Shown here piece after piece: positions 1 through 36,969 of a DNA stretch of 36,969 nt; the stretch's first letter is position 1, and every line of letters begins with the position of its first letter. The position numbers and the translations under genes are program-made. This stretch comes from Clostridia bacterium (GTDB lineage: Bacteria; Bacillota; Clostridia; Oscillospirales; Acutalibacteraceae), in NCBI GenBank assembly GCA_017435665.1, contig JAFSEP010000045.1, positions 1 through 36,969 on the forward strand, given 5' to 3'. A model generated the notes under the pieces. The model had not been told where the DNA came from. It did no database searches and was given only the letters and a program-made list of their open reading frames with translations.

Positions 1-98
1 CTGATGCAACACAAAAGGAAAAAGAAGATTTTCTTGCAAAGGCTGTTGAGTATTACGGAAAGCATCTTATGAAGCAGAAAGACAGAGGTGCGAGATAA
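1..98 (+). CDS. C-terminal end of an unidentified mobile-element protein (partial)
   Basis: Frame 3 is open from the window edge to the TAA at 96-98 and gives 31 charged, helical residues ending KQKDRGAR. The stop overlaps the ATG of the next gene by one base (TAATG), so the two are probably translationally coupled. The start lies outside the window. Its position before a small gene and a TnpX-like recombinase fits the accessory genes of clostridial serine-recombinase transposons. That is inference from context; no domain can be recognised. Confidence 0.6.
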   Translation, partial: DATQKEKEDFLAKAVEYYGKHLMKQKDRGAR

Positions 99-334
99 TG
101 AAAAAGCTTAAAGACTTTTACGGTCTCGCTTCTGATAGTGAATATGTAATTGACGGTGTACTTTACAAGGTTTCTTCCAAGTTTGCACCCGCAAATATTT
201 GTAAGATTGAAAACACCATAAGTGACAAAGCACAAAAATATGTTGGCAGTGATTTTGCACATTTGACAAATGCCGATGATAGAAATACAATGAATGCAGA
301 ATATATATGTTTGACTGCCGGAAAGGAGGACTAA
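98..334 (+). CDS. small hypothetical protein of a TnpX-type element
   Basis: This is a 78-aa protein with no signal peptide, membrane segment or catalytic motif that I recognise. It starts at the ATG overlapping the previous stop, and its own stop TAA (332-334) overlaps the ATG of the recombinase gene. The three genes are therefore in one transcript. Small proteins in this position are common in TnpX/Tn4451-like transposons, where their roles are mostly unknown. The N-terminal part contains VIDGVLYKVSSKF, which resembles a short beta-rich motif in some transposon-encoded small proteins. I would not assign a name from that alone. Confidence 0.65.
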   Translation: MKKLKDFYGLASDSEYVIDGVLYKVSSKFAPANICKIENTISDKAQKYVGSDFAHLTNADDRNTMNAEYICLTAGKED

Positions 335-2037
335 TGCAGTCTGATGCAAACATCGGAATTACTGCTATCTACTGCCGTTTATCAAGAGATGACGGCACGG
401 AAACAGAGAGTAATTCAATCGGAAACCAAAAGAAAATGCTGACACAAAAAGCAAAGGAATTAGGTTTAACAAATACTAAGTATTATGTTGATGACGGCTA
501 TACGGGAACAAACTTCAACAGACCTGCTTTTCAGGAGCTTCTTGATGATATTGATATGGGATATATCTCGGTTGTAATGGTAAAGGATTTATCAAGACTT
601 GGTCGTGACTATGTTACAGTCGGTCATTATACAGACAACTATTTTCCTGAGCATAACGTTAGGTTTATCGCTGTTAATGACATGGTTGACAGTGACGAGG
701 GTGAAAACGAAATCGCACCCTTCAAGAATGTTATGAATGAAATGTATGCGAGAGATATTTCAAGAAAAGTACGCTCTGCACACAGAATCAGAGGAAATAT
801 GGGTGAACCATTATCACAGCCACCTTACGGATATATGAAGAGTCCTGAAAACAAGAAAAAATGGATAATTGATACCGAAGCTGCAGAAGTGGTCAGGGAC
901 ATTTACAGAATGTGTCTTGACGGTATGGGTAACGAATCAATCGCAAGAGAATTGCAGAATCGTGAAGTTCTTATCCCCATGGCTTATTGGCAAAGTAAAG
1001 GATTGAACCGTGGCGGTAAGAAAACACAGCCTAACCCGTATAAGTGGTGTAAAACTACTGTTCAGAAGATATTGGCTCAACAGGAATACTGTGGTGATGT
1101 CATCAATTTCAAGACCTATTCCAAAAACTTCAAGAACAAAACCCGTATTGATAATCCGGTGGAGAATTGGAAAATCTTCAAGGATGTTCACGAGCCTATC
1201 ATTGACCGAGACACTTGGGAAACGGTACAAAAGCACACTGCAAGAACAAAACGCAGAGCTCCTAAGAAAGAGAATGCAAGAAAGCATATCTTTAGTGGTC
1301 TTATCCGTTGCGCTGATTGCGGCAGTAATATGAGTTATCATACCAATACTGTCAACAAAGATATTCACTATTTCAGTTGCAGTAACTATGTAAAAGATAC
1401 CCGAGGCACCTGTCAGGCTCGACACTATATCCGTGTAGATGCTCTTGAACAGATAGTAGTCTTTGAACTTAAACGCCTTGCGGTAATGCTTCAACAGGAT
1501 GAAAAGCTTCTTGCAGAAATCCTTGAAAAGAAAACTCATAAGGATTTTTATGATGAAAAGAAATTTCTTGAGGGTGAATTGCAAAAAGCAATAGTCCGTC
1601 AACAGACAGTTGCAAATTTATATGAGAAACTGTATGAGGACAATGCAACGGGTAAGGTTACAGATGAATGGTTTACTCATATGTCACACAAATATGAGGT
1701 TGAACGAGCAGAACTGAAAGTCAAGATATTTAACCTGAGAGAAAAGGTTGCAAATATGCAGACAGTTCAGCACAGCAAGGATATGTTTATCGGTGCAGTG
1801 CGAAAATTTCTTGATATGGATACAATCACGGCACCACTCATTCACGAGCTCATTGACCACATTGATGTTTATGAGGCAGAGGGCAAGGGTAAAAACAAAA
1901 CGCAGAGAGTAGTGATTCATTACAACTTTGTAGGCTATCTTGAAATACCTGAATCAGACGCTCCTTGCTTCACAGCAGATACCCGACAGGGAGTAGCAAT
2001 AGGCTATATAGCGAAACCTACAGAAAAGTCGGCATAA
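334..2037 (+). CDS. large serine recombinase, TnpX-like
   Basis: The product is a 567-aa site-specific recombinase that excises and integrates DNA through a serine-DNA intermediate. The resolvase domain (about residues 9-150) has YCRLSRDDG with the probable catalytic Ser17, plus DGYTGTNFNRP and VKDLSRLGRDY. It is followed by the recombinase domain, a zinc ribbon (CADCG ... C-x9-C near residues 327-360), a coiled coil, and a C-terminal region of the DUF4368 type. The start is chosen at the ATG at 334, four bases after AAAGGAGG; an in-frame start at 307 has no such site. The gene closes an element whose remainder lies left of the window. It ends only 122 bp before the tRNA-derived repeat of the neighbouring element. 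It probably moves its own element, because the neighbour has a tyrosine integrase. Confidence 0.92.
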   Translation: MQSDANIGITAIYCRLSRDDGTETESNSIGNQKKMLTQKAKELGLTNTKYYVDDGYTGTNFNRPAFQELLDDIDMGYISVVMVKDLSRLGRDYVTVGHYTDNYFPEHNVRFIAVNDMVDSDEGENEIAPFKNVMNEMYARDISRKVRSAHRIRGNMGEPLSQPPYGYMKSPENKKKWIIDTEAAEVVRDIYRMCLDGMGNESIARELQNREVLIPMAYWQSKGLNRGGKKTQPNPYKWCKTTVQKILAQQEYCGDVINFKTYSKNFKNKTRIDNPVENWKIFKDVHEPIIDRDTWETVQKHTARTKRRAPKKENARKHIFSGLIRCADCGSNMSYHTNTVNKDIHYFSCSNYVKDTRGTCQARHYIRVDALEQIVVFELKRLAVMLQQDEKLLAEILEKKTHKDFYDEKKFLEGELQKAIVRQQTVANLYEKLYEDNATGKVTDEWFTHMSHKYEVERAELKVKIFNLREKVANMQTVQHSKDMFIGAVRKFLDMDTITAPLIHELIDHIDVYEAEGKGKNKTQRVVIHYNFVGYLEIPESDAPCFTADTRQGVAIGYIAKPTEKSA

Positions 2038-2043
2038 CAAAAA

Positions 2044-2067
2044 GTCGCACTCCAAAAGGAATGCGAC
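2044..2067 (-). terminator. hairpin with U-tract on the minus strand
   Basis: GTCGCA-TCC pairs with GGA-TGCGAC around an AAAA loop, with one mismatch. Read on the minus strand the stem is followed by TTTTTG, so it can stop minus-strand transcripts coming from the tRNA side. On the plus strand, just after the recombinase stop, no clear U-tract follows. Confidence 0.5.
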
Positions 2068-2111
2068 GATACATAAAAACTATTAAATTAAACATAAAAC
2101 TCTATTTTAAG

Positions 2112-2155
2112 CAAAAAAATTGAGTATTCATAGGTCAAATCCCTTATGAATACTC
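2112..2155 (-). terminator. intrinsic terminator, probably the original tRNA-fMet terminator
   Basis: An 11-bp perfect stem (2122-2132 with 2145-2155) and a 12-nt loop are followed on the minus strand by AATTTTTTT. It lies directly beyond the tRNA 3'-end repeat at 2160-2204. Before insertion of the 8.7-kb element it would have followed the minus-strand tRNA-fMet gene by a few bases. The insertion moved it away from its gene. Confidence 0.75.
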
Positions 2156-2159
2156 ACTA

Positions 2160-2204
2160 TGGTTGCGGAGACAGGACTTGAACCTGCAACCTCCGGGTTA
2201 TGAG
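2160..2204. repeat. attachment-site direct repeat, left copy (3' fragment of tRNA-fMet)
   Basis: These 45 bp are identical to 10801-10845, which is the 3' part of the intact tRNA-fMet gene: CCA end, T arm, variable loop and the 3' side of the anticodon stem through the anticodon. After 2204 the sequences diverge completely (TGCTGA here, CCCGACG in the tRNA), so this copy is a fragment and not a gene. Such a duplication is the footprint of tyrosine-recombinase integration into a tRNA 3' end. Confidence 0.95.
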
Positions 2205-2312
2205 TGCTGATTTATATGTTTTCGTGAGTTTGCACGAAGTCTCGTAAAGCCTTATTTTACAAAGGTTTTCGGACTTTTGACCTTTCACGGTGTTTCACGA
2301 AATCTCACCGAT

Positions 2313-2401
2313 AAACACCAAAATAAACACCAAATAAACACCAAAATTTTTGCCCCAAATGCTGTAGTTTACTGTGTTTTTGTCACCCTGTAAACACCAA
2401 A
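2313..2401 (+). repeat. AAACACCAAA repeats, left end (probable integrase arm sites)
   Basis: Four identical copies of AAACACCAAA lie at 2313-2322, 2325-2334, 2336-2345 and 2392-2401, all in the same orientation and the first three 11-12 bp apart. The same decamer recurs three times near the other end. Direct repeats inside both ends of an element are typical binding sites for the arm-binding N-terminal domain of tyrosine integrases. The function is inferred from position. Confidence 0.65.
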
Positions 2402-2412
2402 AATATAAAAAT

Positions 2413-2452
2413 GCCTCTGCAAGATTGTTTTCTCTCCTGCAGAGGCTGTTTT
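2413..2452. terminator. bidirectional terminator after the integrase gene
   Basis: GCCTCTGCA (2413-2421) pairs with TGCAGAGGC (2438-2446) around a 16-nt loop. The minus strand continues ATTTTTATATTTTT and the plus strand TGTTTTATTT, so it can end integrase transcripts as well as opposing ones. Both arms are copies of the element's repeated octamer, so here the repeat doubles as a terminator stem. Confidence 0.75.
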
Positions 2453-2569
2453 ATTTGAATAATTTTGAAGAATTTTGAAAAATCCGAGAAATGCAAAAAG
2501 CCTGAAAAGCCTTGTGTTTACTCATAAAATTGCATATTAAAACAGCAAAAATCGCCTGATAGGTTAAAA

Positions 2570-3955
2570 TCAACTTGTTTTCCTGTTTTTGTTCGGGGAA
2601 AGCAGATCCTCAAGCACCTCTGCAGCAGCTTCATCAGCTGAACGTATAGCGTGTGCATATATCCTTGCTGTAGTTGCTGAGTTTGCGTGTCCTAATCTAT
2701 TTGCAACTGTTGTCAGAGGCACACCGTTTGCAATCTGTAACGTTGCATTTGTGTGTCTTAAGCCGTGAATGGTTATGTCCGTCAGATTGTGCTTGAGCTT
2801 AAATTGTCTGAATTGGCTTGTTAAGGCTGTGGGGTTTAATGGCTGTCCGTTCCAACTCGTAAAAAGACGGTTGCTGTTTATCCATTTATCGCCCATTTGC
2901 AGACGTTGTTTATTTTGCCACACTCTATGTTCCCTCAACACCTCAATAACGCTCTGAGGGGCTTTTATAGCTCTCTGAGAGCCGCTTGTTTTGGTTTCAT
3001 CTTCAAACACGCCCTTTTCGGGAAGATAAAGCGAACTGCGATTGATTTGTATAACGGCATTGTCTAAATCAATATCAGACCATTCTAAGCCGAGAAGCTC
3101 ACCCCGGCGCATACCGGTGAACATAAGCACCTGTATCATTGCACTGAACTGTGGGCTTTCCTCTGCAAGATATTCAAGCATTTGCTTTGCCTGCTCTTCA
3201 TCAAGGTATTTTGGCTCAGGTTTTTGCACCTTTGGTGGCTTCACACGGTCACAGGGGTTAGAAAATATAACCTGCCATTGCACAGCTGTTGAGAGAATCG
3301 AAGATATAAAGCCGTGATAATGGTGTACCGTTGCTGATGAAAGCGTTTTGTTTTCCTCTGCAGAGGTAAACAGTTCTTTTAGGGGTATGCAGAGGGCTTC
3401 ACTTATTGCAACGGCCGTCTTTTCACTGACGTTGTTTCCTTTGGCAGCTGTTGAAACTGTACGCTCGCCAATGTGCGCCGCCTCTGCAAGTGAAGCAAAT
3501 GTAAATCCCTTTGCTCTGATAGTTTCTTTCAAATCAATGGCAGAGGTGTATTTTGTATCTTTTCGTATGCCTTCCTCTGCAAGATTATTATAAAATGCTA
3601 TGAGGTGGTGTGGCTGTATTTTTTCAAGGTGTAAATGACCTATAGCCGCATTGGTTCTCGGCAGCATCGATTTATATCTTTCAAGTGTGGTTGCCCTTAA
3701 TTGTTTTTCTGCATAGTCATTAAACCACTTGTCAGCGAACTCAGAGAATCTTATTGAGCCGTCAAGATAAACACCATTTTTTACCTTCTCTTCAAATAAC
3801 AAAGCCTGTCGGTTGACTTCCTTTTCAATCTGCTTCTTTGTCATTGACGGTGCAGGTTTCCACGTCATAGAACGGCGGATTTGTTTCCCGGTGCAATCAT
3901 AGCCGGCAGACACGGTTATTCTGTAAGTGTCATTCCGTTTTGTTATCGTTGCCAT
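2570..3955 (-). CDS. int: tyrosine integrase with an inserted helix-turn-helix domain
   Basis: The product is a 461-aa phage/ICE-type integrase that recombines the tRNA-fMet attachment sites. It has an N-terminal arm-binding domain (about 1-60), a core-binding domain (68-130 and 200-245) and a catalytic domain (250-450). The catalytic set is visible: Arg283 in TGMRRGE, His397 and Arg400 in HGLRH, His423 in LGH, and nucleophile Tyr433 in RIYAHA. Residues about 139-197 form an XRE-like helix-turn-helix (LAEAAHIGERTVS, then a second helix ending IPLKELF) inside the core-binding domain. I recall similar insertions in other clostridial integrases. The start ATG (3953-3955) lies inside the upstream repressor gene, so the two are co-transcribed. 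Six octamer sites lie in the coding region. Confidence 0.95.
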   Translation of the reverse strand: MATITKRNDTYRITVSAGYDCTGKQIRRSMTWKPAPSMTKKQIEKEVNRQALLFEEKVKNGVYLDGSIRFSEFADKWFNDYAEKQLRATTLERYKSMLPRTNAAIGHLHLEKIQPHHLIAFYNNLAEEGIRKDTKYTSAIDLKETIRAKGFTFASLAEAAHIGERTVSTAAKGNNVSEKTAVAISEALCIPLKELFTSAEENKTLSSATVHHYHGFISSILSTAVQWQVIFSNPCDRVKPPKVQKPEPKYLDEEQAKQMLEYLAEESPQFSAMIQVLMFTGMRRGELLGLEWSDIDLDNAVIQINRSSLYLPEKGVFEDETKTSGSQRAIKAPQSVIEVLREHRVWQNKQRLQMGDKWINSNRLFTSWNGQPLNPTALTSQFRQFKLKHNLTDITIHGLRHTNATLQIANGVPLTTVANRLGHANSATTARIYAHAIRSADEAAAEVLEDLLSPNKNRKTS

Positions 3956-4646
3956 GTGTTTTTTTCTCCGTAATTATTATAGCATTAGTAAACTTCTTTC
4001 CAACATAGGACTTCAATTCCTCATAAGATGTTTTTTCGTCTTTTACATATTCGTTTAAAGTGTCTCTAAAACTTTCAAGCATATCATAATACTGCACTCT
4101 TTCATCTTGTTTTAGGGAGTAATACGTTTTAAAATGTTCTTCTAATAAAACCTCAGGATTGTTATCTTCTGCTTTTTTGTCTATTTCACGTAATGTTGAC
4201 ACACTGTTTTTAAGAAGTTTTTTATATTTTGGAGCCTGTAAAATGACACTATCCATAAAACCGTACATTACTAAGAAATTCATAAAATCGAAATCAAAAA
4301 TATTTCTATTATGTTTAGAATTTGCCTCTACAAATTCGTGTAAATATTTTACTGTTTCTTCACTTAGGCCTATATAATCACAAACCGTGCGTATAATTTT
4401 GCCTTCCTCTGTGTCGGTTTTTGCAGAGGTATTTGTTAAGCCTAATAGATATTCTATCGAAACATTCAAAAACTTCGATATTTCTATAAGCTGAGCAAGA
4501 TTGGGCGTTCTTTTACCACTACAGAAATACGAAACGGTGTTATCTGTCACACCGAGAGCTTTTGCAAGTTCTTTTTGTTTAATTTCTCTGATTGCTAAAG
4601 TTTCGTTAATTCTTTGACTGATTATATCTTTTGTTAATTTTTCCAT
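3930..4646 (-). CDS. XRE-family repressor of the element
   Basis: The product is a 238-aa DNA-binding protein. Residues about 10-65 form a Cro/C1-type helix-turn-helix (QKELAKALGVTDNTVSYF) followed by SIEYLLG, the usual end of the XRE domain. The remaining 170 residues are helical and charged and match no family I recognise. The start is taken as the ATG at 4646, seven bases after GAGGTG; the upstream in-frame ATG has no such site. It overlaps int by 26 bp and is divergent from the small gene at 4794. The region between them holds repeated GTTATG/CATAAC half-sites. It is probably the lysogeny-type repressor that controls int, xis and its own gene. Confidence 0.85.
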   Translation of the reverse strand: MEKLTKDIISQRINETLAIREIKQKELAKALGVTDNTVSYFCSGKRTPNLAQLIEISKFLNVSIEYLLGLTNTSAKTDTEEGKIIRTVCDYIGLSEETVKYLHEFVEANSKHNRNIFDFDFMNFLVMYGFMDSVILQAPKYKKLLKNSVSTLREIDKKAEDNNPEVLLEEHFKTYYSLKQDERVQYYDMLESFRDTLNEYVKDEKTSYEELKSYVGKKFTNAIIITEKKTHGNDNKTE

Positions 4647-4660
4647 TTGAAAACACCTCA

Positions 4661-4755
4661 CATAACATTTCGGTTAAGTTTATAAAAAACTTAGCAAAAC
4701 TGTTGACTTTGTATGCATTGTTATGTTAGAATAATACCATAACAAAACAGTTATG
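4661..4755. promoter_or_regulatory. divergent control region with four GTTATG/CATAAC half-sites
   Basis: CATAAC lies at 4661 and 4738, and GTTATG at 4720 and 4750. They form inverted pairs (4720/4738 and 4738/4750). A plus-strand promoter, TTGACT (4703-4708), 18 bp, TAGAAT (4727-4732), is covered by these sites. Binding by the neighbouring XRE repressor would therefore block it. The repressor assignment is inference. Confidence 0.6.
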
Positions 4756-4793
4756 TCAACAAAATCAAGAAAAAATATATAAGAGGTGAAAAA

Positions 4794-4985
4794 ATGTTTA
4801 ATCTTAGCAGAGCAAATAAGGAAATCAGAGAAACAGCGAAAAAGAACGGTGTTTTTATGTATCAAATCGCAGATGCCCTCTGCATTGCAGAAACCCATTT
4901 CTCACGAAAACTGCGATATGAACTCTCGGAAAACGAAAAGAAGCAAGTTCTTGCAATCATTGAAAAGCTCTCAAAGGGGTGTTGA
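4794..4985 (+). CDS. small helix-turn-helix-like protein
   Basis: The 63-aa protein is basic and almost entirely helical. RETAKKNGVFMYQIADALCI followed by THFSRKLR resembles a Cro-type helix-turn-helix in which the recognition helix is THFSRKLR. The start is well supported by AGAGGTG five bases upstream. It is the first gene of the plus-strand operon behind the repressor-controlled promoter and ends three bases before the excisionase-like gene. The likely role is a small transcription regulator or recombination directionality partner. That is inferred from size, fold and position. Confidence 0.75.
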   Translation: MFNLSRANKEIRETAKKNGVFMYQIADALCIAETHFSRKLRYELSENEKKQVLAIIEKLSKGC

Positions 4986-4988
4986 TTT

Positions 4989-5234
4989 GTGTCTATACCA
5001 CGAATGAGAACGCTCCCCGAAGCCTATGACGAATTAAAAAAGCTCGACCCTAACACCGCATACACGCTCAGAGCGTTAAGACGTGCGGTTAATGAAGGGA
5101 AAATCCCTGTTGTCCGTGTGGGCAACAAAAGGCTTATAAACCTTGATAACCTTTTCAATATGCTCAGTAATGCCGATGCAGAGGCTTATTGTACCTCTGC
5201 AGAAGGCAATAAAGGCATACGCAGGGTTGTATGA
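4989..5234 (+). CDS. excisionase-like DNA-binding protein
   Basis: The product is 81 aa and starts at GTG 4989, nine bases after AAAGGGG. Residues 20-58 (AYTLRALRRAVNEGKIPVVR followed by VGNKRLINLDNLFNML) fit the winged-helix MerR/excisionase domain, with helix-turn-helix, wing GNKRLI and a terminal helix. Such proteins bend attachment-site DNA and turn the integrase towards excision. The tail is short, polar and contains two octamer sites in different frames (DAEA and TSAE), so it may be unstructured. It is co-transcribed with the 63-aa gene and opposite to int, as expected when excision is induced by loss of the repressor. Confidence 0.75.
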   Translation: MSIPRMRTLPEAYDELKKLDPNTAYTLRALRRAVNEGKIPVVRVGNKRLINLDNLFNMLSNADAEAYCTSAEGNKGIRRVV

Positions 5235-5261
5235 CGTGCAAAAACAACTGAAAACAATGCT

Positions 5262-5377
5262 GATATAAAGTTTGTTATATCGGTGTGGGAAGTTGTTGTC
5301 ATTTTCAAGGTGAGAGCCTCTGCAAAACTGAATATTAAATGCACCCGGAAAGAAGCGAAAAAATGCCTTTCCGGGTG
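5262..5377. other. hairpin region upstream of rep, candidate replication origin
   Basis: There are two inverted repeats in the 264-bp gap before rep: GATAA-type arms at 5262-5268 and 5275-5281, and a perfect 11-bp stem, CACCCGGAAAG (5342-5352) with CTTTCCGGGTG (5367-5377), around a 14-nt A-rich loop. No U-tract follows, so it is not a typical terminator. HUH Rep proteins nick hairpin loops that often lie next to their own gene. The assignment as origin or nick site is inference. Confidence 0.45.
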
Positions 5378-5498
5378 TGAAAGTCAATGCCTCGTTTGAG
5401 AGGTTAAAACCGTTCATATAGTAATTAACTTAATGAAAAATCGAAGCAGAAAAAGCACAGAGAAATAAAGGAATTTTCAAAAGAAAGGAGTGTGTCTT

Positions 5499-6221
5499 GT
5501 GCCGTACATAAAGCAGACTATCAGAGCCGGTAAAACAATAGAAGTTCACAAGCATTATTCTGCAAGATACGGAAAAGGCACACAAGGCAGAAAAAAGCAC
5601 CAAAACAAGACATCTGAGAAGGCTGCAGAGGTAAACCGACAGCAAGCAATAAAGAAGCTCAGAGGCTTGCTTAACGCTAATTTCGTTGACGGTGATATAC
5701 ACGCTGTTTTCACATACGCAAAAGACAAGCGCCCATCAGACAGTGCAGAGGCCAAAAAGGAATACAGCAAGTTATTAAGAGAGCTTAAAAAGGCTTTTGC
5801 CAAAGCAAACAAAGAGTTTAAATATGTTTCTGCAACTGAATATAAAAACAAGGCTATTCATCATCATTTTGTTTTGCCTAATATTGATGTTAATCTGCTT
5901 CGCAAGGCTTGGAAGAACGGTAAAGTCCTAATAACCGTACTTGACACAGACGGACAATACGGAAACTTGGCTGAATACTTCGTAAAAGAGACGGAAAAAA
6001 CTGCAAAAGAGAGAGACGGACTTTATAAAAAGCGTTGGAACGCAAGTCAGAACTTAACAAAGCCGATTATTATAACGGAGATAATAAATGCAAGAGCGTT
6101 CAGAGCTGAGCCGAAAGCAATTAAAGGTTATCGACTTTGGAAAGAGAAGGGCTGTAATTTCAATTCTGTGGATGAATATGGCTTATTACGGCAAAGTTAC
6201 ATAATGGTTAGGCTTGAATAA
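5499..6221 (+). CDS. rep: rolling-circle replication initiator, HUH endonuclease (G2P-like)
   Basis: The product is 240 aa, starting at GTG 5499, eight bases after AAAGGAG; the in-frame GTG at 5490 overlaps that site. Motif I is DIHAVFTY, motif II is the HUH-type AIHHHFVLPN (His121-123), and motif III is LAEYFVKE with the probable nucleophile Tyr160 and Lys163 (Y-x-x-K). This order matches plasmid and phage Rep proteins that nick one strand and start rolling-circle replication. There is no helicase domain, so the host would supply one. The gene lies downstream of two hairpins that may be its origin. In an element without a recognisable relaxase it may also act in mobilisation. Two octamer sites lie in the coding region. 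Confidence 0.82.
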   Translation: MPYIKQTIRAGKTIEVHKHYSARYGKGTQGRKKHQNKTSEKAAEVNRQQAIKKLRGLLNANFVDGDIHAVFTYAKDKRPSDSAEAKKEYSKLLRELKKAFAKANKEFKYVSATEYKNKAIHHHFVLPNIDVNLLRKAWKNGKVLITVLDTDGQYGNLAEYFVKETEKTAKERDGLYKKRWNASQNLTKPIIITEIINARAFRAEPKAIKGYRLWKEKGCNFNSVDEYGLLRQSYIMVRLE

Positions 6222-6225
6222 AAAT

Positions 6226-6254
6226 AAACCGCCTGAGGCTATTTCAGACGGTTT
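6226..6254 (-). terminator. terminator between rep and the minus-strand operon
   Basis: AAACCGCCTGA (6226-6236) pairs with TCAGACGGTTT (6244-6254) with one mismatch. On the minus strand it is followed by ATTTTTATTC, so it ends the operon that runs from 7583 to 6374. On the plus strand there is no U-tract after the stem. Confidence 0.65.
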
Positions 6255-6294
6255 ACAACACTATAGATTTTCACCCAACAAAACACAACATTCT

Positions 6295-6310
6295 CGCACG
6301 CGTGCGCGTA
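6295..6310. repeat. alternating purine-pyrimidine tract (CG/CA), first
   Basis: Sixteen bases alternate strictly between pyrimidine and purine, and the first twelve, CGCACGCGTGCG, are a perfect palindrome. It is very GC-rich within AT-rich surroundings and lies noncoding, downstream of the 82-aa minus-strand gene. Such tracts favour left-handed Z-DNA under negative supercoiling. Confidence 0.7.
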
Positions 6311-6373
6311 AGACAAAACGAATCCGTGTTAGCGTACTCGGTAGAGAGAAAAGGAAACCTCTGCAGAGGTACA

Positions 6374-6622
6374 TCAACTTGACTTCCGTCTCTGACGTTC
6401 TTCTCTTATTCCCTGTATTCTGCCACCGTTCCAAATGGCAGTAAACAAGCACATTCGATAAAAACGTGAGCTTTCCTTGAGAAATCCAATATATTCTTTA
6501 TCAAATGCCTCTGCAATTTCTAATGCTATTCGTGAATCTGCAGAGGTACGGTACCACATTGATATTTTGATAACTTCTGCAGGCTCGACCAATTTTACAG
6601 GCTTTATACAGCTTCTTTTCAT
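6374..6622 (-). CDS. hypothetical protein, last gene of the minus-strand operon
   Basis: The protein has 82 aa, is basic at both ends (MKRSC, RQRRKSS) and has no family I recognise. The start at ATG 6622 is supported by AAGGGGG eight bases upstream. The middle (ADSRIALEIAEAFDKEYIGF and KESSRFYRMCLFTAIWNGG) is predicted helical. The gene lies between the two CG-rich alternating tracts and ends 120 bp before a minus-strand terminator. Size, charge and place near rep would fit an accessory protein of replication or nicking, but no motif shows this. Confidence 0.65.
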   Translation of the reverse strand: MKRSCIKPVKLVEPAEVIKISMWYRTSADSRIALEIAEAFDKEYIGFLKESSRFYRMCLFTAIWNGGRIQGIREERQRRKSS

Positions 6623-6640
6623 CGTTGTTTCCCCCTTAAC

Positions 6641-6979
6641 CTATGCATTTAGAACCTGACAAAACCTGACCTGCCTCGCGTGCGTGCGCGCGTGTGCGCG
6701 CGAGAACAATATCAGCAGCAATTCGTTTTGTCTATCTATGCTCAGTTCGTCTATGCCGTTTAAATGCTCTCTGAGCCATTGTTTTTCCGTTTTAATCTCT
6801 TCGGCAAGGTTTTTATATATGTATTTTTCAGGGTGCTTTAAACGGTCAATTAAGCGCACATAATGCAACTGAAATTCGCTAAGCGGCACAGTATTGCAAA
6901 ATCTTCCTATAATCAACCTCTTTTCCGGCTCTCCGGGTGTATGGCTTATAATTTCGTAATATGTCATAGATAAAATCAT
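6641..6979 (-). CDS. hypothetical protein with a repeat-encoded His/Ala/Arg tail
   Basis: The protein has 112 aa from ATG 6979, chosen because AGAGG lies five bases upstream; an in-frame start further up at 7120 would overlap the preceding gene. The body is helical (LSEFQLHYVRLIDRLKHPEK) and has no recognised domain. The C-terminal residues SRAHARTHARQVRF are encoded by the 26-nt alternating CG tract at 6677-6702, so the tail reflects DNA composition rather than a known motif. It is the third gene of the operon. Confidence 0.6.
   Translation of the reverse strand: MILSMTYYEIISHTPGEPEKRLIIGRFCNTVPLSEFQLHYVRLIDRLKHPEKYIYKNLAEEIKTEKQWLREHLNGIDELSIDRQNELLLILFSRAHARTHARQVRFCQVLNA
6677..6702. repeat. 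alternating purine-pyrimidine tract, second (26 nt)
   Basis: Twenty-six consecutive bases alternate pyrimidine-purine and consist almost only of CG and TG/CA steps, inside the 3' end of the 112-aa gene. The flanking CTCGCG and CGCGAG can also pair as a hairpin. With the tract at 6295-6310 it brackets the 82-aa gene. Both are candidate Z-DNA segments. Confidence 0.75.
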
Positions 6980-7067
6980 TCCTTCCTCTTGAAAATTCAG
7001 AGCGAATATGTTAAAATATAAATATCCTACTTTCTGCAATTCGTAGGTGAACGTTGCTCTTGTATCT

Positions 7068-7265
7068 TTAAGCGGTAGATACAGGAGCATTTTTCTTTGT
7101 TTCCTCTGCATTAAAGGCAAAATCCGCTATAATCGGGTTTATTTCCTTTAATTCTTCCACAATATCAGCATTTATATTGCCTTCGATAATATCGTCAATG
7201 GCTATATTTGCCTGTATTATGGCTGCAAGCTGTTCAGAGCTTATGTTTACTGTTCGTGTAATCAC
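7068..7265 (-). CDS. small acidic hypothetical protein
   Basis: The protein has 65 aa when begun at GTG 7265, which lies twelve bases after AAAGGAG. An in-frame TTG at 7289 precedes the ribosome binding site and is less likely. The sequence starts MITRTVNISSEQLAAIIQAN and continues with acidic helices (IDDIIEGNINADIVEELKEI). No family is recognised. It is the second gene of the minus-strand operon, with octamer sites at 7103, inside its C-terminal coding region, and at 7302/7313 upstream. Confidence 0.6.
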   Translation of the reverse strand: MITRTVNISSEQLAAIIQANIAIDDIIEGNINADIVEELKEINPIIADFAFNAEETKKNAPVSTA

Positions 7266-7322
7266 TGCCGGTTGTCGCTCCTTTCTCAATATTTTGAACT
7301 GTGCAGAGGTTTCCTCTGCAGA

Positions 7323-7583
7323 TTATGCCGAAACGTTGTGCTTTTTCTCAACCCAATTTTCAATGGTGTTCTTCTGAGCTTCGATTAACGAATGCACGGA
7401 ATATATCAGCGATTCCATTATCGGCGCTCTTTGGCTGAAATATATTGCCTTCCACATTTCGTCTTTGTCAGAGCTTATGTTCTGCAGAGGTGCATCGTCA
7501 AGCTCCTCAAACACTAAACCTAAAAGGTGCAATACTCTTTCAAGCTCAATTCCCATAGTTTCTAAATCGATTGTTTCTTGCAT
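7323..7583 (-). CDS. small hypothetical protein, first gene of the minus-strand operon
   Basis: The protein has 86 aa, is acidic and helical, with no recognised domain. The ATG at 7583 is ten bases after AAAGGAG. A good promoter lies upstream: TTGAAA, 17 bp, TACAAT on the minus strand at 7647-7619. A short section (DEMWKAIYFSQRAPIMESLI) is reminiscent of small phage or ICE proteins that sit beside a Cro-type switch, but I would not name it. It is followed by the 65-, 112- and 82-aa genes in one transcript. Confidence 0.65.
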   Translation of the reverse strand: MQETIDLETMGIELERVLHLLGLVFEELDDAPLQNISSDKDEMWKAIYFSQRAPIMESLIYSVHSLIEAQKNTIENWVEKKHNVSA

Positions 7584-7618
7584 TTGGTTTCATCTCCTTT
7601 CCTTAACCTTGTGAGTAT

Positions 7619-7725
7619 ATTGTACACTAAATTCGTGTGTATTTCAATATGCATTATGCACAATATTTTAGTGTATAATTTGTTAAGTTTGTACACTTGA
7701 CAGAGGTGTATATAAGTGATATAAT
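7619..7725. promoter_or_regulatory. divergent promoters with operator-like repeats
   Basis: The plus-strand promoter is a perfect consensus: TTGACA (7697-7702), 17 bp, TATAAT (7720-7725). It drives the 70-aa regulator. The minus-strand promoter is TTGAAA (complement of 7642-7647), 17 bp, TACAAT (complement of 7619-7624). TACACTAAA (7623-7631) and TTTAGTGTA (7667-7675) are inverted copies, and GTACACTT recurs at 7691. The first copy overlaps the minus -10 box. This looks like a Cro-type switch bound by the 70-aa protein. Confidence 0.75.
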
Positions 7726-7765
7726 GTTACCGTAATGAAGAACAAATATATTTTGAGGTGAAATT

Positions 7766-7978
7766 ATGCCAATAGTTTACAAAATTGATGTATTATCTGC
7801 ATTAAAAGCAGCAGGGTACTCAACATATCGGATAAGGAAAGAACGTCTTTTAGGTGAAGCAACTCTACAGAAGATACGAAACAATGAGCCTGTATCGTGG
7901 GAAAATATCTCAACAATATGCAAACTTCTTAATTGCCAACCGGGTGACATAATGGAGTATGTTGAAGATGAAGGTTAA
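7766..7978 (+). CDS. Cro/C1-type helix-turn-helix regulator
   Basis: The 70-aa protein is essentially one XRE helix-turn-helix domain of the YozG type: AAGYSTYRIRKERLLGEATL is the helix-turn-helix, followed by SWENISTICKLLNCQPGDIM, the typical end of the fold, and YVEDEG. The start ATG is supported by GAGGTG. It is transcribed from a consensus promoter and faces away from the four-gene operon, with shared inverted repeats between them. It probably represses both promoters. A 12-bp octamer palindrome begins two bases after its stop, and a terminator follows. Confidence 0.88.
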   Translation: MPIVYKIDVLSALKAAGYSTYRIRKERLLGEATLQKIRNNEPVSWENISTICKLLNCQPGDIMEYVEDEG

Positions 7979-8017
7979 GCCTCTGCAGAGGATAATATAT
8001 TAAACACAAAGCAAAAC

Positions 8018-8056
8018 CCCGAAAGAGCGTTGCTGCGCTTTTTTCGGGATTTTTTG
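8018..8056 (+). terminator. terminator after the Cro-like gene
   Basis: CCCGAAAGAGCG pairs with CGCTTTTTTCGGG (small bulge) around a short loop and is followed by ATTTTTTG. This is a typical intrinsic terminator 40 bp after the regulator stop codon. Confidence 0.85.
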
Positions 8057-8104
8057 ATAGTTTTAGATAATCAGCAATCGTCAGATAAAAAAACACCTCA
8101 CGTC

Positions 8105-8284
8105 TTATAATTTTTTATATTCTTCCAAATGAGCTGAGTAATATGCTGACATTGTGATGCTCAGTCGCTCTCTCATCCTTTCTTCCATTGCTTTGCGTTC
8201 CTCTGCAGTCAGCTCTGAAAGCGATACGGTTGAACCGTCTTTCCTGATAACATAACAGCTTCCTGTATATTTATTTTTTGCCAC
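8105..8284 (-). CDS. small conserved-type protein of integrative elements (59 aa)
   Basis: This short gene starts at GTG 8284, six bases after GAGGTG, and stops with TAA at 8107-8105. The product begins MAKNKYTGSCYVIRKDGSTV and continues with LSELTAEERKAMEERMRERL and a C-terminal EEYKKL. I recall similar 55-65-aa proteins in many clostridial conjugative and mobilisable elements; their function is not known to me. The start overlaps the end of the excisionase-like gene upstream by 14 bp in another frame, so the two are translated together. One octamer site lies at 8200. Confidence 0.8.
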   Translation of the reverse strand: MAKNKYTGSCYVIRKDGSTVSLSELTAEERKAMEERMRERLSITMSAYYSAHLEEYKKL

Positions 8285-8504
8285 CTATATCACCTCGGTT
8301 TACGTTTTGTTGATTAAACATTTCTCTTATTGCCTGTTTTTCCACACGCCATTCATCAACTACCTTGACTGCAGGTATCTTACCTGCTCTCGCCCATTTT
8401 TGAGCTGTATCGTGCGTGATGTCTAACAATATTGCCACCTGTGATAAGGTGAGAAGAACGGGAAGTTCATCCCAATCACGATAATAAATTATTTTCTTTT
8501 TCAT
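8271..8504 (-). CDS. excisionase-family helix-turn-helix protein
   Basis: The product is 77 aa from ATG 8504; a GTG at 8510 (five bases after AAGGAGG) is an equally possible start and would add two residues. LLTLSQVAILLDITHDTAQK, then WARAGKIPAVKVVDEWRVEK is the standard excisionase/MerR-type domain, with WARAGKIPAVKV and a WRV wing. This is the second excisionase-like protein of the element, transcribed opposite to the first one. The start region lies 34-bp from a 20-bp perfect palindrome at 8538-8557 that may be its operator. A role as recombination directionality factor or as regulator cannot be separated by sequence. Confidence 0.82.
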   Translation of the reverse strand: MKKKIIYYRDWDELPVLLTLSQVAILLDITHDTAQKWARAGKIPAVKVVDEWRVEKQAIREMFNQQNVNRGDIGGKK

Positions 8505-8537
8505 GAGCACATAGTCCTCCTTGATATTATTTTTGTT

Positions 8538-8557
8538 CAATAATAACTTTATTATTG
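8538..8557. promoter_or_regulatory. 20-bp palindrome upstream of the excisionase-like gene
   Basis: CAATAATAA and TTATTATTG are perfect inverted arms separated by CT. The palindrome lies just upstream of the ribosome binding site of the minus-strand gene and is a candidate operator. Confidence 0.5.
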
Positions 8558-8654
8558 ACAAATGGCATTATAATCAATTAAAATAGGTGGTGCAAAGTAC
8601 AAAGTATGGAAAAATAGTTTATTTGCAGAGGATAACGTTAGAAATAGTGTTTTA

Positions 8655-8731
8655 TCAGTGTTTGGCAGATTTTGGCAGATTTTAACCGAGTTTAACAATG
8701 TTGCACAAAATTACAGCAGCAACTTTGTGCA
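8655..8731. repeat. noncoding repeats before the RNA-nuclease module
   Basis: The segment holds two tandem TTTGGCAGAT units, then a TTTAAC repeat around CCGAG, and an 8-bp inverted repeat, TGCACAAA (8702-8709) with TTTGTGCA (8724-8731). No reading frame covers it. It could be a regulatory or origin segment; nothing specific supports either. Confidence 0.4.
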
Positions 8732-8740
8732 GTATTGATA

Positions 8741-8769
8741 TGGAAAAAAGATGATTTTTCGCGTATAAT
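8741..8769 (+). promoter_or_regulatory. promoter for the pseudoknotted leader
   Basis: TGGAAA (8741-8746), 17 bp, TATAAT (8764-8769). The -35 matches only four of six bases, while the -10 is perfect. A start near 8776 would put the 5' end of the RNA exactly at its first paired segment. Confidence 0.55.
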
Positions 8770-8775
8770 ATAGAT

Positions 8776-8955
8776 GAAGATAAGCACCACTATCGCCAAT
8801 CTTCACGGTGCCTATGAAACGATACGCCTTGCTGAGGTGGTGTGCGTTGAGGCTCTGGTAGGGTTTGTACATTGAGCCTGTTCTCGGCTATGACTGAAGT
8901 CAAAAAAATGTACGTTTATTGAAAATATAGGCACTTCGTTATCGGAGTGCCTATA
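8776..8955 (+). ncRNA. candidate structured RNA with two pseudoknots
   Basis: About 180 nt of noncoding DNA separate a promoter from the nuclease gene. Pseudoknot 1: GAAGAT (8776-8781) pairs with ATCTTC (8799-8804), and GCACC in its loop (8784-8788) pairs with GGTGC (8807-8811). Pseudoknot 2: AGGCTC (8850-8855) pairs with GAGCCT (8874-8879), and GTACATT in its loop (8867-8873) pairs with AATGTAC (8907-8913). A perfect 9-bp stem extended by three inner pairs (8927-8938 with 8943-8954) closes the region 19 bp before the nuclease start. It is richer in GC than the gene that follows. It may be an antitoxin RNA or a cis-acting leader; I do not recognise a known RNA family. Confidence 0.55.
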
Positions 8956-8973
8956 AATGTTTATGGAGTTAAA

Positions 8974-9543
8974 ATGAAGGATATTAAAGAGTGTGCAGAG
9001 TTTTATAAGTCATTCTTAAACAAAGACTATATATTTACTCTCGAAGGTGATATTAAGTTTAAAATTTTCTTTGTCAAAGGTAATTTTCATCATTTGCTTG
9101 GATTAGGTAAACTTAAAGACATTGAAGAATTAAACATAGAAAAAAATAAAGCCGATAAAATTTACAAGGACATTCTGTCAGGAGATATTTCTATCGAGAA
9201 AATTGAAAATAGCGTATTTTATTACAAGATACTGAATAGAGTAGAAAACTTTCAAAATATAACGGATTTGCTTGATATAGACAAATGCAAAATCATTATA
9301 GATTTTGACAGAAACCTTTTAGATGACACAAACCTTATAAACACCAAATACATACTCTTTAAACATAAAAATGACGGTTATATACATCTGACTTTAGGGG
9401 ATAAGGGAAAAGGTATTTATCCTGAAACTTTCTTTTATGAAGGCAGCAAAAGATATATAACTGAGCAAGTGTTGTTAGACATCATAGACATAGAGATTGT
9501 TACTCATGCTAAGAAAAAGAAAGAGCTAATAACCTCTGCATAG
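8974..9543 (+). CDS. BECR-fold nuclease, PBECR4-like
   Basis: The product has 189 aa from ATG 8974, preceded at five bases by GGAG; an upstream in-frame GTG at 8947 lies within the hairpin and is unlikely. Motifs match my memory of the phage Barnase-EndoU-ColicinE5/D-RelE-like family 4: KIFFVKGNFHHLLGLGKLKD, KIYKDILSG, NRVENF, then YIHLTL and YPETFFYE near the C-terminus. Proteins of this superfamily are metal-independent ribonucleases, often toxins or polymorphic-toxin domains. The gene is much more AT-rich than its neighbours and contains no octamer until its last codons (TSA-stop at 9533). With the structured leader upstream and a terminator downstream it forms a self-contained module. The enzymatic role is inferred from family resemblance. 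Confidence 0.68.
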   Translation: MKDIKECAEFYKSFLNKDYIFTLEGDIKFKIFFVKGNFHHLLGLGKLKDIEELNIEKNKADKIYKDILSGDISIEKIENSVFYYKILNRVENFQNITDLLDIDKCKIIIDFDRNLLDDTNLINTKYILFKHKNDGYIHLTLGDKGKGIYPETFFYEGSKRYITEQVLLDIIDIEIVTHAKKKKELITSA

Positions 9544-9582
9544 TAAGTCTCTCACCATAGGAGAAGTGCTGAAATGCAGAGC

Positions 9583-9613
9583 AGGTGTCTAATGCCGGCT
9601 AATGTTGACACCT
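9583..9613. repeat. 7-bp inverted repeat with internal direct repeat
   Basis: AGGTGTC (9583-9589) and GACACCT (9607-9613) are inverted, and CTAATG occurs twice between them around a CCGG. It is noncoding, between the nuclease gene and its terminator. The function is unknown. Confidence 0.35.
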
Positions 9614-9623
9614 AACATAAAAC

Positions 9624-9659
9624 AAACCGCTTACCTTATTGCAGAGGTAGGCGGTTTTT
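9624..9659 (+). terminator. terminator after the nuclease gene
   Basis: AAACCGC-TACC pairs with GGTA-GCGGTTT (one bulged mismatch) and is followed by TTTTTG. An octamer copy lies in the loop and the descending arm. Confidence 0.8.
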
Positions 9660-9778
9660 GCTTGTTTGAGCCTCTGCAAGCAACATAAAAAGAAAACGAT
9701 TAACTTTGTGTTTGTAAGATAAAAACACGGATTTACCCCTAAATCCACAAAAATATCAACATTCTGAGGTGTGAGAAA

Positions 9779-10657
9779 ATGACTAATGAAGAAATAATTA
9801 GAGAATTGCAGAGGAACGGCGCATCTGAAAGGCTTATGTCCGAACTGTACAACCAAAACAGAGGTATCATTTACAAAGCGGCTAAAAAGTTTCAGCAAAG
9901 TGCCGATATTGAAGATTTGATGCAAGAGGCATATATAGCATTGGATAGAGCTGTGAAGTGTTATGATTTAGAAAGCGGCTATAAATTCAACACATATCTT
10001 TATCAGGCTTTGATATTTCACTTTGTTTCATACATAGCAACTGCAAGCACATCAATCAGAGTACCCGGACAAGCATATAGCGAAATACTGAAATATAACC
10101 GGCTACAAAAAGAATACCTCTGCAATTATGACCGTGAGCCAACTGCAGAGGAATATAAAAAGGTGTATGGTTGGGATAACGCAAAGTATGAGCTTATTAA
10201 GAATACTTCACGCATACTCAAAACCGTTTCTCTTTATGCGCCATTGAAAACCGATGAAGATTGTACCCTTGCGGACACTATAAAAGATACTTATTGCTTT
10301 GAGGATGATATTGCAGAGGTGGCCGAAAGGGAATATCAGATAAATATTATTCGCAAAGCTGTTGACCGTTTAAGCGATAGCGAGCAGACAATTATCAAAA
10401 AATACTATTTTGAGGGGTTAAACCAAAAGGAAATAGCTGAAATCATAGGAATACCACATCAATTTGTTGCTACAAAGAAGTCCTCTGCAATGCGGCATCT
10501 GAAAGCCGATAAAGATATACGCTGTTTGTATGCATCTTATGAACGGTACGACAGCAAAGCTGCATATCATTACTCAATGCAGAGGTACAACGAAACGTGG
10601 CTTTCATCAGTGGAGTTTATTGCAGAACGTAATATGCTCGACAGCGTGGGTGCATAA
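9779..10657 (+). CDS. sigma-70-family sigma factor carried by the element
   Basis: The product is 292 aa, starting at ATG 9779, seven bases after GAGGTG. Region 2 spans about residues 24-85 (NRGIIYKAAKKF, ADIEDLMQEAYIALDRAV, YKFNTYLYQAL), including the core-RNA-polymerase-binding and -10-recognition helices. Region 3 follows, and region 4 lies at about 199-245 (LSDSEQTIIKKYYFEGLNQK, EIAEIIGIPHQFVATKKSSA), the -35-binding helix-turn-helix. The last 40 residues are unusual and have no known role. The protein would direct host RNA polymerase to promoters unlike the consensus ones seen elsewhere in the element. Five octamer sites occur in the gene in three reading frames (LQR, YLC, TAE/IAE, SSA, MQR). 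Confidence 0.9.
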   Translation: MTNEEIIRELQRNGASERLMSELYNQNRGIIYKAAKKFQQSADIEDLMQEAYIALDRAVKCYDLESGYKFNTYLYQALIFHFVSYIATASTSIRVPGQAYSEILKYNRLQKEYLCNYDREPTAEEYKKVYGWDNAKYELIKNTSRILKTVSLYAPLKTDEDCTLADTIKDTYCFEDDIAEVAEREYQINIIRKAVDRLSDSEQTIIKKYYFEGLNQKEIAEIIGIPHQFVATKKSSAMRHLKADKDIRCLYASYERYDSKAAYHYSMQRYNETWLSSVEFIAERNMLDSVGA

Positions 10658-10687
10658 CCCTCTTGCTATCTCAATAAATGAGCACCA

Positions 10688-10730
10688 AAACACCAAAAAT
10701 TTAAGCAATAAACACCAAATAAACACCAAA
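10688..10730 (+). repeat. AAACACCAAA repeats, right end (probable integrase arm sites)
   Basis: Three exact copies lie at 10688-10697, 10710-10719 and 10721-10730, in the same orientation as the four at the left end, with a partial copy at about 10681. Their place about 70-115 bp inside the attachment repeat mirrors the left end. Confidence 0.65.
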
Positions 10731-10763
10731 ACCAATGTTCAGGCACTTGAGAACAAAAAAATA

Positions 10764-10796
10764 AAAACCCCGAAACCCTTACGGTTTCAAGGTTTT
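10764..10796. terminator. terminator supplied by the element to tRNA-fMet
   Basis: AAAACC-CC-GAAACC pairs with GGTTTC-AA-GGTTTT around CTTAC. On the minus strand it follows the tRNA 3' end by 5 bp and is succeeded by TTTTTATTTTTTTG. The element thus provides a new terminator in place of the one displaced to 2112-2155. On the plus strand it is also weakly functional after the sigma-factor gene. Confidence 0.75.
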
Positions 10797-10800
10797 TCAC

Positions 10801-10876
<76 letters not shown>

Positions 10877-10908
10877 ATATTTACTTTCACTCTCTCAAGT
10901 GCTTAGCT

Positions 10909-10937
10909 ATTATATTATAATTATATCCAAATGTCAA
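10909..10937 (-). promoter_or_regulatory. consensus promoter of tRNA-fMet
   Basis: On the minus strand TTGACA (10937-10932), 17 bp, TATAAT (10914-10909) is a perfect sigma-A promoter. The expected start is about 25 bases before the tRNA 5' end. Confidence 0.9.
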
Positions 10938-11089
10938 TAGTTTTTTCAAAAAATAAGAAAATAAAATTTATAAGGAATTTATCCCTGCATTAACTTTTCG
11001 GATAACAAACGCTACTCCGGGGTTCGATAGCTGTCGTCCAATATTGATGAAGCGCAGGATTATACTCGCCACCTTACCCCGAAACAGAA
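10938..11089. other. AT-rich spacer and possible long stem
   Basis: No reading frame is convincing here. CGGGGT near 11016 and ACCCCG near 11076 are inverted and could close a 60-nt loop. I see no known RNA family or mobile-element signature. Confidence 0.3.
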
Positions 11090-11117
11090 AAGCCGATACG
11101 GAAATACGTATCGGCTT
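11090..11117. terminator. terminator of the amino-acid dehydrogenase gene
   Basis: AAGCCGATACG (11090-11100) pairs perfectly with CGTATCGGCTT (11107-11117) around a 6-nt loop. On the minus strand TTTTCTGTTT follows. It ends the gene at 11144. Confidence 0.85.
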
Positions 11118-11143
11118 CGGATTTATCTGCTGTTTTCAGCTTA

Positions 11144-12184
11144 TTACTTTCTTGCAGCGTTGATGCATTCTTCTGCAAATCTTTCAGCGATAACGCCTTC
11201 GGGTTCGCCTGTCTTCTGAGACTCTGTGAGAATGTGCTCAACTGTGTTATAGATGTTGTTAACCTTCTTGAGAACTTCTTCCTCATTGTAGTTGCCTGCT
11301 GCTTCACCTGCTGCGTTGATAACACCGCCTGCGTTGATGATGAAGTCGGGAGCATAGAGGATGCCTCTTGCCTTGAGAGCTTCACCTGAAGCAAGGTCAA
11401 GAATAACATTGTTAGCAGCACCTGCAATAGCCTTGCACTTGAAGTTGGGGATAGTTGTGGGGTTAACGATTGCACCCAGAGCACAGGGAGCAAAGATATC
11501 GCATTCCTGTGAAAGGATTTCGTCAGCAGAAACGATTGTTGCACCGTACTTTTCTGCAGCGATGTCCAGGTTTGCCTTATTCTTTCTGTTAGCAACATAG
11601 AGCTTTGCGCCTTCAGCAGCTAAGTGCTTGCAAAGGTCAAGACCAACCTTACCTACACCCTGAACAGCGATTGTTCTGCCTTCAAGATTATCTGAGCCGA
11701 ATGCTACCTTAGCAGTAGCCTTGATGCCCTGGTATACACCGATAGCTGTGAAGGGAGAGGGGTCGCCTGAAATGTGGGGGAGACCGCAGATATGCTTTGT
11801 CTTTCTTGCTATAATAAGAGCATCGTCACAGTCTGTATTAACGTCTTCTGCTGTTATGTAGCAGCCGTTGAGAGCGTTCATAGCTTCGCCGAATGCTTCA
11901 AACATAGCTTCTGTCTTCTGTGAGGGGTCTGCAATGATAACAGACTTACCGCCGCCGAAATCAAGACCTGCAGCAGCATTCTTGTGTGACATACCTCTTG
12001 AAAGTCTGAGAACGTCGAAAAGAGCTTCATCTTCACTTGCATAGGGGAGAAGACGGCAACCGCCGATTGCGGGGCCTCTTACTGTGCTGTGAACAGCAAT
12101 AATAGCCTTGAGACCTGCCTTTTCGTTGTTTACGAAAAGAATTTTTTCGTGACCGTACTTTGTAATTTCCTGAATTACGTTCAT
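11144..12184 (-). CDS. leucine dehydrogenase (Glu/Leu/Phe/Val dehydrogenase family)
   Basis: The product is about 346 aa and would catalyse NAD+-dependent reversible deamination of a branched-chain amino acid in the cytoplasm. The N-terminal domain has GPAIGGCRLLPY and the catalytic lysine stretch GMSHKNAAAGLDFGGGKSVI. The Rossmann domain has VQGVGKVG. The family signature NVILDLASGEALKARGILYA and PDFIINAGGVINAA follow. Length and the short N-terminus match leucine rather than hexameric glutamate dehydrogenases. The start is taken at the third in-frame ATG (12184), nine bases after GGA; ATGs at 12193 and 12190 sit almost on the ribosome binding site. It is a single gene with its own terminator. 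Substrate specificity is inferred. Confidence 0.88.
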   Translation of the reverse strand: MNVIQEITKYGHEKILFVNNEKAGLKAIIAVHSTVRGPAIGGCRLLPYASEDEALFDVLRLSRGMSHKNAAAGLDFGGGKSVIIADPSQKTEAMFEAFGEAMNALNGCYITAEDVNTDCDDALIIARKTKHICGLPHISGDPSPFTAIGVYQGIKATAKVAFGSDNLEGRTIAVQGVGKVGLDLCKHLAAEGAKLYVANRKNKANLDIAAEKYGATIVSADEILSQECDIFAPCALGAIVNPTTIPNFKCKAIAGAANNVILDLASGEALKARGILYAPDFIINAGGVINAAGEAAGNYNEEEVLKKVNNIYNTVEHILTESQKTGEPEGVIAERFAEECINAARK

Positions 12185-12372
12185 TTTCATCATTCCTTAG
12201 AGTTGATTTTGAAATATATAGGAAAATATCTCAATTTAGGTAATAATATACTGCAAAAATTTGTGTTTGTAAATACTTTTTTACTGTTTTCTGTAATTTT
12301 TTTATTAAAATAAGTTTGTCTTTTTTTATTGGAAATTTAAAATATTTCTCAACCGTTTTTTGCTCTTATTTG

Positions 12373-12402
12373 TTGAAATGTGTATAACCTCTGTGATATA
12401 AT
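12373..12402 (+). promoter_or_regulatory. promoter of the lipase-like gene
   Basis: TTGAAA (12373-12378), 18 bp, TATAAT (12397-12402). The ribosome binding site ACAGGAGG follows 18 bases later. The rest of the 248-bp gap is AT-rich and shows nothing else clear. Confidence 0.75.
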
Positions 12403-12432
12403 ACCAAGGTAATATTTTACAGGAGGAAATCT

Positions 12433-14256
12433 ATGATGAAAAGAATTTTATCAAAAACACTTGCGGTGGCACTTGTATTTGTCCTTGTTTTTTCCTGTGT
12501 GGGAGTTTCTGCATCGGCACTGACGGGTAATTGCACCTGTGAGCACTGCCCCTCAATCGTTATTCCCGGACTTTTTCAGTCAGATGTCAGATATCTTGAC
12601 GAAAACGGAAACGAAATGCTCAATAAGGACGGTGAGCCCTATTCGGCACCCTTCTTTATGGAAGGCAGCGCCGATATTGTGAAGCTTGCCCTTGAAGAAG
12701 CACTTATTCCCCTTGCAAGCCTTCTCATCAAGCAGGAGGATATTGAAAACCGTTGTGCAGAGGCTATTGCAGACGTACTCGGTAAGGCTCTTCTGAGCAA
12801 CATTCAGCTTGATGAATTCGGTCAGCCCGTAAAGAACATTCAGGCTGATAAATACGAGACATCACTTGCAGGACTTACGGCACAGCAGAGAGCCTTTGTT
12901 CTCGGTCAGGTACCTCTTAACAGCTACGTTCAGGAGGCAGGTCTTGACCACCTTTATTTCCTTTCATATCTTCATTCAGGCAACCTTATGACAGCCGTAA
13001 ACGACCTTTATGAGCTTATTCAGACTGCCAAGAGGGAAACAGGTCACGATAAGGTTAACCTTGTACCTATCAGTCAGGGCGGCTCGGTTATGAATGCTCT
13101 TATGCAGCTTTATATCGATAAGGGTCTGGATATTTCCGATGACGTTAACAGAGTATGCTATGTTGTACCTGCTGCAGACGGTGCAAACATCCTCGGTGAT
13201 ATCTATCTTCACGGTATTATCGACGACCCCGATGCACTTTACGGCTATATGATGCCCTCACTTCTCGGTGATGACCAGCAGCTTCTCGCATACCTTATCA
13301 ACCTTATTCTCAGACTTTTCCCCGGTGCAGACCTTGATAATATTCTTGATACCGCAACAGACTCTCTTGTTGAGGACTACCTTGAACGATCAACAAGCCT
13401 TTGGGCGCTCGTTCCCTCAGAGCAGTATCCCGGCTGCAGAGAAAAGTTCCTCATGGATGAGGACGATGCCTTCATTCTTGAGCAGACAGATTGGTACTAT
13501 AACGCTCAGGTGAATGCAGGCAAGTACATACTTGAAACCAAGGAAAAGGGCGTTGAGTTCTTCGACATCGTTGACTATAACTACGTTTCATATAAGATTT
13601 ATGATTCCTGGAACGAGACAAACGGTGACGGCATTATCCACACAGGCTCAGAGTCCTTCGGCGCAACAACAGTTGCAGTTGACACAGCACTTCCTGCTGA
13701 CTATGTTCAGGCAAACACATACTGCACAGACCCCGAGCATCATAACCACATCGACGAAGCAAGACTTGTTGACGCTTCAACAGGTATCCTCTGCGAATCG
13801 ACATTCTATTTCAAGGGACAGAATCACGAGGCTACCGCAAGAAATGATGTTATTATGCGCCTTGCAGTAAGAATCCTCACAGACAGCTCCTTCAAGGATA
13901 TCTATTCAGATCCCGCATATCCGCAGTTCAATTATGCCCGTCATTCTTCAAAGGCAAGCTCGCTTTATAATGCGTGGAAGAACTATGACACATCTTATCT
14001 CAGCGCAGAGGATAAGGCTGAATTTGAAGCAGCAAAGGCAGAGCTCAAGGCAGCAATGGACAGCACCTGTATGCCCACAGAGGACTTCGATGCCGCAGTT
14101 GCAAGATTCGATAAGATTACAACAAAGATTGCAACAGGCGAAGAACCCGTTGAGGAAGAAAAGAACATTCTTGAAAAGTTCCTTGAAATGATTATCAAAT
14201 TCTTTAATGATATCATCATCAAGCTTTTCGGAGACTCAGGCTTTTCTGAAATGTAA
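12433..14256 (+). CDS. secreted alpha/beta-hydrolase, lipase-like
   Basis: The product is 607 aa. An N-terminal signal peptide (residues 1-29, KR then a hydrophobic core, probable cleavage after SASA) sends it outside; a Cys22 near a weak lipobox leaves lipidation possible. VIPGLFQSD (43-51) fits the oxyanion-hole strand of lipases. The nucleophile is probably Ser214 in VPISQGGS, where the first glycine of the usual G-x-S-x-G is proline. Asp and His of the triad are not certain. Charged helices at 530-575 lead to a hydrophobic amphipathic C-terminal helix (ILEKFLEMIIKFFNDIIIKL) that may bind membrane. RBS AGGAGG is six bases upstream. It stands alone, between its own promoter and terminators. 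The substrate is unknown. Confidence 0.7.
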   Translation: MMKRILSKTLAVALVFVLVFSCVGVSASALTGNCTCEHCPSIVIPGLFQSDVRYLDENGNEMLNKDGEPYSAPFFMEGSADIVKLALEEALIPLASLLIKQEDIENRCAEAIADVLGKALLSNIQLDEFGQPVKNIQADKYETSLAGLTAQQRAFVLGQVPLNSYVQEAGLDHLYFLSYLHSGNLMTAVNDLYELIQTAKRETGHDKVNLVPISQGGSVMNALMQLYIDKGLDISDDVNRVCYVVPAADGANILGDIYLHGIIDDPDALYGYMMPSLLGDDQQLLAYLINLILRLFPGADLDNILDTATDSLVEDYLERSTSLWALVPSEQYPGCREKFLMDEDDAFILEQTDWYYNAQVNAGKYILETKEKGVEFFDIVDYNYVSYKIYDSWNETNGDGIIHTGSESFGATTVAVDTALPADYVQANTYCTDPEHHNHIDEARLVDASTGILCESTFYFKGQNHEATARNDVIMRLAVRILTDSSFKDIYSDPAYPQFNYARHSSKASSLYNAWKNYDTSYLSAEDKAEFEAAKAELKAAMDSTCMPTEDFDAAVARFDKITTKIATGEEPVEEEKNILEKFLEMIIKFFNDIIIKLFGDSGFSEM

Positions 14257-14268
14257 GATATAAGCATA

Positions 14269-14345
14269 CCGCCACCGACGCTGTCGGTGGCGGCGTTTTG
14301 CAAGCAGCACAAACTAAGGCGTTGCGTTCGTCAGAACGCAACGCC
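14269..14345 (+). terminator. two consecutive hairpins between convergent genes
   Basis: The first is an 11-bp GC-rich stem (14269-14279 with 14283-14293) followed by CGTTTTGC. The second is a perfect 12-bp stem, GGCGTTGCGTTC (14318-14329) with GAACGCAACGCC (14334-14345), followed by CTTTTGTTTC. Both suit plus-strand termination after the lipase-like gene. The second sits 9 bp before the end of the convergent minus-strand gene. Confidence 0.8.
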
Positions 14346-14353
14346 CTTTTGTT

Positions 14354-16849
14354 TCATCTTGCCTTTATCTGTGTAAGAATAATATGACCTATTGCCCTTG
14401 AGCCCTTTGTTATATACTTGCCAAGATTGCCTGAAAGTCCGGTTAAAACGGGGCTCTTCAGGTCTTTTTCATTTATACCGTCAGCAGTTCCTTCTCTTAC
14501 GCTGATGTTGTCCTTTGTGAAGGGAGCAACCTCGCTTCCTTCGGGTGCGGTTGCAACGGCACCGTCAGCGAAAGCGCAGATTTCCTCGGTTTCTTCTGCT
14601 GAAAGACCATCTGCTGAAAGGGGATAGATGCCCAGCACAGCCGTCTCACAGCTTCCGTTATATGAGGGTGCAATACTCTTTCCCTGAGGTGTAACCAAGG
14701 TGTATACGCCTAAAATCTGGTCCTTTGCTCTGCCGAAATGGTGTCTCTGCTTTCCGTAGTATGTGCCGAAGGGGTTCATCCTTACTGTTTTGTTCTCTTC
14801 AAGGCGCATGGGACAGTGAGCCATTGAGCCGAGAACCTGTCTTGCGTTTGCGATAATAATACCGCCCCTCTCATCGTAAAGCCCCACAAGACCTGATGTG
14901 AGCTGATGATTGAAGGATGCAAGCGAGGTGTTCTTTTCGTCACATTCGGGGAAGGACTGTGTCCTGAAGGATGAAACATCATCCATAAAGTTACGCTTGA
15001 TAACGCTGATATCTCCGTCAAGCTCAGGTGTAATCTGGAAGGGTACAGCCTGAGACCACTTCATATCGCTGAATCTGCCGAGAGCTGAGTTCTCTGTTGA
15101 AATTGAAGTCGTTTCTGCTGTGTATGGATAGTTCACCGTTGTTCTCACGTAAATGGCATCCGAGAAGGCAGTTGTGAATAAGTCATATGTAAAGCTGCCG
15201 CCCTTGATTTCTTTCGGAAGGTGGATTTCACCCTTTATTCTTATTCCTCTGCCTTCACCGCCAACAGAGAGGGGAGAAACATCAGTTTTTGTGAATTTGT
15301 AATCCTTTCCGTCATAGGTGATGAAGGACTGCAGGAATTCGTCGTGGCCGATTATTCTTCCGTCGCTCTGAACAAAGGAAAGGTTACCGCCGTTTGTGAA
15401 CATCATTGAAAGACGGTCTGTTTCAAGAAGGTTGCGGAATTCGGGTGCTTTCTTATCACCGCCAAAGCCGATTTCGATTTCGTATTTTTTTGCCTTTTTG
15501 CCGAATTTCATCATAAGGAAAACGGATGAAAGGTCGTCGGCTGTGGGTACTGCTGTAAAGCTCTCAAGATTCTTAGCCTTCACGGTAATCTGTGAAAGGT
15601 CGGAAACATTCTTGTTTATCTCTAGCTGAACGGTCTGTATAAGTGAGTCCGCCGTGTTATATACGATAAGCTTCTCACTCTCGGGCATAGCTGCAGTTTC
15701 GTCTTTGATAACGGCTGAGCTCAGGTCGAGAGCTGTTTTCTCACGCTGAATATTCAGAACGGGTGTTGCAAGTCCGAAGTGAGTTGTGGAAAGAAGAAGC
15801 ACTCTGTTGCGGAAGGATGGAGAGAGCATATCTCTCTTGCTTGTGACCTTTGCCATAGCTCTTGCCTTCTCAAGTCTCGTCCATATCTTACGGTTGAAGG
15901 GCTTTTCCGACCAGGACGCATACCCTGTGAAATTACCGTCAGCTGTATCGTGCGTGAAATCAATTTCGCCTAACGCCTTGTGGTTTTTCAGGTAGCCTCC
16001 CGGTGTATCAAATACAATGTACGGCAGGTCTGCAATCTCTTCAACGAGTCCGTGTATACCGTCGGTATTTGCAACCTTGCCTGTTACGGGGCCGAGATTG
16101 ATTGTCTCCCAGAAAGCACCGTCTGCATCCATATTGATGAAAATGAAAAGGTCAGAGTTGATTTCGCCGCTTTCCTGCTTCTTGCGAAGGTCCTTTACCC
16201 ATGCACGCAGACAGCCTGCATCGCATACGTCTGAGTTGCTGTATGTGGGAATGACCGTCATGCTCTCACCCTTGTATGTATAGGTCAGGGGGTTGAAGGC
16301 AAGCTCGTCGGGAAGTCGGGGAATAATTGTCCTGAACGCATCAAAGGGCACACAGCTGTAATAAAGGCACAGAGCCTTTATGCCAAGCTTATTGTAAAGG
16401 CTGACCTGAGAGGGGGTGAACATAACCTCCTGCGGACGGACAATTTTTTCGCACTTTCCGAAGATATCCATAAGTCCGCTGCCGCTTTCATTTGTCAGAG
16501 CAAGGTTTATGCTTTCGCAGAATTCGTCCTCTGTCATAGCTGAAAGAGCACCGTTGTTATAGCCCATTATGATGTTTTCGTCACCGTATTTATCAACTCG
16601 CTCCTTCATTTTTTCGATGATGTCGGGAGCGTATTCGGGGAGGATTTTCTGCAGGGAGAAGAAGTTTTCCGTATCCCACGTTCCCTTTACGGGAATGCCC
16701 TTTTCGTTGAAGTCGGTGAGAATATCAAGGATTTTTCTGATAATTCTGATATCGGAGCCGAAGCCCAGGTTATCGTTAGTGTCGCCACGGTAAGAGTGAT
16801 AGCAGTTCACGTGAAAACCGTAGGCAACGTGAATTTTGTTTTCTTTCAT
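14354..16849 (-). CDS. large GH38/GH57-like glycoside-hydrolase-related protein
   Basis: The product is 831 aa with no signal peptide, so probably cytoplasmic. The N-terminal third resembles the seven-stranded beta/alpha barrel of GH38/GH57 and polysaccharide-deacetylase-like enzymes: HVAYGFHVNCYHSYRGDTND at the start, GTWDTENFFSLQKILPEYAP, GYNNGALSAMTEDEF, and FIFINMDADGAFW, where the Asp may be catalytic. The rest is beta-rich, like the sandwich domains of alpha-mannosidases. AAGGAG lies seven bases before ATG 16849, and a TTGACA-17-TAAAAT promoter lies upstream. It is a monocistronic gene. Substrate and even activity are not shown by the sequence; the family call rests on overall architecture. 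Confidence 0.55.
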   Translation of the reverse strand: MKENKIHVAYGFHVNCYHSYRGDTNDNLGFGSDIRIIRKILDILTDFNEKGIPVKGTWDTENFFSLQKILPEYAPDIIEKMKERVDKYGDENIIMGYNNGALSAMTEDEFCESINLALTNESGSGLMDIFGKCEKIVRPQEVMFTPSQVSLYNKLGIKALCLYYSCVPFDAFRTIIPRLPDELAFNPLTYTYKGESMTVIPTYSNSDVCDAGCLRAWVKDLRKKQESGEINSDLFIFINMDADGAFWETINLGPVTGKVANTDGIHGLVEEIADLPYIVFDTPGGYLKNHKALGEIDFTHDTADGNFTGYASWSEKPFNRKIWTRLEKARAMAKVTSKRDMLSPSFRNRVLLLSTTHFGLATPVLNIQREKTALDLSSAVIKDETAAMPESEKLIVYNTADSLIQTVQLEINKNVSDLSQITVKAKNLESFTAVPTADDLSSVFLMMKFGKKAKKYEIEIGFGGDKKAPEFRNLLETDRLSMMFTNGGNLSFVQSDGRIIGHDEFLQSFITYDGKDYKFTKTDVSPLSVGGEGRGIRIKGEIHLPKEIKGGSFTYDLFTTAFSDAIYVRTTVNYPYTAETTSISTENSALGRFSDMKWSQAVPFQITPELDGDISVIKRNFMDDVSSFRTQSFPECDEKNTSLASFNHQLTSGLVGLYDERGGIIIANARQVLGSMAHCPMRLEENKTVRMNPFGTYYGKQRHHFGRAKDQILGVYTLVTPQGKSIAPSYNGSCETAVLGIYPLSADGLSAEETEEICAFADGAVATAPEGSEVAPFTKDNISVREGTADGINEKDLKSPVLTGLSGNLGKYITKGSRAIGHIILTQIKAR

Positions 16850-16878
16850 AGGTATTCTCCTTAAAGTGTTATGGTTTA

Positions 16879-16907
16879 ATTTTAAGGGTAGGGGGAGGTT
16901 TTGTCAA
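16879..16907 (-). promoter_or_regulatory. promoter of the GH-like gene
   Basis: On the minus strand TTGACA (16907-16902), 17 bp, TAAAAT (16884-16879) lies about 30 bp upstream of the start codon. Confidence 0.8.
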
Positions 16908-16923
16908 GAAGTATATCAGGACA

Positions 16924-17019
16924 AAAGCCTCTCCTTTCAGGTGAGGCTTTGTTTCCTCAGGAAAATGTGTTGAAGGGGAACCCGCCCGCAGTCGTGGGCG
17001 GGGCGGAACGGAGTTCCGC
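16924..17019. repeat. cluster of hairpins in the divergent gap
   Basis: AAAGCCTC (16924-16931) pairs with GAGGCTTT (16943-16950), followed by GTTTCC. CCCGCCC (16981-16987) pairs with GGGCGGG (16996-17002). GCGGAAC (17003-17009) pairs with GTTCCGC (17013-17019) around GGA. No reading frame covers them. The GC-rich pair looks like an intergenic repeat; the first hairpin could be a terminator. Confidence 0.45.
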
Positions 17020-17127
17020 AGATAAACCGAAAATCAGAACAAATAAAAAGGATATGCAATTTTCTTAACACTCTATACAAAAACATATGTTAAAATTATT
17101 CAGAAATAAAATCCGAAGGAGAACACT

Positions 17128-17901
17128 ATGAACACTAAACCCGTTAAAATAAATAAAGAGCTTTGTATCGGCTGCGGAAAGTGCGTTAAGGATTGCGTTT
17201 CCGAAAAGCTGAAAATCGTTGACGGAAAGGCTCAGTTTATGTATGAGCGCTGTATTGAGTGCGGACATTGCTATGCAATCTGCCCCACGGGAGCAGTTAC
17301 CATGCCGGGCTACACTACCGAAGACCGTCCCGTTGTTGATATGACCGAATTTGACAGCGACAGACTTCTTGAAGCTATGAAAAGCAGAAGAACAATCCGT
17401 CAGTTTACAGACGAAAAGGTAAGCGATGAGGATATTGCCAAAATCATTGAGGCAGGAAGATACTGCCCCACGGCAACGAACTCTCAGGATTTCGCTTTCA
17501 CCGTTATAAAGAACTCTCTTCCCGAATTCGAGAAGGAATGTGTCAGGTTCTTCCGCACGGCGCAGAAGGCGGCAACACCCTTGGCAAAATATATCAAGAA
17601 CTCAACCATTGACGATAATTTCTTCTTCAAGGGAGCACCCGTTGTAATCGTAGTCAGCGGCAAGAGCAAGGGCAATGCAAATCTTGCTTCGTCATATATG
17701 GAGCTTATGGCTGAAAGTCTTGGTCTCGGTGTGCTTTACAGCGGCTTTTTCGTAGCTGTGGCAAAGCTTAACAGAAAGGTGGGTAAAATGCTGAAGCCGG
17801 AAAAGGGCTATGCACCCATGACCTGCCTTGTTATAGGACATCCTGCGGTGGAATACAAGAGAATACCCCCGAGAAAAGATGCAAAGATAAATGTGATATA
17901 G
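17128..17901 (+). CDS. ferredoxin-nitroreductase fusion protein
   Basis: The product is 257 aa. Residues 8-60 hold two [4Fe-4S] cluster motifs, CIGCGKCVKDC and CIECGHCYAICPTGA. Residues 80-240 form a nitroreductase-type flavoprotein domain (MKSRRTIRQFTDEKV, GRYCPTATNSQDF, ESLGLGVLYSGF and CLVIGHP). It would pass electrons from the clusters to FMN and reduce an unknown electrophile in the cytoplasm, a common arrangement in anaerobic Clostridia. AAGGAG lies seven bases before the ATG. It seems monocistronic; TAAAAT near 17091 may be its -10 box but the -35 is unclear. Confidence 0.9.
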   Translation: MNTKPVKINKELCIGCGKCVKDCVSEKLKIVDGKAQFMYERCIECGHCYAICPTGAVTMPGYTTEDRPVVDMTEFDSDRLLEAMKSRRTIRQFTDEKVSDEDIAKIIEAGRYCPTATNSQDFAFTVIKNSLPEFEKECVRFFRTAQKAATPLAKYIKNSTIDDNFFFKGAPVVIVVSGKSKGNANLASSYMELMAESLGLGVLYSGFFVAVAKLNRKVGKMLKPEKGYAPMTCLVIGHPAVEYKRIPPRKDAKINVI

Positions 17902-17967
17902 TATTTACGGTATTATTCAACGTGTCCCCGATATATATCTTAAACAGATAACGGAGGTGTTGGAGTG

Positions 17968-19266
17968 ATGAAAAAGAACAAGAATGAAGTTTCTGAGTTT
18001 TTCAGTTTCGATTATACCGAATTGTCTGCCGTTGCAGAGTATCTCCGATTACAAGAGGAAAGAGGCTTCAGGCTTAAAGAATTCCGCAGTCATTTTTGGG
18101 TATTTGAAAAGAGTGAACCTAAGAAAATTCGCTATACTGCTGTGTTATACAGACTGAAGGATGCAATGCATGCGGCATCACACAGAGAATTTGTTGAAAT
18201 GTGCGAATGTGAGGGTTGGGAGTTTGTTGCACTTTATAATGATGAGCTTTACATTTTCAGAACAGAAGATGAAGATGTCATTGACATAATGACCGATGAA
18301 GCGGAAAAGCTGAAAATTATTGCAAAGAGAGCATGGCTTCAACCCGGTTTTTTAGGGCTGTCGTTTTATTCCTTGTGGTTTATATTTAAGTTTATATTTT
18401 TTAAATCCGATTTCGATCCGATACTTGAGGCAAGCAGCTACCAGATAACAGAATTACTTATAGCGGTATATCTTTTAAGCATTGCAGTAATCAGAATTTT
18501 TTGCTATCTCTTTCGGGTTGTCAGGTCAAAAAGCAGATTATCAGCAGGGAAAGACATTAATTTTGTGAATTTGCGGGCCGCAAACAAAAAACAAAGCTTT
18601 TTACTGGCTTTTGAATTTGTTTCTTTAATAGGCGTAATTATAATTTTATCCCTGTTGGACGGCGGATATTTTCAGGAGCGTGCCGTATATTGGATTTTTG
18701 CGGCAATTCTTGTTGTGCTGATACTGCCTGAGAAACGGGACATACACAGCAAGGATAAATCAGCCATACTGAAAAGAGCAGGTTTATGTTTGTTTTTGTC
18801 AGCAACGGTTATTGCCGGCACATTGGGACTTATAAAATACAATGAAGCAAAATCCGTTGAAGCATCAAAAGCTCTTCTGAATACCGAATCATTTATCAAT
18901 AGCTTTTCAGAGCTTGAAATCAGTCACGTCAGTACAGAAGCAACAGGACTTGCACAATTCTACCGCTTTGAAATAAACGACATTGAGGTGCTTGTCAGCG
19001 ATTACCCCCACATCCGTCGGAAATACATAAATAAAATTCTTGATGATTATATTTTTGACGGTCATAAGAATAAGGCAGAGATCGTTGAAACCGCTTATCC
19101 TCAGACAAAATGGGACATATGTTATCTGGAGGTTATTGAGGATAACGGAGAACGCAGATACGCAGGACTTGCTGTTAAGGATAATCTTGTGCTGTTTGTC
19201 AGGCGTTCCGTTGACGAATACGGAGACAGGCTTTTTGAGACAGCATATGAAAAAATTTTTGAGTAA
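17968..19266 (+). CDS. DUF2812-type membrane protein
   Basis: The product is 432 aa. The N-terminal 110 residues (SHFWVFEKSEPKKIRYTAVL, EGWEFVALYNDELYIFR) fit the DUF2812 domain. Hydrophobic segments follow at about 120-140, 155-180, 215-232, 242-258 and 272-290. A soluble C-terminal 130 residues with an aromatic-rich pattern may face outward. An in-frame GTG at 17965 is an alternative start; GGAGG lies ten bases before the ATG. DUF2812 genes are often next to a PadR-type regulator, which is absent here. The function is unknown. A strong terminator follows. Confidence 0.75.
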   Translation: MKKNKNEVSEFFSFDYTELSAVAEYLRLQEERGFRLKEFRSHFWVFEKSEPKKIRYTAVLYRLKDAMHAASHREFVEMCECEGWEFVALYNDELYIFRTEDEDVIDIMTDEAEKLKIIAKRAWLQPGFLGLSFYSLWFIFKFIFFKSDFDPILEASSYQITELLIAVYLLSIAVIRIFCYLFRVVRSKSRLSAGKDINFVNLRAANKKQSFLLAFEFVSLIGVIIILSLLDGGYFQERAVYWIFAAILVVLILPEKRDIHSKDKSAILKRAGLCLFLSATVIAGTLGLIKYNEAKSVEASKALLNTESFINSFSELEISHVSTEATGLAQFYRFEINDIEVLVSDYPHIRRKYINKILDDYIFDGHKNKAEIVETAYPQTKWDICYLEVIEDNGERRYAGLAVKDNLVLFVRRSVDEYGDRLFETAYEKIFE

Positions 19267-19270
19267 ACCG

Positions 19271-19306
19271 CAAAACACCGTTTTTCATAGGCAAAACGGT
19301 GTTTTG
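19271..19306 (+). terminator. 14-bp terminator stem
   Basis: CAAAACACCGTTTT (19271-19284) pairs perfectly with AAAACGGTGTTTTG (19293-19306), loop TCATAGGC, followed by TCGTTTATATTT. Confidence 0.85.
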
Positions 19307-19324
19307 TCGTTTATATTTAAGTTG

Positions 19325-19353
19325 TTGCACCGTCTAAATTTTTGTAGTATAAT
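19325..19353 (+). promoter_or_regulatory. promoter of pepV-recQ
   Basis: TTGCAC (19325-19330), 17 bp, TATAAT (19348-19353). It lies 34 bp before the pepV start codon and just after the previous terminator. Confidence 0.8.
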
Positions 19354-19386
19354 CAACAAAGAATAATCCTATGAGGTGAACTTACA

Positions 19387-20778
19387 ATGACCGAAAAAAT
19401 AAATGCTTATTTTGAAAGAGAAAAGGCGAATCTTCTTTCAGACCTTGAAAAGCTTATAAAAATACCCAGCGTAAGGGGTGAAGCCTCAGAGGATATGCCT
19501 TTTGGTGCCGAGCCTAAGAAGGCACTTGATAAAATCCTTGAGATCGCATCAGGCTACGGTTTTATCACAAACAATATTGACAACTATGCAGGAGAAATCG
19601 ACCTTAATGATAAAGAAACAAAGCTTGCCATATTAGGTCACCTTGATGTTGTACCTGAGGGCGATGGCTGGAGCGTGCCGCCCTATGAAATGACAGTTAA
19701 GGACGGTAAGGTTTACGGAAGGGGCACAAGTGATGATAAAGGTCCCGTAATCTGTGCCCTCTATGCCCTCAAAGCCATAAAGGCTTTAGGCATTGACCTG
19801 AGCTATAATGCAAGACTTATTGCAGGCACAAGCGAGGAAACGGGCAGCGAGGACATCGGATACTATGTGACCAAAAGACAGATGCCTCCAATGACCTTTA
19901 CACCCGATTCATCCTTCCCTGTAACCAATGTTGAAAAGGGAAGATTTTCAAAAGCCTTCACCGGTAAAGTATCAGCAACAGGCGAAAAGAGTATAGTCTC
20001 ATTTGATGCGGGACTTGTAGTCAACGCAGTTCCCGGTAAGGCAAAGGCGGAGGTAAAGGGGTTCAGCTTTACAGATTTGGAAAAACTTACAGAAGAAGCA
20101 AAGAGGGAGACCGGCGTTGAGTTTACTCTCAATCGGAACGGAGAAATAACAGAAATTCTTGCAGAGGGTGTCAGCGCCCACGCATCGCTTCCCGAAAACG
20201 GTAACAATGCTCTGACTGCACTTGTGAAGCTTCTTTCAGCTCTCGAAAGTGACTGTGCTACCGTTGAAGCCTTCCGCACAATCGCAAAGCTTTTCCCTCA
20301 CGGAAAGCTTTACGGTGAGGGTTTAGGCGTTGATATGGAGGACGAGGCTTCGGGCAAGCTTACACTTTCCCTTGATATTCTCCGCTATGACGGTGAAAGT
20401 ATATATGCAGAATTTGACACAAGAGTACCTCTCTGCGCAACAGAGGAAAATCTCGCATTCAAGGTAAGAGATGTGCTGAGTGCCAACGGTTTTGTCTTAT
20501 CTGATACAGAAATGGTTGCAGTTCACTATGTTGACGAAAACAGCGACTTTATAAAAAAGCTCCTTTCGGCATATGAAGCCTTCAGCGGAAGCAAGGGCTA
20601 CTGCGAGGCTATCGGCGGCGGAACCTATGTTCACAATATTGAGGGTGGTGTCGCCTTCGGTGCGGTGATGCCCGGCGTTGACACAAATATGCACGGAATT
20701 GATGAGTTTATGCCGATAGACGACCTGATTACTGCGGCGAAGATTTTCACGTTGGCAGTTATAGAAATATGTAAGTAA
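19387..20778 (+). CDS. pepV: dipeptidase PepV (M20 family)
   Basis: The product is 463 aa, a usual length for PepV, a cytoplasmic zinc peptidase that cleaves dipeptides with broad specificity. Metal-site motifs are visible: LGHLDVVPEGDGWSVPPYE (His85, Asp87), GRGTSDDKGP (Asp117 bridging), GTSEETGSED (Glu150 catalytic, Glu151) and TPDSSFPV (Asp174). Near the end, GGGTYVHNIEGGVAFGAV and DTNMHGIDEFM carry the last histidine ligand. The lid domain lies between about 185 and 380. GAGGTG is upstream of the ATG. recQ starts 13 bp downstream, so the two share a transcript. Confidence 0.95.
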   Translation: MTEKINAYFEREKANLLSDLEKLIKIPSVRGEASEDMPFGAEPKKALDKILEIASGYGFITNNIDNYAGEIDLNDKETKLAILGHLDVVPEGDGWSVPPYEMTVKDGKVYGRGTSDDKGPVICALYALKAIKALGIDLSYNARLIAGTSEETGSEDIGYYVTKRQMPPMTFTPDSSFPVTNVEKGRFSKAFTGKVSATGEKSIVSFDAGLVVNAVPGKAKAEVKGFSFTDLEKLTEEAKRETGVEFTLNRNGEITEILAEGVSAHASLPENGNNALTALVKLLSALESDCATVEAFRTIAKLFPHGKLYGEGLGVDMEDEASGKLTLSLDILRYDGESIYAEFDTRVPLCATEENLAFKVRDVLSANGFVLSDTEMVAVHYVDENSDFIKKLLSAYEAFSGSKGYCEAIGGGTYVHNIEGGVAFGAVMPGVDTNMHGIDEFMPIDDLITAAKIFTLAVIEICK

Positions 20779-20791
20779 AAGGTGATTGCAA

Positions 20792-22624
20792 GTGACAAAG
20801 ACTGAGGTGCTGAGCAGGTATTTCGGTTACGCTTCCTTCAGAGGCGGACAGGAGGAAATAATTGATAATATACTCGGTGGCAGAGACGTTCTTGCGGTTA
20901 TGCCCACGGGGGCAGGGAAGTCTCTTTGCTTTCAGATTCCTGCACTTATGAAAGAGGGTACTGCCCTGATTATTTCTCCGCTGATTTCTCTTATGAAGGA
21001 TCAGATTGCTGCACTCAAGGAAAACGGAATATCGGCTGAGACTCTGAATTCCTCAACTGCCTCAGAGGTATCCCGTGAAATATACGGAAAAGCTGCCGCA
21101 GGAGAATACAAGCTTCTTTATGTTTCTCCCGAAAAGCTGGATACTCCGGGTTTTATCAGGCTTGTGTCAGTGATGAACGTATCTATGGTATGCGTGGATG
21201 AGGCTCACTGTGTTTCACAATGGGGTCAGGATTTCAGGAGCAGCTATCTTAAAATAGCGCAGTTTATTGCCTCTTTTGCAAAAAGGCCGACAGTTGCCGC
21301 CTTTACTGCAACTGCAACACAGCTTGTCCGTGAGGATATAGTCCGTCTGCTTGAGCTCAGAGAGCCTGAGATAACCGTGACGGGCTTTGACAGACCCAAT
21401 CTCTATTTTGAGGTACAGAAGCCGAAAAGCAAGCTGAACGCAGTGAGAAAATACCTTGATTCACATATCGATAACTGCGGAATTATATATTGCTCAACGA
21501 GAAAGGGTGCAGACGAGCTTTATTCGGTTCTTACAGCGGAAGGCTATAACGTGAGCAAGTATCATGCAGGTCTTGACCCTGAGAAGAGAAGACTCAGTCA
21601 GGAGCACTTTGTTATGGACAGGGCGAAGGTGATGATTGCAACCAATGCCTTCGGTATGGGCATTGATAAATCCGATGTATCATTTGTTATTCATTATAAT
21701 ATGCCCGGTGATATAGAAAGCTATTATCAGGAGGCAGGCAGAGCAGGCCGTGACGGTGAAAACGCCGAATGCATACTGCTTTGCGGCGGCAGAGATGTGG
21801 GCATACAGAAATATTTTATCAATAATCCCTCCGATAACGAGGAAATGAGCGACGAGGAAAGAAGCCGTATAAAGCAGCGCCGTTTCCGTATGCTTAACCA
21901 TATGATTGCCTATTCCTCAGGAGAGGTCTGTCTGAGAAAATACATACTCAGGTATTTCGGTGAAAGAACCGATGAAAACTGCGGAAACTGCTCGGTATGC
22001 TGCGGAGAGAGAAAATACAGCGATATAACCGTATCAGCTCAGAAGGTGCTTTCGGCTGTTGCAAGAACAAAGGAAAGACTGACGATTGATGAAATTGCCG
22101 ATTTCCTCAGAGGGGACGAAAAAGCAGGGCTTGACCCTGAACTGATGAAGATAAAGACCTTCGGTATTATGAATAATCTCAGCCACAGAAAGATAAGAGA
22201 GATAATCGATTATCTGCTCAGGGAGAATGTTGCGGAAACGGATATGACTCAGGGCAGAAGCATACTGAAACTTAACGATAACTCAAGAAATGTTCTTTTT
22301 CATAATAAACGGGTAAGAATAAGCATTGCACAGGCAGGAGAAAAAGCTGATAAAAAGCCGAAAACGGAGGATGTATCCGATGAACCCTTCGATGAGGCTC
22401 TGTTCAATCTGCTGAAAAACCTGAGAAAAACCGTTGCCGATAAGAAGGCAGTTCCCGCCTTCGTTGTTTTTTCCGATGCAACACTCAGGGATATGTGCAG
22501 AAAAAGACCCTTAACCAACGAGGAATTTCTTCAGGTTTCGGGTGTGGGTATGAAGAAGCTGGAGGAATACGGCCCGATTTTCTTAAAGGCAATAAACCTG
22601 TTTGAACAAAAAATAAACGGATAA
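20792..22624 (+). CDS. recQ: ATP-dependent DNA helicase RecQ
   Basis: The product is 610 aa. The start is taken at GTG 20792, seven bases after AAAGGTG; an in-frame TTG at 20786 is less suitable. Helicase motifs are in order: FRGGQEEII, Walker A MPTGAGKS, DEAHCVSQWGQDFR, TATAT, YCSTRKGAD, and QEAGRAGRDG. The RecQ zinc site (C-x~20-CGNCSVCC) and a winged-helix RQC-like segment follow. The C-terminal HRDC domain (ALFNLLKNLRKTVADKKAVP ... LQVSGVGMKKLEEYG) is complete. It unwinds DNA 3' to 5' in recombination and repair. The pairing with pepV is probably transcriptional rather than functional. Confidence 0.97.
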   Translation: MTKTEVLSRYFGYASFRGGQEEIIDNILGGRDVLAVMPTGAGKSLCFQIPALMKEGTALIISPLISLMKDQIAALKENGISAETLNSSTASEVSREIYGKAAAGEYKLLYVSPEKLDTPGFIRLVSVMNVSMVCVDEAHCVSQWGQDFRSSYLKIAQFIASFAKRPTVAAFTATATQLVREDIVRLLELREPEITVTGFDRPNLYFEVQKPKSKLNAVRKYLDSHIDNCGIIYCSTRKGADELYSVLTAEGYNVSKYHAGLDPEKRRLSQEHFVMDRAKVMIATNAFGMGIDKSDVSFVIHYNMPGDIESYYQEAGRAGRDGENAECILLCGGRDVGIQKYFINNPSDNEEMSDEERSRIKQRRFRMLNHMIAYSSGEVCLRKYILRYFGERTDENCGNCSVCCGERKYSDITVSAQKVLSAVARTKERLTIDEIADFLRGDEKAGLDPELMKIKTFGIMNNLSHRKIREIIDYLLRENVAETDMTQGRSILKLNDNSRNVLFHNKRVRISIAQAGEKADKKPKTEDVSDEPFDEALFNLLKNLRKTVADKKAVPAFVVFSDATLRDMCRKRPLTNEEFLQVSGVGMKKLEEYGPIFLKAINLFEQKING

Positions 22625-22651
22625 AATTCTGCGTTTTGTGAGATTTTGCTA

Positions 22652-22679
22652 TTGAAAAAATAATTTTCGGTGCTATAAT
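22652..22679 (+). promoter_or_regulatory. promoter of the V/A-type ATPase operon
   Basis: TTGAAA (22652-22657), 16 bp, TATAAT (22674-22679), 43 bp before the first start codon. No other convincing promoter is seen until 31649. Confidence 0.75.
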
Positions 22680-22721
22680 TCAGCTATAAACAAGTGATAT
22701 GCAGAGCAAGGGGTGGTATTT

Positions 22722-23030
22722 ATGGAAAATGTACTCAGGAAAATAATCGTTGCCGACAAAACTGCTCAGGAAACTGTTGAAAAATCCGAAGAGCAAAGAC
22801 GCAGCGTGGAAGAAAGAATTGCAGAAGCAAAGGAACAGTTTGAAATCAGGTATTCTGAGGAAACCGAAGCGAAGATTGATGAAATGAAAAGGGAAAAGCA
22901 GAAAATACTTGAAGAAGAAAAAGAGAAAAACAGGAAAGCAACAAAGGAACAGCTTGACAGACTTGAGGAAATCTATTGCGAAAAAAAGGATGAATGGGTA
23001 AAGGCCATAACCGAGAGGGTTATCGGCTGA
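22722..23030 (+). CDS. V/A-type ATPase peripheral-stalk subunit G/H
   Basis: The product is 102 aa, nearly all one charged coiled coil (EKSEEQRRSVEERIAEAKEQ, EEEKEKNRKATKEQ). It ends EWVKAITERVIG, which is typical of the small stalk subunit that pairs with subunit E. The start is ATG 22722, eight bases after AGGGG; an in-frame GTG at 22713 overlaps that site. It is the first gene of the operon. The call rests on coiled-coil shape, size and position. Confidence 0.8.
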   Translation: MENVLRKIIVADKTAQETVEKSEEQRRSVEERIAEAKEQFEIRYSEETEAKIDEMKREKQKILEEEKEKNRKATKEQLDRLEEIYCEKKDEWVKAITERVIG

Positions 23031-23066
23031 TAAAAGTTACTGATTCGGACAAAAGGAGGTGCGGAA

Positions 23067-24113
23067 ATGAAAATACTTAACTATAAGCTCAATGCTATTA
23101 TGGCAAAGGCAAGGGCGATGTACGGTCAGAGGCTTACGGGTGAGGACTATGACAGTCTTGTTGCCTGCACCTCACTTGCAGAGCTTGTTACCTGTCTTAA
23201 AGCCAAGGCACCCTATGAAGCTGCATTTGAAAGCGTTTCCGCAACACAGTCGGAAGCAGGCTATATTGAGTTCATTATAAGAAAAAGGGCATACAACAGA
23301 TTTGTCAGCCTTTACAGATATGAAATGACTCTGGGAGAAGGCTTCTCCGATTATTTCATAGTCAAGGAGGAGGTCAAGCAGATACTTTCCTGCATTAAGA
23401 GCATACTTCTTAACAATACGGAGAAATATGTTATAAATATGCCTTCCTTCTATGAAAAGAGTTTGCATTTTGACGTTAAAAGCCTTATGGGTGTCCGTAC
23501 CCTTGAACAGCTCAGCAGGCTTCTTGAGGGCACCCCCTATAAAAAGCTGACAGATAAGGGAATAGCTGACGGCTATTCCTATACGGAATTTGAGTCAGAT
23601 CTTGTCAGCTATTTCAATGAATTCGAATATGACCTTGTTAATAAAAACTGCAAGGGCAAGGAGAAAAAGCAGATGATGGCTTTGCTTGCAGAGACGGCAG
23701 ATATGAAGTTTGCAGATAAGCTTTACAGACTGAAAAAATACTTCCCTGCAAACAAGGCGCTGCTGAGTGTTATAGCGCCGTCTCATCTGACAGCATTTTC
23801 TCATAAAGAAATCAAGGCGTTGATAAATGCCGAAAATGAAAAACAGGTGCTTGAAATTTTGTCAGGCACGTTATACAGAGGCTATGTAAGGGAAATCGAA
23901 AAAAACGTTCATATCGAGCAGGCGATAAATCAGGTCAGATACAGAAAAATCAAAAGTCTTCTGCGCTTCAGCACAGACCCGAATGTTGTAATGTTCTGCT
24001 TTATGCTGCTTACGGAAAACGAGACCGATAACCTTATTCACATAACCGAAGGAATAAAATACGGAATAAATCAGGAAGAAATCAGGGCGCTGCTTATAGG
24101 CGTCGGTGATTAG
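23067..24113 (+). CDS. ntpC: V/A-type ATPase subunit C (AC39/d type)
   Basis: The product is 348 aa and helical, matching the funnel-shaped subunit that links the central stalk to the proteolipid ring. The N-terminus YKLNAIMAKARAMYGQRLT, and repeated motifs with FVSLYRYEMTLGEGFSDYFI and NLIHITEGIKYGINQEEIR are characteristic. AAGGAGG lies seven bases before the ATG. The subunit I gene begins 13 bases after its stop. Confidence 0.92.
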   Translation: MKILNYKLNAIMAKARAMYGQRLTGEDYDSLVACTSLAELVTCLKAKAPYEAAFESVSATQSEAGYIEFIIRKRAYNRFVSLYRYEMTLGEGFSDYFIVKEEVKQILSCIKSILLNNTEKYVINMPSFYEKSLHFDVKSLMGVRTLEQLSRLLEGTPYKKLTDKGIADGYSYTEFESDLVSYFNEFEYDLVNKNCKGKEKKQMMALLAETADMKFADKLYRLKKYFPANKALLSVIAPSHLTAFSHKEIKALINAENEKQVLEILSGTLYRGYVREIEKNVHIEQAINQVRYRKIKSLLRFSTDPNVVMFCFMLLTENETDNLIHITEGIKYGINQEEIRALLIGVGD

Positions 24114-24126
24114 GAGGTGAGGTAAT

Positions 24127-26175
24127 ATGGCAATAGAAAAGATGCAGCTTGTCACTTTCACGGGAAAAGCGGGAAAGCTTGACAAGATTATATCAAAGTG
24201 TCTGCTCAGCGGTGATTTTCATCCCGAACAGGCAAGCGAGTTCATCGGCTTTTCCGAGATACTCAGCATTATGAAAAGCAACGGTGCCGACGATAAGGTT
24301 GAGGATATGATGGAATACAGCACCTATGACGGAAAATTCAGCCCGTCCCATGCTATGCAGTATCTTTCGTCTGTTCTCGGTTACAGCTCGGTAACGGGGG
24401 AAAATCCCTATTCGGGAATAATGCAGAGCATAAAGGAGCTTGCAGATGAATACGGCTTTGATATAGAAAGCACAAAAGTATCGAAAGGCCGTAATTACGA
24501 TGAGGATGACCCGGAAGAGTATGTGCTTTCCGTGGGTGAAAGGATAAAGGAGCTGGATGCAGGACGCAAGGAGCTTCTTGAGCAGCTCAGAAAGTGCGAG
24601 GAGGGTAAGGCTCAGTTTGTTCACTTCAAGGGACTTAATATTCCCCTTGAGCAGATAGCTGAGAGCAGATTTGTTAAAACCCGATTCGGTCATATGCCCA
24701 GGGAAAGTGTGGAGAAGCTGAATATTGCATACAGCGATAATCCGTATATTCTCTTTGTCCCCTGCACAACAGAGGCTGATGAATGCTGGGGCGCATATGT
24801 TGCCCCAAAGAATAAGCTGGATGAGGTGGATAAGATTTTCTCACTGCTGCATTTTGAAAGACTTAAAATGCCCGGTGCGGTAGGCTCAACGGCAGAGATA
24901 ATTGAAAGCCTTGACAGCAATATAGAGATTATTTCCGAGTCCGTTAAGGAATATGACCGCAGAATAAAGGAAATTTTTGAAACGGAAAAGGAAAAGCTGA
25001 TTGCCGTATATAACCATATGAAAATTAAAAACGCAGCTTACGAGGTGCGAAAGTATGTGTTCGTTTCAGGAAACAGCTTTTTCTGTGCAGGCTGGGTGCC
25101 TGCCAAAAAGCTCAAGTCGGTTACTGAGAAGATAATGTCCTTCAGCGGAATAAGTCTTACAACCGCCAAGCCAGAGGACGTGCCTGAGCACGAGCCGCCC
25201 GTAAGGCTTAAAAACAACAAGCTGACCCGTCCTTATGAGTTCTATGTGGAAATGTACGGCTTGCCGAAATATCACGATAAGGATATAACCTTCTTCGTGG
25301 CTCTCGTATATACCTTCGTGTTCGGTGTTATGTTCGGTGATGTGGGTCAGGGACTTCTTCTTGCCGTAGGCGGCTTCATTGCCTATAAGGTCAAGGGTAT
25401 GGCTTTAGGTAAGATACTTGTTCCCTGCGGCGTTGCTTCAATGATTGGAGGTCTTGTGTTCGGTTCGGTATTCGGCTTCGAGCACGCTCTCGACCCTCTC
25501 TATCACGCCATAGGGCTGAAGGAGAAGCCTGTTGAAGTAATGCACAGCGTAAACGGAATACTGGTTTTTGCCATATTTGTCGGTGTTGCTTTGGTAATTG
25601 CGGCAATGGTGATAAACATTATTATTTCTTTGAAGCGAAAGAAAATCGGGGAGGCTCTTTTCAGTCAGAACGGACTTGCAGGCATTGTGCTTTATGTCTG
25701 CGGTGTATGTCTCGTATATGCATTTATGGGAGGACCCAAGCTGATACCCAACGCAGTGCTCATACCCCTTATGCTTGTTTCCTTCCTGATGCTCTTCTTC
25801 AAGGAAATTCTTATAGGAATTACGGATAAGCACGAAAATTGGAAGCCTGAGTCAATGCTTGACTTCTTCCTGCAGAATATTTTTGAATGCATTGAATATG
25901 TGCTTTCGTATTTCAGTAACACGCTTTCATTCCTGCGAGTAGGCGCCTTTGTTATCGTTCACTCAAGTATGATGATGGTTGTCTTTACACTTGCAGGTGA
26001 CACAAGCACACCCAAGGGAATTATCGTTGTAATTCTCGGAAATATCGTGGTTATCGCCCTTGAGGGACTTCTCACGGGTATTCAAGGTCTTCGCCTTGTG
26101 TTCTATGAAATGTTCTCACGCTTCCACGAGGGCGGAGGCAAGCCCTTTAACGCAATTTCAACTAAAAAGCTATAA
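24127..26175 (+). CDS. ntpI: V/A-type ATPase membrane subunit I (a subunit)
   Basis: The product is 682 aa. The N-terminal 330 residues are soluble and coiled-coil-rich (YDRRIKEIFETEKEKLIAVY). The C-terminal half has about seven or eight transmembrane segments with the usual landmarks: PYEFYVEMYGLPKYHDKD, VFGVMFGDVGQGLLL, LSFLRVGAFVIVHSSM and GLLTGIQGLRLVFYEMFSRF. The arginine in LSFLRVGAF and that in IQGLRL are the probable half-channel residues facing the ring glutamate. It forms the ion path together with subunit K. Confidence 0.95.
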   Translation: MAIEKMQLVTFTGKAGKLDKIISKCLLSGDFHPEQASEFIGFSEILSIMKSNGADDKVEDMMEYSTYDGKFSPSHAMQYLSSVLGYSSVTGENPYSGIMQSIKELADEYGFDIESTKVSKGRNYDEDDPEEYVLSVGERIKELDAGRKELLEQLRKCEEGKAQFVHFKGLNIPLEQIAESRFVKTRFGHMPRESVEKLNIAYSDNPYILFVPCTTEADECWGAYVAPKNKLDEVDKIFSLLHFERLKMPGAVGSTAEIIESLDSNIEIISESVKEYDRRIKEIFETEKEKLIAVYNHMKIKNAAYEVRKYVFVSGNSFFCAGWVPAKKLKSVTEKIMSFSGISLTTAKPEDVPEHEPPVRLKNNKLTRPYEFYVEMYGLPKYHDKDITFFVALVYTFVFGVMFGDVGQGLLLAVGGFIAYKVKGMALGKILVPCGVASMIGGLVFGSVFGFEHALDPLYHAIGLKEKPVEVMHSVNGILVFAIFVGVALVIAAMVINIIISLKRKKIGEALFSQNGLAGIVLYVCGVCLVYAFMGGPKLIPNAVLIPLMLVSFLMLFFKEILIGITDKHENWKPESMLDFFLQNIFECIEYVLSYFSNTLSFLRVGAFVIVHSSMMMVVFTLAGDTSTPKGIIVVILGNIVVIALEGLLTGIQGLRLVFYEMFSRFHEGGGKPFNAISTKKL

Positions 26176-26193
26176 TAATCGGAGGATTTTAAA

Positions 26194-26688
26194 ATGAATA
26201 CATTATTTTTATCAGCAATTATAATTTTACCCATCATTGCAATCACAGTATCTTCAGCTATCACTTTCAATAAGAAGCTTCAGGGCAAGAGCACGGGCAA
26301 GGCTATGAGGTTCAACCTTGCAACCTTTGCTGCCGTGGCAGTTCTTGTATGCACCTTCACCTTTATGGCATCAGCAGCCGAAGCTACCGATGCCCCCTCA
26401 GCAGAAACGGTTGCTGAGGTCGGCGGTGCAGATGCATCCGAGGTAGCAACAGAAACACAGGAAGCAAGCACATCTGCAAACGGTCTGGGACTTCTTGCAG
26501 CAGGTCTTGTAACGGGTCTTGCAGGTATCGGCGGCGGTATTGCCGTTGCAGCAGGTGCTCCTGCAGCCATTGCGGCAACAAGTGAAGACCCCAAGTCCTT
26601 CGGTAAGTCACTTATCTTCGTTGCTCTGGGTGAATCAATCGCTCTTTACGGTGTTGTTATTTCAATTCTCATTCTCAATAAGGTATAA
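26194..26688 (+). CDS. ntpK: V/A-type ATPase proteolipid K with long N-terminal extension
   Basis: The product is 164 aa, about twice the length of a single hairpin. Two hydrophobic segments (residues about 3-25 and 43-63, with ASAAEA after the second) and an Ala/Thr/Glu-rich linker of about 35 residues precede the working hairpin. The hairpin has GLAGIGGGIAVAAGAP and the ion-binding ALGESIALYG. Glu, Ser and Tyr are placed as in sodium-binding c subunits, but the first-helix glutamine has no clear counterpart, so ion specificity cannot be decided. Extended K subunits are known in other Clostridia. Gene order and RBS GGAGG are normal. Confidence 0.93.
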   Translation: MNTLFLSAIIILPIIAITVSSAITFNKKLQGKSTGKAMRFNLATFAAVAVLVCTFTFMASAAEATDAPSAETVAEVGGADASEVATETQEASTSANGLGLLAAGLVTGLAGIGGGIAVAAGAPAAIAATSEDPKSFGKSLIFVALGESIALYGVVISILILNKV

Positions 26689-26712
26689 TCGGGAATTTCA
26701 GGGAGCTTTAAG

Positions 26713-27018
26713 ATGAAATTCAGACTGTTGACAAATGACGGCGACACCCTTACGGGGATGCGCCTTGCAGGTATTGAGGGCGAGCTCGCCCTGTCGGCTC
26801 AGGAGGGAATTCCGGCTCTTGAAAGAGCCTTGAGCGATAAGGAAACGGGAATTATCATAATCAATCAATCTCTTGCATCGCTTATGGAAAAAACTCTTCT
26901 TGAGGTAAAAAAAACGTCTGCGGCTTTAATTGTTGAAATACCCGATAAGAACTCAGACGGAGCTGATACAGACAGCATTACGAAATACGTTGCTGATGCT
27001 ATCGGAATTAAAATCTGA
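26713..27018 (+). CDS. ntpG: V/A-type ATPase central-stalk subunit F
   Basis: The product is 101 aa with the short alternating beta-alpha pattern of subunit F: MKFRLLTNDGDTLTGMRLAG, TGIIIINQSLASLME, AALIVEIPDK. It binds subunit D in the rotor. GGGAGC is upstream. It lies between K and E, as in related operons. Confidence 0.9.
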   Translation: MKFRLLTNDGDTLTGMRLAGIEGELALSAQEGIPALERALSDKETGIIIINQSLASLMEKTLLEVKKTSAALIVEIPDKNSDGADTDSITKYVADAIGIKI

Positions 27019-27035
27019 AGGTAGGATTTGAAACT

Positions 27036-27632
27036 ATGCTTAATCAGGATGAACAGATTGCTTTGTTCGTTGAAGCGATAAATAAGGACGCTGAAAAGCT
27101 CTGCAAAAAAATCGATAAGGAAACAAAGCAGCTTTATGCCTCTGAGGTTGAAAAGCTCCGCCGTAAGGCTGAGGAAAAAATGCTTCAGAGAATCAATTAT
27201 TATAAAAACGAAACAGAAACAGATTTCAATAAAAATCTTGCCCTTGACAAAACGGCAAACAGACAGCTTCTTTGCGATAAAAGAAACGAAATAACACAAA
27301 AGGTTTTCGCCCTTGTAAGGGAGGAAATTTCAGCCTTTACCGAAGGTGACGGCTATGCGGAATTTCTTGAAGAGAGCCTTAAAAGCATCTGCGGATACAC
27401 CTGCGGAGCCGTTGAGATTTTTGCAAGAGGTGCCGATACGGAAAAGGTGAAGGCAGCAGCGGAAAGGCTGGGCATTGAATATACCGTTTCCGCCGATGAA
27501 GGCATTGCTCTGGGAGGTATCAGGGTTGCAGACAGGTCGGCGAACAAGATTTTTGATGACACTCTTGACCTGAGAATTCAGGAGCAGAGAGAGTGGTTCC
27601 TGCTGAACTCATCTCTCGGCATAAATATATAA
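27036..27632 (+). CDS. ntpE: V/A-type ATPase peripheral-stalk subunit E
   Basis: The product is 198 aa. The N-terminal 85 residues are a coiled coil (KKIDKETKQLYASEVEKLRR and following) that pairs with subunit G/H. The globular C-terminal part (EEISAFTEGDGYAEFLEESL, LGGIRVADRSANKIFDDTLD) matches the E-subunit head that docks on the A/B ring. It starts 17 bp after subunit F and ends 12 bp before subunit A. Confidence 0.92.
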   Translation: MLNQDEQIALFVEAINKDAEKLCKKIDKETKQLYASEVEKLRRKAEEKMLQRINYYKNETETDFNKNLALDKTANRQLLCDKRNEITQKVFALVREEISAFTEGDGYAEFLEESLKSICGYTCGAVEIFARGADTEKVKAAAERLGIEYTVSADEGIALGGIRVADRSANKIFDDTLDLRIQEQREWFLLNSSLGINI

Positions 27633-27644
27633 GGGGGAACGCTT

Positions 27645-29414
27645 ATGTCTGAACAGAACGTAATATACGGAATAAACGGCCCCATTGTGACGGTCAGGGG
27701 AATAACAAGCCTTTCTATGATGGAAATGGTATACGTCGGTAACAGCAGGCTTGTAGGCGAGGTTATTAAAATAGACAAGGATGAAACCACAATTCAGGTT
27801 TACGAGGAGACTTCAGGTGTGACACCGGGTGAACCTGTATGTTCAACGGGTGACCAGATTTCCGTCACCCTCGGTCCCGGTATAATCAGAAATATTTTCG
27901 ACGGTATTGAAAGACCTCTTTCTATGCTTGAAAAGCAAAGCGGAAGCTTCATCGGACGAGGCTCAATGGTGCCTGCCATTGACGAGGATGCCCTCTGGGA
28001 CGTTACTGTTACGGCAAAGGTCGGGGACTACCTTACGGGCGGACAGATTTATGCATACTGCCCCGAAACTCCCGTTATCACCCATAAGATTATGCTCAGC
28101 CCCCTTGAGGAGGGCGAGGTGGTCGAGGTAATGCCCGACGGCAAATACCGTGTGACCGATACGATTGTTAAAATCAGAAAGCAGGACGGCTCTGTGAAGG
28201 AGCTGACCTTATGTCAGAAATGGCCCATAAGAACGCCCCGACCCGTGAAAAACCGACTTGAAGCAAATAAGCCTCTTGTTACGGGACAGCGTGTTATAGA
28301 TACTCTTTTCCCCGTTGCAAAGGGCGGTTGTGCCGCAATCCCCGGAGGCTTCGGAACGGGAAAGACAATGACACAGCATCAGCTTGCCAAATGGTGTGAT
28401 GCGGATATTATCATATATGTGGGCTGCGGTGAGAGAGGCAATGAGATGACTCAGGCACTTGTGGAATTCGGTGAGATTACTGACCCGAAAACCGGCAGAC
28501 CTCTTACGGACAGAACTGTTCTTATTGCAAACACGTCAAATATGCCTGTTGCCGCCCGTGAGGCTTCTATTTATACGGGTATAACTCTTGCTGAGTATTA
28601 CCGTGATATGGGTTATCACACCGCACTTATGGCGGATTCAACCTCACGCTGGGCAGAGGCACTCAGAGAAATATCGGGCAGACTTGAGGAAATGCCCGCT
28701 GACGAGGGCTTCCCTGCATACCTTCCCTCAAGACTTTCAAAGTTCTATGAAAGAGCAGGCTATGTGGAGACTCTCAGCGAAAACGAAGGCTCGGTTACGC
28801 TTATCGGTGCCGTTTCTCCTCAGGGCTCGGATTTCTCAGAGCCCGTTACACAGAATACCAAGCGTTTCACCCGTTGCTTCTGGGCGCTGGATAAGGCTCT
28901 TGCCTATGCAAGACACTATCCTGCAATTAACTGGACAACAAGTTACAGCGAATACGTAAACGATTTTTCAGGCTGGTTCCGTGAAAATGCAGGGGAGAAC
29001 TTCCTGAAATACAGAGAGGAAATCTGCAGTCTGCTGACAGAGGAAAGCTCCCTTATGGAAATTGTCAGACTTATCGGTGCTGATGTTCTTCCCGATGACC
29101 AGAAGCTCGTTATTGAAATAGCCCGAGTTATCCGTGTAGGCTTTCTTCAGCAGAATGCCTTTCACAGCGAGGATACCTATGTGCCTATCGAAAAGCAGAT
29201 GAAGATGATGGAGGTTATACTTCACCTTTATCACGTCAGCCGTAAAATCGTGGCAAAGCAGGTGCCTTTGTCAAAAATCGTTGCAACGGGACTTTTCGAT
29301 AAGCTGGTAAAAATCAAATATGACGTACCGAATAACAATATCGGTATGCTTGACGGTTATATAGCCGAAATAGATTCGGTGCTTAAACCGCTTATGAACA
29401 GGGAGGTGCAGTAA
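27645..29414 (+). CDS. ntpA: V/A-type ATPase catalytic subunit A
   Basis: The product is 589 aa. The P-loop GGFGTGKT is at residues 234-241, followed by YVGCGERGNEMTQAL with the catalytic glutamate and LMADSTSRWAEALREISGRL. The non-homologous insert expected of A subunits, absent from F-type beta, lies at about 110-200. It hydrolyses or makes ATP at the A/B interface. AAGGGGG is the ribosome binding site. Subunit B starts three bases after its stop. Confidence 0.97.
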   Translation: MSEQNVIYGINGPIVTVRGITSLSMMEMVYVGNSRLVGEVIKIDKDETTIQVYEETSGVTPGEPVCSTGDQISVTLGPGIIRNIFDGIERPLSMLEKQSGSFIGRGSMVPAIDEDALWDVTVTAKVGDYLTGGQIYAYCPETPVITHKIMLSPLEEGEVVEVMPDGKYRVTDTIVKIRKQDGSVKELTLCQKWPIRTPRPVKNRLEANKPLVTGQRVIDTLFPVAKGGCAAIPGGFGTGKTMTQHQLAKWCDADIIIYVGCGERGNEMTQALVEFGEITDPKTGRPLTDRTVLIANTSNMPVAAREASIYTGITLAEYYRDMGYHTALMADSTSRWAEALREISGRLEEMPADEGFPAYLPSRLSKFYERAGYVETLSENEGSVTLIGAVSPQGSDFSEPVTQNTKRFTRCFWALDKALAYARHYPAINWTTSYSEYVNDFSGWFRENAGENFLKYREEICSLLTEESSLMEIVRLIGADVLPDDQKLVIEIARVIRVGFLQQNAFHSEDTYVPIEKQMKMMEVILHLYHVSRKIVAKQVPLSKIVATGLFDKLVKIKYDVPNNNIGMLDGYIAEIDSVLKPLMNREVQ

Positions 29415-29417
29415 AAT

Positions 29418-30794
29418 ATGAAAATTGAGCATCTCGGACTTTCACAGATTAACGGTTCTCTCGTTGTTCTTGAAAATGTTATCAACCCGAAATTTGACGA
29501 AATGGTTGAGTTTTCTCTTGCAGACGGAACAAAGAGAACGGGAAGAATTGTAACCGTTGAGGGTGACAAGGTTGCCGTTCAGGTTTTTGAGGGAACCGGC
29601 GGTATCTCAATGACAAATGTGAAAACGACCCTCACGGGTAAGCCTATTGAAATAAAGCTTTCTCCCGAAATTCTCGGAAGAGTTTTTGACGGTCTGGGCA
29701 GACCCAAGGATTCCCTCGGTGAGATATATCCCGACGAGGTCAGAGACGTAAACGGCTCTCCCATAAACCCCGTTTCAAGAATATATCCCAAAAACTATAT
29801 CAACACGGGCATTTCTTCCATAGACTGCCTTGCCACTCTTATCAGAGGGCAGAAGCTTCCGATTTTCAGCGGCTCGGGTATGAAGCATAACGAGCTTGCC
29901 GTTCAGATTGTCCGTCAGGCATCCCTTGCCGATGACGGTGATTTTGCCATTGTTCTTGCAGCTATGGGCGTGAAGAACGACGTTGCCGATTACTTCCGCC
30001 GTTCCTTTGAGGAGGCAGATGTTATGGGCAGGGTAACAATGTTTCTCAATCTTTCAAACGACCCGATTATAGAGAGAATTATCACACCCCGATGCGCTCT
30101 TACGGCAGCTGAATATCTTGCGTTCAAGCTCAATAAGCACGTGCTTGTCATTATGACGGATATGACAAGCTATGCGGAGGCTCTGCGTGAATTCAGCTCA
30201 TCAAAGGGTGAAATCCCCGGAAGAAAGGGATATCCCGGATACTTCTATTCCGACCTTGCAACCCTATATGAAAGGGCAGGTATTATCAAGGATGCGGAAG
30301 GCTCCGTGACCCAGCTTCCCATTCTCACAATGCCCAACGACGATATAACTCATCCCATACCCGACCTTACGGGATATATTACCGAGGGTCAGATTGTTCT
30401 TGACCGTGCCCTTGATGCAAGCGGTATCTATCCTCCCGTAAGTGTTCTGCCCTCGCTTTCACGTCTTATGAAGGACGGTATCGGCGCAGGCTATACCAGA
30501 GAAGACCATTCTGCCCTTGCAAATCAGCTTTTTGCCTGCTATGCAAAGGTTCAGGACGCCAAGGCTCTTGCATCGGTTATCGGTGAAGAGGAGCTTTCCG
30601 AGGGTGATAAAGCCATAATGAAATTCGGCAGAGAATTTGAACAGAAATTCATAAATCAGGGCTTCAACGAAAACAGAAGCATAACAGAAACACTTGATCT
30701 TGGTTGGAAACTTTTGTCGGCACTTCCCAGAGAGCTTCTTGACAGAGTTGACGAAAAGCTGCTTGACGAAAAGCTCGTTCCTCAGCAGAGCTGA
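29418..30794 (+). CDS. ntpB: V/A-type ATPase non-catalytic subunit B
   Basis: The product is 458 aa. [18 protein letters not shown] takes the place of the P-loop, as normal for B, followed by [20 protein letters not shown] and [19 protein letters not shown]. It alternates with A in the catalytic hexamer. It is followed by a 208-bp gap containing a repeat element rather than directly by subunit D. Confidence 0.97.
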
Positions 30795-30800
30795 GGAAAA

Positions 30801-30948
30801 TGCAGAATGCAGAATGCAAAATTCAAAACGAGATTAAAATGCTTAAATGTCTGCACTAGCAGGGAAGGCTTAATTGGCTCCCCTTTTAGGGGGAGCTGTC
30901 AAAATCGGATTGCGATTTTGACTGAGGGGGCGCCTTCTGCATTCTGCA
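30801..30948. repeat. MITE-like element between ATPase genes B and D
   Basis: Perfect 14-bp terminal inverted repeats, TGCAGAATGCAGAA (30801-30814) and TTCTGCATTCTGCA (30935-30948), enclose about 120 noncoding bp. Inside are the stems GCTCCCC/GGGGGAGC and CAAAATCG/CGATTTTG. The internal pattern (GGCTCCCC...GGGGGAGC...TGACTGAGGG) resembles dispersed intergenic repeats I recall from Ruminococcaceae. It is noncoding and lies within the operon. Confidence 0.75.
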
Positions 30949-31002
30949 CTCTCCTGCCTTCCCACCAATAAATAACAAACCCAAAGAAAAGAGGTGACCG
31001 AT

Positions 31003-31605
31003 ATGGCTCAGGTATTTCCTACGAAAACAAATCTCATAAATACAAAAAAGTCTCTTGAGCTTGCCGAATTAGGCTATGACCTTATGGACAGAAAGAGAAA
31101 TATCCTTGTCAGGGAGATGATGCTCCTTATTGATGAGGCTAAGGAAACACGTGCTCAGGCATCGGAAACCTTTTCAAAGGCATATTCTGCTCTTGCAAAA
31201 GCCTCGGTCACGCTGGGTGACTGCACGGATTTTGCTGAAAATGTTCCTGTTGAGCAGGGGCTGTCGATTGATATAAGAAGCGTAATGGGCGTTGAATTGC
31301 CCACCGTTGTGCTTGAGGAAAGAGAAGACAGCGCCTGGTACGGACTGCATACCACGAACTCACTTCTGGATGAGGCATATTTTGAGTTCAAGAAGGCAAA
31401 GGAGCTTACGGTGAAGCTGGCAGGTATTGAAAACAGTGTCTACCGTCTTGCGGATGCCATAAAGAAAACTCAGAAAAGAGCGAACGCTCTTGACAATATT
31501 CTCATTCCCAGATTTGAAGAAACAATCAGGTTTATTTCCGATGCCCTTGAGGAAAAGGAAAGGGAGGATTTCTCAAGACTCAAGGTTATGAAGAACAACA
31601 AATGA
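31003..31605 (+). CDS. ntpD: V/A-type ATPase rotor subunit D
   Basis: The product is 200 aa from ATG 31003, preceded by AGAGGTG; an in-frame GTG at 30994 lies within that site. The sequence starts with PTKTNLINTKKSLELAELGY, and has long N- and C-terminal helices (TQKRANALDNILIPRFEETI) as in the central shaft, which is typical of subunit D. It is the last ATPase gene, and a new promoter follows. Confidence 0.95.
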   Translation: MAQVFPTKTNLINTKKSLELAELGYDLMDRKRNILVREMMLLIDEAKETRAQASETFSKAYSALAKASVTLGDCTDFAENVPVEQGLSIDIRSVMGVELPTVVLEEREDSAWYGLHTTNSLLDEAYFEFKKAKELTVKLAGIENSVYRLADAIKKTQKRANALDNILIPRFEETIRFISDALEEKEREDFSRLKVMKNNK

Positions 31606-31648
31606 TATTGTCCAAAAGTTACGGAAACTTAAATTTTCCTGAAAAGTC

Positions 31649-31677
31649 TGTACATTTTACAAAATTTGTAATATAAT
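31649..31677 (+). promoter_or_regulatory. promoter with a palindrome for the lipoprotein gene
   Basis: TGTACA (31649-31654), 17 bp, TATAAT (31672-31677). The palindrome TTACAAA-A-TTTGTAA (31657-31671) fills the spacer and could be an operator. Confidence 0.6.
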
Positions 31678-31723
31678 GTATGTGCGTAGATATGCGCAAA
31701 CGTAAATTACGGAGGTAAGAATT

Positions 31724-32155
31724 ATGAAAAAGATAGTAGCACTTATGCTTGTTGCAGTTCTCTGCTTAGGCGTATTTTCAGCCTGCTCATTATTGGCTAA
31801 GCCTCAGAGTGAGCTTCTTGTTGCATCATGGACAGATTCAAACGCCCTCAGCGGATACGAATTCCGTGGTGACGGCACAGTAAAGATCACATATGCAAAC
31901 TTCACAGTACCTATTCTTAACACAAACTTTAACGGTACCGTTGAAGGTGCTTACACCACAAGCGAGAGCGAAGACGGTGAAAAGAATTATGTGACCGTTA
32001 CATACACCATTTTCAATAAGTCTATTGAAACAAAGTATGAGTATTTCGTTGAGGAAAACGTTCTCACACTCACAGACCTTGATGACGGGGACAAGACTGT
32101 TTATGTCAAGCAGACAACACAGAGCTCAGCTCCTTCATCAACAACAGCAGCATAA
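31724..32155 (+). CDS. lipoprotein with one DUF5640-like beta domain
   Basis: The product is 143 aa. It has a lipoprotein signal (MKKIVALMLVAVLCLGVFSA then Cys21, lipobox FSAC). The mature part is a compact beta-rich domain with landmarks SWTDSNALSGYEFRGDGTVK, VEGAYTT, VTYTIFNKSIETKYEY and TLTDLDDGD, like the lipocalin-like DUF5640 family. A Thr/Ser tail follows. The same domain occurs twice in the next gene. Its role is unknown; it would be tethered on the outer face of the membrane. Confidence 0.75.
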   Translation: MKKIVALMLVAVLCLGVFSACSLLAKPQSELLVASWTDSNALSGYEFRGDGTVKITYANFTVPILNTNFNGTVEGAYTTSESEDGEKNYVTVTYTIFNKSIETKYEYFVEENVLTLTDLDDGDKTVYVKQTTQSSAPSSTTAA

Positions 32156-32177
32156 TTTAACATGAAATGAACAGATG

Positions 32178-32199
32178 AAAGAGTGGGAAACCACTCTTT
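32178..32199 (+). terminator. hairpin between the two paralogous genes
   Basis: AAAGAGTGG pairs with CCACTCTTT around GAAA, followed by TCTGTG. The short U-tract and close downstream gene suggest partial termination or attenuation. Confidence 0.6.
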
Positions 32200-32222
32200 T
32201 CTGTGTATTTAAGGTGATATAA

Positions 32223-33218
32223 ATGAATGAAGAAATGAATGGAAATTCAAGGGATTTTCTTGATGATATTTACGAAACGGAAAATACAGCAGAGACAGAC
32301 AGGGCAGTAACGGGAAATCCGGCTGATGACGTTGTTGCCGTAAAAGTGGTAAAAAGCAAAACAGAGCTTATTAAAAAGCTGCTTATTGCTGCAATCTGTC
32401 TCGTGGTGGTCGGTGCTTCAATCGGCTTCGGATATTATATTGCAAAGCATCCTGCCGATAACGGCGGCTCAGAACAGACCACGGTTTCAGACACTACCGA
32501 GGTTTTCGGCGGAAGCTATGAAGAAAATGAAGATGACGAAGACGATGATACAACCGTAAACAATGAAGCTGATACAGGCACAACTCTTGCTCCTTCAGCC
32601 GACACAGACCTTGCAACCGCTATTTTAGGTCAGTGGACAGACAACGCAAACCTCAGCGGATACGAATTCCTTGAGGATGGCATTATGAAGGTGACTTATT
32701 TCAATATGTCTGCTCTCAATCTTGAGGATATCGTTGACGGAACATACAGGGGCACCTATACCCTTGAGGGGGATAAGCTGACAATTTCTTACACTATCTA
32801 TTCAAAGGCAGTTGTGAAGAAATACACCGTTAAGGTGGAGGACAACAACCTTTATATGACTTCCTCCGAGGGCGATAAGTCCGTCTATGTGAGAAAGGGC
32901 AGCGAGCCTGCCGTCAACACGGAGATTGATAAGAAGCTGCTGGGAAAGTGGAGCTCAAACCTCAGCGGATATGAGTTCAAGGATAACGGTGTTGTTACAA
33001 TCACGTATATCAACCTTTCGTCAATGGGTATCAACCTTGACATAAACGGCAAGGTTGACGGTATTTACGAGCTTGACGGAGATAAGCTGAACATAAAATT
33101 CTCCATATATTCCTCGGTTATTGAGAAGAAGTATACCTATAAGGTTGACGGAAAAACACTTACCCTTACCGACAGAGAAAGCGGAGAAAAGGGAACATAC
33201 GTAAAGGAAGCAGAGTAA
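32223..33218 (+). CDS. membrane-anchored protein with two copies of the lipoprotein domain
   Basis: The product is 331 aa. About 55 cytoplasmic residues precede one transmembrane helix (LLIAAICLVVVGASIGFGYY, about 57-77). An acidic linker (ENEDDEDDDTT) leads to two tandem beta domains starting at about 133 (LGQWTDNANLSGYEFLEDGI) and 239 (LGKWSSNLSGYEFKDNGVV). Each has the pattern W-S/T-x-N...LSGYEF...G...DGTY/IYEL(D/E)GDKL...Y...KKYT...YV(R/K)K. Both match the preceding lipoprotein, so the unit was duplicated twice. AAGGTG is the ribosome binding site. The YbaK-like gene follows with one base between. Confidence 0.8.
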   Translation: MNEEMNGNSRDFLDDIYETENTAETDRAVTGNPADDVVAVKVVKSKTELIKKLLIAAICLVVVGASIGFGYYIAKHPADNGGSEQTTVSDTTEVFGGSYEENEDDEDDDTTVNNEADTGTTLAPSADTDLATAILGQWTDNANLSGYEFLEDGIMKVTYFNMSALNLEDIVDGTYRGTYTLEGDKLTISYTIYSKAVVKKYTVKVEDNNLYMTSSEGDKSVYVRKGSEPAVNTEIDKKLLGKWSSNLSGYEFKDNGVVTITYINLSSMGINLDINGKVDGIYELDGDKLNIKFSIYSSVIEKKYTYKVDGKTLTLTDRESGEKGTYVKEAE

Positions 33219-33219
33219 G

Positions 33220-33711
33220 ATGGGACAGAAGGAAAAAGTGCTGAAGGCCCTTGATGAAATGAACATTGAATATAAGGTCATAACTCATCAGGCTGTTACA
33301 ACCATTGAAGAAATGGATGAGCTGGGTATTTTTACGGACGGCGAGGTATGCAAAAACCTGTTCCTGAGAAATGCAAACGGCAAGATCCACTATCTTGTAT
33401 GCTGTCTGAAGGATAAGAAGGTTGACCTTGTTGAACTGAGAGGTCAGATAGGCTCAAGCAGACTCAGCTTCGGCTCTGATGAAAGGCTTATGAAGCATCT
33501 GGGACTGACTCAGGGTGCCGTTTCGCCCTTCGGAATTATCAATAACGAGGATCATCAGGTGGAAATCGTGCTTGATAAGGATATTATGAAAACCGAGTCT
33601 CTTGTGGGCTTCCACCCCAATGATAACACAGCCTTTGTCTGGCTGAAGGCAGAGGACCTTATTAGATTTATAAAGCATTACGGAAACGATTATTGCCTTG
33701 TGAATATATAA
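33220..33711 (+). CDS. YbaK/PrdX-type aminoacyl-tRNA deacylase
   Basis: The product is 163 aa of the YbaK/ProXp superfamily, which hydrolyses mischarged tRNA such as Ala-tRNA(Pro) in trans. Visible marks are HQAVTTIEEM, CKNLFLRNANGKIHYLVCCL, the catalytic-type lysine in GEVCKNLF, GSSRLSFGSDERLMKHLGLT and QGAVSPFGIIN. Length and the GxVSPFG motif match PrdX/YbaK stand-alone proteins. It starts one base after the preceding stop, so it is translated from the same message. Confidence 0.9.
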   Translation: MGQKEKVLKALDEMNIEYKVITHQAVTTIEEMDELGIFTDGEVCKNLFLRNANGKIHYLVCCLKDKKVDLVELRGQIGSSRLSFGSDERLMKHLGLTQGAVSPFGIINNEDHQVEIVLDKDIMKTESLVGFHPNDNTAFVWLKAEDLIRFIKHYGNDYCLVNI

Positions 33712-33726
33712 ACTGAGAGGAAAAAT

Positions 33727-35082
33727 ATGAAGGAACTGAAATTTTACGTTATGACGGACCCTCATTTCTATGAAACCTCCCTGGGAGCAAGCGGTCCGGA
33801 ATATGACGATTTTATGCGGTATGAGCAGAAGTGCTACGCTGAGACGGAAAGCATCAACCGTTCTGTTGCGGAATATCTCAAGGGAGCAGATGAGGCTGAC
33901 ATAATACTCATTGTCGGTGACCTGAGCTTTAACGGCGAAAAGGAAAGCCACAGAAGCTTTGTGAAGCTGCTGAAGGAAATCGAAGAAAGCGGCAAGAAGG
34001 TATATGTGGTAACCGCTGACCACGACTGTCAGGAGCATCCCTTTGCCTTCGGTGAAAAGGGCAGATACGAGCCTGAGGGAACACCGAGAGACGAGCTTTT
34101 TGATATCTATTATGAGTTCGGCTTCAAGGATGCGATTGCAGTTGACAGACAGCATCTTTCCTATGTGGCTCAGCTGGGCGAGGGTGTGAGACTTCTTGCC
34201 CTGAACAATGACGGTGCCGATGACGGAAGACGACGCTTCGACGAAAAGCATTGTCAGTGGATAAGGGAGCAGATAAGAAAGGCGAAGGAAGACGGACAGA
34301 TGATGATTGCAATGAATCATTATCCGCTTTTACCCCTTCAGCCCTTGTTCTCAATTATAAGCTCCACGGTGCAGAAGGAGCCGATGAATGCCATTGAGCT
34401 TCTTGCGGATGAAGGAGTAAACCTTGTGTTTACGGGACATATGCACTGCCAGAGCATAAACGAAGTTACCACCAAAAAGGGTAATAAGCTTTACGATGTC
34501 TGCACAGGCTCCATTATTGCCGATCCGGCATACATAAGACTTGTAACCGTAAAGGACGAAAACACGGTTGACATAAAGAGCATCCCCACACCCGATTTTG
34601 AGTGGGATACTGACGGAAGAAGCTGTAAGCAGTATCTTACTGATATGTTTAACAATATGATTCTCAACATTCTTTATGATATGAAATATGATACGGAAAG
34701 AATGATGAGAAAGTTCCATATTGAAGATAAAAAGGCTCTCAGACCGGTGATTTATCTTATCGGATGTCTGCTTAATTCAATAACCCTCGGAGGCTTCAGC
34801 CGACTTTTTTGGATAAAATGCCATAAGTCAATCAGGAAAATTAAAGTTATGGACTTTGCCGCAGAGCTTGTAAGAGGTGCTTTTGTCGGAAATCAGCAGA
34901 TGAAGGAGGGTACGCCCGAGGGTGATGTTCTTCTTGCCTTCCTCAAAAGGATAAATCCCGTGCTGAAAAGGATTAACCTGAAGAATGTCTACGGTGAAAG
35001 GGTTGACCTTTTCGAGCTTCTCAAGCATACAGCCGGAAACTACGGAACAGATGACTATAATGCAGTTCTCACGCTGAGATAA
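33727..35082 (+). CDS. calcineurin-like metallophosphoesterase
   Basis: The product is 451 aa with no signal peptide. Metal-binding motifs are in order: DPH (Asp11, His13), GDLSFNGE (Asp65), TADHDC (98-100), MNHYP (His198), and GHMH (His238, His240). The usual GNH(D/E) motif reads ADHD, so the bridging asparagine is replaced by aspartate. The C-terminal 150 residues are helical and have no family I recognise. GAGAGG lies six bases before the ATG, 15 bp after the YbaK-like gene. The substrate is unknown; phosphodiesters of nucleotides or lipids are possible. Confidence 0.85.
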   Translation: MKELKFYVMTDPHFYETSLGASGPEYDDFMRYEQKCYAETESINRSVAEYLKGADEADIILIVGDLSFNGEKESHRSFVKLLKEIEESGKKVYVVTADHDCQEHPFAFGEKGRYEPEGTPRDELFDIYYEFGFKDAIAVDRQHLSYVAQLGEGVRLLALNNDGADDGRRRFDEKHCQWIREQIRKAKEDGQMMIAMNHYPLLPLQPLFSIISSTVQKEPMNAIELLADEGVNLVFTGHMHCQSINEVTTKKGNKLYDVCTGSIIADPAYIRLVTVKDENTVDIKSIPTPDFEWDTDGRSCKQYLTDMFNNMILNILYDMKYDTERMMRKFHIEDKKALRPVIYLIGCLLNSITLGGFSRLFWIKCHKSIRKIKVMDFAAELVRGAFVGNQQMKEGTPEGDVLLAFLKRINPVLKRINLKNVYGERVDLFELLKHTAGNYGTDDYNAVLTLR

Positions 35083-35123
35083 CTGCTGAATATACAGGAC
35101 TGGTATAATCGGAGGTTTTAAAG

Positions 35124-36635
35124 ATGAAAGAAAAAATTCCATTTGACGAAAGAGTACATCAGTTTATGATGAAAACTGACAAAAACAAGATGAAAAATAT
35201 TATTATCGGTATTCTTGTTGCGGTAATTGTTATTGAAACAGTTGCATTCGGCATTTCGGGAATTCTCGGCGGCAAAAACACAGCAAGTACTCCCGTTGCA
35301 GGTGAGGCACAGGCTCTTATCAATATCAACACAAAGGGAATGGCAACAGAGGTTGTCAATGCAGTAAAGCCCATGCTGGAGGGTATTGTTGACGGAGAGA
35401 TGCCTGAGGGCGGTCTTATGGGTGTTGTTGAAAAGGTTGTTTATTCCGATATGATAGTAAACACCCTTATGTCAATTTCTTACCCGCTTCTTTATGATGT
35501 TCTTGTCAATCTTGATTTGCTCGAGTTTGCAACAGAGCTTGACCTTTACGCAACAGGCCCTCTTGCTGCAACACGCTTTGAGGGTATGAGCTATACCTGT
35601 GTTGATAAGGACGGCACAAGAAAGCCTCTCTCTGAGGTTCTTCCCTCGGTTGAAGAGGACTGGACATATATGGATGCAGAGGTAACCTGGAAGGACGAAA
35701 ACGGAACGGAAAAGACTACCTCTCTGTGGAACTCTATTGAATGGGGTGTTAAGGATGAGGAATCCTTCTATAAGGTGCTGCAGGATATGTCAGCAGGTCT
35801 CAGAGGTGTTCTTGAGGTCTGTGTTCAGGGCAAGTCAAGAGATATCGTTATAAATGTTGTTGAGTTCCTTCTTGATACAGACGTCATTCCTGCGGAGCTT
35901 CACGCAGCAACAGTTTATAACGCTTCCGAGAAGAGTGGCTATGAAATCTGCCTTATTTCTCTTTTCAATATGCTCGGCCTTGTTGACGGTGAATATCCCG
36001 CCGCTGAGGAGGTTGTTGCATACACTGAGCTTGGTGATATCTGGAAGGCAATTCTCAAGCCCGTTCTCTTCGCAGTTGAAAAGGTTGCAGAGGATCCCAT
36101 AAACAATCTTACAACCTTGCTTGTGAACTTTGCCCACGCTATTGAGTCAGGCTCACTTTGTGAGAGTATGCGCTCACTGAGAATGGACGGTGACTATCAC
36201 GTTCTTGCCACAGCCGTAATGGGACTTGAAAGCGGACTTATCTATAATCTCGGTGACGGTCTTATTGAAATCATCGAGTCTCTCGGAATAAAGATTTCAG
36301 GCAACTTCAACGAGCTTCTTGACAGCCTTCTTTCAATGATTACAAAGAATGAGTCAGCTGATATGCCCGATATGGATATGAACGGTCTCTTTGCCTGTGC
36401 AAGTGAAACCACGCTTCCCAACGGCAATAAGTATTACAAGGCTGATGCCGATAAGACGGTTGATTTCCTTGTAAGCTATGCAGTAAACGAAAAGCTTGTT
36501 GAGAGCGTTATCGCCATCACGCCTCTTGCAGGAACAGAAACTGCAAAGGAAATCACAGAGGGCGTGGCTGAAAGCAAGGCAGGTCTTGTGAAGATAATCA
36601 ATGCCCTTGCAGATTATCTTATGACTTTAGGGTGA
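35124..36635 (+). CDS. hypothetical membrane-anchored exported protein, stop codon inside a repeat
   Basis: The product is 503 aa. About 25 cytoplasmic residues precede one transmembrane helix (NIIIGILVAVIVIETVAFGI, about 25-44), which leaves about 450 residues outside. The outer part is acidic and helical with no recognised domain. It lies 41 bp after the phosphoesterase gene with GGAGG eight bases upstream of ATG, so it may be in the same operon. The last codons (ACT TTA GGG TGA) run into the terminal inverted repeat beginning at about 36628, so the stop and the last two residues are supplied by the repeat. The protein may have been longer before. Confidence 0.75.
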   Translation: MKEKIPFDERVHQFMMKTDKNKMKNIIIGILVAVIVIETVAFGISGILGGKNTASTPVAGEAQALININTKGMATEVVNAVKPMLEGIVDGEMPEGGLMGVVEKVVYSDMIVNTLMSISYPLLYDVLVNLDLLEFATELDLYATGPLAATRFEGMSYTCVDKDGTRKPLSEVLPSVEEDWTYMDAEVTWKDENGTEKTTSLWNSIEWGVKDEESFYKVLQDMSAGLRGVLEVCVQGKSRDIVINVVEFLLDTDVIPAELHAATVYNASEKSGYEICLISLFNMLGLVDGEYPAAEEVVAYTELGDIWKAILKPVLFAVEKVAEDPINNLTTLLVNFAHAIESGSLCESMRSLRMDGDYHVLATAVMGLESGLIYNLGDGLIEIIESLGIKISGNFNELLDSLLSMITKNESADMPDMDMNGLFACASETTLPNGNKYYKADADKTVDFLVSYAVNEKLVESVIAITPLAGTETAKEITEGVAESKAGLVKIINALADYLMTLG

Positions 36636-36904
36636 CGGGTGTAATCCGAACCCGCCCAAAAGCGTGAATTTTTGCGGCTTTTCGGCGTTTCGGATTTGAA
36701 AGGCGATAGCCTGTCGGCATCCTCAACATCCAAAAATCCATCAAAAATTCGCACTTTTGGGTCGTAAGATTTTTTTCGGAACGGATTTTTGGCAAATCAA
36801 GGCACAAAACGCAGTAAATCCTGTCGGATTTACGAGCATTTTAACGATGCGTTGACGGAAATCCGCCCCGTAAAAAACGGGTTCGTATTACACCCGTCAC
36901 CCTA
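36628..36904. repeat. 277-bp inverted-repeat element
   Basis: The ends 36628-36654 and 36878-36904 are inverted copies matching at 26 of 27 bases, starting TAGGGTGACGGGTGTAAT. A nested inverted pair (near 36655-36674 and 36740-36762, CCCAAAAGnnnGAATTTTTG) and a small hairpin (GTAAATCC TGTC GGATTTAC) lie within. No reading frame is convincing. It looks like a MITE or other nonautonomous repeat, and it could fold into a long hairpin RNA. Confidence 0.75.
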
Positions 36905-36969
36905 GGGTGACAGTAGTCGAACCCGATAAGGTTTAACGGGGCATATTTTCACCGTAACTTCGTTAAAAA
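36903..36969. repeat. start of a second degenerate copy of the terminal repeat
   Basis: TAGGGTGAC followed by CGAACCCG at 36903-36925 repeats the terminal motif with a short deletion, and the two copies meet at the palindrome CACCCTAGGGTG. The window ends before the other side can be seen. Confidence 0.5.

Follow-up and report, generated by a model that had tools for sequence, protein, structure and literature searches.

Distribution of the octamer in the window and in the host genome

Why should one octamer, TGCAGAGG, be iterated throughout a small integrative element, and what could read it? In the window, that is, the whole stretch of 36,969 nucleotides of Clostridia bacterium DNA analysed here, we counted 41 exact matches on both strands, 37 of which (18 on the plus and 19 on the minus strand, 2414..10585) were located inside an 8.7-kb element and are proposed below as candidate Chi sites of host AddAB. 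As described previously, none was present to the left of the element and four to the right (12756, 20160, 35675 and 36086). Within the element the mean spacing was 227 bp and the density 4.3 per kb (O/E about 57). The preliminary description gave 34 sites (15 and 16 on the two strands plus three palindromes), a count that is exact because three overlapping pairs form 12-bp palindromes (CCTCTGCAGAGG; 3355..3366, 6358..6369 and 7980..7991). Its estimate that chance predicts fewer than one copy agreed with a second-order Markov model (0.65 expected in the element), and 100 dinucleotide shuffles of the whole window gave a mean of 1.17 and a largest count of 5. The codon-shuffled null that it had suggested yielded a mean of 2.11 and a maximum of 6 in the element (300 shuffles) against the 37 found, and the top count of any 8-mer never exceeded 14. 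Single-mismatch variants were at chance level in the element (9 vs 9.5 expected). With 14 ORFs used, 25 of the 37 sites were within ORFs, in several frames (sense2, 12; anti1, 6; sense1, 3; anti2, 3; anti0, 1), and 12 lay outside or across an ORF edge, which supports the earlier view that selection acts on DNA and not on protein.

The genome of the window's host (G000) contained 278 matches, 237 of them outside the window in about 2.2 Mb. Thus, the octamer is not confined to the element as first thought, but it is strongly concentrated there (approximately one per 230 bp vs one per 9 kb), and a similar density in the rest of the genome, which would have spoken against the original claim, was not observed. 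In sampled host DNA, 64 of 90 copies were in one codon frame, mostly as a GCA-GAG codon pair; one host sample (L031-L042) was biased, being chosen from octamer-rich contigs, and another was picked regardless of matches. In G000 genes the octamer was found 27 times vs 11.9 in codon shuffles, its neighbour TGCAAAGG was raised equally (37 vs 17.7), and the G-rich strand was favoured 28:4. In other hosts, CGAGCGGG occurred 4 times vs 5.4 in G600 genes and 3 times vs 3.4 in G645 and G366 together (coding strand), and TGAGCGGC once vs 0.6 in G148 genes (codon shuffle). In G655, 87 of the 100 ATGAGGGC sites listed were on the contig majority strand vs 75 of the 100 TGCAGAGG sites listed. The host chromosomes tested therefore show mild enrichment at most and no clear enrichment; a host-wide word as the full story was rejected on genome density, codon frame and codon-shuffle counts. 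Separately, the host strongly avoids CCGCTC, another non-palindromic word, which was found 5 times where about 100 copies were expected; restriction pressure is therefore likely.

Structure and gene content of the element

An integrase, att repeats and a tRNA target are all present, and the element is thus integrative. It is flanked by a 45-bp exact direct repeat (attL, 2160..2204; attR, 10801..10845; 100% identical, direct-repeat family D5), the right copy of which lies within a tRNA-Met(cat) gene (10801..10876, minus strand), the integration site. AAACACCAA repeats near the left end (2311..2403; sequence and k-mer counts) and near the right end (10680..10735; sequence) are probably arm-type sites of the integrase. 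The tyrosine integrase (2570..3955, minus; PF00589, PF14659 and PF07022) carries a CI-like HTH (PF07022, residues 149-201) between its core-binding and catalytic domains, an insert that aligned in all 14 sequences. Located 3' of this gene is an inverted octamer pair (2414..2445) with hairpin potential; a T-rich stretch follows it on the minus strand, and the whole may act as a terminator.

The other genes encode a CI-like repressor (3930..4661, minus; Pfam and PHROGs), a 63-aa protein (4794..4985, plus) and a small HTH protein (4989..5234, plus), both present in several relatives, the latter excisionase-like by position, with a weak HTH_17 match below the cut-off and no PHROG match, a G2P/ORF2-type replication initiator (5490..6221, plus; PF23343; phrog_3584, E 3.4e-54), a small protein that is Cro-like by eye only (7766..7978, plus; 81% identical in the relative L057), an HTH_17/excisionase-like DNA-binding protein (8271..8561, minus; Pfam and PHROGs), a PBECR4 nuclease-like protein (8947..9543, plus; PF18813, E 5e-21) and a phage-type sigma-70-like factor (9779..10657, plus; Pfam; phrog_351, E 1.4e-37). 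No close relatives of the Rep or the sigma factor were found in viral contigs. Neither a recombinase nor a RecBCD/AddAB inhibitor was recognised among the element proteins scanned (nine with Pfam and ten with PHROGs), and the same searches recognised no packaging, interference, transfer or methylase genes. Phage-inducible chromosomal islands (PICIs) are small and tRNA-integrated, and encode an integrase, a divergent repressor, an excisionase-like gene and a replication initiator. The element resembles them in all these features (small size, tRNA site, integrase, divergent repressor, excisionase-like gene and initiator) but lacks recognised packaging or interference genes, and we know of no helper phage for it.

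Iterated octamers in related integrase regions

The preliminary description had regarded related elements without the octamer as evidence against its claim. Regions with the same integrase type indeed lack iterated TGCAGAGG (at most four copies in any of 98 regions), but about a third of them iterate an octamer of their own, and the phenomenon is therefore more general. Dense octamers of relatives include ATGAGGGC, CGAGCGGG, TGAGCGGC and CGAAGCGG. We compared regions of at least 5 kb (77 of 99 kept, including the window's element and two elements fetched later). The motif score exceeded the best of 87 host windows in 14 of the 77 regions (strands 126:132) and the host 95th percentile in 26, with 51 below it. 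AGCGG was contained in the motifs of 13 of these 26 regions vs none of the 87 host windows, several of the AGCGG labels being weak motif calls with 6-9 copies (L176, L187, L183, L175, L158, L157 and L170). The window's own motif has the core AGAGG, one base from AGCGG. Single-mismatch neighbours were raised elsewhere (L154, 22 vs 8.7; L173, 21 vs 7.4; L135, 12 vs 6.2; L149, 26 vs 14.4); the strictness of the word seen in the window's element is not general among relatives. Three regions (L111, L210 and L207) are doubtful members of this group, as their words are GGCGG- or CCGG-rich, and the word of L111 was also raised in its own host G582 (34 vs 13.1).

It appears that the motif largely follows the host clade rather than the genes of the element, with exceptions. 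First, ATGAGGGC was common to L135, which has a Rep (host G666), and L138, in which none was found (host G680); these hosts were equated by identical AddB coordinates. Second, the terminase-bearing contig G003:C28 of the same genus, with a shorter integrase, carried ATGAGGGC 12:0 by strand vs 0.58 expected, and G289:C49, with no integrase listed, carried TGAGGGC 19:1 vs 1.66; the terminase-bearing G289:C32 was weaker (0:6 vs 1.33). On the other hand, CGAGCGGG was not enriched in terminase-bearing regions of G600 (4 vs 3.0), G645 (2 vs 2.6) and G504 (1 vs 0.5), which argues against a purely host-set rule, and L096, a second same-integrase element of G645, had 3 copies in 19 kb. Finally, none of 93 viral stretches with a close inverted TGCAGAGG pair was dense in the octamer; the densest of those with more than two copies had 4 in 5 kb.

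Correlation between host AddB and the motif

The presence of the cognate helicase-nuclease in hosts was judged on AddB. A homologue scoring under the curated cut-off of TIGR02773 (E 1.8e-210) was found in G000, and homologues were present in 13 of 13 G hosts and in 27 of 28 genomes or records, including every bacterial genome asked. We compared AddB in 35 hosts labelled by motif; the label ACAGCGG of G219 and G127 came from seven regions in which 7-mers were about 2- to 7-fold in excess. Hosts left out were those of L189 (partial AddB), L167 (AddB N-terminus missing), L221 (virus record, no AddB) and L166 (whose top motif resembled an attachment repeat). G504 and G351 were excluded because no motif had been called for them, and L153, L155 and L159 as duplicates (the same genomes as G645, G148 and G366).

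Residue 41 (numbered along 3u44_B) was K or R in all eight hosts of AGGGC elements vs none of the 27 others (Fisher 4e-8), and four of 1104 AddB columns, residue 41 and three more, fully separated the two groups. All eight AGGGC hosts belong to one genus, and the covariation therefore rests on few independent changes. G000 belongs to this genus too, with E41 and the motif AGAGG; its AddB retains the canonical E41 and R70 despite this motif. A prediction test covered three regions, all reported here. The element of G660, whose R41 was known beforehand, was fetched afterwards and carried ATGAGGGC, as predicted, 21 times (11/10 by strand) vs 0.15 expected; that of G669, whose R41 was read later, was also fetched afterwards and carried it, again as predicted, 8 times vs 0.12; and G674 (E41) showed no iterated motif in its sole integrase region (12 kb), which carries little weight because the match was a 360-aa integrase. 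This correlation suggests that Chi specificity may change with its reader protein. At residue 70, R was replaced by S or K in all four hosts with odd motifs vs 1 of 31 others; we gave this residue little weight as a motif determinant, since three of the four motifs are rich in GGCGG or CCGG, a kind of word that also ranked first in a host window, and the word of L111 is raised in G582. F68 and F210 are described as Chi-binding in PMC4824097.

Proposed function and alternative explanations

We consider it probable that TGCAGAGG is the Chi sequence of host AddAB, accumulated by the element in both orientations. Chi activity is inferred from density, strand neutrality, linkage to the host clade and covariation with AddB. 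AddAB enters any free double-stranded end (after entry, at rolling-circle tails or in broken circles) and degrades DNA until it meets Chi, after which it is attenuated, leaving a 3' strand for RecA. Chi sequences act on their cognate enzyme in cis and in one orientation, and in chromosomes they are over-represented with a bias to the leading strand. With both orientations stockpiled, AddAB could be switched off from either end, and the benefit to the element would be protection from degradation. Base 3 of Chi might be read by AddB residue 41. If the recognition probability is about 0.23, as estimated for the putative Chi of Caulobacter AddAB, and AddAB is assumed to start from either att end, the model predicts that all sites would be missed in <1% of passes and that arrest would come after about 1.4 kb on average.

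Known systems offer partial parallels. According to Bobay, Touchon and Rocha (2013; PMC3784561), lambdoid phages without recombinases, which rely on the host for recombination, over-represent the host Chi octamer (median O/E 3.12, 0.2 per kb; locally as much as about threefold the level of the E. coli core), the proposed benefit being recruitment of RecBCD or protection from it. The element would be a parallel case if its octamer is Chi; in those phages, however, the enrichment is about 20-fold less dense and involves RecBCD and phage-sized genomes, whereas the putative Chi of the element fills the whole 8.7 kb without strand preference, in an AddAB host, with a motif shifting between host clades. 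When motif-rich and motif-poor regions were compared, no recombinase appeared among the first 25 of 70 and the first 25 of 103 protein families. The Chi of B. subtilis AddAB is given as 5'-AGCGG in PMC4824097. Of the iterated motifs that passed the host 95th percentile, half include this pentamer, but the motifs behave as 7-8-mers and the core in G000 is AGAGG. For Caulobacter AddAB, a putative octameric Chi, GCGGTGGT, is likewise on record (PMC5443536).

The roles suggested in the preliminary description (binding by an element protein, packaging or uptake, methylation, silencing, partition) have less support than Chi: for the most part the motif goes with the host clade, it covaries with AddB, and AGCGG is contained in half of the relatives' motifs. 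An element-encoded DNA-binding protein (repressor, small HTH or Rep) that coats or partitions the element, with one protein-site pair per family, is unlikely, if the best of these. The motif is concentrated in the element and varies between elements, cI-like genes were found in 20 of 21 motif-rich vs 18 of 34 motif-poor regions compared, the lack of CGAGCGGG enrichment in its hosts' terminase regions would fit an element-specific reader, and a G2P-type Rep occurred in 10 of 97 regions, all within the top 28 by motif score. However, most motif-rich regions lack such a Rep and we rejected this link; primase, DnaC- and DnaD-like families were among 62 proteins of motif-rich regions. Moreover, same-genus elements with different replication genes, and terminase-bearing contigs, share a motif, no cluster among the 45 largest listed occurred in every motif-rich region while being missing from the motif-poor ones, and the recurring AGCGG core would be left unexplained.

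Somewhat less likely still is a tag for entry or packaging, in which a helper phage or host uptake machine would prefer octamer-rich DNA. DNA uptake sequences (DUS/USS) and HIP1 are short words that are scattered over the whole host genome without strand preference and in some cases form hairpin pairs. The element's octamer is likewise strand-neutral, is dispersed in coding DNA and forms hairpin pairs downstream of genes, and no transfer or packaging gene was recognised among the element proteins scanned, which would fit such a tag; but the octamer is dense only in mobile elements, the tested host chromosomes are not loaded with the motif (G000 is not saturated, unlike genomes with DUS), the 93 viral stretches included no dense one, and a tag gives no reason for the AGCGG core or the AddB covariation. 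We hold a methylation or restriction-modification signal to be quite improbable: avoidance of CCGCTC makes restriction pressure likely in this host, but restriction favours losing sites rather than gaining them, the host does not avoid the octamer, and the scanned element proteins included no recognisable methylase. Functionless codon usage, mutation bias or short-repeat spread can be set aside as a full explanation. The mostly single-frame GCA-GAG usage in the host speaks for it; against it stand the codon-shuffle null (2.1, maximum 6 vs 37), the 12 sites outside or across ORF edges and the lack of enrichment, in this element, of single-mismatch variants, which a decaying repeat would have left behind.

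Possible implications for Chi evolution in Clostridia

Returning to Chi, we lean slightly towards a broader proposal: in gut and rumen Clostridia, the Chi of AddAB may have diversified at about the genus scale into distinct octamers via the AddB scanner, AG[C/A]GG going with an acidic and AGGGC with a basic residue 41. Small integrative elements, along with some prophages, may be densely filled with the Chi of the host that they currently occupy. In a search covering mostly literature outside subscription journals, we came across neither a description of Chi for this group nor one of clade-specific octamers iterated in elements of this kind. Chi sequences are known for few bacteria, partly since chromosomes show Chi faintly. 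If small elements hoard Chi at about 20 times phage density, the Chi of uncultured hosts could be read from sequence alone, and AddB/motif pairs would provide a first recognition code, testable by single-residue swaps. AddAB-type degradation would then be strong enough to shape the whole sequence of an element, coding DNA included, and Chi may limit which hosts an element can use. On the broader proposal, the octamer would serve as a readable barcode for the range of hosts of an element and would directly record the selection that AddAB exerts as an anti-element defence.

The octamer in the window element

The octamer TGCAGAGG (core AGAGG) had 41 exact matches in the window, 37 of which lay within 2414-10585, distributed over both strands (18 forward, 19 reverse) and including three overlapping pairs that each form the palindrome CCTCTGCAGAGG. 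First, chance could be ruled out as the origin of this array, as a Markov model predicted only 0.65 copies in the element, which bears out the preliminary description of an iteration far beyond chance. Second, a coding origin was also ruled out: codon shuffling gave an expectation of 2.1 and a maximum of 6 copies (300 shuffles), five of the six reading frames were used, and 12 sites lay outside ORFs or across ORF edges. The earlier argument that a word read in several frames is selected as DNA was thus upheld. Third, single-mismatch neighbours in the element were at chance level (9 vs 9.5 expected), which argues against a decaying repeat as the source of the copies and for strict recognition of the word, whatever its reader.

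Inverted pairs 11-31 bp apart, potentially forming hairpins, were observed at 5177-5201, 7302-7320, 9640-9678 and 2414-2445, and such a pair 3' of the integrase was terminator-like. In three other fetched loci (L098, L111 and L114), the locus's own word likewise formed inverted pairs at short distance.

The copies are spread throughout an 8,686-bp integrative element that is bounded by a 45-bp exact direct repeat (2160-2204 and 10801-10845), the right copy lying inside the tRNA-Met gene. It encodes a tyrosine integrase (2570-3955, reverse strand) with a CI-repressor-type HTH inserted between the core-binding and catalytic domains, an unusual architecture whose insert was alignable in all 14 sequences of the alignment, together with a CI-like repressor, small HTH/excisionase-like proteins, a G2P-type replication initiator (Rep), a PBECR4 nuclease-like protein and a phage-type sigma factor. 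Among the element proteins compared with Pfam (nine) and PHROGs (ten), none was recognised as a capsid, packaging, transfer or recombinase product. Close to the contig start, a large serine recombinase (307-2037, forward strand) directly adjoins attL on its left side, and this stretch contained no TGCAGAGG.

The octamer in the host genome

The host genome (G000) contained 278 copies of TGCAGAGG, 237 of them outside the window at about one per 9 kb. The preliminary statement that the octamer is confined to one element holds for its density, which is far higher there than in the rest of the genome, but not for its occurrence. In sampled host DNA one codon frame held 64 of 90 copies, and in host genes the excess (27 vs 11.9 expected) was equalled by that of a control word. 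The AGCGG-type word of related elements, CGAGCGGG, had no copy genome-wide. In a host sample comprising L031-L042, L274-L293 and window positions 10877-36969, the non-palindromic hexamer CCGCTC/GAGCGG was very strongly avoided (5 vs ~100 expected), and CATG, GATC, CCGG, GGCC and CGCG were also avoided, a pattern likely pointing to several restriction systems. Neither orientation of the hexamer was present in the element.

Related elements

Rep homologues were found in 36 of 300 family genomes, and the integrase, with E-values no higher than 1e-60, was encoded by 39 of 394 order genomes, the window's genome counted in both; the related loci comprised the best 80 of 326 from a genome-contig scan and 59 from a viral scan. 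Relatives lacking the octamer, which the preliminary description had held would speak against it, were indeed the rule: TGCAGAGG had at most four copies in 98 related integrase regions, and none of 60 further regions that were fetched had more than four. Many of the integrase regions, however, abounded in a different word specific to them. When 77 integrase regions measuring 5 kb or more (including the window element and two elements fetched after the AddB pattern described below was seen, L396 and L397) and 87 host windows of 9.75 kb were scored identically, 14 regions exceeded the best host window and 26 exceeded the host 95th percentile, while the other 51 had no iterated word above that percentile. 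Top words in the 14 regions were strand-balanced (126 vs 132 copies). AGCGG, given as the Chi of B. subtilis AddAB in the accessible text of PMC4824097, occurred within the top word of 13 of the 26 regions vs none of the 87 host windows. Single-mismatch neighbours were raised about two- to threefold in L154, L173, L135 and L149 and not raised in L167, L152, L138 and L396. To the AGCGG words, region L211 added an overlapping AGCGGCAC.

Elements of the same host clade tend to carry the same word despite different replication genes. The AGGGC-type word ATGAGGGC was common to L135, with a Rep, and L138, in which no Rep was found (identical AddB coordinates placed L135 to L138 in G666, G681, G679 and G680, which belong to the same genus as the window), and CGAGCGGG recurred across Agathobaculum, Intestinibacillus and Butyricicoccus records. 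Terminase-bearing contigs of the same genus carried ATGAGGGC or TGAGGGC mostly on a single strand (ATGAGGGC 12:0 in G003:C28; TGAGGGC 19:1 in G289:C49 and 0:6 in G289:C32). However, there were counter-examples to host linkage: no CGAGCGGG excess was found in terminase regions of G600, G645 and G504, and one of the two same-type elements of G645 had 3 copies in 19 kb. In prophage-like or Rep-bearing regions (L056, L334, L052, L055 and L060), iterated words lay entirely or almost entirely on a single strand (ATGAGGGC 12:0 in G003:C28 and TGAGGGC 19:1, as above, and CGGAGCGG 11/11, GCAGCGGG 17/17 and GGAAGCGG 9/9 copies), whereas the small elements were strand-neutral.

AddB as a candidate reader

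AddB homologues, all of which scored no higher than the curated cut-off, were present in 13 of 13 hosts, in 34 of 34 genus genomes and in 27 of the 28 genomes or records to which the loci belong, the sole miss being a virus record. In the eight hosts with AGGGC-type elements, which belong to one genus, residue 41 (along 3u44_B) was always K or R, and the remaining 27 hosts had D, E or S there (Fisher 4e-8). It was among 4 of 1104 AddB columns fully separating the two groups; columns 235, in the Walker A loop, 786 and 854 did so as cleanly. G000, of the same genus as the AGGGC hosts, grouped with the others (E41, word AGAGG), and 27 of the 30 genus proteins read had K/R, the remaining three (G000, G673 and G674) having E. 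Chemically, a pairing of an acidic residue 41 with C or A, which bear an amino group, and of a basic one with G would be plausible.

To test the prediction that follows from this pattern, integrase elements of further genus members were fetched after it was seen, and three regions were obtained. ATGAGGGC occurred 21 times (11/10) in 9 kb in G660, whose R41 was already known, and 8 times in 6.1 kb in G669, whose R41 was read afterwards. The single region from G674 (E41) was without any iterated word.

A putative hoard of Chi

The accessible text of Bobay et al. (2013, PMC3784561) reports over-represented Chi in lambdoid phages without recombinases (median O/E 3.12, 0.2 per kb), so the kind of phenomenon is already known. 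In contrast, the window element, whose word is a putative Chi, reached 4.3 per kb and an O/E of ~57. Neither such a degree of enrichment nor the clade-specific words were found in searches of the openly accessible literature.

The proposed mechanism builds on AddAB, which digests DNA from its ends up to a Chi. Taking the recognition probability of ~0.23 given for putative Caulobacter sites in the accessible text of PMC5443536, fewer than 1% of passes over 18 or 19 correctly oriented sites would miss every site, and AddAB entering from either att end, modelled as a DNA end, would be halted after ~1.4 kb. An element with chance site numbers would usually be passed unchecked and gain no protection. 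The mechanism does not yet explain host chromosomes without clear enrichment, phage-like regions of some hosts without the word, or AGAGG in the window's host beside an otherwise canonical AddB pocket. On the other hand, hoarded Chi would account for placement on both strands in small elements, indifference to genes, host-clade specificity and covariation with AddB. The TGCAGAGG array is real and under DNA-level selection, and it most likely represents hoarded copies of the host's Chi, a reading that we consider reasonably probable.
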